From contig NZ_JACJSJ010000018.1 of the NCBI RefSeq assembly GCF_014698115.1, positions 1 through 64,000 of the forward strand: a DNA stretch of 64,000 bases, in the 5' to 3' direction. A model generated the notes under the pieces. That model did no database searches. It was not told the DNA's origin and saw only the letters and a program-made list of their open reading frames with translations. Below, in pieces: positions 1 to 64,000 of this stretch (its first letter is position 1; each line of letters starts with the position of its first letter). This DNA comes from Nostoc sp. FACHB-973. GTDB taxonomy: Bacteria > Cyanobacteriota > Cyanobacteriia > Cyanobacteriales > Nostocaceae. The position numbers and the translations under genes are program-made.

Positions 1-3
1 ACT

Positions 4-162
4 ATGTCTAACATTGCAATCTCTAACTTACGTCCTGCTGGTGCTGACTTGTTTCAAGATTCCGAAAACTTTTTACATGAATTGACAGAACAAGAAATCG
101 CGGATGTTTTAGGCGGTGCTAGAGTCATCATTTTATTTACAGCACTTTGCTTCGAGTGGTAA
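4..162 (+). CDS. Double-glycine leader peptide precursor, copy 1
   Basis: A 52-codon gene (ATG to TAA). Seen: an acidic leader of 38 residues ending in LTEQEIADVLGG, then a 14-residue hydrophobic core, ARVIILFTALCFEW. The hydrophobic positions before the GG pair are typical of leaders cut by C39 peptidases. The convergent operon at 812-6612 encodes exactly such a peptidase-exporter. The predicted mature product is therefore a very short secreted peptide with one Cys and one Trp, either bacteriocin-like or a signal. The upstream region lies outside the window, so its promoter cannot be judged. The core is much shorter than usual class II bacteriocins. Function is inferred, not shown. Confidence 0.85.
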   Translation: MSNIAISNLRPAGADLFQDSENFLHELTEQEIADVLGGARVIILFTALCFEW

Positions 163-201
163 GTATCTAAGTTCTAAAACTTAGAATTTAGATGAAAATC
201 C

Positions 202-228
202 CAGCCTAATGTAATCAAACTTGGGCTG
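202..228 (+). terminator. Imperfect hairpin after peptide copy 1
   Basis: CAGCCTAA and TTGGGCTG arms pair with one T-G wobble. It is the degenerate counterpart of the perfect terminator behind copy 2 and has no T-run, so read-through into copy 2 is likely. Confidence 0.45.
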
Positions 229-287
229 AACAACAAATAGCAATTCTCCAATCAACTCAAATCAATTTACTTAGGAGTAAACCTACT

Positions 288-446
288 ATGTCTAACATTG
301 CAATCTCTAACTTACGTCCTGCTGGTGCTGACTTGTTTCAAGATTCCGAAAACTTTTTACATGAATTGACAGAACAAGAAATCGCGGATGTTTTAGGTGG
401 TGCTAGAGTCATCATTTTATTTACAGCACTTTGCTTCGAGTGGTAG
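288..446 (+). CDS. Double-glycine leader peptide precursor, copy 2
   Basis: Second copy of the 52-residue precursor, identical in protein sequence to the gene at 4-162. Within the coding region I see only one silent change (GGC to GGT in the GG motif) and a TAG stop in place of TAA. The start is supported by a TTAGGAG ribosome site at 271-277, eleven to twelve bases before the ATG. The leader ends in VLGG and the predicted core is ARVIILFTALCFEW. The spacing of 284 bases between starts shows a tandem duplication. A perfect terminator hairpin follows at 502-532. It probably shares a transcript with copy 1. Export by the C39 ABC transporter at 3257-5986 is inferred from proximity and leader type. 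Confidence 0.88.
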   Translation: MSNIAISNLRPAGADLFQDSENFLHELTEQEIADVLGGARVIILFTALCFEW

Positions 447-501
447 TAAATACTTGTAAAAAGTATCTAACTTTTCAAACTTAGAAGTTAGATGAAAATC
501 C

Positions 502-532
502 CAGCCCAAGGCAATCAAGCTTGGGCTGTTTT
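502..532 (+). terminator. Rho-independent terminator of the peptide genes
   Basis: Perfect 9-bp stem (CAGCCCAAG / CTTGGGCTG) with a 9-base loop, followed directly by TTTT. It ends the transcript of the duplicated peptide genes. Confidence 0.7.
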
Positions 533-579
533 GCGTTATTGATATAGTGGTTGCCAACTAGATGAGGCACAGAAATTTT

Positions 580-605
580 TAGGGGCGCATAGCTATGCGC
601 CCCTA
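580..605. repeat. 26-bp perfect palindrome (GTAGGGGC family)
   Basis: Both halves are exact complements (TAGGGGCGCATAG and CTATGCGCCCCTA). It belongs to a family of 22-29 bp palindromes that recurs in gaps throughout the window. Confidence 0.8.
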
Positions 606-811
606 TTTGTACCTGACGAAAGCGAGAAATGCTATAACTCAATACGCTTGAAGGGTTATTGGTGTAGATAATTGGTCTTTGAAGACGCGATAAATCGCGT
701 ATCTACATGAGGGTTTTGGGGTTATATCAACTGTATTGTCTAAAAAAGTAGGGTGGGAATTTTAATCCCCACCCTACAAGGTCAAAAGATGAACTACTTG
801 GTGTAGTCTAT

Positions 812-1549
812 TTAATTCAAAACTTTTGTAATTTCAACTTGAGCAACTTGTGGTTTTAGCCATTGCTCAAACAAATCTATGCCAATTTTATGGCGCAGTA
901 CATTATCCAATTGGGGTTGAATAATTTCTTCAACTAAAATCAGATGTATTCCTTTAGAAGTTACTATTGGTTTGAGAAGCTGTGGTGGCTTAGCAGCAAA
1001 AACAGCGGCAGAAATCTCTGGCTTTAAGTCTTTGCGGTACACTATCCCCCGATATCCGCTTTTTCGGCGTAATTCTTTATCCTGGATGTATTTGTGAGCA
1101 ACATCATAAAAACTGATCTCGCCTTCCTGAATGGCATAGAAAAGTTCTATTGCCAAGTCTTCATCATCTAGGACAACTTCATACATTACCACACCAACAT
1201 AATCGAGTTGATTTTCAAAAAAGTAAGGTTCAATTTTATCTAAAAATAGATGAGTTATTAACTTAGTAGAAAGAAGCCTGTTGTAGACAACTATTTCAAA
1301 ACCATCTAAAGACAAACCATGTTTTTCTAGCCACGCCCAGGTATCCTCAGCACTTTCTAGTTGATACATTAATCTGAATTTATCTGCTGCTTGCTGAAGT
1401 TCTTGACTTTCTACTGTGATGCCTACTGTAGCTGCTGCATTTTCAATAACTTTGCGATTAATAATCTCTTCAATTATCTCAGGAATTTTACAAGATAACT
1501 TGATTTGATTAAGAATATCTTCGTTGGTAATAGTGATAGATTCTGACAT
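812..1549 (-). CDS. Parvulin-like (SurA/PpiC type) peptidylprolyl isomerase of the peptide export operon
   Basis: About 245 residues. The N-terminal half is helical and SurA/trigger-factor-like. The C-terminal half contains a parvulin-like stretch, with a conserved-looking GYRGIVYRKDLKPEISAAVF segment and then KPIVTSKGIHLILVEE, the usual end of the rotamase fold. An upstream TTG would add five residues (MKKNI), but the ATG at 1549 gives MSESITIT and has GAAG upstream, so I prefer it. It is last in the operon HTH, ABC exporter, HlyD, isomerase. No signal peptide is visible, so it probably acts in the cytoplasm or as an exporter-associated foldase or escort for the leader peptide. Isomerase activity is uncertain because the domain is divergent. 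Confidence 0.8.
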   Translation of the reverse strand: MSESITITNEDILNQIKLSCKIPEIIEEIINRKVIENAAATVGITVESQELQQAADKFRLMYQLESAEDTWAWLEKHGLSLDGFEIVVYNRLLSTKLITHLFLDKIEPYFFENQLDYVGVVMYEVVLDDEDLAIELFYAIQEGEISFYDVAHKYIQDKELRRKSGYRGIVYRKDLKPEISAAVFAAKPPQLLKPIVTSKGIHLILVEEIIQPQLDNVLRHKIGIDLFEQWLKPQVAQVEITKVLN

Positions 1550-1655
1550 AATGTTTTTCTTCAAATTAGGTAAACAAATTGAAAGTGCAATAATCGCTTT
1601 TTTGTGTCCTGAAAGCTGAGGACAATGGATAATGAGGTTAATTACTCTGAAATAT

Positions 1656-3182
1656 TTACAATTTCACACCTCCCTGCTGCAATTTCTTAAAGGGATCGAG
1701 TAGAAAATCAATAATTCGCCGCTGGCGTATAATCACTTCAGCTGTTGCTGTATCCCCAGGACGTAAGGGAATACATTTATTTGCTGAGGGAATACAATTC
1801 TGTTTTAGGGAAATATCTAAGTTATAAGCTGCCACTTTTCCATTAGGTGTATCTATCTCTGTGGTAGTAGGAGAAATTTTAATTAACTCACCTGATACAA
1901 TTCCATAATCTTGAAATGGATAAGCATCTAATTTAATTTTTACTGGCAGTCCTGTCCGCAAAGAACCACTTTCTGTGGTTGCCATTTGTGCCCGAATGAT
2001 TAGAGGCGAATTTAGCGATGCAATTTCGGCTACCATTGTCCCCGGTTGCACAACGGAACCAGCTTTTTCAATCGGTAGATGAAATAGTGTTCCACTAGTG
2101 GTAGCTCTGATTTCTCGTTGCCCTAACTGAAATCTTAATGATAGAATTTGTCTTTTATTTTGAGCAATTTCTGATTGTAATGAAGTAATGTCAGTCTCCA
2201 AGCTTTTCTGTTGTTCGGCAATTTTTAGCACGGCTAGCTGACCAGAACGAGTCAAAGTTTCATAACTTCTTTCTTGTTCTTTTAGCCGTAATCTAGCCTG
2301 TTCTATATCCGCATTAGTTTGGCGAATACTCCGTTCGTAACTACTCTTTTGTTCTGCCAAAGTTAATTTAGCTTGTTCAATATCTGACTTACTCTGTTCA
2401 TATAGTTTTTGTTTTTCTTTAGCTATATCTTCCTTTTCAACAACATTAATTTCTGGAACGACTCCTTCTTGTTTTAACTTGCTATAGCGTTCAACTTCCC
2501 GCTGAGTACTTATCAAACTACTCTCGACTATCTTACTACTAGTCCGACTATGTTCAAGAGTTTTCTGTGCTTGATTAACTTGAGCTAATTTTTCTTCTTT
2601 TTGTAATTCATAGGCATTCCTCAAAGCATCCAAATTCTGGCGTGCTTGATCGATTTGGGTTTGCTTTTCTAATTGTTGGGATTGATTTTGTTGCTGTTGA
2701 GTTGCTAAAGATACAAATATTTGATTTTTAGATGCATTTAACTGAGCAAGTCGATTTAATTGTCCCTCTAATTTATCCTGTGCCTGCTGCAAGTCTGCTT
2801 TGACAAGTTCGGATTCTAATACCAATAAAGTCTGTCCAGCCCTTACTGTATCACCTTCTTTGACTCGAATTTGGGCAACAGTTCCCGCCACAGCAGCATC
2901 GAGCTTAATTGTTTTTTCTTTAGGCTCAGTTCGCCCTCTTGCTGTACCAGTTTCATCAACTTTAGATAGCATTGCCCAAGGTAAAACTATAGACACAAAT
3001 ATCACTAAAAAATACAGTAATCCTCTTGTCCAAACCTGGGGAAAGCTATCAAGTGATTCCTTGGTAATTTCAGACCAATCATCAGTTGATTTGGCTGATA
3101 TTTCTGAAGGTAACATTTCCTGCTGAAATATTTCTTCTGGTACTGAGTTAGTCACTCGTCCATTCAATATAGTATCTGGCAT
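1656..3182 (-). CDS. HlyD-family membrane-fusion protein of the peptide exporter
   Basis: 508 residues. Layout: a cytoplasmic N-terminus of about 50 residues; one membrane helix near 55-72 (GLLYFLVIFVSIVLPWAML); a lipoyl-like half (VAGTVAQIRVKEGDTVRAGQTLLVLES, about 93-120); a long Q/K/E-rich coiled coil (about 130-345); then the second lipoyl half and a beta-barrel region (GTLFHLPIEKAGSVVQPGTMVAEIA, onward). This is the classic adaptor linking an inner-membrane ABC exporter to an outer-membrane channel. It lies 74 bases downstream of the C39 ABC exporter and is surely its partner. No TolC-like gene is in the window, so the outer-membrane component must be encoded elsewhere. Confidence 0.95.
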   Translation of the reverse strand: MPDTILNGRVTNSVPEEIFQQEMLPSEISAKSTDDWSEITKESLDSFPQVWTRGLLYFLVIFVSIVLPWAMLSKVDETGTARGRTEPKEKTIKLDAAVAGTVAQIRVKEGDTVRAGQTLLVLESELVKADLQQAQDKLEGQLNRLAQLNASKNQIFVSLATQQQQNQSQQLEKQTQIDQARQNLDALRNAYELQKEEKLAQVNQAQKTLEHSRTSSKIVESSLISTQREVERYSKLKQEGVVPEINVVEKEDIAKEKQKLYEQSKSDIEQAKLTLAEQKSSYERSIRQTNADIEQARLRLKEQERSYETLTRSGQLAVLKIAEQQKSLETDITSLQSEIAQNKRQILSLRFQLGQREIRATTSGTLFHLPIEKAGSVVQPGTMVAEIASLNSPLIIRAQMATTESGSLRTGLPVKIKLDAYPFQDYGIVSGELIKISPTTTEIDTPNGKVAAYNLDISLKQNCIPSANKCIPLRPGDTATAEVIIRQRRIIDFLLDPFKKLQQGGVKL

Positions 3183-3256
3183 AATTATTCGTGATACAGA
3201 TTTTTAAAGGTGGATAATTTATTAACCAGTAATTATGACTTTTCTAATTTCATAGT

Positions 3257-5986
3257 TTACGCTGCCACCTGTAATTGCTGTTGATTAAGATAGAAATAAT
3301 GTCCCCGTTTCGCCATCAATTCTTCATGATTTCCACTCTCAATTAACACACCTCTATCTAGTACCAATATCAAATCCGCATTTCGGATCGTTGAAAGACG
3401 ATGGGCAATTACTAATGTGGTTCTTCCCCTAAGAATTGTGTTGAAGTTCTGCTGGATAATTCTCTCTGATTCCGTATCTAGATGGGAAGTTGCTTCATCT
3501 AAAACCAATAACTCAGGATTACCTAATAAAGCCCTGGCGATCGCTATTCTCTGTCTTTGTCCGCCAGATAACAATCCCCCGCCTTCACCAATTTGGGTTT
3601 CATACCCCATTGGTAACTTTTTAATAAATTCATCAGCACCCGCTAATTTTGCTGCCTGCATCACTTCTTCTAAAGCTGCCCCAGGATGCCCTAAGCTAAT
3701 ATTGTCTCGAATTGTGCCGCCGAATAAAAAGGTATCTTGATCGACTACCCCAACTTGTTGGCGTAAGGAACTCAAGGAAATGCTGGTAATATCTTGTCCA
3801 TCAATCAAAATTTTGCCATCTGTGGGAGGATACAATCCTAAAACTAATTTAGAAATGGTAGTTTTTCCAGAACCACTACGCCCCACCAGTGCCACCATTT
3901 GCCCCGGTTTTACTTCAAAGCTGAGATTCTCTAAAATATTCATCTCGCTTTCTGGGTGATAGCGAAAGGTCACTTTTTCAAAGCGAATATTTCCTTGAAG
4001 TCTGGGTAAATTTTGCCGTGGCTGGTGATGTAAATCTTCTTCTGGTTCTGCATCTAATACATCATTAATACGTTCTATAGCAATGACGACTTCTTGAAAC
4101 TGGTTCCACAATACAGTTAAGCGTTGAAAGGGCGTAATAATATTACCCAATAGCATATTAAATGCTACTAGTTGTCCAATGGTTAATTGGTCGTGAATAA
4201 CTTGGTAAGCCCCAAACCACAGCAAAGCAGTAGTCATCAGCGCTTGAATTGTGTTACTGAAAATTTGCAGCCGATTGCTAATAACTTGTCCAGCAAAATT
4301 AGTTTTTACTTCTTTATTTAATAACTCTTCCCAATGCCAACGTACTGTTTGTTCTACCGCCGTAGCTTTCACTGTCCGCACACCAGTTAGGGCTTCAATT
4401 AAGTAACTACCTTCTTTGGCGGTACCATTAAATATTTCTCTGGAAATTTTTTGTAAAAAAGGTGTGGCAATCAATGCTAGTAAGGCAAAAGGCGGAATTA
4501 TTAACAATGCCAGCAACGCCATTTTCCAGCTATACCAAAACATTAATCCGACATAGATAAAGACGGTGAGTAAATCTAAGAGGATTGATAATGCTTCACC
4601 AGAAAGAAAGCGTTGAATTTTACGGTTTTCTTGGACGCGAGAGATAATATCGCCGACGTAACGGGACTCGAAGAAATTCAAGGGTAGTCGTAGGGTATGG
4701 CGAATAAACCCTACAATTAGTGCCAAGTCTATGCGATTGGCTGTGTGGTCTAGGAGATATTGGCGCAACCCTGTCATGGCTACCCGGAACAGGTTAAACA
4801 TTAGCAACCCTATGCCTACGGCTGTTAAGGTGAGTTCCGATCGCTGCACCACTACCCGATCTAAAATTAACTGGGTGAATAAGGGCGTTACAAGTCCAAA
4901 TATCTGGATAAATACCGAAGCAATAAACACCTCCACCATCACTAAAGCGTGAGGCCTCATCAACTCAAAGAACTGCCAAAAGGGTGTAGAACTGTCTTGA
5001 GTCTCTTTCAACATCGCTGTCGGTTGCAGCAGTAATGTGTAACCAGTCCAATTAGCTTTAAATTCAGCGTGGCTGAGGGTGCGTTGACCGATCGCGGGAT
5101 CGGCTACAATTACCTGTTTAGGGGTAACTTCGTAGACAACGATGTAATGGTTGCCTTCCCAATGCACAATGGCAGGTAAGCTTTGCTTCGCTAATTGCTG
5201 AAGTCCAGCTTTTACAGGTCTTGTGGCAAAGCCAAGACTTTCCGCTGCTACTAATAATCCCCGCAAAGATGCACCATTACGGTCTACGTTGGCAATATCT
5301 CGTAAGCGATTGACGCTAAAGCGTTTTCCCCAATAGCGAGACACCATCACCAAACAAGCTGCACCACAGTCGGATGCACTCTGTTGGGCAAAAAACGGAT
5401 AACGCCGCGTCACTCGTTGCCATAAATGCCCTACTTGCTGAGTGGGATTAGGAAAATAAGCTTTGCTAATCTTCTTCCCGTGGGGTAAATCGGCTGGCTG
5501 TGACGAAATGTCTGTTTCATAATCCGTATTTGACTCAACTGCGTCCACAGCAGAGTTAGCTGATTCCTCCTGTTGGGGTGTGAGGGATAGTGCCCTAGCC
5601 CACAAATTTTCCCGAATTTGAGGATATTTAGCCATCAATGACGACAACACCCCACTGGGAATAAAGCATAGTTGCAGATTTACCGAAGCCCTGGCTGTGT
5701 AGGGCGGAAATTTTGCATCTGGGAACAAGGTACATTCCCCAAATGAGTCTCCAGTTTCTAAAGTAGCGATTAATTCATCGGCACTATCGAGCAATCTTAC
5801 CTTGCCAGCGATCGCAATATATATACCTGCTTCGGCTTCTGTTGCTTGCCAAAATTTACCGACTTTGGGGTTACTTTCTTTAAATTCTCGAAGATATTGT
5901 TGATATTCCTCTGTTGGAATAGAATACCCCAGGATATTGTTAAGCTGTTGTAGAGAAACCAACTGATTCGCTAGATGGTGTACCAT
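3257..5986 (-). CDS. cNMP-domain / C39-peptidase ABC exporter (leader-cleaving)
   Basis: 909 residues with three fused parts. Residues 1-135 form a cyclic-nucleotide-binding fold with a phosphate-binding-cassette-like run (GDSFGE at 79-84, TARAS near 97-101). Residues about 195-325 are a C39 peptidase with Cys207 (SDCGAAC), His280 (EGNHYIVVY) and Asp296 (ADP). Then comes a six-helix transporter domain and an ATPase: Walker A GRSGSGKTT (702-710), LSGGQRQ (805-811), Walker B LLVLDEATS with the Glu near 831, and the H-loop His near 862. All catalytic residues are present. It would cut double-glycine leaders and export the core peptide. HetC of Anabaena has a comparable domain set. The cNMP-like domain suggests gating by a nucleotide. 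It sits 32 bases after the HTH gene. Confidence 0.95.
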   Translation of the reverse strand: MVHHLANQLVSLQQLNNILGYSIPTEEYQQYLREFKESNPKVGKFWQATEAEAGIYIAIAGKVRLLDSADELIATLETGDSFGECTLFPDAKFPPYTARASVNLQLCFIPSGVLSSLMAKYPQIRENLWARALSLTPQQEESANSAVDAVESNTDYETDISSQPADLPHGKKISKAYFPNPTQQVGHLWQRVTRRYPFFAQQSASDCGAACLVMVSRYWGKRFSVNRLRDIANVDRNGASLRGLLVAAESLGFATRPVKAGLQQLAKQSLPAIVHWEGNHYIVVYEVTPKQVIVADPAIGQRTLSHAEFKANWTGYTLLLQPTAMLKETQDSSTPFWQFFELMRPHALVMVEVFIASVFIQIFGLVTPLFTQLILDRVVVQRSELTLTAVGIGLLMFNLFRVAMTGLRQYLLDHTANRIDLALIVGFIRHTLRLPLNFFESRYVGDIISRVQENRKIQRFLSGEALSILLDLLTVFIYVGLMFWYSWKMALLALLIIPPFALLALIATPFLQKISREIFNGTAKEGSYLIEALTGVRTVKATAVEQTVRWHWEELLNKEVKTNFAGQVISNRLQIFSNTIQALMTTALLWFGAYQVIHDQLTIGQLVAFNMLLGNIITPFQRLTVLWNQFQEVVIAIERINDVLDAEPEEDLHHQPRQNLPRLQGNIRFEKVTFRYHPESEMNILENLSFEVKPGQMVALVGRSGSGKTTISKLVLGLYPPTDGKILIDGQDITSISLSSLRQQVGVVDQDTFLFGGTIRDNISLGHPGAALEEVMQAAKLAGADEFIKKLPMGYETQIGEGGGLLSGGQRQRIAIARALLGNPELLVLDEATSHLDTESERIIQQNFNTILRGRTTLVIAHRLSTIRNADLILVLDRGVLIESGNHEELMAKRGHYFYLNQQQLQVAA

Positions 5987-6018
5987 GAATCTCTAAATCT
6001 TTTGCTAATTTTGTGAAT

Positions 6019-6612
6019 TTAAAAGTTAATAGTTAAAAGTTCGGAATTTTCCCGGATATTTGCCGATTTGAGGTCACTAATCAAGATTTTGGAACTCGTA
6101 GCCTGTTCGATGTTATTTGCTTGAGGATTGTTAGCTTTTGGTCGTGTGGATAATCCCATCTGTTTGAGTAGTCGCTTGAGATGGCGATCGCTTACTTCAA
6201 TCCCAAATTCTTTTGCCAAATGTTTCCCTAACCAGTTTGCTGTCCACCGCCGAAAAGAATAGCCATGATCGCGGGGACTACTATTAATCAACTCTTTCAA
6301 ACGTTCTAAATACTCGTCATTGACTGCCTTCGGGCGACCAATGGGGCAATCTTGCCATTGATGCGCCATCCCCGTCCGGGCTATGTGCGTCCAATGCCTT
6401 GCTGTTGCTGGACAACATCCCAAAATTTGACAAATCTGGGTTTGAGTTTTTCCCTCATCTGCCAACAACATGATTTCAATGCGCTGTCGGTAAGACTCTG
6501 GTAAACTTTTCTGTAAATTTACTAGCAGTAATTTACGCTGAAATGATGTTAAATACTTACTAGTAGTCCCATTTGTATATTTTGTTGGAATTTTCGTTTC
6601 ACAGTCAGACAT
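6019..6612 (-). CDS. HTH protein derived from an IS630-type transposase, first gene of export operon
   Basis: About 197 residues from the ATG at 6612; an in-frame TTG at 6645 would give 208. It has a helix-turn-helix near the middle (DEGKTQTQICQILGCCPATARHW), a GRPKAV linker, and a second winged-helix-like part (RRWTANWLGKHLAKEFGIEVSDRHLKRLLKQMG). This is the N-terminal DNA-binding half of IS630/Tc1-type transposases. The DDE nuclease half is absent and no stop or frameshift interrupts it, so it looks like a domesticated regulator rather than a broken transposon. It stands 32 bases before the exporter and probably controls the operon. The low-complexity tail (about 178-197) is of unknown use. 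Confidence 0.75.
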   Translation of the reverse strand: MSDCETKIPTKYTNGTTSKYLTSFQRKLLLVNLQKSLPESYRQRIEIMLLADEGKTQTQICQILGCCPATARHWTHIARTGMAHQWQDCPIGRPKAVNDEYLERLKELINSSPRDHGYSFRRWTANWLGKHLAKEFGIEVSDRHLKRLLKQMGLSTRPKANNPQANNIEQATSSKILISDLKSANIRENSELLTINF

Positions 6613-7085
6613 ATACGTACAATCACTTAATCTAAAGACACGCAAACATCTTATAATTGATGCAAAATTTAGCAGATATCTCTAAAATCAGTAGAAATAA
6701 CTAGAGATATTGCAAAAACTAGTTTTACCTTGTATCTGTATTAATTATCACTTTTAGCTTTTCATTTTATGCAAAAAAGAAAATTTTCAGTAAGTGATAT
6801 TTATTACAGCAGCTTTTAGATGTTGCTTTTTGAGGTATAGGTTAAGCTACAAATCGTATTTATATAAATTCCGAAAATAGTGGCTCGATCTTAATAAACT
6901 TTTTGTAAAGATAAATGAATTTCTGGTGAACAGAGAAAAAAGGAGTTGTGGCGGGATCGCTGTCACTACGGATGAAAATTTCTTTGAGAGCGGTTTTCAA
7001 TTCCATAGACCACACGCATTAGGGCACAATTATTGCGCCCCAACAATGAACTGTATTCTGTGGATGTGAGAATTGCTGTAACGGG
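6613..7085. other. Gap upstream of export operon
   Basis: AT-rich, no gene seen. Being the only sizeable gap before the HTH gene, it should hold the promoter of the minus-strand export operon, but no clear -10/-35 pair stood out. The part near 6940-7080 lies downstream of the kinase gene. Confidence 0.4.
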
Positions 7086-8249
7086 TTAAACTTCCAGTAA
7101 AGGCAGGGTGACGGTGAAGGTTGTACCGACTCCAACTTGACTATTGACTACAATCTCGCCTCCGTGTGCCTCGACACACTTTTTGGCGATCGCTAGTCCC
7201 AAGCCGGTACCAGGAATGTTTCCCACGTTGTCTGCACGCCGGAAAGGCTCAAACAGTCGCTTTTGGTTTTCTTCAGGAATGCCAATTCCCCAATCTTGAA
7301 CTCGGAAAATTACCGCTTCTTCCTGGCCAATTAGTTCAAAGCGCACTATCCCGCCTGGTAATGAATACTTAATAGCATTGCTAAGTAAATTGCCCAAAAT
7401 GTGCCGTAGCAGGCTTTCATCCCATAGTGCCTCGCCTAATTGCCCAAAACTGGCGAACATCAAACTTAAATGCTTGTCATTAGCAGTTAATTGAGCTTCA
7501 TTGACCAGTTGACGGCAAAAAGCTTCTAAGTCTAAACAGACGAGTTCACACCGCAGTCTACCAGAATCAGCTTTACCGATGAATGTAACTTCATCCAATA
7601 GCTGCGCCATATTTTTGATCGCTAAGCGAATCATTTGCAAATGATTGAATTTTTTCTCTTTGGTCAATTTTTCATCGTGATTTTGTAGCAATCCAGCAGC
7701 CAAGAGAATAGTATTTAGGGGATTGCGGATGTCATGGGAGAGCATCGACACAAATTCAGATTTGAACTGATTGAGTTCTTTAGCTTTCACCAGTTCAGCA
7801 GTTCGTTCTTCAACCCGAGTTTGTAACGTTTGATTGACCGTGCGTAATGATTCTAAAACCTGCTTGCGCTCGATCGCATAACGTAGCGATCGCACCAACA
7901 CATCTACATTTACCTGTCGCTTAACTAAATAATCTTGTGCCCCTTGACGTACTGCCTCAATTGCTAGTTCTTCATCATTCGTATTTGTGAGTACAACAAT
8001 TGGTGTACTTGGCGCTTGACCAATCAGAGGAGGCAAAGATGATAATCCTTCGCTATCAGGTAGAGTTAAATCTAACAAAATAACATCATAATCACACTGA
8101 CTTAGTTCCTGGAGTGCTTCCTCCAATCGCTTCACATGAACCAAAGTAAAGTCTTGCGACTGGGCTTGCATGAGAAACTCTTGTAACAACCTAGCAGAAG
8201 CGAGGTTATCCTCAATTAACAAGATTTTTACTGAGTAGCTCACAACCAT
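7086..8249 (-). CDS. Hybrid response regulator / sensor histidine kinase
   Basis: 387 residues. The N-terminal receiver (about 6-125) has phospho-acceptor Asp60 (DVILLD) and Lys110. A linker coiled coil (EERTAELVKAKELNQ) leads to HisKA with His172 (SHDIRNPLN), followed by HATPase_c with N (NLLSNAIKYS), G1 (DWGIGIPEEN) and G2 (GTGLGLAIAKK) boxes. With no membrane segment or sensory domain, its input is phosphotransfer to the receiver. It is transcribed in the same direction as the phytochrome and Rcp genes and lies about 200 bases downstream of them, across an STRR array. It could therefore act as a second step in that light pathway, which is inference. Confidence 0.93.
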   Translation of the reverse strand: MVVSYSVKILLIEDNLASARLLQEFLMQAQSQDFTLVHVKRLEEALQELSQCDYDVILLDLTLPDSEGLSSLPPLIGQAPSTPIVVLTNTNDEELAIEAVRQGAQDYLVKRQVNVDVLVRSLRYAIERKQVLESLRTVNQTLQTRVEERTAELVKAKELNQFKSEFVSMLSHDIRNPLNTILLAAGLLQNHDEKLTKEKKFNHLQMIRLAIKNMAQLLDEVTFIGKADSGRLRCELVCLDLEAFCRQLVNEAQLTANDKHLSLMFASFGQLGEALWDESLLRHILGNLLSNAIKYSLPGGIVRFELIGQEEAVIFRVQDWGIGIPEENQKRLFEPFRRADNVGNIPGTGLGLAIAKKCVEAHGGEIVVNSQVGVGTTFTVTLPLLEV

Positions 8250-8302
8250 AATCTTCGGGTTTCACCCCCTATTGCTCCTCTATCTTTAAAATGGGCATTG
8301 AG

Positions 8303-8372
8303 AGTTAGGAGTTAGGAGTTAGGAGTTAGGAGTTAGGAGTTAGGAGTTAGGAGTTAGGAGTTAGGAGTTAGG
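8303..8372. repeat. STRR array, ten copies of the heptamer AGTTAGG
   Basis: Ten uninterrupted 7-base units, followed by a pyrimidine-rich imperfect repeat (TCTCCCTCATC-like) to about 8450. It separates the rcp gene from the hybrid kinase. Heptameric STRRs are known from Nostocales. Confidence 0.95.
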
Positions 8373-8452
8373 AGTAAAATTTTCTCCCCATCTCCCTCAT
8401 CCCCCTCATCTCCCTCATCTCCCCAGTCTCCAATCCCCAGTCCCCAGCCCCT

Positions 8453-8899
8453 TCAATCAGATGGTAATGTCACAGTACAAAGCCAAAAATCTTCAATACT
8501 CTTGACAATTTGAAATAATTGGTTGAGGTTGCGGGATTTTGTGATATAGCAATTTACATGCAAATCGTAGCTGTGAAAAATATCATCTTCATTTTTTGAG
8601 GTTGTTAACACAACAACTGGAATACGTTTTAGTACTGGGTCGGCTTTAATTTCCGCCAGCACTTCTCGACCATCTTTTTTGGGCAAATTCAAATCCAGGA
8701 GGATGAGGTCAGGGCGGGGTGCATTGGCATATTCGCCTTCTTGGCGTAAATAAGCCATAGCATCTATGCCATCCCTGACAATCACTACCTCGTGTGGCAC
8801 CGAACTATTTTTCAATGCTTCTTGAATTAAGCGGATGTCGGCTTTATTGTCCTCGACTAAAAAGATGGTTTTGTGTTTTTCTTCCGTTTCTACGCTCAA
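8453..8899 (-). CDS. rcpA: Rcp1-like phytochrome response regulator
   Basis: A single receiver domain of about 148 residues. It has an acidic cluster (VEDN), phospho-acceptor Asp in [13 protein letters not shown], a Thr in VVVLTTS, and, at the usual Lys position, ITKS. I place the start at TTG 8899, because a strong GGAGG (8908-8912) lies eight bases before it and the resulting length matches Rcp1 proteins. A GTG at 8947 would add 16 residues without such a site. The gene begins 56 bases inside the end of the phytochrome gene, so the two are translationally coupled. It should receive phosphate from His538 of that kinase. Confidence 0.9.
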
Positions 8900-11150
8900 G
8901 TTCGCGTCCTCCGACTGGAATCGTAAAGTAGAAGGTTGCGCCTTCACCCAGTTCTGACTCTACCCAGATCCGTCCCCGATGGCATTCGACAATCTTCTTA
9001 CATATGGCTAAACCCATACCTGTACCAGTATATTCATCTCGTGTATGTAGTCGCTGAAAGATGACGAAAATGCGATCGCTAAATTTGGGGTCAATGCCAA
9101 TTCCGTTATCTCGCACTGAGAATAGCCATGCGTCCTCTATTCTTTCTGCTCCCACATGGATTTGTGGCGGCTGGTCACTGTGGAATTTAATGGCGTTACC
9201 GATGAGGTTCTGGAATAACTGCATCAGTTGGGTGCTGTCAGCCATGACTATTGGTAAGGGGTCGTGGGTAATGCTAGCGCCAGTTTCTTGAATGCGTTGA
9301 CGCAAATTGCCCAAAGCCCGATCTAAGGCTTTTTCGACCTCATTCATTTGAAATGCGATCGCTTGCATATCTACTTTCGAGTATGCCAACACATCATCAA
9401 TCAATGTCTGCATCAGGCTAACTCCCTGTACAGCATAGCTGATAAATTCCTGGGCATCTTCGTCAAGTTCTTCGGAATAGCGCATTTCTAACAATTGCAC
9501 GTAATTCACGACTTGATTGAGTGGTTCTTGCAAGTCATGGGAGGCGACGTAGGCAAACTTTTTCAATTCCGCATTGGAACGTTCTAAATCTTGCGCTAAC
9601 TGAGCAAGTTCATCGGCTTGACGCAGCACAATATTCACAATTGCTTTTCGCAATTCCAGTGCTGCTTTGATTTCTACTTCTTTCCAAGGTAAAGAAGTTA
9701 AGCGGACGGTTTCTTTCCACAGTTCAAATGATTTGCGCGGACACAGACGGACATTGCCTTCTGATTGACTGACTTCAAATGCTTTATTCGGATCGCCACC
9801 CCAATTTACAGTTTGAATTACTTCCGGTCGGAACCACAAAACATAATTGCGCTTGGCAATGGGAATAGCTAACAAACCGCTGGCGACATTTTTAAAACTT
9901 TCGGCATCTGGATAAATGTGTGGCAAAGAATCGGTGTAAAATACTTCTTCCTCAACGTTATTTTTGAGCCATTGAACTAAAAAATTCAATTCTTCTTCTT
10001 TGGGAGTTTCACCAACTATCGTGCAATTGCCGCCAAAACACACGGCTGCACCTTGAGCGCTGGCTAAATCTAGAAGATTTTGGGGGTTTTTAACTAAACC
10101 ATCAATAAAGTTTTCTTCTTGGGACATATATTCAATCAACAGTGATTGAATATGTGTCAAATTTATCCGATGATAGTAATCTTCTGTTTCTTCTCTAGCT
10201 GAAATTTCTGCGAATATTACTCGCCCTAAAAATTCGCAAGCCTTACGCAATTCGTAAGAAACATATTTCGGTGATTGATGATGACAAGCAATTAGTCCCC
10301 AGAGTTTTTGGTCTTTAATTAACGAAATAGTCAGCGAAGCCCCCACACCCATATTATGCAAATACTCCATATGACATGAAGCAGCACTTCTGAGAATAGA
10401 GTTAGTTAAATTAATTGGGCGATCGCTAATCGGATTATTTACCGGAAAAAGCTTTACTGCTTGAGAATAAGCATCGGGGATGATTCTGATGGAATTGGAA
10501 GCAAATAACTTTCTCGCTGGTTTGGGAATATCTGACTCTGGGTAATGTAGTCCTAAATATGGTTCTAAGCTTTCTAGTTTTTCTTCAGCAACAACACAAC
10601 CATGACCATCATCATCAAATTTATATAACATTACCCTATCGAATTCCGTTAGTTTCCGGACTTCTTTAACAATAATTTGACAAAAATCATGGAGACTTGC
10701 TGTTTTTTCGAGTTGATTAATGGAGGCTCTAGCTAGATGATAAAAACTTAAAAATGGGATATTTTCCTGAGTAATGGCAGGCTCTAATTCCAGAATTAGA
10801 AATCCTTCTAGATTGCGGTGAAAAACTGCATCAAATACTATGTAGTCATCACCTTTTTTTCTTACCCAAACTTTCGTCGGATTGATAAAATCCAGATTCT
10901 CCTCAGATAGTCCTTTTTTAATTCTTTCTATTTGGAACGAATCGAGTAAATCTTCTAATTTTTTTTGCAACATATTTTCGGGAGCAATTCCGAAAATATT
11001 TAACGTATTAGTGCTAACTTGTAATATTTTTAGCTCAGGCTCCTCCAACACCAACAGAACACCATGAGGCTGAATTTGACTAGAAGTATGAATCGGTGCT
11101 TCTTTCAAGCTAATTAAGTTAATACCTGGCAATTGTATGTTCATTTCCAC
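8844..11150 (-). CDS. cph1: Cph1-type cyanobacterial phytochrome (red/far-red sensor histidine kinase)
   Basis: 768 residues: PAS (about 15-125), GAF (140-320), PHY (330-510), HisKA and HATPase_c. Numbering falls exactly on Synechocystis Cph1. Asp207 lies in the DIP motif (SDIPKP), Cys259-His260 is the bilin-attachment site ([14 protein letters not shown]), His290 follows in LIACHH, the PHY tongue has PRKSF (471-475), and phospho-His538 lies in ASHDLQEP. The Cys means covalent phycocyanobilin is expected, unlike CphB/bacteriophytochrome types. The GTG at 11150 is preferred over ATG 11144, since GGAGG at 11160-11164 is nine bases before it. It is followed by an overlapping rcp gene. It should be cytoplasmic and dimeric. 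Confidence 0.96.
8908..8912 (-). promoter_or_regulatory. Ribosome binding site that decides the rcp start
   Basis: GGAGG on the minus strand, eight bases before TTG 8899 and inside the phytochrome coding sequence. Confidence 0.75.
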
Positions 11151-11665
11151 GACGACGATCCTCCTCTGTGGTTCGGGAGCATCAAAACTAGAGTATCTAT
11201 AATCAACGAAAATGATGAATGTAAAATATTTATAATTTTTAATTCATCATTTTTACTTAGTATCTAATTTCCCATGCCCTTACATTGCGTTTTGCAGCGT
11301 TTTTATGATCTGCTTGCGCTTTAAAAGTTTAACAGTGACAAAAGTTAGATACTGATAAGAAATATGAAAACTATGTGATTAAAAAAATCTATATATATGT
11401 AGCTATGTTAAGTATAAAAAAGGATAGCACTCTCCTGACCGAAGAAGCAGGGGAGCAGGGGGCAGGGGGCAGGGGAGGCAGGGGAGGCTGGCGTTGCAGG
11501 GGGGAGAGAAAAAAGCTTAACTGAACTGTATTGGGAGATGGGGGAGATGTAGCTTTAGCTTCTCTTTCAGAGACGCTAGCGCGAAACCGCAGGGTGGGAG
11601 ATGAAGGAGTGGGAAATAATTCTTTCTGAATTCTGAATTCTGAATTCTGAATTCTCATATACGAG
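11151..11665. other. Repeat-filled gap between PMT gene and phytochrome
   Basis: Holds the phytochrome upstream region (AT-rich, 11165-11400), G-rich imperfect repeats (GGGGGCAGG and GGAGGCA type, about 11450-11510) and a heptamer array of GAATTCT units at about 11627-11655. A long open frame on the minus strand here is composed of these repeats and is not a gene. Confidence 0.6.
11160..11164 (-). promoter_or_regulatory. Ribosome binding site for the phytochrome GTG start
   Basis: GGAGG on the minus strand, nine bases before GTG 11150. It favours this start over the ATG two codons later. Confidence 0.7.
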
Positions 11666-13249
11666 TTAAATCCAAGAATTGAACCACATCCGCAGTTTAT
11701 AACCGTCAGGGGAGAGAGGTAAACCTAAATAAACGGGCATCCAGAAAATAAAAGCAATTAAGATCATAAAACTGATGCTGACGCCTACCGCCCGGAGTTG
11801 TTGATAATAGCTGCGAAGACACTGATCGACAAACCAAGCGATCGCTAAAAATACAAATACCACTGCACACATATAATGGTAAATAAAAACGCACCTCGTC
11901 ACCTTTACCCAAGGTAATAAGTTAGCGGCATAATTTATAACTAAATACAAGGCAATCCAAGTATCAACGCTAAGAGTTGCAGGCACAGAAAAACGCTTTT
12001 CCTTTACCCAAGGAATCATGACTTGTGACACCAGCATCCCCATTAAAAATAACATGGCAGCCATACCAAACCACCACAAAAATGGATTACCCATTGCATG
12101 GACATCATAAACGACTTTTACCGCGTCAGAAGGCAAAGGCGGCCCCATAACCGGTAGGGGTTCGTTGATACTTCCAGCCGTTTGATAATAATATGCCATT
12201 GGTCGAGTCATCAAAGGCCATTTGTACCAAGCAGCACAATAAGGATGCACGTCTGAACTATTACCACCCAAATGCAAATGAAACTTCAAAATTTCCTGAT
12301 GTACTGCGATAAATCCATATCTTTTATCTAATTGAAGGTGAGGAATCCAGATAATACTATAGATAAAAGCTGGAATTATTCCTAGATAAAAGAACATCTG
12401 GAAAACATTAAGTTGAGTTAGGTTTTGTAATGGCGTTTGAGGTGAGGGAGGTAAGGGGGATGAGGGGGATGAGGGAGAATAAGTACTAACTCCTGATTCT
12501 CTACTTCCCTGCACCTCTGCTTCCCTGCTCATGCGCCCTAGACCTCTGCTTCCCTGCACCTCTGCTTCTCTCAATGATGGGGATATAGAAAGAAGTTTGG
12601 AGTTAGAAAAAGAATGAATTCCTTGAATTAACCATGCTGTTATCCAAATGAGATAAGCGCCGAAAAGAAACCATAAACCATTCCATTTAGTACCGACTGA
12701 GGCACCAAAATTAATGCCAGCAATAACCAACCAAAATGAACGACGTTGATTTTGGTTATCCAATGCTAGTAATAAAAACCACTGCCCTAATAGGCCAAAT
12801 ATGATAATATAAATATTGCTTAAGGCATAGCGAGATTCAACGAGAAATATGCCATCGCAAGCAGTGAAAAAACCTGCAAGTAAAGCAAAGCTACGACGAT
12901 AACTTAATTGATAAGCGATCGCAGCTACAACTACAGGAATAAATGAGCCAGTCAGGGCATTCAACCACCGATAAGTCCAAGGCGATCGCAATGAACCTGT
13001 CAGCCCATTTACGGTATCATGCCAAAAAGGAATGTGACTGCCAATCCAAATGCCGATACCAATCATATATTGACTCAGCGGCGGATGAGCATTAAAAAAT
13101 GGCGTATGCGTGAGATAATTGTTACCAAATTTGGCAAAATAAACTTCATCAAATACCAGGGTGTTGAATCGCTCCAGTCCCCAAAACCGTAAGGCAAGTG
13201 ACATCAGAAATACACCCACTATTCCAATTCGGAACCATTTTTTAGTCAT
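11666..13249 (-). CDS. PMT-family (GT39-like) membrane glycosyltransferase
   Basis: 527 residues, polytopic, with about ten hydrophobic segments. The first loop has the paired acidic residues of dolichyl-phosphate-mannose protein mannosyltransferases, Asp34-Glu35 (LVFDEVYFAKFG), and later WNGLWF and the HLGGNSSDVHPYC/WPL region typical of the family. It probably moves a sugar from a polyprenyl-phosphate donor onto secreted proteins. Residues about 222-272 are a Ser/Pro-rich stretch with a duplicated EAEVQGSR, encoded by repeat DNA inserted in frame, in a loop between membrane segments. The ATG directly abuts a heptamer array (ATGACAA units), so its 5' region is also repeat-derived. Confidence 0.88.
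   Translation of the reverse strand: MTKKWFRIGIVGVFLMSLALRFWGLERFNTLVFDEVYFAKFGNNYLTHTPFFNAHPPLSQYMIGIGIWIGSHIPFWHDTVNGLTGSLRSPWTYRWLNALTGSFIPVVVAAIAYQLSYRRSFALLAGFFTACDGIFLVESRYALSNIYIIIFGLLGQWFLLLALDNQNQRRSFWLVIAGINFGASVGTKWNGLWFLFGAYLIWITAWLIQGIHSFSNSKLLSISPSLREAEVQGSRGLGRMSREAEVQGSRESGVSTYSPSSPSSPLPPSPQTPLQNLTQLNVFQMFFYLGIIPAFIYSIIWIPHLQLDKRYGFIAVHQEILKFHLHLGGNSSDVHPYCAAWYKWPLMTRPMAYYYQTAGSINEPLPVMGPPLPSDAVKVVYDVHAMGNPFLWWFGMAAMLFLMGMLVSQVMIPWVKEKRFSVPATLSVDTWIALYLVINYAANLLPWVKVTRCVFIYHYMCAVVFVFLAIAWFVDQCLRSYYQQLRAVGVSISFMILIAFIFWMPVYLGLPLSPDGYKLRMWFNSWI
12434..12586. repeat. In-frame repeat insertion inside the PMT gene
   Basis: Contains two copies of a segment translating to EAEVQGSR on the minus strand, plus a GGGGATGAG-type repeat. 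It interrupts an otherwise family-like protein without breaking the frame. Confidence 0.75.
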
Positions 13250-13318
13250 TTGTCATTTGTCATTTGTCATTGGTCATTTGTCATGGGGCATGGGGCATTG
13301 GGCATTGGGCATTGGTTA
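13250..13318. repeat. STRR array of ATGACAA heptamers before the PMT start
   Basis: Minus-strand reading gives repeated ATGACAA with variants (ATGACCA), then GGGCATT-type units. The array runs straight into the ATGACTA that starts the PMT gene. Confidence 0.85.
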
Positions 13319-13342
13319 TTAATTCTTATCCCTTACTCCCTC

Positions 13343-13489
13343 ATATCATGTCCGCTTGATTACTTATAAAAACCTAAGAACCCCACCCCGCCAAAGCTGC
13401 GCTTTGTCTCCCCTCCCCGCTTGCGGGGAGGGGCTGGGGGTGGGGTGCAATGACTGTGAAAATCATAACTAATTATCCGGACTTGATAT
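13343..13489. mobile_element. Small inverted-repeat element, ATATCATGTCCG family, copy A
   Basis: About 147 bp with imperfect termini: the left end begins ATATCATGTCCGCTTGATTA and the right end, read in reverse complement, begins ATATCAAGTCCGGATAATTA. The interior is a G/C-rich hairpin (CCCCACCCCGC ... GGGGTGGGGT). No coding capacity. Related copies lie at 26719-26861 and 60354-60455. Confidence 0.75.
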
Positions 13490-14100
13490 CACTCCCTCAC
13501 TCCCTCATCTCCCTCATCTCCCTCATCCCCCCACTCCCCACTCCCCACTCCCCACTCCCTACCTTCAGATGCATTTTGTTCAAACAGCAGCAGTTCAATA
13601 CCGTAATATTTTTTTGTGCTACCTACTGGCTTCATACCCAGTCTTTGGGTAACACGGATTGAGGCATGATTTTCTGGGTTTACTACTGCATAAATTACTG
13701 GCAAATTCAACACATTAAATCCGTAGCTGAGGATACCTCGTGCTGCTTCGGTTGCATATCCTTTACCCCAAGATGCTCGCCGCAAGTGCCAGCCCACTTC
13801 ATAATCTTGAGTGGGTAAGCCGTCTTTGTCGGGCAATTGTTTGAGAAGGATAGTTCCGACAATTGTTGTGGCTTCCTTTTCGATAATTGCCCAAGATCCG
13901 GTACCATTATTGCGTCGTTGCGATCGCTCGATGTTTTCAATTAAACGCTGACGCTGTGACTCAATGCTTGTCACACGAGAACCATTACCAAGAAAATAGG
14001 TGACTTCGGGGTCACTATAAATAGCAAACGCTTGTTCGGCATCGCGTTCGGGTATCCAACTGCGAATTATTAAGCGATCGGTTTCTAACAGGTTTGTCAT
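13489..14100 (-). CDS. GNAT N-acetyltransferase, RimJ/RimL type, with repeat-derived tail
   Basis: 203 residues. It starts with the family signature TDRLIIRSWIPERDAEQAFAIYSDPEV. The acetyl-CoA loop is RRASWGKGYATEAARGIL (about 108-125) and the late NHASIRVTQRLGMK motif (about 143-156) is typical of RimJ/RimL. The substrate cannot be told; these enzymes acetylate protein N-termini, small molecules or antibiotics. The fold should end near residue 177. The last 25 residues (GSGEWGDEGDEGDEG type) come from STRR DNA at 13492-13562, and the TGA stop lies at the edge of the inverted-repeat element 13343-13489. The native stop was probably lost and replaced. Confidence 0.9.
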   Translation of the reverse strand: MTNLLETDRLIIRSWIPERDAEQAFAIYSDPEVTYFLGNGSRVTSIESQRQRLIENIERSQRRNNGTGSWAIIEKEATTIVGTILLKQLPDKDGLPTQDYEVGWHLRRASWGKGYATEAARGILSYGFNVLNLPVIYAVVNPENHASIRVTQRLGMKPVGSTKKYYGIELLLFEQNASEGREWGVGSGEWGDEGDEGDEGVRE

Positions 14101-14224
14101 CTTACCTTTGACTAAACAAAGTTGCTATTGTGCAAGATATTAGGATAATTATGCTTGAGAAGTCAAAAGCAATAGAGACAATTACACAAGCAGAATACTA
14201 TATTATTGCTGCTCATTGAATTGG

Positions 14225-14584
14225 TTATGCAACAGCAAATTCTGAATCTTTCCTGAGTTCCTCAGACCGGAATCCTAACACAATCCGATCCTTTGGTATA
14301 CCTGCCCTGACAAATTCTGTTGCAATTCCCTCTTCTGTACCATCACGTTGAATCCAAATTTTACCATCAATAATATCAACGTGAATCAGGCAGCCATGCA
14401 CGCGGCGAGTTGCAGTTGGAGAGAGTTCTGGCACTGGTTCTCGACCAACAATCATCACCAAATATCGATCCTGTTCTTTATCAAAAATAGTTTCATGCTG
14501 AATATTGCCATAAGAGTAAGGAATCTTGGTATGTTCGGTAAGAATGTTACAAATTAGCTGTCTGTATTGCTCTAGATTACCCAT
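14225..14584 (-). CDS. xisI: XisI family protein (fdxN element excision controlling factor)
   Basis: 119 residues over the whole length of the XisI family, with the typical start LEQYRQLICNILTEHTKIPYSYGNIQHETIFDKEQDRYLVM and the late GIPKDRIVLGFRSEELRK block. In Anabaena, XisI works with XisH and the recombinase XisF to excise the fdxN element from heterocyst DNA. Such pairs are also spread through cyanobacterial genomes away from fdxN. It overlaps xisH by 13 bases, so the two are co-translated. No recombinase or excision element border is in this window. The role of stand-alone pairs is not established. Confidence 0.92.
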   Translation of the reverse strand: MGNLEQYRQLICNILTEHTKIPYSYGNIQHETIFDKEQDRYLVMIVGREPVPELSPTATRRVHGCLIHVDIIDGKIWIQRDGTEEGIATEFVRAGIPKDRIVLGFRSEELRKDSEFAVA

Positions 14585-14991
14585 CGGACTATAACCTCCT
14601 GCTTTGGATTAAAAACGATCAGAGGAATTTTGTAGTCTTCCAATATAAGTTTACCAAGTGGCTCTTCCTCAAAAATGTCAGTAAAAATATCCTCATGAAC
14701 AGCAATATACAAAACTCTATCTGGATGATTACGAGTCATGACGGCAAGGTAAGTAAAATACTGACCAATTGCCTGTTCGAGGTCTGCCACTTCTGAGTCA
14801 CCGCTGAAGGTCTTAATTTCAACAGCAATCTTCTGGGTTCCTTTTTCTGCTATGAGTAATTTTTCAGCTCCCAAATCAACGTACAAATCTTTTTTACCCC
14901 ATTTCAGATGAAAAGAGTCGTCGGTAATTGTCCAGCCATCTTTAATTAAGGCATTCTTTAAGTTTTGGTGATAGCGGTCTCTAGCTGGCAT
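14572..14991 (-). CDS. xisH: XisH family endonuclease-like protein
   Basis: About 139 residues from ATG 14991 (MPARDRYHQNLKNALIKDGW), the conserved family start. A longer frame upstream would overlap ppsA and is not used. It resembles PD-(D/E)xK nucleases: an early Glu/Asp region (KKDLYVDLGAEK), a central VEIKTF (E-x-K) and a helix with a Gln (LEQAIGQYFTYL). Partner of XisI, with which it overlaps. The gene begins 13 bases after the stop of ppsA and on the same strand, so it may be read from the ppsA transcript. Function in this setting is unknown; a nuclease acting with a specificity or antidote partner is one possibility. Confidence 0.92.
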   Translation of the reverse strand: MPARDRYHQNLKNALIKDGWTITDDSFHLKWGKKDLYVDLGAEKLLIAEKGTQKIAVEIKTFSGDSEVADLEQAIGQYFTYLAVMTRNHPDRVLYIAVHEDIFTDIFEEEPLGKLILEDYKIPLIVFNPKQEVIVRWVI

Positions 14992-15004
14992 AAATTTACT
15001 CGAA

Positions 15005-17491
15005 TTACAAATTAGTATCAGTACCTTCGGCTTTTGCAACTTCTAACATTGTCTTTAATACGGAATCTGGATTTAAACTAATAGAATCAATTCCCTGTTC
15101 AACTAAAAACTGGGCAAATTCTGGGTAATCGCTCGGTGCTTGTCCACAAATGCCGATTTTGCGGCCGCATTTTTTCGCAGCTTGTATTGCCATTTTCACC
15201 ATTCGCTTCACACCTTCACTCCGTTCATCAAACAACCGCGCCACCAAGGCTGAATCTCTATCTAACCCCAATGTCAATTGAGTTAGGTCATTGGAACCAA
15301 TGGAAAAGCCATCAAACACCTCAGCAAATTCTTCAGCCATAATCACATTACTGGGCAATTCACACATCACATAAACCTGCAAGTCATTAACACCTTGCTT
15401 TAAACCATTTTTTGCCATTTCTGCTAACACTAACCGCCCTTCATCGGGAGTGCGACAAAAAGGGATCATTGGGATAACATTCGTCAAACCCATTTCTTCC
15501 CGTACCCGCTTCAGAGCTTGACATTCTAAAGCGAAAGCTTCTCTGTAACCTTCATCATAGTAACGCGCCGCCCCCCGCCAACCGAGCATGGGGTTTTCTT
15601 CTTCGGGTTCAAATTGTTGACCACCTAACAAATTTGCATATTCATTACTCTTAAAATCTGACGTTCGTACAATCACTGTTTTCGGATAAAATGCTGCGGC
15701 AATTCTGCCGATACCTTGGGCTAATTTATCCACAAAATATTGAGGTTTTTCGTCATAAAGTGTGGTGAGATTAGCAATTTTAGCTTTGACAAATTCATCT
15801 TTTAATAAATCATAATTAATCAATGCCATTGGATGAACTTGGATTTGGTTAGCAATAATAAATTCTGTCCGTGCTAAACCGACTCCATCGTTGGGAATTG
15901 CTGATAAACTCAATGCTTCTTGGGGATTACCCACATTCATTAAAATTTGCGTCCGGGTACGGGGTAAGTTTTCTAGAGGGACTTCTTCAACTTCAAAAGG
16001 TAATAAACCTGGGTAAACTTTTCCTTCTTCGCCTTCGGCACAAGAAATTGTGACTTCTTGACCAGTTTTCAAAATATCTGTAGCATTGCCACATCCAACG
16101 ATCGCAGGTACACCCAATTCTCGCGCAATGATTGCGGCGTGGCATGTCCTACCACCAGAATTGGTGACAATTGCACTGGCACGTTTCATAATTGGTTCCC
16201 AATCCGGGTCAGTTCTTTCTGTTACCAAAACTTCCCCTGGTTGGAACTGTTCGAGTTTCTGAACATCTAAAATTAGACGTACTTTCCCTTGACTAATTGC
16301 TTCCCCAATGGCGCGTCCTGTAACAATAGGAAGTAGGGATTGGGAAGATTTTTCCCCAGTCCCCAGTCCCCAATCCCCAGTCCCCAATAACAACCGATAA
16401 CTCCGCAGCACGTTTCCCTTCTTCTGCGATTGCACAGTTTCAGGACGCGCTTGGACAATAAAAAGTTGGTTAGTAATTCCATCTTTTGCCCACTCGATAT
16501 CCATTGGTGTGTAAATATCATGGACTTGGGAATAATGGTCTTCAATTAAACACGCCCAAGTTGCTAATTGTAAAATCTCTTCATCGCTGAGGGCGAATTT
16601 ACCTCTTTCCCTGAAAGGAACAGAGACATTTTTGGTAAATTTTGAACCGTCATCATAAATCATTTTCAGTTCTTTGCTGCCCAATTTTTTATCGATGATT
16701 GGGCGAAACCCGGCTTTTAAAGTTGGTTTAAAAACATAATATTCATCTGGATTTACTGACCCTTGGACAACGTTTTCACCTAAACCGTAGGCGGCTGTAA
16801 TTAGCGCCGCATCTTTAAAGCCGGTTTCTGTGTCAATGGAGAACATCACCCCAGAGGTTGCTAAATCAGAACGCACCATTTTTTGTACGCCAACGGCAAG
16901 GGCAATGCTAAAGTGATCGAATCCCTTGGTGTGACGGTAGGAAATGGCGCGGTCTGTAAATATGGAAGCAAAGCATTTATGACAAGCTGCTAAAACTCCT
17001 TCAGCACCGACAACATTCAGGTAAGTTTCCTGCTGTCCGGCAAAACTTGCATCGGGGAGGTCTTCGGCGGTAGCGCTAGAACGGACTGCAACATCTGTCT
17101 CTGCATTGTATCGATCGCAAAGACTTTGATAAGCTGCGGCGATCGCCTCTCGCAATTCTACAGGAAATGGGGTGTGGATTAATAGCGATCGCGCTTTTTT
17201 TCCCCGTTCTCGTAAATTTTTTACATCCTCAACATCCAAGTCAGCAAATAATTTGCGTAGCTTTGCTTCTAACCCCGCTGATTCGATGAAATAACGATAA
17301 GCATAAGCGGTGGTAGCAAATCCTGTAGGCACATTAATGCCCTTGGGTGTTAATTGTTGAATCATTTCACCTAGTGATGCATTTTTCCCACCGACTAAGG
17401 GAATATCATGAATACCAACTTCATCAAACCAAAGAATGAGCGATCGCTCTTTTGAAGATTGAGATAAAGTGCTTGTAGATACTATAGTCAT
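15005..17491 (-). CDS. ppsA: Phosphoenolpyruvate synthase
   Basis: 828 residues. It converts pyruvate and ATP to PEP, AMP and phosphate (gluconeogenic direction). The N-terminal nucleotide-binding domain has GGKNASLGEM and VRSSATAEDLPDASFAGQ. The swivelling phosphohistidine domain has GGRTCHAAIIARELG with catalytic His451. The C-terminal TIM barrel ends with the LTQLTLGLDRDS and GICGQAPSDYPEF motifs, the latter with the catalytic Cys. An odd stretch at residues about 368-386 (GTGDWGLGTGE) is encoded by STRR-like DNA at 16334-16390 and sits in the linker between the nucleotide domain and the swivelling domain. Start ATG 17491 has GAGG eight bases upstream. Confidence 0.97.
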   Translation of the reverse strand: MTIVSTSTLSQSSKERSLILWFDEVGIHDIPLVGGKNASLGEMIQQLTPKGINVPTGFATTAYAYRYFIESAGLEAKLRKLFADLDVEDVKNLRERGKKARSLLIHTPFPVELREAIAAAYQSLCDRYNAETDVAVRSSATAEDLPDASFAGQQETYLNVVGAEGVLAACHKCFASIFTDRAISYRHTKGFDHFSIALAVGVQKMVRSDLATSGVMFSIDTETGFKDAALITAAYGLGENVVQGSVNPDEYYVFKPTLKAGFRPIIDKKLGSKELKMIYDDGSKFTKNVSVPFRERGKFALSDEEILQLATWACLIEDHYSQVHDIYTPMDIEWAKDGITNQLFIVQARPETVQSQKKGNVLRSYRLLLGTGDWGLGTGEKSSQSLLPIVTGRAIGEAISQGKVRLILDVQKLEQFQPGEVLVTERTDPDWEPIMKRASAIVTNSGGRTCHAAIIARELGVPAIVGCGNATDILKTGQEVTISCAEGEEGKVYPGLLPFEVEEVPLENLPRTRTQILMNVGNPQEALSLSAIPNDGVGLARTEFIIANQIQVHPMALINYDLLKDEFVKAKIANLTTLYDEKPQYFVDKLAQGIGRIAAAFYPKTVIVRTSDFKSNEYANLLGGQQFEPEEENPMLGWRGAARYYDEGYREAFALECQALKRVREEMGLTNVIPMIPFCRTPDEGRLVLAEMAKNGLKQGVNDLQVYVMCELPSNVIMAEEFAEVFDGFSIGSNDLTQLTLGLDRDSALVARLFDERSEGVKRMVKMAIQAAKKCGRKIGICGQAPSDYPEFAQFLVEQGIDSISLNPDSVLKTMLEVAKAEGTDTNL
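16334..16390. repeat. In-frame STRR insertion inside ppsA
   Basis: Repeated CCCCAGT / CCCCAAT heptamer-like units (plus strand) that translate in the ppsA frame to GTGDWGLGTGE. Confidence 0.8.
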
Positions 17492-17842
17492 ATGTATTAC
17501 CTCTTAATTTGATGTGTTGAAAGTCCCTAATTATTACTATCTAATTTACCGCCAAAAATAAAATTGATAGGCTTTTAGTTTGATCCCACTCAAGTTTATT
17601 AAGAAACATAACACCAACAGGGTCTACTCGTCTTGAGAGGACTTTCGCTATTAGCGGTATATTTCTCATCTATGGCGGCTTTTTCGACTAGTAGTATTTT
17701 TCCCATATTTAATTGTAAATTTTGCAGCCAGTCCCGTCGAAGTGGCATGATTTGAGATTGTGCAATTAAATGCCCAGCTATAGTCCAAAAATAACAATTA
17801 TTCGAGATAATAGCTGTATCGCAATACCAGATACAATCCACA
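17492..17842. other. Divergent gap between ppsA and a small membrane-protein gene
   Basis: Presumably holds both promoters. No RNA gene, repeat or clear motif was recognised. An open frame antisense to the next gene looks spurious. Confidence 0.4.
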
Positions 17843-18247
17843 ATGGCGCAATTAGAAAGACTGCTGCTCATGGCAGAAGATGAGCTAACTGAGTACAGTA
17901 CTGATGCTCGCAAAATGGAAAAACTACGCCGGAAAATAGGTTTATCAGTATCGGCAGCCGAACAGCGGCAAGTTAAAGAAGCATTATTAGCTACAAATAA
18001 ATCTAATATAATTACTCAAATTGTCGAAGAACAAAGACAAACAGTAGCCTTACCATTTTGGGGAATTGCTGGCTTAGGTTTGTTGCTGGGAATTTCTTTA
18101 AATCAACCCATAGGCTTGTTAGCCGCCGTAGCTGGGACTGCATCAGCTTACAGAATTCAGAAATGGGGTTGGCAATTGCAAGCAAGGCGTTTATTGTTAC
18201 GAACTTTGGAAGATATTGAAGCGCGGGTTGCTCAACCTAATAAATGA
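17843..18247 (+). CDS. Small predicted membrane protein of unknown function
   Basis: 134 residues. The N-terminal half is charged and helical (about 1-70). Then come two hydrophobic stretches (ALPFWGIAGLGLLLGISL and IGLLAAVAGTASAY, about 69-103) forming a hairpin, and a basic helical tail (QARRLLLRTLEDIEARV). I recognise no named family; it looks like one of the conserved small cyanobacterial membrane proteins. It stands alone, divergent from ppsA, with a convergent methyltransferase gene downstream. Codon use appears like its neighbours. No function is proposed. Confidence 0.75.
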   Translation: MAQLERLLLMAEDELTEYSTDARKMEKLRRKIGLSVSAAEQRQVKEALLATNKSNIITQIVEEQRQTVALPFWGIAGLGLLLGISLNQPIGLLAAVAGTASAYRIQKWGWQLQARRLLLRTLEDIEARVAQPNK

Positions 18248-18347
18248 TATTAAGTTGATTGTCGTAAAGATTGACGCGGGGACGCGGCGAGGGGGAGACG
18301 CGATAAATCGGCGTCTTCTTTTCTCCACATTCCCGCGTCAGCCTTAA

Positions 18348-19073
18348 TTATCGGGCTTTACATGCAATAAACACCGCATGACCTGGTGATAATTGGTATT
18401 CACCATAACTATCAGTGGTTTGAACCTCAAACCCTACCTGCTGGAGTTGATTTGTAATCGTTGCTGTGTCGTATAATCGCTGGTGGTGTACTTCATCATC
18501 TCGTCTATAGTATTCGCCTACTTTGCGGAAGGTGATAATTCGACGAGTCAAAGTTTTTTCTTCTCCATCCTCGTGCTTTTCAACGAGTACTACCCAGTCT
18601 TCTCCTTCAGTGAATCCTTTGGTTGTGGTTCTTGGTGTAACTTGTCCCGTCTGGGAAATGTCGAAGATGAATACACCCCCAGGAGTTAAGGCATTATATA
18701 TGCGGTGGAACAGCTGAACAAGGTCGCTATCTTCGTCAAATACATAGCTGAGACATTCACTAATCGATGTCACAGCATTGCACGGCGGAATCTCAGTTTT
18801 AAATAGCGATTCGATGCGAAACTCAGCATTTGGGACTCTACTTCGGGCAATATTAATCATCGACTCAGAAATATCCACTCCCAAAACTTGATAATTAGCT
18901 TTGATAAGTTCTTGCGCCCATAAGCCGCTACCGCAACCCAAATCAACCACTAATCCATCAGATATTTTGTTTTCAGCCAGGATCTTTAGTATGCCGGGAG
19001 CAGACTTGAGAGCATAGTCACGGTAACCGACATCATGAATAAAAGCCAGGTCTTCTTTGTACCACTCATTCAT
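18348..19073 (-). CDS. Class I SAM-dependent methyltransferase
   Basis: About 242 residues from ATG 19073 (MNEWYKEDLAFIHDVGY). An upstream ATG at 19139 would add 22 residues translated from repeat-like DNA and is not preferred. Motif I is VVDLGCGSGLWAQ, followed by the acidic end of strand 2 in VLGVDISESMI and a post-motif PGGVFIFDIS. The arrangement is of the Methyltransf_25/11 type, acting on small molecules, but the substrate cannot be told. No close operon partner: the + strand gene 17843-18247 converges on it and repeats lie upstream. Confidence 0.88.
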   Translation of the reverse strand: MNEWYKEDLAFIHDVGYRDYALKSAPGILKILAENKISDGLVVDLGCGSGLWAQELIKANYQVLGVDISESMINIARSRVPNAEFRIESLFKTEIPPCNAVTSISECLSYVFDEDSDLVQLFHRIYNALTPGGVFIFDISQTGQVTPRTTTKGFTEGEDWVVLVEKHEDGEEKTLTRRIITFRKVGEYYRRDDEVHHQRLYDTATITNQLQQVGFEVQTTDSYGEYQLSPGHAVFIACKAR

Positions 19074-19178
19074 ATATATAGATAGAAATCTGCTTTGATT
19101 TGGAGAAATTACTTGCGTAGGCCTACCGTGTATACACAAGTCTTAAATATACCCCACCCTAACCCTCCCCTTGTAAAG

Positions 19179-19347
19179 AGCTACGGTGTACACACATCTT
19201 TCTAGAAAATCAAAATCATTGTAGATCCCCCTAAATCCCCCTTAAAAAGGGGGACTTTGAGAACTTTTTGCCCCCCTTTTTAAGGGGGGTTGGGGGGATC
19301 AAAAACCTGTGGTGGAACTCTAGAAGACTTGTGTGTACACCGTAGCT
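19179..19347. mobile_element. MITE with 18-bp perfect inverted termini and target duplication
   Basis: 169 bp. The left end AGCTACGGTGTACACACA (19179-19196) is exactly inverted at 19330-19347. It is flanked by TGTAAAG on both sides (19172-19178 and 19348-19354). Removing it restores a common palindrome (CCCTCCCCT ... AGGGGAGGG). The interior has a second long inverted repeat, GATCCCCC ... GGGGGATC. No coding capacity. Confidence 0.85.
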
Positions 19348-19419
19348 TGTAAAGGGGAGGGAACTAGATTTCTGGCTTCCCCCCTTTCCAAGGGGGGATT
19401 GAGGGGGGTAATTCCCGGC

Positions 19420-19604
19420 TTCAATAAACGACATCCCGAATTCAACAAACGACATCCCGAATTCAATAAACGACATCCCGAATTCAATAAACGACATCCC
19501 GAATTCAATAAACGACATCCCGAATTCAATAAACGACATCCCGAATTCAATAAACGCCACCCCGAATTCAATAAACGCCACCCCGAATTCAATAAACGAC
19601 TGCC
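19420..19604. repeat. 21-bp tandem array, nearly nine units
   Basis: Units contain GAATTCAATAAACGACATCC with rare changes (one AACAAACG, two GCCACC near the end). Because the unit is seven codons, several frames stay open: plus strand HPEFNKR repeats, minus strand EFGMSFI or LLNSGCR repeats. No RBS or conserved flank supports translation. Confidence 0.95.
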
Positions 19605-19613
19605 CAATTTTTT

Positions 19614-19859
19614 ATGCCTCGCCCTCGTCGTAACTTTCAACCAGCTTTCTGCTATCACATTACCACCCGTTGCAATAATCGAGAATTTCGTCTTACGCGG
19701 CTGGAATGTCGTGAAGTTTTCCTTTATGCCACCAAAAAGGCACAGCAAAAGTTGTTTATAAACTTGCAAAAGCCTTATATGTTACAGTTTACAAGTCTGG
19801 ACGCGAGAGAAGAGAACAACCACAAGATTTCTACCCAACTGAATTATTTGGACTCCTAA
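19614..19859 (+). pseudogene. Truncated REP-associated (IS200-like, Y1) transposase remnant
   Basis: The first about 45 codons match the usual start of these transposases (MPRPRRNFQPAFCYHITTRC, then NNREFRLTRLECREV and a Lys-rich helix). After about 19745 the similarity ends and the frame runs on into the 3' end of the convergent KAP gene. The HUH motif and catalytic Tyr are missing, so it is inactive. It sits directly after the 21-bp array and within 270 bases of a MITE. Confidence 0.75.
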
Positions 19860-22214
19860 TGGACTCTCCACTTTCCGTTGAATTTTTACTATGCAACTGG
19901 GCAAGTGCCCGTCTTGGGCAGATGTGCCAAAATTTACTGGAAGATCACGAAGCTGTTGTCTAACTCTCCATCCCACGCGATCGCAAAACTTCAAAAAGGG
20001 TTCATCATCATACTTTCCGTCAGGCTTACCGCCGACTTCTAAGTAAATGTTCTTCTGAACGCTGAAGCCAAAATGCCCATTGCTATATTTTACCCACAAG
20101 CGGTCAATTGTGTGGAGGTCAGTGCAGGGAAAGTTTAAAAGTTCCTCTGGACGTAACCAGTCGCCTTGCTCTCTTCCGACAGCTTGCAACATCACCAAAT
20201 AAGTTTCATTATCAGCTGCTTTCCAATTTCTTGCTGCAAGGAAATCGCGCAGTTTAGTGTAGTTAACGCCTGCTTCTGAACTTAGATTATCTTGTGACGC
20301 TACTTGTAAGAGTATGTCAGTATTTACAGTTACAAGGCTATATTTGTCTTCTATTTTTAAAGTATTTGACTTCTTGACATCACTAGGATAACGAAGCAGT
20401 TCAACTAGTTTTTGTTTGCTACCCCAATGTTTCACGGTGTCTTTTAATCCTTGTTCTTCAAAATTCAAAGGCTCAGTTAGTGCGAACTTCTGCAAATCTG
20501 CAAGTAGCTGACGGTCTGTGTTCAAATCAACCAGCAGCCGAGGCCATTTCACGCTGATAGCAGTAAATTTCCCCAACTGTTCTAATGTTAAATGTTGATT
20601 GCTAGAAGCGCTTGTTGATAAAACACTAGAAAATAGACCTGTATAGGTAGCAATTTGTACTTTCAATCTAAATAAATTAATAAATTGCTTCCAACGGCGA
20701 GGATTATAATCCAAAGCAGGAGTGACCATTTGAGCAATTTTGCTAATCTCGTTGTAATTATTGGCAATTACGTTGTTAACTCTATTAACCTGATTATTAC
20801 TCTCTGAATAATTATTGGCATTTACATTGTTGACTTGATTAACCTGATTATTACTCTCTGATGTTGAACTAGCGGTTTTAGTCGGCTGTGATAAAGCTTG
20901 TTTAGTTCGGTAGATTTGTCCAAATAATCTCTCGAAGTCAGACTCAGTAGGTTGTGGTATTTGAAAGCGAATCTGAATAAATTTTTCTAGAAATGTATAA
21001 GCATATTCCATTCCTTTCATAGATTGGCTACGGCTGACTTTATTGTTAGTATCGAGTCCTAAGTAAGGAGTCAGATGTCTGTGTTTAACTGCAATACCAG
21101 CCGCCACCTTTTCTACATCTATACCCAGGATAAAAATCAACTGCGGGTCATTTGCTATCATCATGTTGATAGCCTGCATCAGTTCAGCAGACTTAGGAAT
21201 TTCACAACGGTCAAGGTCATCTATGAAAATATATACCTTTTTTTTACCAGCAAATGCTTCCACAATTTTGCTGAAGTCTTCGTGAAAACTTTCAACAAAA
21301 GCAATTTGATTTTTATAGTTAGGTGATTCGAGATATTTTGTAAGTTGGTTTTGGGGACTACCAAGATTTATCAGTTTGATTAAATAGGAGATATAACCGT
21401 AAAGTGCAGATGCATACACTACAAATTTAACAACCGAAGTAGGAGGAATTAATGGTTTTTGGAAAAGATCCTTTAGTAATTTCCAAAAGTCATTTCCCTG
21501 CTTTAATAATTCCTTTGCTTTATCCAATCCTAGAGTAGCCAATGCTATTGCTACAAAGAAACCAAGGGCTGCTAGCAAGATTAACTGAAATGCTTTGTTC
21601 CAATTTAAACGTTGCCAAAGCAGCTTAATATTACCTATCAAAATATAGAAGCGATCGCGTTTGCGGTCATGTCGGGATATTTGTCTGATAAATTCAAGTG
21701 CAAAAGCTGCCCAAAGAGCTTCTGCTTTATCATGTCTCCAAGCATTGAACCACACTACTGTCGGAGGTTTAAAGTTTTTTAAACCTAAACTCAGCAACTT
21801 TAAAGGTATATTAACTAGCGTGTGAAAACTAGATAATTTTTCACGAATATTCTTATTTTTAAATTTATCAAATTTTTCTTTACACTCATCCCTTTGCTTT
21901 CTAATATCATTGTCAAAATGGTTCTTTTCAATCCTTTCAATTGCTTTGTGGAGTTGCTTCATAAAAGAAGACTTCCCACTACCCCATTCACCTTCGATAC
22001 CAATAGTTAACGGCGGTTGGGTTTTAGGATTTGTTAAAAAAGTTGCAATAGCTGTCACATAAGGTTGAAAACCAAGGTAGTCTTCAAATGTAGGTTGATC
22101 GCTAATATGAGCATCATTAACAGACTCTTGTTGCTCGTCAATACCTCCTTGAGGGCTAATATTAACAGTAGACTGTTCTTCAGAATTGGGATTACCTGTA
22201 GTGTTGTCCGCCAT
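19782..22214 (-). CDS. KAP-family P-loop NTPase fused to a C-terminal GUN4 domain
   Basis: 810 residues. Walker A is GEWGSGKS (75-82) and the KAP block is VVWFNAWRHDKAEALWAAF. Two membrane segments (about 208-229 and 262-284) are inserted in the NTPase, as usual for KAP proteins, and Walker B is VYIFIDDLDRCE (327-338). Residues 452-487 are an Asn-rich 18-residue tandem duplication. Residues about 650-751 form a GUN4 domain (LRDFLAARNWKAADNET, NFPCTDLHTIDRLWVKYSNG, HFGFSVQ, DRVGWR). GUN4 binds bilin and porphyrin in chlorophyll synthesis; stand-alone and fused copies occur in cyanobacteria. KAP NTPases are known from defence and signalling. It is probably a membrane-bound sensor ATPase, ligand unknown. 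Confidence 0.88.
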   Translation of the reverse strand: MADNTTGNPNSEEQSTVNISPQGGIDEQQESVNDAHISDQPTFEDYLGFQPYVTAIATFLTNPKTQPPLTIGIEGEWGSGKSSFMKQLHKAIERIEKNHFDNDIRKQRDECKEKFDKFKNKNIREKLSSFHTLVNIPLKLLSLGLKNFKPPTVVWFNAWRHDKAEALWAAFALEFIRQISRHDRKRDRFYILIGNIKLLWQRLNWNKAFQLILLAALGFFVAIALATLGLDKAKELLKQGNDFWKLLKDLFQKPLIPPTSVVKFVVYASALYGYISYLIKLINLGSPQNQLTKYLESPNYKNQIAFVESFHEDFSKIVEAFAGKKKVYIFIDDLDRCEIPKSAELMQAINMMIANDPQLIFILGIDVEKVAAGIAVKHRHLTPYLGLDTNNKVSRSQSMKGMEYAYTFLEKFIQIRFQIPQPTESDFERLFGQIYRTKQALSQPTKTASSTSESNNQVNQVNNVNANNYSESNNQVNRVNNVIANNYNEISKIAQMVTPALDYNPRRWKQFINLFRLKVQIATYTGLFSSVLSTSASSNQHLTLEQLGKFTAISVKWPRLLVDLNTDRQLLADLQKFALTEPLNFEEQGLKDTVKHWGSKQKLVELLRYPSDVKKSNTLKIEDKYSLVTVNTDILLQVASQDNLSSEAGVNYTKLRDFLAARNWKAADNETYLVMLQAVGREQGDWLRPEELLNFPCTDLHTIDRLWVKYSNGHFGFSVQKNIYLEVGGKPDGKYDDEPFLKFCDRVGWRVRQQLRDLPVNFGTSAQDGHLPSCIVKIQRKVESPLGVQIIQLGRNLVVVLFSRVQTCKL

Positions 22215-22484
22215 AAAAATTTCAAGTCAGTTTAACAACAGACTACCTGCGGGATTGTGATTAAGCTTACCATAGATCAGCCCCGTTGGGGAAGTCAAAA
22301 GTAGAGACGCGATTAACCCTTGTCTGTACAAAAGTCAAAAGAGACTTTTTATATTTAACCAAAGAGAAATAATTAATTTTTTATGCATAATTTATTGTCG
22401 TTAAAACTTGAGAATTATTAATAAAAATTCTGCAAATAATGGTTAACAAGTATAAAATTATACTTTAATATCAAGACATGATAA

Positions 22485-22612
22485 AGGCGATCGCCAAATT
22501 CCGCAAAGAAGAAAGCGATCGCTCTTATCTAAACCCCAAGATCGATAAAGGCGATCGCTTCATCCCGGAAAGAAGTGTGCGATCGCCCTTATCTAAACCC
22601 CAAAGTCAGAGT
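22485..22612. repeat. 64-bp direct duplication carrying four HIP1 sites
   Basis: GCGATCGC occurs at 22487, 22515, 22551 and 22579, with both pairs exactly 64 bases apart and CTTATCTAAACCCCAA after each second site. The rest of the gap 22215-22484 is AT-rich and presumably holds the KAP promoter; nothing else seen. Confidence 0.85.
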
Positions 22613-22903
22613 ATGAATACAATAATGGCACAATTCAAAAATTCCGCCCAGTCAAAATTAGAACAATATCTGCGTGGGGGCGATTCTAGTCCACCCATCG
22701 GCAATCAATTGCCCGAACGCTCATTTCCCAAGAGAGAACGGATCAAGCATCTACTCATTGGTTCTCCCAAAGCCGTTACCAGCACAATCCACTATTTACA
22801 GGTAATTGGCTACGCCAGTGCTGGCGACTGGAGTCCACTGCAACCAACCGATAACTCAGATGAGGTTATGAGCATTTTAATCCGTCAAATTCTCATGCAA
22901 TAA
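22613..22903 (+). CDS. Small conserved cyanobacterial protein of unknown function
   Basis: 96 residues from ATG 22613, or 92 from ATG 22625 (MAQFKNSAQSKLEQYLRGGD), which looks like the natural start. A longer open frame from 22478 would translate the duplicated HIP1 block and is unlikely. Basic and soluble, with FPKRERIKHLLIGSPKAVTSTIHYLQVIGYA and a C-terminal DEVMSILIRQILMQ. I recall the sequence type from Nostocales genomes as an uncharacterised protein, but I know no function. It is separated by a hairpin repeat from the convergent TPR gene. Confidence 0.7.
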   Translation: MNTIMAQFKNSAQSKLEQYLRGGDSSPPIGNQLPERSFPKRERIKHLLIGSPKAVTSTIHYLQVIGYASAGDWSPLQPTDNSDEVMSILIRQILMQ

Positions 22904-22912
22904 CCCAGATGT

Positions 22913-22937
22913 AGAGACGTTGCATTGCAACGTCTCT
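22913..22937. repeat. Hairpin repeat between convergent genes
   Basis: A 12-bp perfect stem (AGAGACGTTGCA) with a one-base loop. Cyanobacterial repeat type, placed where it could end transcription on either side. Confidence 0.75.
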
Positions 22938-23079
22938 CCTATGATTGGTTGCCTTACAATGGACATGGCGATCGCCCATCGCAGTGAGGTGTATGAATCG
23001 TGAAGGTGAATTGGTAAAGCTATGGGGGGATCTAAAAGTGCTACCTTTGCGCCTCTCTTGCCTCGTGCGTGAGATTCCA

Positions 23080-24843
23080 TTAACTCCCCCCCATTTCCAC
23101 CCCAACCTTTGCTAAATTCTCCCGCATCGCTACACACCGAACATGCTCAACACCCCAAACTCGCTGACAAATCTCCAACGCTTGCAAATAAAAAGATTCT
23201 GCTTCAATATAACGCCCCGTTGCCCGATAAATTTCCGCTAAATTATTCAGACTTTCGGCAACATTAGGATGATTTTCTCCCAACAACAGCTTATCAAGTT
23301 CCAAGGCTTTTATACATAAAACTTCCGCCTCCTCATAACGTCCCTGTTCCCTATACAAATAACCCAAAGCATAGATAGTATCTGCTAACAGCGGATGCGC
23401 CTTTTGTAAAACACGCTGCTTCACTTCCAAAGATTGCAAAAACAAAGATTCCGCCTCATTGTAGCGTCCTTGAGCGCGGTATATCAAACCTAAATTGTGC
23501 AAATCTGTCGCCACATCAGGATTTTCTTCACCCAAAAATTGCTTATCTAATTCTATTGCTTGTTGCGACAAAGGTTCAGCTTCAGTGTAGCGTCCTTGAT
23601 GATAATAAAGTAGCGCTAAATTATTCAATATCAAAGCAAAAGAAGGATGATTTTCCCCTAGCAAACTTTTAGCAATTTCTAGCGATCGCAGATACAAAGG
23701 TTCTGCCTCATCATAACGTCCTTGTTCATCATATAATAATGCCAAATTATTGAGACTAGCGACGACATCAGCATGATTTTCTCCCAATAAGCGTTTTCTC
23801 AATTCCAAAGCTTGTTGATAGAGAAGTTCTGCTTTGCTATATTGTCCCGTAGATTTGTAAATTCCTGCCAAATTATTCAGACTAGTAGCGTAAGCAGGAT
23901 GATTTTCTCCCAACAAGCGTTTCCTTAATTGCAAAGCTTGTTGATATAGTGGTTCAGCTTCACTGTAGCGTCCTGTTGCGCGATATAATCCTGCTAAGTT
24001 GTTGAAATTAGCAGCTAAGTCTATTTGCAAACCTAATTCATTTTGCAATTCAATGGCTTGACGCCAATACTTGATTGCTAATTCTTGTTCTTCTTGATAA
24101 TTCTGAGACTCACCCCGTTCTAATCTGCTGCGGTAAATATCGCCCAATCTTGAATATAAAGTAGCCAAGGTGGGGTCTTTAGTTCCGCGTTCCTGTTCGA
24201 TATTATCAATCAGCCTTTGTAAATCTTGGATAGGCAAGAAAAAAGCATTATTTTCATTAGTATCTGTGCTGGCTAATTCTGTGTCTCGAAAAACAAAGCG
24301 TATAGGTTCTAATTCTTTACCAGCAATAGCATTAGTTTTTTTAGATGCAAACCGAAATACACCGTTACGCCAACTCCAAAAATCAGGAGCTTTTTTAATC
24401 AAGTTGATTAAAATTTGATTAGTTACCCAAAGCACAATTGCAAAAGGAAAATCGCGCAATCCTTCCCTTGTCCACTGTAAGTAACCAAAAAATTTTTCTT
24501 GTTCTGATTGCTCTTTTCCTAATCTGAGAAAATAAAGTTGTTCAGCACCCGTTACAGTAATTACCGCCGGCTGACGCTGACGGAGATATTCTTCTTGCTC
24601 AACCAGTTGATTGAGAGCAGCTTTTAAACTCGGCTCATGACGTGCTAAAATCACTCGATATGTATGAAAATTAGGTTGAAGTTCAGCTTCATATCGAGTA
24701 ATAATCTCGTCACGAAAATTAGGATCATCGCAAACAGCAATCAGTAAATTTAATCCCTGGTTTTGAGCTTCAATAGAAACAATTAAATCATCATATGCAT
24801 CTTGATTTTCTCCTTCATCATCTAATAATTCTTCATTGAACAT
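23080..24843 (-). CDS. TPR protein with an N-terminal NTPase-like or adaptor region
   Basis: 587 residues. About 1-215 is a globular part with NLLIAVCDDPNFRDEIITRYE, VITVTGAEQLYFLR and FPFAIVLWVTNQ...APDFWSWRNGVFRF. This is arranged like a P-loop protein core but without any Walker A. From about 246 there are eight or so 42-residue kinesin-light-chain type TPRs with repeated LLGENHP and LNNLA.LY motifs. The ATG overlaps the stop of the upstream ATPase gene by 11 bases, so the two proteins are made together and probably interact. The design (ATPase plus TPR scaffold) recalls signalling or defence modules, but I cannot assign a named system. Confidence 0.85.
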   Translation of the reverse strand: MFNEELLDDEGENQDAYDDLIVSIEAQNQGLNLLIAVCDDPNFRDEIITRYEAELQPNFHTYRVILARHEPSLKAALNQLVEQEEYLRQRQPAVITVTGAEQLYFLRLGKEQSEQEKFFGYLQWTREGLRDFPFAIVLWVTNQILINLIKKAPDFWSWRNGVFRFASKKTNAIAGKELEPIRFVFRDTELASTDTNENNAFFLPIQDLQRLIDNIEQERGTKDPTLATLYSRLGDIYRSRLERGESQNYQEEQELAIKYWRQAIELQNELGLQIDLAANFNNLAGLYRATGRYSEAEPLYQQALQLRKRLLGENHPAYATSLNNLAGIYKSTGQYSKAELLYQQALELRKRLLGENHADVVASLNNLALLYDEQGRYDEAEPLYLRSLEIAKSLLGENHPSFALILNNLALLYYHQGRYTEAEPLSQQAIELDKQFLGEENPDVATDLHNLGLIYRAQGRYNEAESLFLQSLEVKQRVLQKAHPLLADTIYALGYLYREQGRYEEAEVLCIKALELDKLLLGENHPNVAESLNNLAEIYRATGRYIEAESFYLQALEICQRVWGVEHVRCVAMRENLAKVGVEMGGS

Positions 24844-26125
24844 TTATGGCTCCCTGTCTTTTTAAACTTTCGATAATAATTGGATGAACATCGTACCATG
24901 TTTCTTCGGTGCGATATTCTAAGACATATAAACCATGTAGCAAATCCAAAAACTCAGCTTGTTTCGGGTCATTGGGCATAAATTGTTCATAAACACTTTG
25001 CAAAATATCTATATCAACTTTTCCTAAACGTATGGAAAAGTCATTGCGAATTTTATTGATTGCTTGGGCGAGAATTTTATCATCAATGATAACTTCGGCG
25101 TTGGGATTTCGTCGAATCATCCGTAAACAAATACGGCAACACTCCTTAGAAATGCGAATTAACTCTCGCAATACGCCGCCACTGTAAATAACAATTTTTT
25201 CAGCTGTTTCTGGTGCTATTAATTCACTAGTAATTCGCTTGCGTAAAACTTCACCGAGAATCTTTGTTGCTTCGGGACGCGGTTGAGCGCTAAGAAAGCG
25301 ATTTTTACCTTTTTCAAAGATTTTGAGGACAGGCATTGCTACAATTTGGTCATTAGTTTCTGTAGCAATTATTGTGCTGATAAATGTTTCTCGAAGAACT
25401 GCGATAGGAATGGTGTAGATAATCCGAAAATTTGGTTGGCAGAGAGCTTTAATATTATCCTTGTAAATTTCGTTAACCCTGCCTAAATCGAGTTTATCCA
25501 AATCATCAATAATGACTAAAACATCTTGTTTAGTAGCAGTTTGAATCAAAGCAGCAATTTCGTTAATTCTAGCGACTAAATCTGATATTTTGCGCTCAAA
25601 CTCTTGTTTAATTTCATCGCGGACGCTAGCATCAGCTTTTAATTTAGAACTAATCAACTTGAGCAGGTCAAAACCTATTTCAGCCTCTAGCTGCAAATTT
25701 AATTCTTCAGTGCGAGTGCGGGTAGCAAACCATTTATAAAGAGCTTCTTTAGTACTTTGAGGAATATCAACTCGGCGTGCTTCTGCCTCTGCCATTAAAT
25801 TAACTGCAATGGCAAACAGAATATTTATATGGTTAACTGCCGACATTTCAATTTTGTCAGCAATAGAAAATAGGACTACAAAATATTTATTTTGAATTTG
25901 CCTGCTAAATTCAGCCAACAAAGTTGACTTACCACAACCGCGATGTCCTGTAAAGACAATTTTGCCATCTTTATTGGGACTGTCTTCAACTAATTGGTTG
26001 AGGTCTGCAATTAAATCATCACCATATTCGACTCTAAATTTCTCCATTTCGTTCCGTTCCATTAACGGAAACAGTTCGAGATTGCTGTATGCCGACTGAA
26101 AGGAGATTAATAGTTCTTTAGACAT
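24833..26125 (-). CDS. AAA/STAND-like P-loop ATPase
   Basis: 430 residues. Walker A GHRGCGKST is at 60-68 and Walker B VLVIIDDLD at 202-210. A charged helical insert lies between them (about 140-195). A sensor-like region follows (FRIIYTIPIAVLRE) and then winged-helix-like C-terminal parts (SGGVLRELIRISKECCR; EFLDLLHGLYVLEYRTEETWYDVHPI). The layout resembles the ATPase core of STAND/Orc-type proteins that couple sensing to an effector. It is the first gene of a two-gene operon with the TPR protein and has a near 1-kb repeat-filled upstream region. Substrate and trigger are unknown. Confidence 0.85.
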   Translation of the reverse strand: MSKELLISFQSAYSNLELFPLMERNEMEKFRVEYGDDLIADLNQLVEDSPNKDGKIVFTGHRGCGKSTLLAEFSRQIQNKYFVVLFSIADKIEMSAVNHINILFAIAVNLMAEAEARRVDIPQSTKEALYKWFATRTRTEELNLQLEAEIGFDLLKLISSKLKADASVRDEIKQEFERKISDLVARINEIAALIQTATKQDVLVIIDDLDKLDLGRVNEIYKDNIKALCQPNFRIIYTIPIAVLRETFISTIIATETNDQIVAMPVLKIFEKGKNRFLSAQPRPEATKILGEVLRKRITSELIAPETAEKIVIYSGGVLRELIRISKECCRICLRMIRRNPNAEVIIDDKILAQAINKIRNDFSIRLGKVDIDILQSVYEQFMPNDPKQAEFLDLLHGLYVLEYRTEETWYDVHPIIIESLKRQGAINVQ

Positions 26126-26489
26126 TGGATAGTGCCGTAAAAGTGCTAACTATTCATATAATGCCTCATCCTTTATGTAGCAAAAGCTCAGGCGGTGTCT
26201 AGGAGAGACTATGCCTATATAAATTCTCAAATTTCGTTCATAAATGACTACTAGGTGAGCGATTTCTTATGTCTTCAAAAGAGATGCTCTATTGGCAAAA
26301 TGCCAACGATAAATAAGTAATAGAGGTGAATAATCAAGAAGACTGAACGATAGATTATACATACATTCATTACCATTCAATAATAGATTATACATATAAA
26401 ATACTGGAAGTTACTTAATAGATAACTAATATAAAATTTTCAGTTAGAAAAATAAATTTTTAGTGTGCTTCCCTTCATCCCCTCTAGGA

Positions 26490-26583
26490 TGGAATGTCAC
26501 TTACTTAAAGCTATTTTCAGTTAAATAGACGATGCTTTAGGCCTTTAGCATTGCTAAACTCCTATGACATCAGTGACATTCCA
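26490..26583. repeat. 12-bp perfect inverted pair enclosing 70 bases
   Basis: TGGAATGTCACT at 26490-26501 is exactly complementary to AGTGACATTCCA at 26572-26583. The inner part includes CTTTAGGCCTTTAG. It could be a small RNA, an operator pair or an element remnant. Confidence 0.6.
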
Positions 26584-26718
26584 CAATAATTTAGGATTGC
26601 CATAGCATGATTAATTTGTACAGTGCGTAAGTCGTATAATTAATTCTCGAAATGGGTATGGGGCTTTGGGAGTGCTGTTAGTGGTAACGGGGTGTTGAGC
26701 CAGTAATGAGTTAGGAGT

Positions 26719-26861
26719 AATATCATGTCCGGGCAATTAAGCATAATACCCGAAACCCCACCCCGCTATAGCTGTGCTTTATTTAGCTCCCCTCCCCTTG
26801 GTAAGGGGAGGGGTTGGGGGTGGGGTTCTTTTATTATGGGTAATTTGGCGGATATGATATT
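26719..26861. mobile_element. Small inverted-repeat element, ATATCATGTCCG family, copy B
   Basis: 143 bp. The left end AATATCATGTCCGGGCAATT and the right end, reversed AATATCATATCCGCCAAATT, match over more than 25 positions. The interior (CCCCACCCCGC ... CTCCCCTCCCC ... TGGGGGTGGGGTT) is shared with copy A. Confidence 0.8.
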
Positions 26862-27109
26862 ACGCTGTCGCTAACGCACCCTACTGGCGTGTCAAGGCTA
26901 AAATAGTGCATTAATAGGTTGGGTTGAACAACGCGAAACCCAACGTGGATATCGGTGTTGGGTTTCGTTCCTCAACCCAACCTACAAATTTATTGCAACA
27001 TTTTAGTCTTGCCACGCCACTACGTATATTTTCAAAAATCAAATAGTAGTCCTATATTAGGAGTTAAGAATTATTCCCCTTGTCCCCTTGTCTCCCTACT
27101 CCCCACTCC

Positions 27110-27481
27110 CTACTCCCCTCTCTCTACAAGAGATTTGAGAGCATGTAGTAATTGTTGTTTAGTAAAAGGCTTTGTTAAATAAACATCTGCACCTTGCCGC
27201 ATTCCCCAAATTCTGTCTATGGGTTGATTTTTGGAACTGCAAATAATAATTGGTACTTTTTTAGTTGTTAGATTTTTTTTCAGTTGGCGACAAAATTCAA
27301 AACCGCTAACCTCTGGCATTACCACATCAGTAATTATAGCATCCGGCTGATGCTTGATTGCTTTAATCATGCCATCTTTAGCATCATAAGCTTTAATTAC
27401 CGTGTGTCCATTTTCTCTTAAAAAACTATTGATTAACTCCAACTGAGAAGGAGTATCTTCCACAACTAAAACTTTAGCCAT
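27110..27481 (-). CDS. Single-domain response regulator, PixH/CheY-like
   Basis: 123 residues, one receiver domain: acidic pair VVEDT, phospho-acceptor Asp52 (IITDVVMPEVSG), Ser in IIICSSK, Lys in LTKPF. It follows the PatA/PixG-like gene by 43 bases on the same strand, the order found for pixG-pixH in phototaxis and gliding operons. The usual CheW, methyl-accepting protein and CheA genes do not follow; instead there is repeat DNA. The phosphate donor must be encoded elsewhere. Confidence 0.9.
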   Translation of the reverse strand: MAKVLVVEDTPSQLELINSFLRENGHTVIKAYDAKDGMIKAIKHQPDAIITDVVMPEVSGFEFCRQLKKNLTTKKVPIIICSSKNQPIDRIWGMRQGADVYLTKPFTKQQLLHALKSLVERGE

Positions 27482-27524
27482 ATTAATTTGTACCTACTAA
27501 GTATAACTCCGTACATCCATGAAT

Positions 27525-28898
27525 TTAAGTTAAATGCATGAAAACTATTTTCAGTAATTCCGCGCGAGTAAATGGTTTCGTTAAATATCCAGATGCCCCC
27601 ACCAATCTCGCTTTTACTTTGTCTACAATTCCTTTACTACCAGTGACAAAGATAATGGGAGTCTGTTTAAACATAGAATTATTACGTATAATTCTACACA
27701 ATTCATAACCATCAATTCCGACCATGTTTAGATCCAGCAAAATTAAGTCTGGTTTGTGCCTAATAATCGACAAAACAGCTTTTAATGGATCGTTGATAGT
27801 CACTACAGAAAAATTTTCATTTTCTAAAAAATGGCTAATTTCTTTGAGAATTGTCGGGCTATCATCTACAGAAATGATTTTGTGGACTTTTTGTGCAGTT
27901 ACAGTAGCAGCGGTTACTCTTTGGGAAGCAGAATTTATGTTATTTGATATTGTTGGTTCCTGAAAGTTTGCTTTTGGAGGAGTGGAAATTTGTGGTAATT
28001 GCTCAACGATACTTGTATTCTCTTCAGAAATTTCTGAGAAATTATTGACTTCATCTTTGGTATCAAATAATCCTGTAGTCAATTTTGGCAAAAGCGAGTT
28101 TTCTTCAAATATCTTTGGTAATTTATCAAATGGTGGATCTGGTTCATGCAAGATAATTCCCCCTTTGACAATGTAAGGGTATAATTGGCGAGCGAGTTGA
28201 ATTTCATCTTGATTCAAAATTGCAGCCAAATGACAAAGACTAAAACCTTTCATCCAGTTAGTTAAATTTGGCTGGAGGCTTGGTAAATCTTTTTCGTCAA
28301 ATTGGTTGTTAGCCAAAAGATGTGGACGTTGATATGGAGAAGAAATTTGCGGCACAAAAGACTGCCAACTCTCTAATCTTGCTTGGCAGCGTTCTAAAAT
28401 TTTTTCTATATCAAACCTGCAAATTTTTGGCATTCTACTAAGCGGTTCTGTTAATTCATAACTACCTTCTTTGATGAGCAAAAATGATTCAATCACTTCT
28501 TTGACTAGTTCTTGAATCAGCACTGCTGCTTGCGTAGAATGTAGATGTTGTTGAGTAACAAGCCAGTATATAGCTTGATATTCAGGAGGCTGGCTTCTCG
28601 GTTGACTATGATGTTCGATTAATTGACTGTGTGAGTCAGGTTCAAACATCAGACGAACTTGAACGCGAACTTCGTTGGTAAGTAGTGGAATTTGATGGCC
28701 TAGACGACGCAAATGGCGTTCTAGTCTATCAAACGGTTCCACTGAATGGGTTGCGTAAGTTATTTTGCCCTGTTCTAAGTAAATTGTCCAAGAAACTGAG
28801 TTACTCAATGCTTGTAAACAAGTACTGTCGGAGCAATTAGATAGCTGTCTTAACAAACTTGAAGGACGTAATTTGGTGAACACACCTGAATTATTCAT
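27525..28898 (-). CDS. PatA/PixG-family response regulator (DUF4388-like domain plus receiver)
   Basis: 457 residues. The N-terminal about 1-250 is a PATAN/DUF4388-like region (TCLQALSNSVSWTIYLEQGKITYATHS; GFSLCHLAAILNQDEIQLARQLYPYIVKGGI). An unstructured linker (about 265-335) leads to a C-terminal receiver with phospho-acceptor Asp389 (LILLDLNMVGIDGYELC) and Lys in LTKPF. PatA controls heterocyst spacing in Anabaena, and PixG-type proteins act in phototaxis and hormogonium motility. It pairs with the PixH-like gene downstream. Which of these roles applies cannot be told from sequence, so I give no gene symbol. Confidence 0.9.
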   Translation of the reverse strand: MNNSGVFTKLRPSSLLRQLSNCSDSTCLQALSNSVSWTIYLEQGKITYATHSVEPFDRLERHLRRLGHQIPLLTNEVRVQVRLMFEPDSHSQLIEHHSQPRSQPPEYQAIYWLVTQQHLHSTQAAVLIQELVKEVIESFLLIKEGSYELTEPLSRMPKICRFDIEKILERCQARLESWQSFVPQISSPYQRPHLLANNQFDEKDLPSLQPNLTNWMKGFSLCHLAAILNQDEIQLARQLYPYIVKGGIILHEPDPPFDKLPKIFEENSLLPKLTTGLFDTKDEVNNFSEISEENTSIVEQLPQISTPPKANFQEPTISNNINSASQRVTAATVTAQKVHKIISVDDSPTILKEISHFLENENFSVVTINDPLKAVLSIIRHKPDLILLDLNMVGIDGYELCRIIRNNSMFKQTPIIFVTGSKGIVDKVKARLVGASGYLTKPFTRAELLKIVFMHLT

Positions 28899-29692
28899 AT
28901 TTTTCTACTTTTTTGCGGAATCAGCAATCTAACATTTGTAAACTACAAATATCAGCCATGAAGTATTTTCTTCTTTGTAATATAGCGGTATCACAAATTA
29001 TTTCTCGGAAATATGTATATATATTAAAATTTATAAAAATTTAATTCTCTAGTTTTATTTTATACGTTTGAATTGGGGTCTGAAAAATATCTAGTTGTCT
29101 TTAATTATGTACACCATTCACGAACCAACTTCTCCTTCATTCTGTTCCCAGCTGTTTTCAAATGAGGTAGGCAGGAATAAACAAACGTAAAAATCGTTTG
29201 TGAATAGAATACCAGTACATGTTTCCCACTTTTAATTTGACTTACCACTGATAAATCTTGACTCAAAAGCGTCATCATCTACATCTTAAGTTATGCCAAT
29301 TCACTTACGAGGTAAATCTGATTCCCAGTTCGGACAATTACACAGGCACACTTGTAAAGTAAGCGAACTTAATTATGCTTAATTACTTTTCTATAAAGGA
29401 ACGATTATCCTACATAAAATCTTTAAAAACTTATGTAGGAAAGTCTACGTATTTATTGTACTCTAGGTTTGATAGATATAAATTTTTGGTAGATACACTA
29501 CAACAGGTAATGCTCAGTTTTGAGAAACTCTTTTTTGCAAAACTAGATGTCGGTCAAGCTCTACTTAAATATGTAGAGAACTTGGTCAAAATAATTTGTT
29601 TCATGACAAGTGGAGCATCTACCCTTAGATACTATATCTGTAGTCGCGTCAGTGACTGAAACTATATACTTTGAAAACAGGGAAATAAAACT
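28899..29692. other. Divergent gap between the PatA-like gene and the vWA operon
   Basis: AT-rich and, unlike other gaps here, almost free of recognisable repeats. It should contain promoters for both flanking operons. A 94-codon open frame at 29375-29659 has no clear RBS and no familiar features; I do not count it as a gene. Confidence 0.5.
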
Positions 29693-30394
29693 TTGGATTT
29701 TAACATAACACAAAAAGTTATGCATGACACATTAAGACTTGATGAAGTTGTAGAATTTGCAGAGAACCCAGAACCGCGTTGTCCGTGCGTCCTCTTACTA
29801 GATACATCTGGCTCGATGCAAGGAGATCCGATTGAGGCTTTAAATCAGGGTTTACTAAGCTTAAAGGATGAATTAGTCAAAAATTCCTTGGCAGCCAGAC
29901 GGGTGGAAGTGGCGATCGTCACTTTTGACAGTAATATCAATGTAGTACAAGACTTTGTAACCGCCGATCAATTCAATCCGCCGATTTTGACAGCCCAAGG
30001 ATTGACGACGATGGGTGCAGGAATTCATAAAGCTTTGGACATCATTCAAGAGAGAAAGTCTCAGTATCGTGCCAATGGGATTGCTTACTATCGTCCTTGG
30101 GTATTTATGATTACCGATGGAGAGCCACAAGGTGAGTTAGATCATATTGTAGAACAAGCATCGCAGCGTTTACAAGGAGATGAAGCGAATAAACGAGTAG
30201 CATTTTTTACTGTTGGGGTGGAAAATGCGAATATGACCCGCTTAAATCAAATAGGTGTGCGTACTCCGCTGAAACTCAAAGGGCTAAACTTTATCGAGAT
30301 GTTTGTTTGGCTCTCAGCTAGTATGTCAGCTGTTTCGCATTCCCAGGTGGATGAACAGGTAGCACTACCGCCGATTGGTTGGGGGACTGTTTAA
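29693..30394 (+). CDS. vWA domain protein, TerY-like
   Basis: About 233 residues from TTG 29693, which has a weak GGGAAA before it; ATG 29720 is the alternative. It is one von Willebrand A domain with an intact metal site: DTSGS (Asp37), a Thr in GLTTMG, and the Asp in MITDGEPQG. The opening LRLDEVVEFAENPEPRCPC is the signature of TerY/YegL-type proteins. First gene of a three-gene set with PP2C and kinase, the TerY-P triad described by comparative genomics. It probably serves as a Mg-dependent scaffold or substrate of the kinase/phosphatase pair. Confidence 0.92.
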   Translation: MDFNITQKVMHDTLRLDEVVEFAENPEPRCPCVLLLDTSGSMQGDPIEALNQGLLSLKDELVKNSLAARRVEVAIVTFDSNINVVQDFVTADQFNPPILTAQGLTTMGAGIHKALDIIQERKSQYRANGIAYYRPWVFMITDGEPQGELDHIVEQASQRLQGDEANKRVAFFTVGVENANMTRLNQIGVRTPLKLKGLNFIEMFVWLSASMSAVSHSQVDEQVALPPIGWGTV

Positions 30395-30430
30395 TTAAAA
30401 GATGGCAGCTAGCTGTTGGAAGAAAATCTT

Positions 30431-31213
30431 ATGAACCTATCAAAACAGATTGCTCAATGGCGGATTGTGGCTGCGTCAGTATGTGGTACAAGTCACTTAA
30501 GAAACAAACAGTTATGTCAGGATGCTCATCACTGGCAGATATTGTCAGATAACGTTTTAGTGGCAGCGGCGGCAGATGGCGCGGGTTCTGCAAGTCTTGG
30601 GAAAGTGGGAGCGATGATTGCTGTGGAGACAGCGATTGAAAACATTTCTAGTCAAGGACTAACCCGAAGTACTTTGACTAATGATGCTTATGTGCGATCG
30701 CTCTTAAATGATGCCATGCTAGCTGCCAAAAAAGCTGTAGAAGATGAAGCTGTTGCTTGTGAAAAACAACTCCAAGACTTAGCAACTACTTTAATTGTTA
30801 TGGTTGCCACACCAAATGTTGTGGCTGTAGCACAAATCGGTGATGGTTTGGCTGTGGCCAAAGACCAGATGGGCAACCTCTTAGCACTCACTATGCCTGA
30901 CAGTGGCGAATACATCAACGAAACCACCTTTTTGACTTCGCCTACTGCTTTAGATACAGCACAGATGAGATTATGGCGTACAGACATAGTAAATGTTGGT
31001 ATAATTACTGACGGGCTACAAATGCTGGCTTTAAATATGGTTGTTGGGGAACCTCATAAACCGTTCTTTTTTCCGCTGTTTGAATTTGTAGCCAATGCTG
31101 AGGATAAGACAGCAGCAAAAGAGCAGTTAGTAAAATTTTTGCGTTCAGAGCGGATCACCCAACGCACTGATGATGATTTAACACTGATAATAGCTGCATT
31201 CAACAACTCATAA
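30431..31213 (+). CDS. PP2C-family Ser/Thr phosphatase of the TerY-P triad
   Basis: 260 residues from ATG 30431; GGAAG at 30418-30422 sits well before it, so I prefer it to the TTG at 30416. Metal-binding blocks: CQDAHHW near the N-terminus, ADGAGSA, a central DLATTLIVMVA and QIGDGLAV, late ITDG and TDDDLTLIIA. These are the Asp-containing motifs of PPM/PP2C. It should dephosphorylate proteins modified by the following kinase. It lies 36 bases after the vWA gene and 60 before the kinase gene. Confidence 0.92.
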   Translation: MNLSKQIAQWRIVAASVCGTSHLRNKQLCQDAHHWQILSDNVLVAAAADGAGSASLGKVGAMIAVETAIENISSQGLTRSTLTNDAYVRSLLNDAMLAAKKAVEDEAVACEKQLQDLATTLIVMVATPNVVAVAQIGDGLAVAKDQMGNLLALTMPDSGEYINETTFLTSPTALDTAQMRLWRTDIVNVGIITDGLQMLALNMVVGEPHKPFFFPLFEFVANAEDKTAAKEQLVKFLRSERITQRTDDDLTLIIAAFNNS

Positions 31214-31273
31214 GCATTAACTTTACTTTAAAAGTTTGACATTTTAAATACTCCCGTTAGCGGTAATTTGACT

Positions 31274-33439
31274 ATGCAGGTACTACGTTGTTCCCCGAAA
31301 AAAGAAATCCTCAGCCTCAATATGAGTTTGGGGCGTGGCGGTGAAGCTTGTGTTTATGCACTGCCATCCGATGGCAACTTGGTGGCCAAAATATACCACA
31401 AGCCAACCACTGCCCATGCTGAAAAACTCCAAGCGATGCTGGCTAACCCGCCGGAAAACCCCACAGCTAATTTGGGGCATATTTCCATCGCTTGGCCAGA
31501 GGATTTATTGCGGGCGGCAGATGGTAGCAATGGTATCCTGGGGTTTTTAATGCCACGCATTCAGGGAATGCGTCCAATCATTGACTTTTATAACCCCAGA
31601 ACCCGCCGCCAACACTGCCCCTTATTCAACTATCAGTACCTGCTCCGCACGGCTCGTAATTTGGCGGCGGCAATTGCCGCTTTGCACGCCAGTGGATATT
31701 GCATTGGCGATGTGAATGAGTCAAACATCCTCGTCAGTGACACAGCATTAGTGACCTTGATAGACACTGACTCTTTCCAAGTACGTAACCCAGACACCAA
31801 CGTTGTTTACCGTTGCCCAGTGGGTAAACCAGAGTTTACTCCACCAGAACTCCAAAATAAAACTTTTGCGGAACACGATCGCGAAATTTCTCACGACTTA
31901 TTTGGGTTAGCAGTACTGGTATTTCAACTATTGATGGAAGGTACGCACCCATTTTCGGGGATTTTTCAAGGCGCCATCGAGCCGCCACCCTACGAAGCAC
32001 GCATCGCATCCGGTCATTTCACTTACAGCCAAAAACGACGCGTACCTTACCTACCTACACCCATCGCCCCTCCTTGGGAAATTCTTCATCCCAGCTTACA
32101 AGAACTATTTGTGCGTTGTTTTGAAGATGGTCACAACAACCCACAGCTGCGTCCTAGCGCCCAAACTTGGCTTTCAGCAATAGCCGAAGCCGAAGATTCC
32201 CTGATTACTTGCACTACTAATCCCCAACATCGCTACAACAACCACCTAAATATTTGTCCCTGGTGCGAACGTACCGTGCGATTAGGTGGACGCGACCCAT
32301 TCCCATCACATCGGGCAATAGAAGACAGAGAACACCTACAACCGCGACTCAAACCGAAAAAGCGTTACACCCAAACACCGCGTTTGCCGCAACGAGTCAT
32401 GTCATCGCATTTAGCGAATTGGCAATCAGGAATTACTCCAAGCAGTTCACCTTATAGACGTTCCAAAAAGTCAAATTTGTACCCGATTGGTTTTTGCTTG
32501 TTGGGTTTAGTTTTATTGGGATCTGCGGACTTAATGATTAAATTTACTGAGCCGTTAGTTTCTCACAATGCTTACACTCAACAAACATTGAAATCTGGTC
32601 AGACAATTAATAAACTCAGCTTTGCAGACTACTATCAGCAAGGTCATACTGCTTACAAACAGCGAGACTATGAAAAAGCAGTTGCAAATTATAGCCAAGC
32701 CATTGAACAAGAACCATCACATGCCAGAGCGATTGTAAATCGTGGCAATGCTCGTTATAACTTGAAAGATTATGAAGGAGCTGTTGTAGATTACAGCCAA
32801 GCCCTGAAAATCAAGCCCAATGAAATTAAAGCTCTAGTGAATCGGGGAAATGCCCGGTTTATGCTCGCCGAATATAGCAACGATCCCGATACAGAATATA
32901 ATCTAGCCCTCGCTGATTATAATCGCGCTATTGGTCTCGATCCCAATGAAATCGAAGCTTATATTAGACGCGGAATTGTCCGCGGTCAAATGGCTAAATA
33001 TAGCGGCGAATCTCAACAAGTTTACAGAAGAGCGATCGCAGATTTTACTCAGGCGATAAAAATGAATTTATCCAAAGCTGAAGCTTATTTTCAGCGCGGT
33101 GTTGTCTACTATCAAATTGCCCAATATAGTAGCAATTATGAGCAAGAATATAGTCAAGCGATCGCTGACTTTAACCACGCATTAACCATCAGCCCCAGAC
33201 TAGCAAAAGCCTTTCTCAAACGAGGCATGGTTCGTTATGAACTAGCACAATATGGTGGTAGTGAATCTAACCAAAACCAAGCGAAGGCGATCGCAGATTT
33301 ACAGACAGCCGCTAAAATCTTTCTTGAACAAGATGATATGGATAATTATCAGCAAGCACTCAGTAACATGTGTGTAGTTGTCGAAAACAAATGTGACCCT
33401 TTATTCCAAGGCTCAACTAGTACGGAAAAAATCAACTAA
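31274..33439 (+). CDS. TerY-P type protein kinase with zinc-finger-like motif, membrane helix and TPRs
   Basis: 721 residues from ATG 31274; a TTG six bases earlier is possible. The kinase domain (about 15-300) has a Gly-rich loop GRGGEACVY, Lys39 (VAKIY), a catalytic loop YCIGDVNESNIL with Asp146 (GD for the usual RD) and a metal Asp164 in IDTDSF (DTD for DFG). A C..H..CPWC cluster (about 313-331) follows, then a basic linker, a membrane helix (LYPIGFCLLGLVLLGSA, about 402-422) and six or so TPRs to the end, outside the membrane if the N-terminus is cytoplasmic. Third gene of the triad. Atypical but likely active. Confidence 0.92.
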   Translation: MQVLRCSPKKEILSLNMSLGRGGEACVYALPSDGNLVAKIYHKPTTAHAEKLQAMLANPPENPTANLGHISIAWPEDLLRAADGSNGILGFLMPRIQGMRPIIDFYNPRTRRQHCPLFNYQYLLRTARNLAAAIAALHASGYCIGDVNESNILVSDTALVTLIDTDSFQVRNPDTNVVYRCPVGKPEFTPPELQNKTFAEHDREISHDLFGLAVLVFQLLMEGTHPFSGIFQGAIEPPPYEARIASGHFTYSQKRRVPYLPTPIAPPWEILHPSLQELFVRCFEDGHNNPQLRPSAQTWLSAIAEAEDSLITCTTNPQHRYNNHLNICPWCERTVRLGGRDPFPSHRAIEDREHLQPRLKPKKRYTQTPRLPQRVMSSHLANWQSGITPSSSPYRRSKKSNLYPIGFCLLGLVLLGSADLMIKFTEPLVSHNAYTQQTLKSGQTINKLSFADYYQQGHTAYKQRDYEKAVANYSQAIEQEPSHARAIVNRGNARYNLKDYEGAVVDYSQALKIKPNEIKALVNRGNARFMLAEYSNDPDTEYNLALADYNRAIGLDPNEIEAYIRRGIVRGQMAKYSGESQQVYRRAIADFTQAIKMNLSKAEAYFQRGVVYYQIAQYSSNYEQEYSQAIADFNHALTISPRLAKAFLKRGMVRYELAQYGGSESNQNQAKAIADLQTAAKIFLEQDDMDNYQQALSNMCVVVENKCDPLFQGSTSTEKIN

Positions 33440-33465
33440 AAACAAGTAAGTAATTAAACCATAGG

Positions 33466-33493
33466 GTAGGGGCGCACAGCTGTGCGCCCCTAC
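33466..33493. repeat. 28-bp perfect palindrome (GTAGGGGC family)
   Basis: Half-site GTAGGGGCGCACAG, exactly complemented. Just downstream of the kinase gene, so it may act as a transcript-end hairpin. Confidence 0.85.
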
Positions 33494-33514
33494 AAAGGAT
33501 TGTGGTTCAAATAT

Positions 33515-33693
33515 AGGACTTACGCACACTTTACGAATTCTTCTCTACGAGACGCTTCGCGTTGGCGGAAGCCTTTCCTAGAGAAGGCGTCTTAGTGAAG
33601 CAGTCCGGTCTTGGGGGTTTCCCCATGAGGAACTGCTGAACCCGAAGGGTGGTTCGATAAATTAAGCTTTTTGGCAATTTTTGCGTAAGTCCT
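33515..33693. mobile_element. MITE-like element with AGGACTTACGCA termini
   Basis: 179 bp with 12-bp perfect inverted ends AGGACTTACGCA / TGCGTAAGTCCT. The interior is made of GAGACGCTTCGCG- and GAACTGCTGAACCC-type repeat pieces. Non-coding. This end sequence is familiar from small Nostoc elements. Confidence 0.75.
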
Positions 33694-34175
33694 GAAATAG
33701 ATGAAAATGGCTGTAATGCCTACGCAAAAAATCAAAGCGGATTATAGTTATAGGAATTAGACCATTTGTAGAGACGCGATTCATCGCGTCTTCTTCACCC
33801 AAGAATGTGTTGCAATCATTAATTGAATTGGTATTATTTTATATCTAATATTTTTATTTAATTGAATAATTTATTTAAAAAAATCAAGAGTAATTTTATA
33901 CTTGTCTGATTCATTCTGAATTCTGAATTCTGAATTCTGTTAGCGTAGCGGGGCGTAGCCCATTCTGACTCCTGAATTCTGCTATCTAGATATTCATAGA
34001 GCTTTTATATAGAAAAGATTTTAATTTATATCTCCTTCATAATTTTGCCAAAAAATACAGTTAGATTATTGACTGAGAAAAATAAATCAGAAATAAATTT
34101 TTCTCCATATGTAAGTGCATCCTCTTCATGTCAGAAAAGACAAATAATATCCCTACAAATCTCCGAGGTAATTGC

Positions 34176-34949
34176 ATGAAAGCGGTGATTTTAGCCGGAG
34201 GGCTTGGTACACGCCTCAGTGAAGAAACTAGTATCAGACCCAAGCCGATGGTTGAGATTGGTGGTAAGCCAATTCTATGGCACATAATGAAAACTTACTC
34301 TGCCCACGGCATTAATGACTTCATCATTTGTTGTGGTTACAAAGGTTACATAATTAAAGAGTATTTTGCTAACTACTTTTTACACATGTCAGATGTAACC
34401 TTTGACATGCGATTTAACCAGATGAATGTCCATTCTGGATATGCTGAACCCTGGCGTGTCACCCTAGTAAATACGGGCGACCATACAATGACAGGTGGGC
34501 GCTTAAAACGAATCAGCGAACATGTTGGAAATGACACTTTTTGTTTCACTTATGGTGATGGTGTCAGTGATATTAATATCACCGAACTAGTTAAATTTCA
34601 CAAAGAACAAAACAGCTTAGCAACACTCACAGCCGTGCAACCAGCAGGACGTTTTGGTGCTATTTCCTTAGGATATGAGCAAACTAAAATCACCAACTTT
34701 CGGGAAAAACCTGAAGGCGATGGCGCTTGGATTAATGGTGGTTATTTTGTGTTAGAACCAGAAGTGATAAACTTGATTGCTGATGATTCTACCGTGTGGG
34801 AGCAAGAGCCATTAGAAAAGCTAGCTTCTATGGAACAGCTATCAGCTTTCAAGCACTATGGTTTTTGGCAACCGATGGATACTTTACGCGATAAAAACCA
34901 CCTAGAGGGGCTATGGAACAGCAGTCAGGCTCCTTGGAAGGTATGGTAG
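34176..34949 (+). CDS. rfbF: Glucose-1-phosphate cytidylyltransferase
   Basis: 257 residues from ATG 34176 with GAGGT before it; a longer frame from 34128 lacks family similarity. Makes CDP-glucose from CTP and glucose-1-phosphate. The nucleotide-binding start is MKAVILAGGLGTRLSEET, then RPKPMVEIGGKPILWHIM, the metal Asp in TYGDGVSD, and late EKPEGDGAWINGGYFVLEP, all typical of RfbF. First gene of the HEP-like island and the entry to CDP-linked deoxysugars. Its stop directly precedes an STRR array. Confidence 0.95.
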   Translation: MKAVILAGGLGTRLSEETSIRPKPMVEIGGKPILWHIMKTYSAHGINDFIICCGYKGYIIKEYFANYFLHMSDVTFDMRFNQMNVHSGYAEPWRVTLVNTGDHTMTGGRLKRISEHVGNDTFCFTYGDGVSDINITELVKFHKEQNSLATLTAVQPAGRFGAISLGYEQTKITNFREKPEGDGAWINGGYFVLEPEVINLIADDSTVWEQEPLEKLASMEQLSAFKHYGFWQPMDTLRDKNHLEGLWNSSQAPWKVW

Positions 34950-35031
34950 GGAGTGGGGAGTGGGGAGTGGGGAGTGGGGAAATGAGGGAGATGAGGGAGA
35001 TGAGGGAGACGCGGGGACGCGGGGACGCGGG
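34950..35031. repeat. STRR arrays after rfbF
   Basis: GGGAGTG heptamers, then ATGAGGGAG 9-mers, then GCGGGGAC 8-mers, in series. Further repeat pieces fill the rest to 35150. Confidence 0.9.
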
Positions 35032-35171
35032 GAATAAGCAATGCCCAATACTTCGACTTCTCTCCGAGACGCTACGCGTAGCTTGCTTCCCCCCAGGGGT
35101 ACGCTCAGTACAAGTGCCCCATGCCCAATGCCAAATAAGTTTATAGTGTAATTTGAAGTACGATAATACTA

Positions 35172-36386
35172 ATGTATGATTTTGCGATTATAGGTGGGGG
35201 AATAGTTGGACTCTCTACGGCGCTGGCTTTAGGAAAACGCTATCCCAATGCACGTATTTTAGTACTAGAAAAAGAGAGTCAATGGGCATTTCACCAAACT
35301 GGCAATAATAGCGGGGTGATTCATTCTGGTATTTATTACAAGCCAGGAAGTTTCAAGGCTAAATTTTGTCGTGATGGTTCTCGGTCAATGGTAGATTTCT
35401 GTCAAGAACATGGAATTGACCATGAAGTTTGTGGTAAAGTAATTGTTGCGACTGAAGAACAAGAGCTACCACGCTTAGAAAGTCTCTACCAACGCGGCTT
35501 AGAAAACGACATACAAGTCCAGAGAATTAGCCCCGAAGAAGTCAAGGAAATTGAACCTCATGTTAGTTGTGTAGGTGGAATTCGGGTATTTTCAACTGGT
35601 ATTGTTAACTACAAGCAAGTTTGTTTGAAATATGCCCAGCTGATTCAACAGCAGGGGGGAGATTTACACCTGAATACAAAAGTACTGAAAATTTCGCCAA
35701 GTGGTAAAAATCAGGTACTAGAAACAAACAAAGGTAGCTTTGAAACCAGGTTTGTAATTAATTGTAGTGGATTGCATAGCGATCGCACTGCGAAATTAGG
35801 TCAAGTTGAACCCCAAGCCAAAATTGTCCCATTCCGGGGAGAATACTACGAACTCACGCCAGAAAAACGCTATCTAGTCAAGACTTTAATTTATCCAGTA
35901 CCCAACCCAGATTTTCCCTTCCTGGGCGTCCACTTTACCCGGATGATTGATAGTAGCGTTCATGCAGGGCCAAACGCGGTTTTGTCTTTCAAACGCGAAG
36001 GTTACAAAAAAACCGACTTTGACCTCGGCGATTTTCTGGAAGTCATCACTTATCCTGGTTTCTGGAAATTGGCAGCCAAACACGCTGATGAAGGCATCCA
36101 AGAAATTATTCGCTCCTTTAGTAAAGCAGCCTTCGTTAAAAGTTTGCAAAAACTAATTCCCGAAGTCCAAGCAGAAGATTTAGTTCCTACCCATGCAGGA
36201 GTCCGCGCTCAAGCCTTAATGAACGATGGCAAGCTTGTAGACGACTTTTTGATTGTTTCCGGTCAAAACTCCATCCATGTTTGCAATGCTCCTTCTCCTG
36301 CTGCAACTTCTTCTCTAGAAATTGGCAAAGCAATTGTGGCGCAAATTCCCCAACTCTCGCATCTAGATAGTGTAGTAACTGCATAG
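35172..36386 (+). CDS. lhgO: L-2-hydroxyglutarate oxidase-like FAD oxidoreductase
   Basis: 404 residues. FAD-binding Rossmann start FAIIGGGIVGLSTALALGK, then the family hallmark NNSGVIHSGIYYKPGSFKAKFCRDG and a late THAGVRAQALMNDGKLVDDF. LhgO oxidises L-2-hydroxyglutarate to 2-oxoglutarate with electrons to quinone. Lying inside a glycan gene run, it could instead act on a sugar-derived hydroxy acid, but the sequence looks like a standard LhgO. It is flanked by repeats on both sides and may be its own transcription unit. Confidence 0.9.
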   Translation: MYDFAIIGGGIVGLSTALALGKRYPNARILVLEKESQWAFHQTGNNSGVIHSGIYYKPGSFKAKFCRDGSRSMVDFCQEHGIDHEVCGKVIVATEEQELPRLESLYQRGLENDIQVQRISPEEVKEIEPHVSCVGGIRVFSTGIVNYKQVCLKYAQLIQQQGGDLHLNTKVLKISPSGKNQVLETNKGSFETRFVINCSGLHSDRTAKLGQVEPQAKIVPFRGEYYELTPEKRYLVKTLIYPVPNPDFPFLGVHFTRMIDSSVHAGPNAVLSFKREGYKKTDFDLGDFLEVITYPGFWKLAAKHADEGIQEIIRSFSKAAFVKSLQKLIPEVQAEDLVPTHAGVRAQALMNDGKLVDDFLIVSGQNSIHVCNAPSPAATSSLEIGKAIVAQIPQLSHLDSVVTA

Positions 36387-36560
36387 ATGGCATACTTGCT
36401 TGCACTTTGGGTCAATAAAAGAATCGGGTTTTTAAGCCTCTCTCCTTGTAGGAGAGAGGTTTGGAGAGAAGTCAAATTCCAGCTATCGAACTCACGTTAA
36501 GTACGTAATGACTGTGAAGCGAGTCATATAGCGGTTGTCTTTTGGATGCAACACGCTGTA

Positions 36561-36582
36561 GGGTAGCACAGCTGTGCTACCC
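36561..36582. repeat. 22-bp perfect palindrome (GGGTAGCACAG half-site)
   Basis: Same family as the palindromes at 48614-48641 and 60290-60317. Confidence 0.85.
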
Positions 36583-36645
36583 GAAAAATGCGCCCCTACG
36601 AAACGAAATCGAATTTAACTCTTCAATACAAAGGCATTAACCACA

Positions 36646-37671
36646 ATGAAAATATTAGTAACTGGCACAGAAGGCTATCTGGGTTCATTATTGCCATCTC
36701 TGTTAATCGAACGGGGACATGAAGTTATCGGTCTAGATACAGGTTTCTATAAAGTTGGTTGGCTGTACAACGGTACTGATGTCACACCCAAAACCCTCAA
36801 CAAAGATATCCGCAACATCACCCCTGATGATTTGGAAGGTGTAGAAGCAATTGTTCACATGGCGGAACTCTCCAACGACCCAGCTGGACAATTGGCACCG
36901 AATATTACCTACGAAATTAATCACATAGGTTCAGTTCGTCTGGCTACCTTGGCTAAGGCTATGGGTGTGCGTCGTTTTGTGTATATGTCTTCGTGCAGTG
37001 TCTACGGTGTTGCTACCGAAGATGATGTCACAGAAGAATCTCCAGTTAATCCTCAAACAGCCTACGCAGAGTGTAAAACCCTTGTAGAGAGAGATGTTAG
37101 ACCATTAGCTGATGATGACTTCTCACCCACCTTTATGCGGAATGCAACTGCTTTTGGTGCTTCTCCCAGGATGCGCTTTGATATTGTTTTAAACAACTTG
37201 GCAGGGTTGGCTTGGACTAGCAAACAAATCAAAATGACCAGTGATGGTACACCTTGGCGTCCATTAGTCCATGCATTGGATATTTGCAAAGCAATAGTCT
37301 GCGCCTTAGAAGCACCACGGGATATTGTACATAACCAAGTCTTCAATGTAGGAGATACAGCGAACAATTATCGGGTTAAAGAAATCGCTGAAATTATTGC
37401 TGATATTTTCCCAGATTGTAAATTGTTCTTTGGCAACAACGGCGCAGATAACCGCAGCTATCGGGTATCCTTCGAGAAAATCAACACAATTCTACCTGGA
37501 TTTAAGTGTGATTGGAATGCTCGACTTGGTGCCCAGCAACTACTTAATTTATTCAATCAAATCGATATGGCTGAAGATACTTTCTTGTTTAGGGGATTTA
37601 CCCGTTTAAAACAGCTAGAGTATCTAATTCGTACTGAGCAAATTGACAAAGATTTTTTCTGGAATAAATAG
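36646..37671 (+). CDS. NAD-dependent sugar-nucleotide epimerase/dehydratase (extended SDR)
   Basis: 341 residues. NAD-binding GTEGYLG at the N-terminus, Asp at the end of strand 2 (VIGLDTGFY), active-site MSSCSVYG and Y-A-E-C-K (TAYAECK). The C-terminal part is as in NDP-sugar modifying SDRs (PWRPLVHALDICKAIVCAL; FNVGDTANNYRVKEIAEII). It probably epimerises, dehydrates or reduces an NDP-hexose. Between rfbF and a sugar C-methyltransferase, so a CDP- or dTDP-deoxysugar intermediate is the likely substrate. The exact reaction cannot be read from sequence. Confidence 0.9.
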   Translation: MKILVTGTEGYLGSLLPSLLIERGHEVIGLDTGFYKVGWLYNGTDVTPKTLNKDIRNITPDDLEGVEAIVHMAELSNDPAGQLAPNITYEINHIGSVRLATLAKAMGVRRFVYMSSCSVYGVATEDDVTEESPVNPQTAYAECKTLVERDVRPLADDDFSPTFMRNATAFGASPRMRFDIVLNNLAGLAWTSKQIKMTSDGTPWRPLVHALDICKAIVCALEAPRDIVHNQVFNVGDTANNYRVKEIAEIIADIFPDCKLFFGNNGADNRSYRVSFEKINTILPGFKCDWNARLGAQQLLNLFNQIDMAEDTFLFRGFTRLKQLEYLIRTEQIDKDFFWNK

Positions 37672-37782
37672 AAAGTGTTTGTAGTTTGTGCTTCAGCACT
37701 CAAGTGCAAACTACAAACATATATTCTTGATTATGACTGATTTCACCTAGCAATTTATTCACTATTAATAGGGCTTGAAATT

Positions 37783-39051
37783 ATGGCGATCGCCAAATGT
37801 CGTTTCAGTGGTCAACCTTTACGCCAAACCTTTATTGATTTGGGCATGTCACCTTTAGCCAATGCTTATTTGAGACCAGAGCAGCTAAATAATGCCGAAA
37901 AATTTTATCCTCTCCACGCTTATATTTCTGAAGATACTCTCTTAGTTCAATTAGAACAATTTGAAACTCCAGATCAAATTTTTAGTGACTATGCTTACTT
38001 TTCTTCCTATTCAGCAAGTTGGCTAAAACACGCCAAGACTTACACCGATATGATGGTAGAAAAGTTTAACTTTAATCATCATACCCAAGTTATTGAAATT
38101 GCCAGCAACGACGGCTACTTACTGCAATATTTTTTAGAGAAAGGTATCCCAGTTTTAGGAATAGAACCAGCAGCGAATATAGCTAAGGTTGCTCAAGATA
38201 GGGGTATTCCCAGTATTAACAAGTTTTTTGGAATTGAAACTGCCAAAGAACTGGTTATGCAAGGAAAACTCGCTGACCTTTTGATAGGTAACAATGTTTT
38301 AGCTCATGTGCCAGATTTAAATGATTTCATCGCCGGGATGAAAGCCATCCTCAAATCAAATGGCATCTTGACGATGGAATTTCCCCATATTTTGCAACTC
38401 ATTGAACAAAACCAATTTGATACTATTTATCACGAGCATTTTTCTTACTTCTCATTCCTCACAATCCAAAAAATCTTTGCAGCACACAACTTGCAAATTT
38501 TTGACGTGGAGGAATTACCAACTCATGGCGGTTCCTTGAGAATTTATGCCAGACATGACTATGCTGATTATCCTAGCATTAGGGAACGAGTTAGGCATTT
38601 GAAAGAAAAAGAAATCGCTGCTGGACTACATCGAATAGAAACTTACGTCACATTTGGAGAAAAAGTTAAAGCAACAAAGCACAAGCTATTAAGTTTTCTC
38701 TTGACAGCTAAAGCAGAAGGTAAATCAATAGCTGGTTATGGCGCACCTGCTAAAGGTAATACTTTGCTCAATTACTGTGGTATTGGTAAAGATTTTCTCG
38801 ATTACACAGTAGATTGCAATCCCTACAAACAAGGTTTGTTTTTACCTGGAACTCATATCCCTATCTTCCATCCGGATAAAATTCGTGAAACACAACCAGA
38901 TTATGTACTAATTTTACCTTGGAATCTCAAAGAAGAAATTATGGAACAAATGGCATTTATTGGCCAATGGGGTGGACAATTTGTAGTGCCAATTCCTGAA
39001 GTAAAAATTTATCCCTGTCCTGTTCCTGATAGGCTTTTAATAGCGTTGTAA
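37783..39051 (+). CDS. Sugar C-methyltransferase, TylCIII/NovU type
   Basis: 422 residues with the three-part layout of this family: an N-terminal putative zinc domain (1-65), a SAM-binding Rossmann domain (VIEIASNDGYLLQYFLEKG, about 102-120; ILTMEFPHI; YHEHFSYFS) and a C-terminal domain (IAGYGAPAKGNTLLNYCGI; DYVLILPWNLKEEI). The conserved His-Glu-His of YHEHFSY is present. The zinc ligands are mostly gone: the first pair reads CRFS and the second pair HAYISE, so zinc is probably not bound. It methylates carbon 3 of an NDP-4-keto-6-deoxysugar in known members. A HIP1 site overlaps the start codon. Confidence 0.9.
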   Translation: MAIAKCRFSGQPLRQTFIDLGMSPLANAYLRPEQLNNAEKFYPLHAYISEDTLLVQLEQFETPDQIFSDYAYFSSYSASWLKHAKTYTDMMVEKFNFNHHTQVIEIASNDGYLLQYFLEKGIPVLGIEPAANIAKVAQDRGIPSINKFFGIETAKELVMQGKLADLLIGNNVLAHVPDLNDFIAGMKAILKSNGILTMEFPHILQLIEQNQFDTIYHEHFSYFSFLTIQKIFAAHNLQIFDVEELPTHGGSLRIYARHDYADYPSIRERVRHLKEKEIAAGLHRIETYVTFGEKVKATKHKLLSFLLTAKAEGKSIAGYGAPAKGNTLLNYCGIGKDFLDYTVDCNPYKQGLFLPGTHIPIFHPDKIRETQPDYVLILPWNLKEEIMEQMAFIGQWGGQFVVPIPEVKIYPCPVPDRLLIAL

Positions 39052-39062
39052 TTACTAAATAA

Positions 39063-39112
39063 CAGAATTCAGGAGTCAGAATTAAGAATTCAGAATTTAG
39101 AATTCAGAATTA
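39063..39112. repeat. STRR array, GAATTCA-type heptamers
   Basis: Imperfect AGAATTC and GAGTCAG units right after the methyltransferase gene. Confidence 0.8.
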
Positions 39113-39299
39113 ACTAGTGTGGCTAAGCATCGGCAACAGTTAGAATCATTAAATTTTCTCTATGATAAGCTACACCAATAATTTAGTGTGTTGTTTCACC
39201 ACTGACTCCTGAATTACTTCTTGTTCAAAGGCATATTTGCCATAAAAATATTTGGCATCCAACCACCAATAAACTATTTACAAATTTCATTACTCTACT

Positions 39300-40307
39300 A
39301 TGCCTAAATTACTGACCATTGCCATTCCTACTTATAATCGTGCTGAATTACTGAATAAACAGTTAGCATGGCTGGCTCAAGCTATCAAAGGTTTTGAAGA
39401 CGACTGTGAAATTTTAGTTTCTGATAATTGTTCCACAGACAATACTCAGGAAGTTATACAAAAATGGCAAGCAACACTCAACAATATCACATTTAAATCT
39501 AATAAAAATTCTAAGAATTTAGGCGTAGTTAAAAATATTATGTATTGCCTAAATTCTGCAACAACAAAATATGTTTGGACAATTGGTGATGATGACCCAA
39601 TTCAGGATAGAGCCGTTGCTTATGTTATCAGTAAACTCAGAGGACATGAAGATTTATCATTATTGTTCCTCAACTTTTCTGGCCGCAACCAAATTACTGG
39701 TGAAGCAGTTCATCCACCCACTATTGTTGGTAACCGCTGGTTTGATATAGATAGTGAAGATGCTGATGGTGATGGTAAAGCCATATTTGAACATTGTTTT
39801 TCAAAAAGTGTCGGTGCAGTTATCTTTTTGACGGCTACAGTCTATCGCACTGATTTAGTAAAACGTGCTTTACAAATTTGGCCAGACGCTGAAAATAACT
39901 GGATATCTTTAGCATATTTAGCCGGGTATTGTGCTGCTAATGGTGGTGTAATTGTCACTAAAGAAACTTATTTAGAATGTGTTGTTGGTGTGAGTTATTG
40001 GCAAAAAGAACCAAAATCTGCACTATTAATGCAATACAAACACATACCGGAAGTGATTTTGAAACTGCAAGAGAATGGATATTCTAAGCAGTTTTGTAGA
40101 CGGATGCTTTTGCAAAACGGCAAAGAAGTCAACTGGAAAGTTTTCTTGGGTGCTTTAAGAAGATGGCCTATGTCTGCCATCAAAACAGTAGTTCCATTTG
40201 TGGCTTTAGTCAGCTTGTGTGCTTTTGACGTGATGGTTTCTAAAGAGTTGAAATTAGCAGAATCAAGTGAAATATCTAGTCAAGAAATGCGGAGTTATGA
40301 GCCTTAA
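39300..40307 (+). CDS. Family 2 glycosyltransferase (GT-A)
   Basis: 335 residues. The GT2 start LTIAIPTYNRAELLNKQL is followed by ILVSDNCSTDNTQEV and a DxD-like VWTIGDDDPIQDRAV. The C-terminal part differs from processive enzymes and has one weak hydrophobic segment (TVVPFVALVSLCAFDVMV, about 297-314). It should transfer one sugar to the growing lipid-linked repeat unit. Donor and acceptor are unknown. It is followed 51 bases later by the PhyH-like gene, probably in one transcript. Confidence 0.92.
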   Translation: MPKLLTIAIPTYNRAELLNKQLAWLAQAIKGFEDDCEILVSDNCSTDNTQEVIQKWQATLNNITFKSNKNSKNLGVVKNIMYCLNSATTKYVWTIGDDDPIQDRAVAYVISKLRGHEDLSLLFLNFSGRNQITGEAVHPPTIVGNRWFDIDSEDADGDGKAIFEHCFSKSVGAVIFLTATVYRTDLVKRALQIWPDAENNWISLAYLAGYCAANGGVIVTKETYLECVVGVSYWQKEPKSALLMQYKHIPEVILKLQENGYSKQFCRRMLLQNGKEVNWKVFLGALRRWPMSAIKTVVPFVALVSLCAFDVMVSKELKLAESSEISSQEMRSYEP

Positions 40308-40358
40308 ACTACTCGATGATTGATAATTCTACATCAATAATTAGGAGGGATTTACGTC

Positions 40359-41210
40359 ATGTTAAGTATAATTAAACGCAAAATATCTACATTGTATTCT
40401 GACTTTGAATACTACGTAGCCCGTTGGAAGCATAGCAGAAAATTGCCAGCATTGGAAGCAGGCGATCGCCACATCCTAAATGCTCTTAAAAAAGACGGTG
40501 TTTATGTGACAACACTTGCCGATTTAGGGTTAAACTCTAGCTCTGAACTCCTCAAGGCTGCTTACCAGCAATTGTCTGAGATGGGAAATCCAAACAACGA
40601 CCATCTAGATGAAAAGTTGCCACAAATTTCCACAGTTACAGGCTTACCAGAATTTTCTAACTGGGGAACAGAGAAAAGGCTACTGAATATCATTGAAAAT
40701 TATATTGGTCTTCCCGTTGCTTTTCACGGTGTACATTTACGTAAAGATTTTCCTAGTAAACATCAATTTGGGACGCTGCTATGGCATAGCGATGCTGAAG
40801 ACCGTCGCATTATCAAAATCTTCATTTACTTGAATGATGTAGAACAAAAAACTGGGCCATTTGAATATATTCCCCGTTCTTCAGCCCCTTTATTTAGTTG
40901 GAAATATATTCAGCTTTACTACAAACTTTTCAAGTCAGGTTATATGGGTATTGACGATGAACAAGTAAAGCCAGTCATCCCTAAATCAGCTTGGAAATCC
41001 TGCCCAGGCCCAGCAGGTACAGTGATTATTGTAGATACGAAAAATGCTTTGCATCACGGCACAGTCCGCACAGAAGAACGGTCAGCACTATTCTTTTGTT
41101 ACACAGCTAACCCTCCGGAAAGACCAGACCTTTGTACGCAATATTGGGATGATACTTATCCCAGAGTAGAGTTACGTTCTATGTTAGATGCAGTTAAAGT
41201 TTCGACTTAG
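40359..41210 (+). CDS. PhyH-like Fe(II)/2-oxoglutarate dioxygenase
   Basis: 283 residues. Iron ligands H-x-D in LLWHSDAED (about 143-145) and a distal His in NALHHGTVRTEERSALFF, with the 2-oxoglutarate-binding Arg about ten residues on. The jelly-roll strand IFIYLNDVEQKTGPFEYIPRSS is typical of phytanoyl-CoA dioxygenase relatives. It could hydroxylate or otherwise oxidise a sugar or lipid precursor. The start has an excellent AGGAGGG at 40343-40349. Position inside the glycan genes suggests a tailoring step; the substrate is not known. Confidence 0.88.
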   Translation: MLSIIKRKISTLYSDFEYYVARWKHSRKLPALEAGDRHILNALKKDGVYVTTLADLGLNSSSELLKAAYQQLSEMGNPNNDHLDEKLPQISTVTGLPEFSNWGTEKRLLNIIENYIGLPVAFHGVHLRKDFPSKHQFGTLLWHSDAEDRRIIKIFIYLNDVEQKTGPFEYIPRSSAPLFSWKYIQLYYKLFKSGYMGIDDEQVKPVIPKSAWKSCPGPAGTVIIVDTKNALHHGTVRTEERSALFFCYTANPPERPDLCTQYWDDTYPRVELRSMLDAVKVST

Positions 41211-41256
41211 AAACATAAATTACTCTGTTTGTGCTGGAAAAATATCTAATTTAACT

Positions 41257-41354
41257 AACCGCAGAGGCGCAGAGAACACAGAGTAAGAGAAGAAAAAATA
41301 ACACAAATACCTCTCAATCTCTCATATCTCTGTGCCCTCTGCGCCTCTGTGGTT
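41257..41354. mobile_element. Small inverted-repeat element (AACC-CAGAGGCGCAGAG ends)
   Basis: 98 bp. The left arm AACCGCAGAGGCGCAGAG and the right arm, reversed AACCACAGAGGCGCAGAG, differ at one site over 18 bases and continue to CACAGAG. Non-coding. Partial relatives occur at 41960-41995 and 55420-55510. Confidence 0.75.
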
Positions 41355-41396
41355 CGTCTCTTTTCTGTAATCAACATTTATCTTAGAGGAATCAAT

Positions 41397-41954
41397 ATGA
41401 TCTTCACTGAAACTGAACTCAAAGACGCATTCATTATTGACTTAGAAGAAAAGCCAGATCATCGTGGTTTTTTTGCTCGGAGTTTTTGCGCTCAAGAATT
41501 TGAAGCACGCGGTTTGAAGCCAACAGTCGCCCAATGTAACTTGTCTTTTAATTACAAAAAAGGCACCATTCGGGGAATGCACTATCAAATTTTACCAGCA
41601 GCAGAAACAAAATTAATTCGCTGCACCAAAGGCGCTATTTACGACGTAATTATTGATATGCGTCCCGAATCTCCGACCTTTTTATCACACATAGGCGTAG
41701 AACTAACTCCAGAAAATCGCCGCGCTTTATATGTTCCAGAAATGTTTGCTCACGGTTATCAAGCACTTACAGATGAAACCGAAGTTGTATATCAAGTAGG
41801 TGAATTTTACACACCTGGATATGAACGAGGTCTACGCTATGACGACCCATTTTTTAACATTGATTGGCCTCTAGATGTAACTGAAATCTCCGAAAAAGAT
41901 TTAAATTGGCCACTATTAAGAATGATGACCGTTGGCGCGACAACTTCCAAATAA
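41397..41954 (+). CDS. rfbC: dTDP-4-dehydrorhamnose 3,5-epimerase
   Basis: 185 residues from ATG 41397, with AGAGGA eight or so bases upstream; a longer frame from 41349 begins in the repeat element and is not used. Cupin fold with DHRGFFARSFCAQEFEARG, the catalytic His in GTIRGMHYQ, LIRCTKGAIYDVIIDMR, and the late YVPEMFAHGYQALTDETEVVYQV with the partner Tyr. Epimerises the 4-keto-6-deoxyhexose at C3 and C5. rfbA, rfbB and rfbD are not nearby, so the enzyme either uses a pool made elsewhere or acts on a CDP-linked analogue. Confidence 0.95.
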   Translation: MIFTETELKDAFIIDLEEKPDHRGFFARSFCAQEFEARGLKPTVAQCNLSFNYKKGTIRGMHYQILPAAETKLIRCTKGAIYDVIIDMRPESPTFLSHIGVELTPENRRALYVPEMFAHGYQALTDETEVVYQVGEFYTPGYERGLRYDDPFFNIDWPLDVTEISEKDLNWPLLRMMTVGATTSK

Positions 41955-42000
41955 CCTCACCTCCTCCTCTCTGCGCCTCTGCGCCTCTGCGTGAAAACAA

Positions 42001-43257
42001 ATGCCAAATATTATCCCATCCCCTATCAGCAACACCATCTCTTTTCTCTCCCAAAAAATCCAAGCCCGCATCAATTACGCCAAAACCTTACAAGTTATTT
42101 CCCTCAAACCCAAACAGCCTTCTAAAGGAAACGTACTCCTTTCTTATCGAATTGAGCCATTCTTATTAAAACCAGACCAGCCAATGCCAAATGACCATAC
42201 TTGGTATTGGGAAGTTTGGCAAATAGCGCAAACTTTTTTAGATATGCGCTACAACGTTGATGTCATCCAGTTTCACAATGATAAATTCGTTCCTCAAAAA
42301 GATTACGCATTTTTCATTGATATTCGTCATCGAATGGAAGCGCTTGCATCGAAACTGAATAAAGATTGCATCAAAATTTTTCACGTTGACATTGCTAATA
42401 TGGTATTTCGCAATGCAGCTGAATGCAGTAGGCTTCTAGAACTCCAACAGCGCAGAGGAATTACCTTACGTCCACAGCGATTTGAGATGCCCAATTTGGG
42501 AATTGAATATGCTGATTGTGCTACAGTTTTGGGCAACGATTTTACAGTTGGTACGTTCAAATTTGCCAACAAACCGATGTATCGTATCCCTATTTCTTCG
42601 CCTGTTGTTTATCCCTATCCCGAACAGAAAGATTTTGAAGCAGTCAGAAAAAACTTTCTGTGGTTTGGTGGTAGCGCTCTAGTTCTCAAAGGATTAGATT
42701 TAGTTTTAGATGCCTTTGCTCAAATGCCAGAATACCATTTAACGGTTTGTGGTCCAATTAGTAATGACAAGGAATTTGAGCAGGCTTTCTATAAAGAACT
42801 CTACGAAACACCAAACATTCATACTTATGGCTGGATTGATGTTAGTAGCCCTGAGTTTATAGAGGTTACAAATAACTGTCTGGGACTTGTTTATCCTTCG
42901 GTTTCTGAGGGACAATCGGGAGCAGTAATCAGTTGTTTGCAAGCTGGGTTAATTCCGATTTTAAGCTACGAATCTGGTGTGGATGTTCACGATTTTGGTG
43001 TGATTTTCGATAACCTATCCCTGGAAGAAATTAAGGCGAAAGTTAGAAGTATTTCCAATTCGTCTGTAGATGACCTCAAACTTATGTCTCGAAAGGCATG
43101 GGAATACGCAAGAACAAATCATACCAAAGAAAAGTTTGCTCAAGCGTATAAAAATGCTGTGGAGCAAATGATCGAACACCAGAAATCTAAAAAACAGAGT
43201 TATTTCATAGAGTCTAGCAAACAACTAGTACCGCAAGGCGGAATTCGTAATTCGTAA
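42001..43257 (+). CDS. GT-B glycosyltransferase (GT4-like)
   Basis: 418 residues. The N-terminal half is divergent, with GNVLLSYRIEPFLLKP. The C-terminal Rossmann half is GT4-like: FLWFGGSALVLKGLDLVLDAFAQM, YHLTVCGPI, IHTYGWIDV, and the donor-site LVYPSVSEGQSGAVISCLQAGLIPI with the ES/EG glutamates. It probably adds a sugar to the lipid-linked unit. The last five residues (GIRNS) and the stop are supplied by an AATTCGT heptamer array (43241-43274), so the native end has been replaced. Confidence 0.88.
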   Translation: MPNIIPSPISNTISFLSQKIQARINYAKTLQVISLKPKQPSKGNVLLSYRIEPFLLKPDQPMPNDHTWYWEVWQIAQTFLDMRYNVDVIQFHNDKFVPQKDYAFFIDIRHRMEALASKLNKDCIKIFHVDIANMVFRNAAECSRLLELQQRRGITLRPQRFEMPNLGIEYADCATVLGNDFTVGTFKFANKPMYRIPISSPVVYPYPEQKDFEAVRKNFLWFGGSALVLKGLDLVLDAFAQMPEYHLTVCGPISNDKEFEQAFYKELYETPNIHTYGWIDVSSPEFIEVTNNCLGLVYPSVSEGQSGAVISCLQAGLIPILSYESGVDVHDFGVIFDNLSLEEIKAKVRSISNSSVDDLKLMSRKAWEYARTNHTKEKFAQAYKNAVEQMIEHQKSKKQSYFIESSKQLVPQGGIRNS

Positions 43258-43274
43258 TTCGTAATTCGTAATTA
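43241..43274. repeat. STRR array of AATTCGT heptamers overlapping a gene end
   Basis: Four to five units. The first ones code for GIRNS and provide TAA at 43255-43257. Confidence 0.9.
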
Positions 43275-43462
43275 CCTGTTCATAAGGGTTTGAGACATTT
43301 CAAATCGTTGGTTTGTTTACGCCGTGCTGTACTAGTTAATAGCGATCGCTAATACCAATCGCCTATGAAAATGTACTTAATAATTAATTGTAACGAATTA
43401 TTAAGTACAAAATTATTCGGAATTTGTAACACAACAAACAGTTCTATAAAGGAGTTTAGTTC

Positions 43463-44776
43463 ATGATTATTATCGATCGCGCCTTACAAGCCAGAGCAGC
43501 AGCAGGCAATCCCATTAAAGTTGGGATGATTGGTGCTGGTTTTATGGGTCGAGGAATTGCCAACCAAATTGTCAATTCAGTCCCAGGAATGGAGTTAGTT
43601 GCTATTTCCAATCGTCAGATTGATGCAGCGAAACAAGCTTATTCAGAAGCAGGAATTGAAGATATTCAAGTTGTTGCAACTGTCGGCGAATTAGAAGATG
43701 CGATCGCCAATGGGAAATATGCAGTCACAGAAGACGCTAAGTTACTGTGTCGCGCCGAGAGTATCGATGCACTCATCGAAGTCACAGGTGCAATTGAATT
43801 TGGCGCTCAAATCGTCATGGAAGCGATCGCCCATTGCAAACATGTGATTATGATGAATGCTGAACTCGACGGCACCATCGGCCCCATCCTGAAAGTGTAT
43901 GCCGATAGAGCAGGCGTCATACTCAGTGCTTGTGATGGCGATCAGCCAGGGGTGCAAATGAACCTCTACCGATTTGTCAAAAGCATTGGTTTAACTCCAC
44001 TATTGTGCGGTAACATTAAAGGACTCCAAGACCCCTATCGCAATCCCACCACCCAGGAAGGATTCGCCAGACGTTGGGGTCAAAAGCCTCACATGGTGGC
44101 TAGCTTTGCCGACGGAACCAAAATTTCCTTCGAGCAAGCGATCGTTGCTAATGCCACAGGCATGAAAGTCGCCCAACGAGGAATGCTCGGCTATGACTTC
44201 AACGGCTACGTCGATGAAATGACCCAAATATATGATGTTGAACAACTCAAGGAACTGGGTGGTATCGTCGATTATGTAGTTGGAGCAAAACCCGGCCCTG
44301 GCGTATATGTATTTGCCACTCACGACGACCCCAAGCAACGCCACTACCTCAACTTATACAAATTAGGTGAAGGTCCCCTTTACAGCTTCTATACTCCTTA
44401 TCACCTCTGTCATTTTGAAGTTCCCCTATCTGTAGCCCGTGTTGTTTTGTTCGGTGATGCGGTCATGTCTCCAATCGCAGGCCCCTTAGTAGATGTCATC
44501 ACCACCGCCAAAATCGACCTGAAAGCTGGAGAAACCCTCGATGGCATCGGTTACTACATGACCTACGGACAATGCGAGAATTCCGATATCGTCCAACAGC
44601 AAAATCTCCTACCAATGGGTTTAGCCGAAGGATGTCGCCTCAAACGAGACATTGCTAAGGATCAAGTCCTCACATACGACGACGTAGAATTACCCGAAGG
44701 TAGACTTTGCGACCAACTACGAGCCGAGCAAAACAGCTATTTCGCCCCAGAGAAAATCTTGGCAACAGTGGGATGA
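43463..44776 (+). CDS. NAD(P)-dependent oxidoreductase with C-terminal SAF domain
   Basis: 437 residues. The N-terminal Rossmann fold GMIGAGFMGRGIANQIV resembles homoserine dehydrogenase / Gfo-Idh-MocA proteins (IDALIEVTGAIEFG; HVIMMNAELDGTIGP). The C-terminal about 385-437 is a SAF-like domain (GLAEGCRLKRDIAKDQVLTYDDVELP). Such proteins oxidise or reduce small polyols or modified sugars; the substrate here is unknown. The start has AAAGGAG ten or so bases upstream (43448-43454). The gene is part of the island and probably makes a rare sugar or acid precursor. It is followed by STRR arrays. Confidence 0.85.
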   Translation: MIIIDRALQARAAAGNPIKVGMIGAGFMGRGIANQIVNSVPGMELVAISNRQIDAAKQAYSEAGIEDIQVVATVGELEDAIANGKYAVTEDAKLLCRAESIDALIEVTGAIEFGAQIVMEAIAHCKHVIMMNAELDGTIGPILKVYADRAGVILSACDGDQPGVQMNLYRFVKSIGLTPLLCGNIKGLQDPYRNPTTQEGFARRWGQKPHMVASFADGTKISFEQAIVANATGMKVAQRGMLGYDFNGYVDEMTQIYDVEQLKELGGIVDYVVGAKPGPGVYVFATHDDPKQRHYLNLYKLGEGPLYSFYTPYHLCHFEVPLSVARVVLFGDAVMSPIAGPLVDVITTAKIDLKAGETLDGIGYYMTYGQCENSDIVQQQNLLPMGLAEGCRLKRDIAKDQVLTYDDVELPEGRLCDQLRAEQNSYFAPEKILATVG

Positions 44777-44810
44777 GGGAGCAGGGGAGGCAGGGGAGGC
44801 AGGGGGAGAA

Positions 44811-44880
44811 TAACTCCTAACTCCTAACTCCTCACTCCTAACTCCCCACTCCCCACTCCCCATTCCCCATTCCCCATTTT
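44811..44880. repeat. STRR array of ten heptamers, drifting in sequence
   Basis: TAACTCC units change stepwise to CCACTCC and then CCATTCC, ending ten bases before the next gene's ATG. It shows unit-by-unit drift within one array. Confidence 0.9.
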
Positions 44881-44890
44881 CTTAAAATCC

Positions 44891-45982
44891 ATGAAAATTG
44901 CTCTAGTCCACGATTATTTAACCCAGCGGGGTGGGGCAGAGCGTGTATTTGAGCTGCTTTGTAAGCGTTATCCCGAAGCAGACATTTTTACATCTCTGTA
45001 CGATCCGCAAAAAACTATCGATCTTGGCGATCGCATAGTCAACACAACATTCTTACAAAATATTCCCTGTGCAGCAAAGTATTTTAGGTCAATGGCTCCT
45101 TTATACTTTCCTGCTTTTCGTGCATTGGATTTGCAAGACTACGATTTGATTATTAGTAGTAGCACTAGCTTTGCTAAAGCAGTGCGAAAAAATCCCAATG
45201 CTCGACACATTTGCTTTTGCCATAATGTGACTCGTTTTTTATGGGATACGGCAACTTATTTAAAGGAGTATGGAGACTATAAATATTTTACTCCTTTAAT
45301 CGAGCAAGTCTTCCAAGTTATGAGAAAGGTAGACTTAAAATATTCACAGGAACCTGACCTTTATATTGCTAATTCTAGTGTTGTTGCCCGCCGAATTCAA
45401 AATATTTATGGCAAACAGGCAATGATGGTTAACTATCCAATTGATACTAGTAAGTTTGTTTTTTCTGATATTAAAGATGAATATTATCTTGCCTCTGCTC
45501 GGATGATTAGCTATAAGCGTCTTGATGTCATAGTCGAAGCTTTTAATTGGTTGGGCTGGCAGTTATTAATATCAGGTGATGGACCAGAACTAGAACGTTT
45601 AAAATCCAAAGCATTACAAAATATTCAGTTTTTGGGACACGTCAGCGACAAGACACGCAAAGACTTATTTTCTAAAGCGAAGTCCATTATCGTTGCAGCT
45701 TTAGAAGACTACGGATTAGTTCCAGTAGAGGCTAATGCTAGCGGCACACCAGTTATTGCTTATGGAGCAGGTGGAGTATTAGATACTCAAATACCTGGTG
45801 AAACCGGAGTCTTTTTCAAAAGGCAAACACCCGAATCTTTACAAGTTGCATTACTAGAGGGCAAGGGAATTTCTTGGGATTACGATCGCATCCGTAATCA
45901 TGCAGTAGCAAACTTTTCTGAAAATGCATTCTTTAGTAGAGTTGAGCGAATTATTAACCAAGCTTGTGGTGTGCATCTTTAA
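44891..45982 (+). CDS. GT4 glycosyltransferase (mannosyltransferase-like)
   Basis: 363 residues, GT-B fold. It begins MKIALVHDYLTQRGGAERVFELL, then ICFCHNVTRFLWD, ANSSVVARRI, a donor-side SARMISYKRLDVIVEAF, GDGPELERLK and AALEDYGLVPVEANASGTPVIAYGAGG with the E-x7-E motif (EDYGLVPVE). The opening matches WbaZ-like enzymes of O-antigen synthesis. It should add a hexose to the repeat unit on the cytoplasmic face. The upstream spacer is an STRR array, so any RBS lies within CCCCATTTTCTTAAAATCC and is weak. Confidence 0.93.
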   Translation: MKIALVHDYLTQRGGAERVFELLCKRYPEADIFTSLYDPQKTIDLGDRIVNTTFLQNIPCAAKYFRSMAPLYFPAFRALDLQDYDLIISSSTSFAKAVRKNPNARHICFCHNVTRFLWDTATYLKEYGDYKYFTPLIEQVFQVMRKVDLKYSQEPDLYIANSSVVARRIQNIYGKQAMMVNYPIDTSKFVFSDIKDEYYLASARMISYKRLDVIVEAFNWLGWQLLISGDGPELERLKSKALQNIQFLGHVSDKTRKDLFSKAKSIIVAALEDYGLVPVEANASGTPVIAYGAGGVLDTQIPGETGVFFKRQTPESLQVALLEGKGISWDYDRIRNHAVANFSENAFFSRVERIINQACGVHL

Positions 45983-46103
45983 TACATAAAGAATTCAGGA
46001 GTCAGAATTCAGAATTCAGCATAATTTCTGGAAAGCTGGCGAAATAATGGGTTTAAGTTCGTGATTAAATCCAATATTTACTAGTTTACCAACAATTGAT
46101 TAA

Positions 46104-46158
46104 ATTCTGAATTCTGAATTCTGAATTCTGGATTCTGAATTCTGAATTCTGAATTCTT
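46104..46158. repeat. STRR array of ATTCTGA heptamers before the Wzc-like gene
   Basis: Seven or so units with one GATTCTG variant. A shorter relative lies at about 45990-46019. Confidence 0.9.
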
Positions 46159-46196
46159 TTTATCTCTTAGCGTAGATTCTCGGAAGGATAATAAAA

Positions 46197-48425
46197 GTGG
46201 TTCAACCTAGTCTAAATCCTCATATAACTCCAGTTTCAGAAACTGAACCAAGCTATGGACAAATGTTTACTGTTTTGGTGCGGAGATTTCCTTGGTTTTT
46301 AGTAGTATTTATCGGTTCTATTAGTATTGCAGGCATGGTAACTTTCAATACCAAGCCAACTTTTAGAAGTTCCATGCAACTGCTAGTAGAACCTAACTAT
46401 CAAGGTAAGAAAGAAGCAGGTGGAGTAGAAAACCAGTTTACCGATTCTAATGTGGTGATAGATACTGCAACCCAGCTTAACTTGATGCAAAGTTCGGGTC
46501 TGATTCAAAAAGCAGTTGATAAACTCCAGTCTGAATATCCAGACATCAGTAGTGGTGAGATTAAAGGTTCTTTGAACTTAACTCAATTAAGAAGCAAAGA
46601 AGATAATGTTGCTACTAAAATATTTCAAGTTGAATACACCGATAAAGACCCAGAAAAAACCCAAAAAGTTTTAGGTGCAATTCGACAAGTTTATGTCGAA
46701 TACAACAAACAACAACAGGATTCGCGTTTACAAAAGGGTCTGCAAATTATTAGAGAACAGTTAGGTAAAGCCAGTGAAGAAGTAAAAGCGGCTGAGACAA
46801 ACCTCCAAAGATTTCGCAGAAACCAAAATTTAATCGATCCCGAATCACAAGCTAAAGCGATTGAGACAGCTTTAAATAATATTGGTCAAGAACGGCAAAC
46901 AACTCGTTCTCAATATGGTGAAGCTTTAGCACGCCAAAAATCTTTAGAAGAACAGCTTAATCGTTCTCCACAGAATGCTTTAGTAGCTTCTCGTCTGAGT
47001 CAGTCTATTCGCTATCAAGGCTTACTCAACGAAATCCAAAAAACAGAACTGGCGTTAGCACAAGAACGCTTACGTTTTACAGATCAAACTCCTAGTGTAC
47101 AAAAGCTCAAAGAACAGCTTCAAAGTCAAAAAGAATTATTGCAACAAGAAGTAGGCAGAACTTTAGGCGAAAAGTCTGCTAGTTCATTCATCTCTGGAGA
47201 CTCTCTCCTGGAAAAAGGACAGCTTGGTCAAATTGATCTCAACCTTGCTGGTCAGTTAGTAGAAACGCAAACAAATTTAGTTGCTTTAAGTGCGCGGGAT
47301 CAAACTTTAGCCAAGAAAGAGAACGAACTGCGTTTTGAAATCAAACGCTTTCCACCTTTGTTGGCTTATTACAACCGGATGCTACCCCAGCTACAATTTA
47401 GCCGTGAAAGATTAGAGCAGCTTTTAAGGGCAGAACAACAATTACGGCAAGAACTCGCTAAGGGTGGATTTAATTGGGAAGTCGTAGAAGAACCTCAAAA
47501 AGGCGGACAATTAGGCCCTAATCTTCAGCAGAATTTGCTGTTAGGTGGAGTGGTTGGGTTAATGTTAGGAGGAATTGCTGTCTTTATTCGGGAATCGATT
47601 GATGATTCAGTTCACACCACTGCTGAATTAGAGAAGCAAATACCCTTACCATTGTTAGGAACAACTCCCAAATTACCGCCAGCCAAACCGAGAGAATCAA
47701 TGATTAAATTGCCTTTTGGCAAGCCAGAAGTTCTCGCACCTTGGACAATTCAAATATTACAATCTCCACCGCGTTGGGAATCGCTGGATCTGATTTACAA
47801 AAACATTGAACTTTTAAATACTGTTTCTAATTTGAAGTCTTTGATGGTCACCTCGGCTTTGCCGGATGAAGGTAAATCAGCTTTAGCGTTGGGTTTGGCA
47901 ATGAGTGCTGCGCGTTTACATAAAAGGGTACTGCTAATTGATGCCAACTTACGCGACCCTAGTTTGCACGAACAGCTAAATCTTCCCAATGAACAGGGGC
48001 TTTCAACTCTACTGGCTAGCGATGCAACTTTACCCAACCAGATTAGTGTTCAGTACTCAGGCTCAGCCTACATCGATATTTTGACCGCTGGTCCAAAACC
48101 TGCTGACCCAGCTAATCTGTTGAGTTCTCCCCGGATGATGCAATTGATGGCAGCATTTGAGGAAAACTATGATTTGGTACTCATAGATGCTTCGCCAGTT
48201 CTCGGCATGGTGGATGCTATGCTCACTGCATCATCTTCTCGTAGTGTGGTCATGGTGGCAAGCATTGGTATTGTGACCCGAAGCCAGCTGACTCAAGCTA
48301 CAGCCATGCTCAGCAAGTTAAATCTGATTGGAGTTGTAGCAAATGGGGTATCAAACTCTAGCAGTAATTACGTACCTTATGTAAAACAACAGCAATTAGC
48401 CCTGCGCCAAGCTGTGGAAAAATAG
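46197..48425 (+). CDS. Wzc-like polysaccharide co-polymerase with BY-kinase domain
   Basis: 742 residues from GTG 46197, with GGAAGG nine bases before it. An N-terminal Wzz-type membrane segment (FPWFLVVFIGSISIAGMV, about 30-47), a periplasmic coiled coil (about 160-450), the second segment (LLLGGVVGLMLGGIAVFI, about 443-460), then a cytoplasmic P-loop kinase: Walker A SALPDEGKSALALGLA, Walker A' VLLIDANLRDPSLH, Walker B LVLIDASPVLG. No long C-terminal Tyr cluster, only SSNYVPYVK. It controls chain length and export of a Wzy-type polysaccharide. In Anabaena a gene of this type precedes hepC and hepA, as here. Confidence 0.95.
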   Translation: MVQPSLNPHITPVSETEPSYGQMFTVLVRRFPWFLVVFIGSISIAGMVTFNTKPTFRSSMQLLVEPNYQGKKEAGGVENQFTDSNVVIDTATQLNLMQSSGLIQKAVDKLQSEYPDISSGEIKGSLNLTQLRSKEDNVATKIFQVEYTDKDPEKTQKVLGAIRQVYVEYNKQQQDSRLQKGLQIIREQLGKASEEVKAAETNLQRFRRNQNLIDPESQAKAIETALNNIGQERQTTRSQYGEALARQKSLEEQLNRSPQNALVASRLSQSIRYQGLLNEIQKTELALAQERLRFTDQTPSVQKLKEQLQSQKELLQQEVGRTLGEKSASSFISGDSLLEKGQLGQIDLNLAGQLVETQTNLVALSARDQTLAKKENELRFEIKRFPPLLAYYNRMLPQLQFSRERLEQLLRAEQQLRQELAKGGFNWEVVEEPQKGGQLGPNLQQNLLLGGVVGLMLGGIAVFIRESIDDSVHTTAELEKQIPLPLLGTTPKLPPAKPRESMIKLPFGKPEVLAPWTIQILQSPPRWESLDLIYKNIELLNTVSNLKSLMVTSALPDEGKSALALGLAMSAARLHKRVLLIDANLRDPSLHEQLNLPNEQGLSTLLASDATLPNQISVQYSGSAYIDILTAGPKPADPANLLSSPRMMQLMAAFEENYDLVLIDASPVLGMVDAMLTASSSRSVVMVASIGIVTRSQLTQATAMLSKLNLIGVVANGVSNSSSNYVPYVKQQQLALRQAVEK

Positions 48426-48496
48426 ATTCGGTATGGGGCATTGGTGAGCCAGTGAAACCCAACATACAGCGTATTCCAGGTAAATGAAGTACACGG

Positions 48497-48524
48497 GTAG
48501 GGGCACAACATGTTGTGCCCCTAC
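48497..48524. repeat. 28-bp perfect palindrome (GTAGGGGCACAACA half-site)
   Basis: Preceded by CAGGTAAATGAAGTACACGG, which recurs inverted near 60515-60535. Confidence 0.85.
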
Positions 48525-48613
48525 GATTTATCGCGTCTTTGCGATCTAGAATTTTGATCGCAAAACCTTAACCGAACCGTATTGGTGCGCTATGCACATA
48601 TCTTTTCAACATG

Positions 48614-48641
48614 GTAGGGTAGCACAGCTGTGCTACCCTAC
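48614..48641. repeat. 28-bp perfect palindrome (GTAGGGTAGCACAG half-site)
   Basis: Member of the same family as 36561-36582 and 60290-60317. Confidence 0.85.
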
Positions 48642-49226
48642 AAATGTATCAAAACCTATTAAAATTTAGATTTATTACTATCAGGAAAATTTCGGTATAT
48701 TTATGCTATCTTTATAGGTTTTAAGAGAAATCACTGAGGAATTAAAGACTGAATAAAGAATTTATTTGAGCGATCGCTATTTCTACAGAGTCCTATATTC
48801 TAGAGATTAAAGCACTTCCAAAAAGTTAGAACACAAGAGTGAACTCGTTTTGTTAAATTTATCGACACAAGAAACACCTCAGCAGAATTCAGAATTCAGG
48901 AGTCAGAATGCGCTACGCCCCGCTGCGCTAACAGAATTACAATAAGCTCTGGGTCTAGCTACCAGACCTAGATGGTGTAATTCACACTTCTTGAAATCTG
49001 CTGTAGATTCATAGGTAATTTTTCTCTACACCTCTCTCCTATGAGTAGCTACTTGAAAATCAATGATTGTATACCTGCTTGATTTTGTTCAAATTATCAA
49101 GTTTGGTCATCTAAACCTTATTAATTCAGAATTCTGGATTCTGAATTCTGAATTCTTACTTACGAATTAGCTTGATAGCCTTTGGTAACGCCTCAGCAAA
49201 TCACTCTTGTATAAACCCAAAGACGT

Positions 49227-49964
49227 ATGACAACTTCAATCATTCCATCTCTAGAGAATTTCTATGATCTAAACTCGCAACACCAAGATCATCGCTCTGG
49301 GGACTGCACACTCCTGTGGCGACGGGGTAAACTGTTGGTAAAGCCGCTAGGACGAGCTAAACTACCATATTTGCCTTCGTTAAATAGTCAGCGATCGCTA
49401 GTAGAATGCTTAAAACATTCTCCTGTAAATTTGGTCAGCATAGATGCAAAACTGGGTGAAGATTTGCTACAGTTTTGGGCAGATGCATGTGAACAAGCTC
49501 ATAAGCCAATATTCCTCCACATACCCGCTAGGAATAAACAGCTAAAACAAGGTAATCAAACCTTGAGATGGTTACAGCGAATAATTGATTCGATTGTTGG
49601 TTTTTTCTTGCTGTTATTACTCAGTCCAGTTATTCTGGGATTGATTATATTGATGCAAATTTTCTCCCCAGAGTCACTTTTTTGTCATGAATGGCATGTT
49701 GGAGAAAGAGGTAGACTTTTTCGAGCAATTCGATTTTCCACCACAGCAAAGTACAACATCACACCGCTAGGACGCTGGATGCATAAATACAGCCTCGACA
49801 ATCTACCACTTTTATTTAACGTATTGCGCGGTGACATGAGTTTAATCGGATCTCGTTCTTGGACTTTAGCAGATGCAATACAAATCATTGAAGAAGAATA
49901 CAGAATTCAGAATACAGAATTCAGAATACAGAATTCCGAATTCCGAAATTTATCTGTACGGTAA
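49227..49964 (+). CDS. hepC: HepC-like undecaprenyl-phosphate sugar transferase
   Basis: 245 residues. One hydrophobic segment (IVGFFLLLLLSPVILGLIILM, about 124-144) precedes the bacterial sugar-transferase core (SPESLFCHEWHVGERGRLF; NITPLGRWMHKYSLDNLPLLFNVLRGDMSLIGSR). Residues 1-105 are an unrelated soluble part. It starts repeat-unit assembly by placing a sugar phosphate on the lipid carrier. Synteny (Wzc-like, this gene, hepA) supports HepC of heterocyst envelope synthesis. The last about 21 residues (YRIQNTEFRIQNSEF) are encoded by an ATTCAGA heptamer array at 49899-49944 and are not part of the family. Confidence 0.85.
   Translation: MTTSIIPSLENFYDLNSQHQDHRSGDCTLLWRRGKLLVKPLGRAKLPYLPSLNSQRSLVECLKHSPVNLVSIDAKLGEDLLQFWADACEQAHKPIFLHIPARNKQLKQGNQTLRWLQRIIDSIVGFFLLLLLSPVILGLIILMQIFSPESLFCHEWHVGERGRLFRAIRFSTTAKYNITPLGRWMHKYSLDNLPLLFNVLRGDMSLIGSRSWTLADAIQIIEEEYRIQNTEFRIQNSEFRNLSVR
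49899..49944. repeat. STRR array coding the tail of hepC
   Basis: ATTCAGA-type heptamers translated as RIQNTEFRIQNSEF. Further units continue past the stop. Confidence 0.85.
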
Positions 49965-50178
49965 TTGATGGTTTCATCGTCAGAATTCAGAATCTAGAAT
50001 TCAGAAGAATTTGATATCCAAGTTGAAGAATTTGAATAAAATGATTTACCAATGATTCTGAATTCTGACTGTGCAAATTTTAGATTTTGAATTTTGGATT
50101 TGTAATTCAATCTAAAATCCAAAATCTAAAATCCAAAATTCGATCTCCTTACGTGTCAAATTATTGTTAGAAAAATAC

Positions 50179-52020
50179 ATGCTTTTCAAAGTTCCCCAAC
50201 AACTCCGCAAACTGCTAAAAGCTACCAGCTTCTGGCAGGAAAATTATTTGATATTGCGAGAATTTACACACTTTCGCAAGATTGCAACTTTAGCTCTCAT
50301 ATTTTCGATTCTTGCAGCAACATTTGAAGGTGTCAGTATTGGTTTCCTGCTGTCATTTTTGCAAAGCTTAACTAGTCCCAATGCTCAACCTGTCCAGACA
50401 GGAATAGGATGGTTTGATATTTGGATCTTGGGAGCTAATACATCGGCACTTAATCGTCTATATCGCATATCTTCGCTGATTTTACTCAGTACTTGGCTAC
50501 GTGTTGCCTTCAATTATTTTGCACAAGTTTATATTGAATTATCTCAATTGCATCTTGGCGATCGCTTACGTAAACAAATTTTTGAACAATTACAAGCCTT
50601 ATCGCTAAGTTACTTTTCCAAAACTCGTTCTGGTGAGTTGATTAACACAATTACCACAGAAATTGAAAAAATCAGACAAGGTTTTAGTGGCGGAGCATTT
50701 TTATTTACTAGAGGGCTAACAACTGTTGTCTACTTAATATCAATGTTTTTGATATCATGGCAGCTAACTGTAATTTCAGCACTACTATTTACACTTTTAG
50801 GTGTAGGATTATCCAACTTAAATGCCAGAGTCAGAGAATCAAGTTTTGGCCTGACAACTGCTAATGCTAATTTTACATCAACAGCCGTAGAATTTATTAA
50901 TGGCATTCGCACTGTTCATTCCTGTGGTACTCAAGAATTTGAGCGCCAGCGTTACTACAAAGCTAGCGACAAAATAGTAAGTAGTACAACTAAAGTTGTC
51001 TTCACTTGGACACTTGTCAAGCCAATTGCTGAAGGGGTAGCTACTACAGTCTTGGTGGGAATGATTATTTTGGCATTTACTAGCCTGGTTAGTAATGGAA
51101 CACTACAAGTTGCTTCTTTACTAACATTTTTCTTTGTGCTATTTCGTTTTATCCCATTCGTTCAAGATATTAATGGTACAAGAGCATTTCTCAGCACTTT
51201 ACATGGCTCAGCAGATAACATTAAAAACCTCTTAAAAAGTGATGATAAAAATTATTTTCAAAATGGACATCTTAAATTTAATGCTTTAAAAAGCTCAATC
51301 AATCTAGTATGTGTGGATTTTGGCTACGACGATAACAATATAGTGCTACATAATATTACCCTAACTATTGAAAAGGGAAAAATGACGGCATTAGTCGGAG
51401 CATCTGGGGCTGGCAAAACAACACTTGCTGATTTAATTCCCAGATTTTATAATGCTACAGAGGGAAATATTTACATCGATGAAATTGATGTCAGATTGTT
51501 TGAAATTAACTCTCTACGTCGCAAAATAGCTGTTGTTAGTCAGGATACTTTTATCTTCAATACCACTGTTTGGCAGAACATTGCTTATGGAACTCCAGAA
51601 GCTACGAATGATGAAATTCAAGAAGCTGCTAAATTAGCGAATGCACTAGAATTTATTTTAGAAATGCCCGAAGGTTTTAATACCCAATTAGGAGATAGGG
51701 GTGTTAGATTATCTGGAGGACAAAGACAGCGAATTGCTATTGCGCGGGCGCTACTAAGGAACCCAGAAATTTTGATTTTAGATGAAGCAACCAGCGCCTT
51801 AGATTCTCTATCAGAACGCTTGATTCAAGATTCATTAGAAAAGCTATCTGTTGGGAGAACAGTAATTGCGATCGCTCACCGTCTTTCTACTATTGCTAAA
51901 GCAGATAAAGTCGTGGTACTCGAAGCAGGAAGGATAGTAGAACAGGGTAAATATCAAGAACTGCTCGGACGCCAAGGCAAGCTTTGGGAATATCACCAGA
52001 TGCAATACCATAATTCGTAA
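50179..52020 (+). CDS. hepA: HepA, ABC exporter for heterocyst envelope polysaccharide
   Basis: 613 residues from ATG 50179 (MLFKVPQQLRKLLKAT), the position where Anabaena HepA starts; a TTG at 50164 is less likely. Half-transporter: six membrane helices (about 40-320), then an ATPase with Walker A GASGAGKTT, signature RLSGGQRQR, Walker B LILDEATSALDS and H-loop AHRLST. Segments such as FWQENYLILREF, LAATFEGVSIGFLLSFLQSLTSPNAQPVQTGI and FFFVLFRFIPFVQDINGTRAFLSTLHGSADNIK look close to HepA as I recall it. Needed for the envelope polysaccharide that protects nitrogenase from oxygen. The final HNS and stop come from an AATTCGTAA repeat. Confidence 0.93.
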   Translation: MLFKVPQQLRKLLKATSFWQENYLILREFTHFRKIATLALIFSILAATFEGVSIGFLLSFLQSLTSPNAQPVQTGIGWFDIWILGANTSALNRLYRISSLILLSTWLRVAFNYFAQVYIELSQLHLGDRLRKQIFEQLQALSLSYFSKTRSGELINTITTEIEKIRQGFSGGAFLFTRGLTTVVYLISMFLISWQLTVISALLFTLLGVGLSNLNARVRESSFGLTTANANFTSTAVEFINGIRTVHSCGTQEFERQRYYKASDKIVSSTTKVVFTWTLVKPIAEGVATTVLVGMIILAFTSLVSNGTLQVASLLTFFFVLFRFIPFVQDINGTRAFLSTLHGSADNIKNLLKSDDKNYFQNGHLKFNALKSSINLVCVDFGYDDNNIVLHNITLTIEKGKMTALVGASGAGKTTLADLIPRFYNATEGNIYIDEIDVRLFEINSLRRKIAVVSQDTFIFNTTVWQNIAYGTPEATNDEIQEAAKLANALEFILEMPEGFNTQLGDRGVRLSGGQRQRIAIARALLRNPEILILDEATSALDSLSERLIQDSLEKLSVGRTVIAIAHRLSTIAKADKVVVLEAGRIVEQGKYQELLGRQGKLWEYHQMQYHNS

Positions 52021-52090
52021 TGACGCTCGATGACTCGCTAACGCTCCGCTAACGTAATTCGTAATTCGTAATTTGGGAATTACGAATTCA
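52012..52090. repeat. AATTCGT heptamer and inverted repeat pieces after hepA
   Basis: The first unit supplies Asn-Ser-stop of hepA. Further units at 52052-52073 meet an inverted copy (AATTACGAATTC). Confidence 0.8.
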
Positions 52091-52132
52091 TGATCCTACC
52101 CAATTATTTACAATTTTAAGGAGGAAAAATCA

Positions 52133-52972
52133 ATGGTAAATTTAGGCTACCACACTGCTAAAATTCAGGGTAAATTTAATCGCTCTTTATATAAAGCTGC
52201 CCTTTCTCAGATTGTCAGCATCCCGATTAAACAAACTCGGCAAGTTCCGATAAGTGTTTATGCCTTATCATGCGAACGCGATTTGCCAGAACAAGTAGCA
52301 AGTATTCGCTCATTCATCCGTCATGTTGGCATTCCAGATACATTCACTGTGGTTTCTGATGGCAGTTATACTGACTCTAGTTGTAATTTACTCCGCCGCA
52401 TCCATCCCTGCGTTCAGGTAGTACTTTTACAAAACTTTGTAAGAACGGATTTACCTCAATGTGTTCTTGACTATGCCCAACTCCATCCAATGGGCAAAAA
52501 ATTGTCGGCATTAATGTCAATTCCTATTAATGGAACTACAATTTATACCGATTCAGATATTTTATTTTTTCCCGGTGGTATAGACTTAATCAATTTGAGT
52601 AACTCCGATAATAAATACTCTCTTTACCTACCTGATTGTTCTATGTCACTAGACGAGCGAATTATCTATGATGATTCTGAAAAGTCAAATCCAGTAAATG
52701 GCGGATTTATATTATTTAGACATGAATTTGACTGGACTTTTGCCATTGAACGTTTAGCAAATCTTCAAGAAAATCCTAGTTATTTTACTGAACAAACAAT
52801 TGTACATTTGACAATGCACCATAATCATGGTCAGCCTTTATGCTCAAAGAAATATGTCCTCCATGTAGAAGATCAGTTCATCTATCCAGATAAATCTGCA
52901 AGTAAAAACATTGCTCTCAGACATTATGTAAGTGATGTCAGACATAAATTTTGGTTTAATGTTGGGATTTGA
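52133..52972 (+). CDS. Putative GT-A glycosyltransferase of the HEP-like island
   Basis: 279 residues. A DxD motif within TIYTDSDILFFPGG (about 138-151) and preceding VVSDGSY fit a nucleotide-sugar transferase fold. The rest (NPVNGGFILFRHEFDW; EQTIVHLTMHHNHG; LRHYVSDVRHKFW) resembles uncharacterised cyanobacterial island proteins. No membrane segment. The start is well supported by AAGGAGG at 52118-52124. Located right after hepA, where Anabaena also has a glycosyltransferase-type gene. Donor and acceptor unknown. Confidence 0.8.
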   Translation: MVNLGYHTAKIQGKFNRSLYKAALSQIVSIPIKQTRQVPISVYALSCERDLPEQVASIRSFIRHVGIPDTFTVVSDGSYTDSSCNLLRRIHPCVQVVLLQNFVRTDLPQCVLDYAQLHPMGKKLSALMSIPINGTTIYTDSDILFFPGGIDLINLSNSDNKYSLYLPDCSMSLDERIIYDDSEKSNPVNGGFILFRHEFDWTFAIERLANLQENPSYFTEQTIVHLTMHHNHGQPLCSKKYVLHVEDQFIYPDKSASKNIALRHYVSDVRHKFWFNVGI

Positions 52973-53113
52973 AGAAGAATTCAGAAGTCATAATCTAGAA
53001 CTCAGAATCATTCTATCTTATGGCTAATTCATCTTAAATTTTTATTCTAAACTGATTAATTTTAGCCTATGCTAAATTAATTAAAAAATAAAGTAAATAA
53101 TAAGTGATAGTTA

Positions 53114-54298
53114 ATGCCTAAAATAATTAATCATACCAAGCAGTTGCACAAGGAAATTTTTGCAGAAAACCTGATTTACCAATGCTCAAATTTTGAGGTT
53201 GGTGAGGGCGGAGGTGTTGAAACTTATTTAGCTTCTCTATTTGAACATCGTACACCTGATATTAGCGATCGCGTAATTAAATCACTCAATAATGTTGACC
53301 AAAGTCAGTTCAAATTATTGCACCTCCATAGTCCAGATTTACTGTTGCAGCTCACAGGCGAATGTCCTACAATATTCAGCGTTCATAATCACTCACTGTA
53401 TTGTCCTAGTGGCACAAAGTATTTAGCTGGACAGCAAACAATCTGCGATCGCAATTTTTCTTACTTAGGATGTACCTGGGGTAAATTAGTAGATAAATGT
53501 GGTAGCCGTAAACCCTTAAGAACTGTTAGAGAAATTCAACGAACTCAGCAGTTTTTAGATATTTTAAAAAAGATAAAAGTTACCTTTATTGCTAATAGCG
53601 AGTATGTACGTCAACAGTTAATTAAAAACGGCATACCAGCCGAACAAACTGTAACAGTACACTGTGGTATTTCTGTACCCCAAACACCAACTGCACCTTT
53701 AAGTTTAGAAGTCCACAAAAATCAGAGAATTTTGTTTGCTGGTCGGATTGTTTCCGATAAAGGTCTGGAATGGTTGATTAAAACCTTAATACATACAGAC
53801 CCGCAAATTCAACTTGATATTGCAGGGGAAGGATGGGAACGACCACGGTTAGAAAAGCTAGCAAACACCCTGGGATTGAATCACCGGATTACTTGGCATG
53901 GTTGGTGCGATCGCCATAAAATAAATCAACTTTATCAACAGTGTTTTGCAGTCATTTTTCCCAGTGTTTGGCCTGAACCTGCCGGTCTTGTAACCTTAGA
54001 AGCTTATGCTCGTTATCGACCTGTAATTGGTAGTGCAGTCGGAGGAATTCCCGAACATTTACGAGATGGAGAAACGGGTATTCTTGTTCACCCTAATGAT
54101 ATCAAACAACTAGCCCAAGCAATTAATTATTTGTCTACAGATTATCAAAAAAGTAGAGACATGGGCAAACAAGGTCATGCTTTATTGATGAAAGAATTCA
54201 CAATGAATTATCATGTGAACAATCTACAAACAATTTATGCAAAAACAATAGCTGAATTTGATTATTCAGGTAAAAAGTTATATAAAAATCCTCAATAA
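53114..54298 (+). CDS. GT4 glycosyltransferase
   Basis: 394 residues, GT-B. An acceptor domain with Cys-rich segments (HNHSLYCPSGTKYLAGQQTICDRNFSYLGCTWGKLVDKC, about 92-131) as in a subset of GT4 enzymes. The donor domain has ILFAGRIVSDKGLEWLIKTL, LDIAGEGWERPRLEKLA, VIFPSVWPEPAGLVTLEAYARYRPVIGSAVGGIPE with the E-x7-E pair. Part of the glycan run. The next gene starts 17 bases after its stop, so they are co-transcribed. Sugar specificity unknown. Confidence 0.93.
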   Translation: MPKIINHTKQLHKEIFAENLIYQCSNFEVGEGGGVETYLASLFEHRTPDISDRVIKSLNNVDQSQFKLLHLHSPDLLLQLTGECPTIFSVHNHSLYCPSGTKYLAGQQTICDRNFSYLGCTWGKLVDKCGSRKPLRTVREIQRTQQFLDILKKIKVTFIANSEYVRQQLIKNGIPAEQTVTVHCGISVPQTPTAPLSLEVHKNQRILFAGRIVSDKGLEWLIKTLIHTDPQIQLDIAGEGWERPRLEKLANTLGLNHRITWHGWCDRHKINQLYQQCFAVIFPSVWPEPAGLVTLEAYARYRPVIGSAVGGIPEHLRDGETGILVHPNDIKQLAQAINYLSTDYQKSRDMGKQGHALLMKEFTMNYHVNNLQTIYAKTIAEFDYSGKKLYKNPQ

Positions 54299-54314
54299 AC
54301 TAAGAGAGAAAAAT

Positions 54315-55298
54315 ATGTCATTGCATCAAGAACCATTGGTCAGCGTTATTATCCCGACTTATAATCGACCAGATTATCTGAAGCAAGCGATCGCTAGTGC
54401 TGTTCAACAAACTTATCAAAATATTGAAATTATTGTTTCTGATAATTGCAGTCCAGAAAATCCCCAAGCTATTGTCGCATCTTTTGGTGATTCACGCATT
54501 CGATTTTGGCGACACGAGCAAAACGTAGGTATGCTTGCTAATCAGCAACACGCCTTTAAAATGGCGCAAGGTAAATATGTTGCTAGCCTTCATGATGATG
54601 ATATGTGGAATCAAGACTTTTTAGCCAAGCTTGTACCACCATTAGAAGAAAATCCTCAGTTAATTCTCGCTTTTTGTGACCAATATATCATAGATGCAAA
54701 TGGCATAATTAATTATATTGGAACTGAAGAGAATACACGTGGTTATCAGCGGGACAAACTAACACCAGGAATTCATCAAGCTTTCTCTAAAATTGGGTTA
54801 ATAGATAAAAGTATACCCACTGCCGCATCTTGTGTAATTCGTAATCACTCTGTTGATTGGGATAGTATTCCCTCAGAAGTTGGTGGAATGTGGGATTTAT
54901 ATTTAACCTACCTCTGCTGTATATCTGGTCGTGGTGCTTACTACTATCCAGAAAGATTAACGCGATATCGTGCCCACGAACAAACTGATACCATGCTCAG
55001 TGGTAGTCGAGATGTACAGGCAAAAATTCGCAAAGCTAAAAGCGAAATGTTTTGTTATCAAGTCTTTATGGAAGACAGTCGTCTAGAAGAATTTAGGACG
55101 CACTTTCAACAAAAATGGTCGGAAGCTAATACTACATTGGGAATTGGTTTACTGCGAAGCGAACAGATAGCGGCAGCACGTCCATATTTTTGGCAGGCGT
55201 TGAAAAAACAAAAATTTAATTGGCGAACTTTAGTTGCACTGATTCTCAGTTTTACTCCGCGAATTTTGACGAATAAGTTAATAGGAGTATCGAAATAA
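54315..55298 (+). CDS. Family 2 glycosyltransferase (GT-A)
   Basis: 327 residues from ATG 54315 with AAGAGAGA before it; an upstream in-frame start would overlap the previous gene. GT2 start VSVIIPTYNRPDYLKQAIASAVQQTYQNIEIIVSDNCS, DxD-type SLHDDDMWNQDFL, and a helical C-terminal part with the motif RARPYFWQAL-like AAARPYFWQALKKQ. It adds one sugar in repeat-unit assembly. A GTAGGGGC-family palindrome follows the stop at 55314-55342. Confidence 0.93.
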   Translation: MSLHQEPLVSVIIPTYNRPDYLKQAIASAVQQTYQNIEIIVSDNCSPENPQAIVASFGDSRIRFWRHEQNVGMLANQQHAFKMAQGKYVASLHDDDMWNQDFLAKLVPPLEENPQLILAFCDQYIIDANGIINYIGTEENTRGYQRDKLTPGIHQAFSKIGLIDKSIPTAASCVIRNHSVDWDSIPSEVGGMWDLYLTYLCCISGRGAYYYPERLTRYRAHEQTDTMLSGSRDVQAKIRKAKSEMFCYQVFMEDSRLEEFRTHFQQKWSEANTTLGIGLLRSEQIAAARPYFWQALKKQKFNWRTLVALILSFTPRILTNKLIGVSK

Positions 55299-55313
55299 TA
55301 TAGCGGTACACCT

Positions 55314-55342
55314 GTAGGGGCACGGCACTGCCGTGCCCCTAC
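55314..55342. repeat. Hairpin repeat (GTAGGGGCACGGCA stem, one-base loop)
   Basis: A 14-bp perfect stem 16 bases after the previous stop. It may act as a transcript-end structure. Same family as the other GTAGGGGC palindromes. Confidence 0.85.
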
Positions 55343-55534
55343 ACCTGGCGATATAATGTTATACCGCATCTGAATGGAAACCGCTATGTAGCAATTATTC
55401 TGAAGTAAATTATTTTTTTTAACGAACCGCCAAGGACGCAAAGGACGCAAAGAAAAGAAAGAAAAGAAAATTCTCCTCAACTCTCTGCGCCTCTGCGCCT
55501 CTGCGTGAGCTTTTCTCCCTAAATAAAGTACTGT

Positions 55535-56746
55535 ATGAAACTTTGCATTGTTACCCATAAAATCAAAAAAGGTGATGGTCAAGGCCGAGTGAACTACGAA
55601 GTTGCTAACGAAGCAATTCGTCGCGGTCATCACCTAACATTATTAGCAAGTGAAATCGCCCCAGAACTAGAACACAACACTCAAGTTAATTGGATTAAAA
55701 TTCCAGTCCAAGGGTATCCCACCGAATTTCTACGTAATTTCATCTTTGCCCAAAAAAGTGCAAATTGGTTGCGTCAACATCGCTCAAACTTTGATTTAAT
55801 CAAAATCAATGGCGCCATTAATATGGCTGCTGCTGATGTGAATGCTGTACATTTTGTCCATAGTTCATGGTTGCGATCGCCAGTTCATATTTCCCGCAAC
55901 CGCCGAGACTTATATGGCTTATATCAGTGGCTATTTACCGCTTTTAATGCCCGTTGGGAAAAACAAGCTTTCCAAAAAGCTAAGGTCGTTGTAGCGGTAT
56001 CCGAAAAGGTAGCCCAGGAATTAATTAACATTGGTGTACCTCGTTCTCGGATTCGCGTAATTGTGAATGGAGTAGACCTAGAAGAGTTTACTCCTGGTAA
56101 AAGCAATCGCCAAAAATTAGGTTTACCAGAAAATGTCACCCTCGCGCTGTTCGCCGGAGACATCCGCACACCCAGAAAGAACTTAGATACAATCCTCCAC
56201 GCCTTAACTAAAGTTCCCGATTTACATCTGGTGGTGGTGGGTCACATTGAAGATAGTCCCTTCCCTCAGCTAGCAGGATCTTTGGGGTTAAACGATCGCG
56301 TCCATTTTGTGGGATTTCGCCGTGATATCCCCGAAATTATGCGATCGGTAGATTTATTTATTTTTCCTTCCCGATATGAAGCTTGTAGCCTGGTATTGTT
56401 AGAAGCACTTGCTTCAGGACTGCCAGTAATTACTGCCACAGCTACCGGCGGTGCAGAGTTAGTAACGCCAGAATGCGGCATCGTCTTACCCGACTCAGAT
56501 GATATCGATGCATTGGCTGTGGCGCTAATGTCCTTAGTGAGTGAGCGATCGCTGATGCAACAAATGGGTCAAGCTGCTCGTTCTGTGGCAGAACAACACA
56601 GCTGGACTACTATGGCACAAACTTATGTGGATTTATTCGAGGAGTTAAGCAAGAATGCGGAACACCGTTCTCATACCAACTTATCGCCGTCCACAAGACC
56701 TCTCACGCTGCCTTTTGGCGCTACAGGAGCAAATCAAACCAGTTGA
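55535..56746 (+). CDS. GT4 glycosyltransferase
   Basis: 403 residues, GT-B. Starts MKLCIVTHKIKKGDGQGRVNYEVANEAIRRGH, then VHFVHSSWL, VVAVSEKVAQELINIGV, a donor domain with LALFAGDIRTPRKNLDTILHAL and the E-x7-E motif in FPSRYEACSLVLLEALASGLPVITATATGGAEL. The last 31 codons overlap the start of the next gene in another frame, so the proline- and threonine-rich tail (STRPLTLPFGATG) may be a later extension. Co-translation with the following GT2 gene is likely. Confidence 0.93.
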   Translation: MKLCIVTHKIKKGDGQGRVNYEVANEAIRRGHHLTLLASEIAPELEHNTQVNWIKIPVQGYPTEFLRNFIFAQKSANWLRQHRSNFDLIKINGAINMAAADVNAVHFVHSSWLRSPVHISRNRRDLYGLYQWLFTAFNARWEKQAFQKAKVVVAVSEKVAQELINIGVPRSRIRVIVNGVDLEEFTPGKSNRQKLGLPENVTLALFAGDIRTPRKNLDTILHALTKVPDLHLVVVGHIEDSPFPQLAGSLGLNDRVHFVGFRRDIPEIMRSVDLFIFPSRYEACSLVLLEALASGLPVITATATGGAELVTPECGIVLPDSDDIDALAVALMSLVSERSLMQQMGQAARSVAEQHSWTTMAQTYVDLFEELSKNAEHRSHTNLSPSTRPLTLPFGATGANQTS

Positions 56747-57584
56747 TCAGGTGATAGTGGTTGTCCGTGATACGGATACAGAAACTTGGGAATTTCTAGC
56801 CCAATTCAAAGCAGACAAGCTGCCACTACAAACTGTGAAAGTCACACAACCGGGGGTAGTAGCAGCCCTGAATGCCGGACTGGCAGAGGTGGAGGGCGAT
56901 ATTGTTTCCATTACCGATGATGATGCTGCACCCCATCCCGATTGGTTAGAGCGCATCGCCGCTTACTTTGCTTGTGATAGTCGCCTTGGCGGTCTGGGTG
57001 GGCGTGATTGGATACACCACGGGAGCAAATTAGAAGACGACTCCCGCCCAATAGTTGGTAGGTTGCAGTGGTTTGGGCGCGTAATTGGCAACCATCATCT
57101 GGGAGTAGGAGAAGCCCGCGAAGTTGATATTCTCAAAGGCGTAAACATGAGTTTTCGCAAAGAAGCTATTGGGCAATTGCGCTTTGACGAGCGGATGCGA
57201 GGTACTGGAGCGCAAGTACATTTTGAAATGGCATTTACTCTGGCATTAAAGCGAGCTGGTTGGAAGATAATTTACGATCCTAATGTTGCCGTAGAACATT
57301 ACCCAGCACAACGTTTTGATGAAGATCAGCGAAACAATTTTAATGAAATTGCCTTGATTAATTTAGTTCATAATGAAACCTTAGTTTTATTAGAACATCT
57401 ATCATTTATCCGCCAAGTTGTATTTTTATTCTGGGCAATATTAGTTGGAACCTGCGATAGTTTTGGCTTCATCCAATGGCTGAGATTTTTACCTAGTCAA
57501 GGACAGTTAGCAAGTAAAAAATTGTTAGCATCTTGGCGTGGACGTTGGCAAGGATGTAGAGAATTCGTAATTCGTAATTCGTAA
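56655..57584 (+). CDS. Family 2 glycosyltransferase with membrane-associated tail
   Basis: 309 residues. GT2 start NTVLIPTYRRPQDLSRCLLALQEQ, DxD-type VSITDDDAAPHPDW, VDILKGVNMSFRKEAI and a conserved GTGAQVHFEMAFTLALKRAGWK. One hydrophobic stretch near the end (QVVFLFWAILVGTCDSFGFI). The ATG lies 92 bases inside the previous gene, in another frame, and the coding similarity to GT2 begins at once, so the overlap is real. The C-terminal EFVIRNS and stop are repeat-encoded (57561-57593). Confidence 0.92.
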   Translation: MRNTVLIPTYRRPQDLSRCLLALQEQIKPVDQVIVVVRDTDTETWEFLAQFKADKLPLQTVKVTQPGVVAALNAGLAEVEGDIVSITDDDAAPHPDWLERIAAYFACDSRLGGLGGRDWIHHGSKLEDDSRPIVGRLQWFGRVIGNHHLGVGEAREVDILKGVNMSFRKEAIGQLRFDERMRGTGAQVHFEMAFTLALKRAGWKIIYDPNVAVEHYPAQRFDEDQRNNFNEIALINLVHNETLVLLEHLSFIRQVVFLFWAILVGTCDSFGFIQWLRFLPSQGQLASKKLLASWRGRWQGCREFVIRNS

Positions 57585-57593
57585 TTCGTAATT
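57561..57593. repeat. STRR array of AATTCGT heptamers at a gene junction
   Basis: Four to five units. It codes for EFVIRNS, supplies TAA at 57582-57584 and ends a few bases before the ATG of the next gene at 57596. Confidence 0.9.
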
Positions 57594-57595
57594 GA

Positions 57596-59023
57596 ATGAT
57601 TTCTAAACAGATACTTTACAATAGTTTTTCACAAGAAAACTATTCTCCTGAGGAGCGATCGCCACAGGGGTGGATGGCGATCGCCGGCTTTATACTATTA
57701 ACTGTAGTTTGCTATTTTGCTGGTGCTACTGCTGCATTGCGCCTAATTTTTCCGGTGACAGCTTTAGTAGTAGCCGTGTTTTTATACTTGCGCCATCCCA
57801 TTCTCTACATCGGCTTTACCTGGTGGATATGCTTTCTCACGCCCTTAGCTACCCGCTTAGTTGACTATCGCGTAGGCTGGGACCCTACCCGTCAGATGCT
57901 CATAGCACCATATCTAGTGGTGTTTGTGACCATCGCAACTTTTTTGCGCCGCTTTAAAAGCGCCTCTCGCCAAGGAGGTTTACCGTTTGTTTTGGCTTTT
58001 ATCGGAGTCTTCTACGGCTTTTTGATAGGTCTCATTTATAATGCACCAATCCCTGTAGCACGCGGTTTATTGGATTGGCTAGGCCCAATTATTTTTGCTT
58101 TTCACTTATTTATTAACTGGCGAGATTACCCCGTATATCGGCGAAATTTTCAGCGAACATTTCTCTGGTGTGTGTTGATTTTAGGAGCTTATGGTGTATA
58201 TCAATTCGTTGTCGCGCCTGAGTGGGATAGGTACTGGCTTATAGAATCAAAACTATTCATGAGTTCTGGAAATCCTGTGCCTTTTGGGATGCGCGTCTGG
58301 AGTACATTACATTCAGTCGGTCCCTTTGGTTCTGTGATGCAAGCTGGGTTGCTGTTGTTATTTACCAGTTCCGGAAGTTTAATTTTTCCTGCCTCAGCCG
58401 TTGGTTATTTATCTTTTTTATTGACACAAGCGCGTACAAATTGGGGCGGCTGGTTATTCGGAGTAATTATGATTGTGGGTTCAGTCAAAACCCGGATTCA
58501 AATGCGCCTAATAACCATAATTGTGGTCATGGCAATTTGTGTTGTGCCATTGACAACTATCGAACCAATTTCTCATGTTGTGTCAGAGCGGTTGCAAACT
58601 TTTTCTAATCTGGAAGAAGATAACAGTTTTAAAGATAGATCGCAAAGTTACGACAAAAACCTAAGTCTAGCTCTTTCTAATGCTTTAGGTAACGGATTAG
58701 GAAATATCTGGAAGGTCAACGAAAAAACCGGTCAAATTGAAGTAGTGGTAATTGACAGTGGCATTTTAGATATGTTTTTTACCCTTGGTTGGTTTGGAGC
58801 AATTTTTTATATGGGTGGATTAATCTTGTTAATTGTTAGTGTTAGCAAATATAGTGAAGGACGGTTTGATAGTTTTATCAGTGCTGCCCGCGCTATTGGC
58901 ATTAGCTCTGCTACACAACTAGTTATTGGTAGTGGCATGTTGAGTGTAGCAGGCATGATTCTTTGGGGATTTTTAGCTATGGCTATGGCAGGACATAAGT
59001 ATTATCTTCATCAAGAAAAGTAA
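57596..59023 (+). CDS. O-antigen ligase/polymerase-like membrane protein
   Basis: 475 residues with ten to twelve hydrophobic segments (for example GWMAIAGFILLTVVCYFAG, LIFPVTALVVAVFLYL, LPFVLAFIGVFYGFLIGLIY, TIIVVMAICVVPLTTI). A large loop with FMSSGNPVPFGMRVWSTLHSVGPFG, then LLTQARTNWGGWLFG (Arg-containing, like the Wzy_C/WaaL motif) and a second loop around residue 350-400 with DRSQSYDKNLSLALSNALGNGLGN. The placement among glycosyltransferases and next to Wzc-like and HepC genes fits a Wzy polymerase. Polymerase versus ligase cannot be decided. Confidence 0.85.
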   Translation: MISKQILYNSFSQENYSPEERSPQGWMAIAGFILLTVVCYFAGATAALRLIFPVTALVVAVFLYLRHPILYIGFTWWICFLTPLATRLVDYRVGWDPTRQMLIAPYLVVFVTIATFLRRFKSASRQGGLPFVLAFIGVFYGFLIGLIYNAPIPVARGLLDWLGPIIFAFHLFINWRDYPVYRRNFQRTFLWCVLILGAYGVYQFVVAPEWDRYWLIESKLFMSSGNPVPFGMRVWSTLHSVGPFGSVMQAGLLLLFTSSGSLIFPASAVGYLSFLLTQARTNWGGWLFGVIMIVGSVKTRIQMRLITIIVVMAICVVPLTTIEPISHVVSERLQTFSNLEEDNSFKDRSQSYDKNLSLALSNALGNGLGNIWKVNEKTGQIEVVVIDSGILDMFFTLGWFGAIFYMGGLILLIVSVSKYSEGRFDSFISAARAIGISSATQLVIGSGMLSVAGMILWGFLAMAMAGHKYYLHQEK

Positions 59024-59102
59024 ACAGGAGTCAGGAGTCAGAATTCAGAATTCAGGAGTCAGAAGTAGAGAAACACTTTTATTAAATAGACGGGTTAAAA
59101 TT

Positions 59103-60224
59103 ATGAAAGCAATTATTGTAATGCCACTAGCCGAACAACGAGGCGGCGGTGAAATGATGCTTTGGGATTTGATGCAGCAGGGACGTAATGCTGGTGTCGA
59201 GTGGCTAGTGATATTTTTAGAAAACGGCCCGATGGTAGAACAAGTAAAGTCCCTTGGCATCGATGCGCGAGTTGTGGAAAGTGGACGTTTACGCCAAATT
59301 CACCGTTTTATTGCTGCTGTTTTCCGGATAGCTGCGATCGCCCGCGAGGAACATGCAGATATAATCGTTAATTGGATGTGGATTACGCACATATCCGGAG
59401 GTTTGGCGGCGATGTTGGCGGGGTTACCTGCTGTGTGGTATCAGCTAGAAGTGCCTAGCGATAAAACTTGGTTAGTACGGCTGGCTACTTTAATCCCAGC
59501 ACGGGCAATTATTACCCTCTCCCAAGATGGCAAGCAAGCACAAGCGCAGATTTGGCCGCACAGACCAACACCATTGGTTTATCCTGGTGTAGCACTAGAC
59601 CGATTTGAACCTGATGCTTTACCTTCTCCTGAAGAAGCACGGCGAAAGTTGGGCTTACCTTTGCAGGGGCCACTGATTGGAATTGTCGGACGATTGCAAC
59701 GATGGAAAGGAATGCATGTATTGGTACAAGCAATGCCCAAAATTTTACAGCAGTATCCCGATGCCCATTGTGTAGTAGTTGGTGGTAAGCACGATTTGGA
59801 ACCGGATTATGAGGACTTTTTAAAAGCAGAAATCGCTGCTTTAGGCTTGAAAGAACAAGTAATTATGGCTGGGTTACAGCGCAATATTCCAGAGTGGGTG
59901 CAGGCGATGGATGTATTTGTCCATGCATCTGATAAAGAACCGTTTGGTATTGTGATTATTGAAGCGATGGCGTTGGGAAAACCTGTGATTGCTGGCGATG
60001 CAGGCGGGCCAACGGAGATTATTACAGATGGCATCAATGGACTATTAACACCTTACGGCAATGCGGATAAATTAGCGATCGCTATTCTCCGCTATCTTGA
60101 CGAGCAAGAATTTGCCCGAAGTGCCGGAATCGCCGCACGACAACGCGCCCTCGATTTCTCAACCCACAGTTATGCTCAAAATTTTATCAACGCCGTTCGT
60201 TCTGTAATACCCAGCGTTTCCTAG
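59103..60224 (+). CDS. GT4 glycosyltransferase
   Basis: 373 residues, GT-B. Opening MKAIIVMPLAEQRGGGEMMLWDLMQQGRNAGVEW, acceptor region IVNWMWITHISGG, donor domain LIGIVGRLQRWKGMHVLVQAMPKIL, CVVVGGKHDLEPDYEDFLK, VFVHASDKEPFGIVIIEAMALGKPVIAGDAGGPTEII with the E-x7-E pair and GINGLLTPYGNADKLA. Last recognisable glycan gene of the island; its start lies 79 bases after the polymerase-like gene, across GAGTCAG repeats. Sugar specificity unknown. Confidence 0.94.
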   Translation: MKAIIVMPLAEQRGGGEMMLWDLMQQGRNAGVEWLVIFLENGPMVEQVKSLGIDARVVESGRLRQIHRFIAAVFRIAAIAREEHADIIVNWMWITHISGGLAAMLAGLPAVWYQLEVPSDKTWLVRLATLIPARAIITLSQDGKQAQAQIWPHRPTPLVYPGVALDRFEPDALPSPEEARRKLGLPLQGPLIGIVGRLQRWKGMHVLVQAMPKILQQYPDAHCVVVGGKHDLEPDYEDFLKAEIAALGLKEQVIMAGLQRNIPEWVQAMDVFVHASDKEPFGIVIIEAMALGKPVIAGDAGGPTEIITDGINGLLTPYGNADKLAIAILRYLDEQEFARSAGIAARQRALDFSTHSYAQNFINAVRSVIPSVS

Positions 60225-60289
60225 ATAGAAAACTCAACTTTTATTAATATAGTTCGCTTACAGCAATTTTCAGGTAAATAAACCGCGTT

Positions 60290-60317
60290 GTAGGGTAGCA
60301 CCGCTGTGCTACCCTAC
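60290..60317. repeat. Imperfect palindrome (GTAGGGTAGCACC)
   Basis: Same family as 48614-48641, with a central mismatch. Confidence 0.75.
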
Positions 60318-60353
60318 CGAGGATTGTGGTTCAAATAGATGAAAAACGCTGTA

Positions 60354-60455
60354 ATATCATGTCCGCCTAATCACTTATCAAAAAAATCTCCGCGTCAGAG
60401 CGTCCCCGTGTCTTTGCGTCGGTCTAAATAATAAGTCTTTTCCCGGACATGATAT
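60354..60455. mobile_element. Small inverted-repeat element, ATATCATGTCCG family, copy C
   Basis: 102 bp. Both ends read ATATCATGTCCG exactly when the right end is reversed. The interior differs from copies A and B (GCGTCAGAGCGTCCCCGTGT type). Non-coding. Confidence 0.78.
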
Positions 60456-60562
60456 AATTCCCACCGACTAACTGAATCATAATCGTAGTAGGGAACATGG
60501 CTGTGCCCCTACCCGTGTACTTCATTTACCTGAAATAGGGTGTACCATGCGATCGCAGTAAT

Positions 60563-61264
60563 CTAAATTGTATCTGGATCGATATTAAACTCTCGCAATT
60601 TTGCTGCCAACCGTTCTGCCTTTTGTTCTGCTTGTTGTAATCTTTCTTCTGTCTGTTCTGCCGTTTCTTCAGGTGTTGGTACTAGTCGTATATCTGGTGT
60701 AAAAAACCGCAATATTCCCTGATGAATTCCTAGATATAACCCTAACTGTTGACTCCATAAATATCCTTGTTCATTTACTTGCAGAGGTTGATATTTTCCA
60801 TCTACTAAATGAAATCCTGCAAATTCTAATGTGTATGGGTCAAACCAAAAATAATCAGGAGTCCGGAAAGTATCTTGATAAATTTCTTTTTTTAAACCTT
60901 TGTCTGTCTTCGCTGTTGAGTCTGACAAAATTTCTAGAATGAAATTCGGATATTTACCATCTTCTTCCCAGACTACCCAACTCTTACGGGTTTTGCGTTG
61001 GGTTCCCAACACTACAAAAAAGTCTGGTCCTCGGAAAGATTCTGATTTGCGTTGGTGTGGACTGTAGTAGATAGTCAAGTTTCCGGCTGCATAAAAATCA
61101 TTTCTATCTCGCCAGAACAATTCTAGACATGTTAAAAGTAAAATTATTTGTCGTAAATGTAGTTCGGTTTCCAAGGGAGGTTCATCACTATATAAATCAC
61201 CAGGGGGAAATATAACATCACCAGGGATGCCTTCTTGAGAATCTAATTCTTGAGCTATGGTCAT
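60563..61264 (-). CDS. Uma2 family (DUF820) PD-(D/E)xK nuclease-like protein
   Basis: 233 residues. Central Uma2 core: FRGPDFFVVLG (Asp of the nuclease fold), WVVWEEDGKYPNFILEILSDSTAKTDKGLKKEIYQ (the E-x-L/S-x-S-T pattern with Lys), TPDYFWFDPYTLEFAGFHL. A C-terminal charged coiled coil (TAEQTEERLQQAEQKAERLAAKL) is common in cyanobacterial members. These proteins are very abundant in Nostocales and their function is unknown. It stands alone, facing away from pheT. Confidence 0.92.
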   Translation of the reverse strand: MTIAQELDSQEGIPGDVIFPPGDLYSDEPPLETELHLRQIILLLTCLELFWRDRNDFYAAGNLTIYYSPHQRKSESFRGPDFFVVLGTQRKTRKSWVVWEEDGKYPNFILEILSDSTAKTDKGLKKEIYQDTFRTPDYFWFDPYTLEFAGFHLVDGKYQPLQVNEQGYLWSQQLGLYLGIHQGILRFFTPDIRLVPTPEETAEQTEERLQQAEQKAERLAAKLREFNIDPDTI

Positions 61265-61527
61265 AGAATGGATAGGGCATCAATTATTTATGAATTTATT
61301 TTAGCCTTGACACGCCACTAGGATAATTCAAAGTTGACTCGTCGGTTACCTTTATGATATGTGTGCAAAACACGAAGAAAAGATTAGCATGGGGGATTGT
61401 TCTGCTAGTCTAACGTAGTAGGATTGTTCAAGTGAAAGGCTATGAATTGCAGAGTGAATAGCGATCGCTACGCTAACAGACACTCTAAAATGAGAGCAAC
61501 AGACGATTCCTAAAACCAGCACACTCC

Positions 61528-63990
61528 ATGCGTATTTCTCTCAATTGGCTGCGCGAACTAGTAGAGATAAAACTTAGTCCAGAAGAATTAGCCGAAACCC
61601 TGACTATGGCGGGGTTTGAAGTAGAAGATATTGAAGACCGCCGTACTTGGGCTAATGGCGTGGTTGTGGGTAGAGTGCTTGAGCGTCAACCCCACCCAAA
61701 TGCTGATAAATTAAGTGTTTGCCAAGTCGATATTGGCGCAGATGAGACTTTAAATATTGTCTGTGGCGCTGCTAACGTCAAGGCAGATATCTATGTGCCA
61801 GTGGCAACTACGGGTACTTACTTACCCAACATCGACTTAAAAATTAAACCTGCAAAACTGCGTGGTGTCCCCTCCCAGGGCATGATTTGTTCTTTAAAAG
61901 AACTTGGTTTACCCACTGATGTAGACGGAATTCATATTTTTACCCAGGAAAATTTACCCTTGGGCAGTGATGTGCGTCCGTTGTTGGGTTTAGATGATGT
62001 CATTTTAGACCTCACGGCAACTGCTAATCGCGCTGATGCGTTGAGTATGGTAGGCGTAGCACGGGAAGTAGCAGCCTTGACTGGTGGAAAACTCAGTATT
62101 CCTGTACCGAGTGAAGTGCCAATTACCAAAAATACAGGAAATTTAACTTTAAAAATTGGTGACACCCAAGCTTGTCCTGCTTACATTGGTACGGTCATTG
62201 AACAAGTTAAAATTGTCCCATCTCCCGAATGGTTGCAACAGCGTTTACGGTCTGCGGGAGTACGTCCCATAAATAATGTCGTGGACATTACTAACTACGT
62301 GTTGTTGGAATGGGGACAACCACTGCACGCGTTTGATTGCGATCGCCTAAAATCAGTTGCAAGTAGCGAAAATTTAACCATCGGCGTCCGCTTCGCCACT
62401 GCTGGAGAATCCCTCAAAACCCTGGATGGGCAAACTCGCACTTTAGCATCCCAAAATTTATTAATCACCGCCAACGAAAAACCCGTTGCACTGGCGGGAG
62501 TCATGGGTGGAGAAGAAAGCGAAGTCCATGAAGGTACCGAAAGCCTAGTTTTAGAAGCCGCTTTATTTGATTCCGTAGCAATTCGCCGTTCTTCTCGCAG
62601 TGTTGGCTTAAGAAGTGAAGCTTCTGGTAGATACGAAAGAGGAGTTAACCGCGCTGAATTGGAAGTCGCAAATCGCCGCGCCTTGTCGTTAATTAGCGAA
62701 TTAGCCAGTGGAATTATTATCCACCAAGAAATCGCCGACACCCGCCCCGATCCATCTACCTGGACTCGTTCCATTGCACTGCGTTTAGATAGAGTCAATC
62801 AGATACTAGGGCCAATCGATTTGGGAGAGGATACAGGAGAACTCCAAGAACAAGACGTTGAAAGGATTTTGACTGCATTAGGCTGTCAGTTGACTTCTTC
62901 AGGCAATGTCTTAGGAGAAGACAACACACTCCAACCCACATGGTCTGTTTCTGTACCACCCTATCGCTACCGGGATTTAGAACGGGAAATTGACTTAATT
63001 GAAGAAATCGCCCGTCTGTATGGGTACAACAGATTTTGTGATACCTTACCAGAAAAAGCCGAAGCGGGTTATCTGCCTTTAGACCAGGAATTGATTCGCA
63101 AATTACGAGCTTTTTTTCGGGCAGAAGGGTTAACAGAATTAATTCATTACTCTTTAGTTAAACCAGGAGAAGACAGACAGATAGTATTAACAAATCCATT
63201 ATTTGTTGAATATTCAGCGCTGCGAACCGATTTAATATCCGGGTTAATTGACGCCTTTCAATATAATATAGAGCAGGGTAACGGCGCCCTCAACGGCTTT
63301 GAAGTCGGGCAAATTTTTTGGCAAGAAGAAGACGGTTTCCAAGAAGCAGAAGCCCTGGCTGGTATTGTGGGAGGCGACACCTCCATTGGTAAATGGTCAA
63401 AAGGCGGGCGAGAACAACCCTTGAATTGGTTTGAAGCCAAAGGGATTTTAGAAAGTGTATTTCGCCAACTTGGCTTGCAAGTAGAATATCAACCCGATCG
63501 CCGAGATGAACGCTTACATCCTGGACGCACCGCCTCTTTATGGATTAGAGGTAGTAGACTGGGAATTTTTGGGCAAATTCATCCCCAACTGCGGCGAGAA
63601 AAAGGCTTACCTGATTCAGCTTATGTTTTTCAATTAGATTTAGATGTACTTTTAAGTTCTCTAGAAGAAGATGAAATTCTTACCCCCACATTTCATCCCT
63701 ATTCCACCTATCCAGCAAGCGATCGCGACATCGCCTTTTTCGCACCCGTCAAAGTCTCAGTTGCCGAACTGCAAAAAGCAATCACCAAAGCTGGCAAAGA
63801 TTTGCTCGAATCAGTGGAATTGTTTGATGAATATCGTGGCGAAAACGTCCCCGAAGGCCAGCGGAGTCTAGCATTCCGCCTAATTTATCGGGCAAGCGAT
63901 CGTACTCTTACTGAGGCAGAAGTCGAACCAGTACACAATAAAGTCCGCGAAGCCTTAGTGGAAAAATTCGGCGTCAATTTGAGAAGTTAG
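61528..63990 (+). CDS. pheT: Phenylalanyl-tRNA synthetase beta subunit
   Basis: 820 residues, full length for bacterial PheT. N-terminal [14 protein letters not shown], tRNA-binding EMAP/OB domain (about 39-150, [15 protein letters not shown]), B3/B4 editing domain ([25 protein letters not shown]), B5 domain ([41 protein letters not shown]), inactive class II core ([26 protein letters not shown]), and the C-terminal FDX-ACB domain ([38 protein letters not shown]). Forms the alpha2-beta2 enzyme with PheS, which is not adjacent. Housekeeping, unrelated to the island. The stop is close to the window end. Confidence 0.97.
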
Positions 63991-64000
63991 TCAAGAATAA

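Follow-up and report, generated by a model that had tools for sequence, protein, structure and literature searches.

What do two very short, identical genes at the first bases of a cyanobacterial contig produce? The window analysed here was a stretch of 64,000 nucleotides from Nostoc sp. FACHB-973, namely bases 1-64000 of contig C90 of a genome in 263 contigs. The original prediction placed two 52-codon genes for one double-glycine precursor at its start, and both their coordinates (4-162 and 288-446) and the identity of the two proteins were verified. Each 52-residue protein ended in LTEQEIADVLGG followed by ARVIILFTALCFEW, and at the DNA level the copies differed in one silent codon (GGT/GGC) and in the stop codon. 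We consider it likely that the 14-residue core of both ORFs, as part of a probably secreted peptide, becomes a single-ring lanthipeptide of the class V type. The features of the locus were as follows.

4..162, plus strand: copy A of the precursor gene, encoding 52 aa (38 of leader and 14 of core), aligning to the third of four copies in the same-species genome G117
164..228, plus strand: two RNA hairpins between the copies, a 14-bp stem and then an AGCC/GGCT stem, without a T run
273..277, plus strand: AGGAG, 10 nt ahead of the ATG of copy B and probably its ribosome-binding site
288..446, plus strand: precursor gene copy B, protein identical to copy A, core ARVIILFTALCFEW, predicted ring Thr8-Cys11
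464..528, plus strand: paired hairpins after the last copy, then TTTT, a weak terminator-like end of the array
812..1549, minus strand: PpiC/SurA-like peptidyl-prolyl isomerase, convergent to the array (PF00639, 8.3e-9; TIGR04500, 2.2e-17, below its cut-off)
1656..3182, minus strand: HlyD-family adaptor (TIGR01843, 3.9e-65)
3257..5986, minus strand: long-type exporter with cNMP-binding, C39 peptidase and ABC parts (PF03412, 4.4e-41; PF00005, PF00664, PF00027)
6019..6645, minus strand: helix-turn-helix protein, encoded just upstream of the exporter gene (PF13565 and PF13592, both above cut-off)

The contig began inside the precursor array: the window started at base 1 of C90, and the same-species genome G117 had four copies of the identical protein, with starts 283-284 bases apart. 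The two copies of the window aligned to the last two of these four. Three copies were also present in genome G104, and at least three in G113, counting one cut by a contig end. A DNA search of the window's own genome for a continuation of the array on other contigs returned only the window itself and matches at E 0.19 or worse. Eleven copies from four genomes varied at 11 sites, of which one fell in the stop codon, and the sole non-silent change was V>I in the leader. Since all codon changes but one were silent, the reading frame was real, and the pattern indicated that the coding sequence was under purifying selection. Lack of frame conservation in related genomes had been named in advance as a finding that would count against the genes, and the opposite was observed.

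Relatives of the precursor were found in many genera. All 13 candidates of the first protein search scored E 4.3e-9 or better, and precursors with a similar core occurred in records named Nostoc, Microcystis, Moorena, Limnospira and others. The suggestion that such genes were too short for gene calling was partly right, with the qualification that several relatives of 52-56 aa were already entered as 'hypothetical protein' in NCBI/JGI sources. Scans of the precursor against Pfam and NCBIfam, and of four relatives against Pfam, gave no family over cut-off. A precomputed Pfam label, PF27893, was attached to some relatives (P0007, P0016, P0019, P0024, P0043 and others).

The signals expected around the two genes were present in part. 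A likely ribosome-binding site was present for copy B, and that of copy A was missing because the contig starts 3 nt before its ATG. As to the terminator, paired hairpins did follow each copy, but a short T run stood after the last one only, and a terminator scan of G117 left the place corresponding to 464..528 unflagged. The hairpins between the copies folded with z = -6.5, none of 200 shuffles being as stable, and they were possibly processing or stabilising elements. The same pair was present in G104 (6814-6893 of its locus, L125), where stem 1, compared by eye, differed from that of the window by a U-A to G-C change affecting both sides. The spacers of the arrays in genomes G204 and G208 also folded better than shuffles and differed in sequence from those of the window. 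Rfam gave nothing on the hairpins and one sub-threshold match at 739-831. For the array promoter in G117 there was a weak consensus match only, and such matches were fewer than in shuffles.

The leader, ELTEQEIADVLGG, fitted the double-glycine motif published for such peptides, M(R/K)EL-X3-E(I/L)-X2-(I/V)-X-G(G/A) (PMC3140520, as given there), from EL onward and departed from it at the first two positions. A leader of this consensus and a C39 peptidase-transporter, the two marks of a C39-processed double-glycine peptide, thus occurred together, and the claim of a duplicated precursor adjoining a C39 exporter was borne out by the leader motif and the exporter domains. The exporter is expected to cleave behind the GG of the leader and to carry the core out. 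The helix-turn-helix protein, with transposase-like DNA-binding domains, accompanied 22 of the 23 exporters in a set of 32 loci and occurred in 24 of the 78 leader loci described below (43 with an exporter); it is a possible regulator of the cassette. At 50599-52005, the window contained another ABC transporter segment that was related to this exporter, at 34% over 479 aa.

The genes for the likely chemistry lay beyond the window edge. In G117, the array was preceded by a gene for an APH-type kinase (6480-7634 of its locus, L124) and then by one for a HopA1-domain protein (7666-8766), and downstream, in convergent orientation, there followed the PpiC-type isomerase, the HlyD adaptor, the cNMP-binding/C39/ABC exporter and the helix-turn-helix gene. 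In the window's own genome, a kinase gene and a HopA1 gene were found at the end of contig C258, the last bases of which could be matched to G117 as far as some 490 bases ahead of the first copy there. Adjacency of the pair to the array in this genome therefore follows from synteny with G117. In 21 of the 32 loci, the genes for kinase, HopA1 protein, isomerase, HlyD adaptor and exporter formed one group with this convergent arrangement, a count that is not a frequency because the loci had been picked for an array or a HopA1 match.

The two enzymes resembled the dehydratase pair of class V lanthipeptides. The kinase matched PF01636 (3.5e-12) and the HopA1 protein PF17914 (8.9e-59), that is, stand-alone genes of the LanK and LanY families stood beside the precursor in G117. 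The best NCBIfam family of the kinase was LxmK (NF038156, 1.8e-24), but its 86.4 bits were below the curated threshold of 315, and it was therefore not filed as an LxmK equivalog. The HopA1-like protein matched the PDB chain 9dk1_B at 3.9e-7. Its predicted structure (pLDDT 78.5) had as best PDB matches the LxmY chains, namely chains B of 9dk1, 9dk2 and 9dk3 (E 4.8e-14 to 1.1e-13, TM 0.56-0.69), entries of the lexapeptide dehydratase complex LxmKY. The kinase model was weak (pLDDT 63.8) and too poor to carry claims on its fold alone; LxmK chains ranked 2, 4 and 5 (E 1.9e-6 for the second), and the first-ranked structure was an MTNK-DHOM entry, another kinase fold. The key residues reported for the cacaoidin lyase CaoY, Arg187, Lys219, Arg229 and Tyr236 (PMC9486802), corresponded to R206, K237, R247 and Y254 of the lyase, each at least 97% conserved among 89 sequences. 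The spacing of the Lys, Arg and Tyr was identical to that in CaoY, and R206 stood 31 rather than 32 residues before the Lys. The kinase retained HNDLKLNN and DWE. Thus, given the kinase and lyase genes, the LxmKY fold matches and the conserved lyase residues, the precursor was most likely of the class V type.

Other class V genes were looked for as well. LanC (PF05147), the mark of class Vb, gave no match at E <= 0.001 in the 263 contigs of the window's own genome. Between the kinase and the helix-turn-helix gene of L124, the ORFs of at least 90 aa included a single PF01636 gene, no second kinase-like gene and no unassigned ORF, and neither LanX nor LanD was recognised in this interval; upstream of the kinase, the check covered ORF5603, by NCBIfam only. 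This ORF (5603-6034 of L124) encoded a conserved 144-aa protein, seen ahead of the kinase gene in several loci of Nostoc and without an NCBIfam match.

Apparent in-frame stops in several HopA1 matches were considered as possible recoding and rejected, as they were absent on realigning seven loci. Six of these seven had been flagged before, and the apparent stops lay past query residue 363, at the normal end of the protein. In genome G111, the HopA1 frame adjoining the array was cut short at 166 aa.

The association of leader and enzymes was followed over 78 leader loci, which were obtained with two leader patterns; out of 130 stretches, the 80 that scored best in tblastn against the complete precursor of the window were retained, and because of this selection the few loci with a similar core rank first. 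HopA1 was present in 61 of the 78, and in 59 of these 61 the kinase was adjacent on the same strand. The expectation that the leader lies next to C39 exporters in cyanobacterial genomes held for 43 of the 78 loci, with no exporter in view in the rest. In 14 loci neither HopA1 nor an exporter was in view (eight were shorter than 12 kb, and the six full-length ones were real misses). Among the 36 loci of at least 20 kb, HopA1 was found in 29 and the exporter in 27. Positions 12001-64000 of the window, used as a small control, contained one weak relative of the exporter and none of the kinase or of HopA1.

The same association was visible across the phylum. In a sample of 386 genomes, the precursor model at 1e-10 identified 46 genomes and HopA1 at 1e-20 identified 53; HopA1 was present in 45 of the 46 precursor-positive genomes versus 8 of the 340 others. 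Outside the window's family, where the 43 genomes to be excluded were taken from the order of the two listings, the numbers were 9 of 10 versus 1 of 333. P values for these contrasts were too small, since the genomes are related to each other; the contrast was nonetheless large. Within the family both were nearly universal, the leader occurring in 178 of 217 genomes at E 0.01 and HopA1 in 214 of 217 at 1e-8.

A core array that was not beside the kinase/lyase pair was found in three genomes. In G204 and G208 it stood next to a psbB-like gene, so labelled from a reading of the start of its protein, and both the pair and the exporter were absent from the fetched stretch; in G206 it adjoined the exporter only. 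The exporter of G104 and of G113 was on another contig. The window's own genome carried further members of the family. Namely, contig C117 had four tandem precursors with the same type of leader (5602-8493), the cores of which were longer, rich in Ser, Thr and Tyr and free of Cys, and this cluster adjoined another kinase gene and a HopA1 gene (8788 to the end) that was truncated where the contig stops. A third kinase/HopA1 pair was located on contig C38.

Evidence for a ring came from the cores themselves. The core of the window had one Thr (Thr8) and one Cys (Cys11), three residues apart, which is a ring-forming spacing for class V; cores of relatives included GRVQILWTAVCVEW, AKVSILWSAICVEW, VKVEILWTALCVEW and WRGFRILWTALCVQW. 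Among the matches listed (120 of 894 proteins, plus the first search) there were 118 distinct similar cores. Cys was present in 104 of them and missing in 14, several of which retained Thr. Ser or Thr stood at -3 of the Cys in 88 of the 104, against 15.1 expected (0 of 2000 shuffles), which was not independent evidence for the motif because the search alignment itself contained it. Fourteen more had Ser or Thr at -4 only, two had neither, and 69 of the 88 were 12-18 residues long. The leader loci gave the same picture when every leader-type ORF was counted (221 ORFs, 213 distinct cores): 33 of the 40 distinct Cys-bearing cores had Ser or Thr at -3 (10.0 expected), and 18 of 40 had [ST][ST]xxC (1.9 expected), neither number being reached in any of 2000 shuffles. 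In a thinned set the values were 24 of 30 and 12 of 30. Five cores in which Gly took the place of the Ser/Thr (P0065, P0075, P0100, P0104 and P0119, judged by eye) were also without Cys at +3. At the same time, 173 of the 213 leader-family cores had no Cys at all, and lanthionines are therefore not the constant outcome of this machinery; on Cys-free cores it perhaps gives something else, such as linear dehydrated peptides.

Six records (P0098, P0113-P0116 and P0121, three of them named Microcystis) had the same leader and two SITICW- or SISICW-like repeats, in which each Cys had a Ser four positions and a Thr or Ser two positions before it. This subfamily is a candidate two-ring relative.

Taken as a pathway, the preferred reading runs as follows. 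The short gene array would yield one identical precursor from a transcript with paired hairpins after each copy. The LanK-like kinase would likely phosphorylate Thr8, and the LanY-like HopA1-domain lyase would likely remove the phosphate to leave dehydrobutyrine; in cacaoidin, Ser/Thr are described as phosphorylated by the kinase and the phosphate as eliminated by the lyase. Cys11 would then probably add to give a methyllanthionine ring, Thr8-x-x-Cys11. As the search of the genome for LanC was negative, the ring may close spontaneously or with the help of the kinase and lyase. A precedent was described for rosin, where Dha-Dhb-x-x-Cys closes without a cyclase (PMC12291118), and it serves as an analogy only, because in rosin two dehydro residues precede x-x-Cys, and in the window core a single residue there can be dehydrated. 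The C39 exporter would likely cleave after Gly38 and release the 14-mer through the HlyD adaptor and an outer-membrane channel, perhaps with assistance from the PpiC-type isomerase, and outside the cell the peptide might serve in competition or signalling. For the modified hydrophobic 14-mer, the computed [M+H]+ was 1663.903, compared with 1681.913 for the unmodified one.

The alternative that survives best, and which we regard as rather unlikely, is that the product is an unmodified double-glycine signal or biofilm peptide cut by the C39 peptidase, and that the kinase and lyase serve other precursors. The exporter does adjoin the array, the arrays of G204 and G208 stand alone in their fetched stretches, and Cys is missing in some relatives. 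Moreover, EbfG1-4 and PteB of Synechococcus elongatus, four double-glycine peptides and their C39 peptidase-transporter, show that such a route works in a cyanobacterium (PMC4997328), but those peptides mature at 6-7 kDa and a dehydratase goes unmentioned in the part of that paper drawn on here. The presence of the pair by the leader family in most loci, and a Ser/Thr-Cys lanthionine spacing far above chance, speak against this alternative. The original prediction leaned the same way in suggesting that the core, odd in having one Cys and one Trp, could be a plain small signal peptide. This part of it was not supported, since Thr8, Cys11 and the Trp or Phe preceding the Thr were the common motif of a large core family and the array went with a dehydratase pair of LanK/LanY type lying beyond the window edge.

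Quite improbable, in our estimate, is a second alternative, in which Thr8 is dehydrated or left phosphorylated, the ring is absent, and the Cys is free or forms a disulfide-linked dimer. It would agree with the missing LanC-like gene and with the large Cys-free share of the family cores, whose loci usually have the enzymes nearby. On the other hand, the exact -3/-4 spacing of Ser/Thr and Cys would then have no evident reason, and the five cores with Gly in place of Ser/Thr lack the Cys as well.

A double-glycine leader with a C39 exporter is a hallmark of class II bacteriocins, and a classical unmodified bacteriocin of this class with a dedicated immunity gene would explain both, but we consider it very improbable: the core has only 14 residues, the dehydratase pair is present, and the ORF lists of the first 8 kb of the window and of the four-copy locus contained no obvious immunity gene. 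The weakest alternative, spurious ORFs in what is after all a tandem repeat at a contig end, was in effect refuted by the almost exclusively silent changes among the 11 copies and by the relatives in many genera, and its probability is negligible.

Parts of the system had been described before. The locus corresponded to the published description of Family 1A (Eyles et al. 2021, PMC8153245), which is restricted to cyanobacteria and has a conserved double-glycine leader, several precursors, HopA1 and a phosphotransferase; that genome-mining survey listed 570 such precursors from cyanobacteria, none with a known product. As far as the text drawn on goes, Family 1A precursors are typically non-identical and have no conserved core Ser/Thr/Cys, whereas the copies here were identical and had a conserved [ST]xxC. 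The putative class V LanA of type B (Liang et al. 2022, PMC9486802) were likewise encoded by short cyanobacterial reading frames adjoining LanK/LanY genes and contained Cys and Ser/Thr towards the C-terminus, but the section on type B gives no core motif or spacing rule. It is possible that the short-core precursors overlap with this type. The bacteriocin clusters of groups I, II and VI (Wang et al. 2011, PMC3140520) had the same long-type C39 ABC transporter with CAP_ED, the HlyD and SurA genes and arrayed precursors, and differed in that a HopA1/kinase pair is unmentioned in the portion used here.

With the known class V systems, as presented in the parts of the papers on cacaoidin, lexapeptide, pristinin and rosin that were consulted (PMC9486802, PMC7794033, PMC12291118), the locus shared the stand-alone LanK (PF01636) and LanY (PF17914), the key lyase residues, the predicted fold and a core with Ser/Thr and Cys. 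It differed in the 14-aa core with one Thr and one Cys and in the C39 exporter. Known class Va peptides carry AviMeCys via LanD and LanX and class Vb uses LanC, according to the same sources; here, LanC was not found in the genome, and LanX and LanD were not recognised between the kinase and the helix-turn-helix gene of L124. Thus, the leader family with HopA1/phosphotransferase (Family 1A, type-B LanA) and the exporter types (Wang et al. 2011) were already known, and the short [ST]xxC core subfamily with its ring-spacing rule appears to be new. Literature searches, with subscription papers, supplements and figures outside their scope, returned no description of the [ST]xxC motif or of such a spacing rule.

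A wider reading can be offered tentatively, namely that these loci form a third, cyclase-free branch of class V, in which a fixed chassis of leader, LanK, LanY, C39 exporter, HlyD and PpiC works on cores that change freely. Within it, and to be taken just as tentatively, the small cores may give lanthipeptides of mostly 12-18 residues with a single four-residue W/F-[ST]-x-x-C ring made without LanC or LanX. Their role, again as a conjecture of the same standing, may be that of a cell-to-cell factor released at high dose from identical tandem genes.

According to the parts consulted of a 2025 review, class V lanthipeptides have so far come from actinobacteria only (PMC12328550). If our interpretation is true, the Nostoc peptide would be an unusually simple lanthipeptide and among the first of class V outside that group. 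With a single Thr and a single Cys in 14 residues, the core would be a very simple substrate for LanK/LanY and for ring closure without a cyclase, and the ring-spacing rule would tell which Family 1A cores become lanthionines and which stay linear. Since precursors with similar cores occurred in records named Nostoc, Microcystis, Moorena, Limnospira and others, these peptides may matter in nature.
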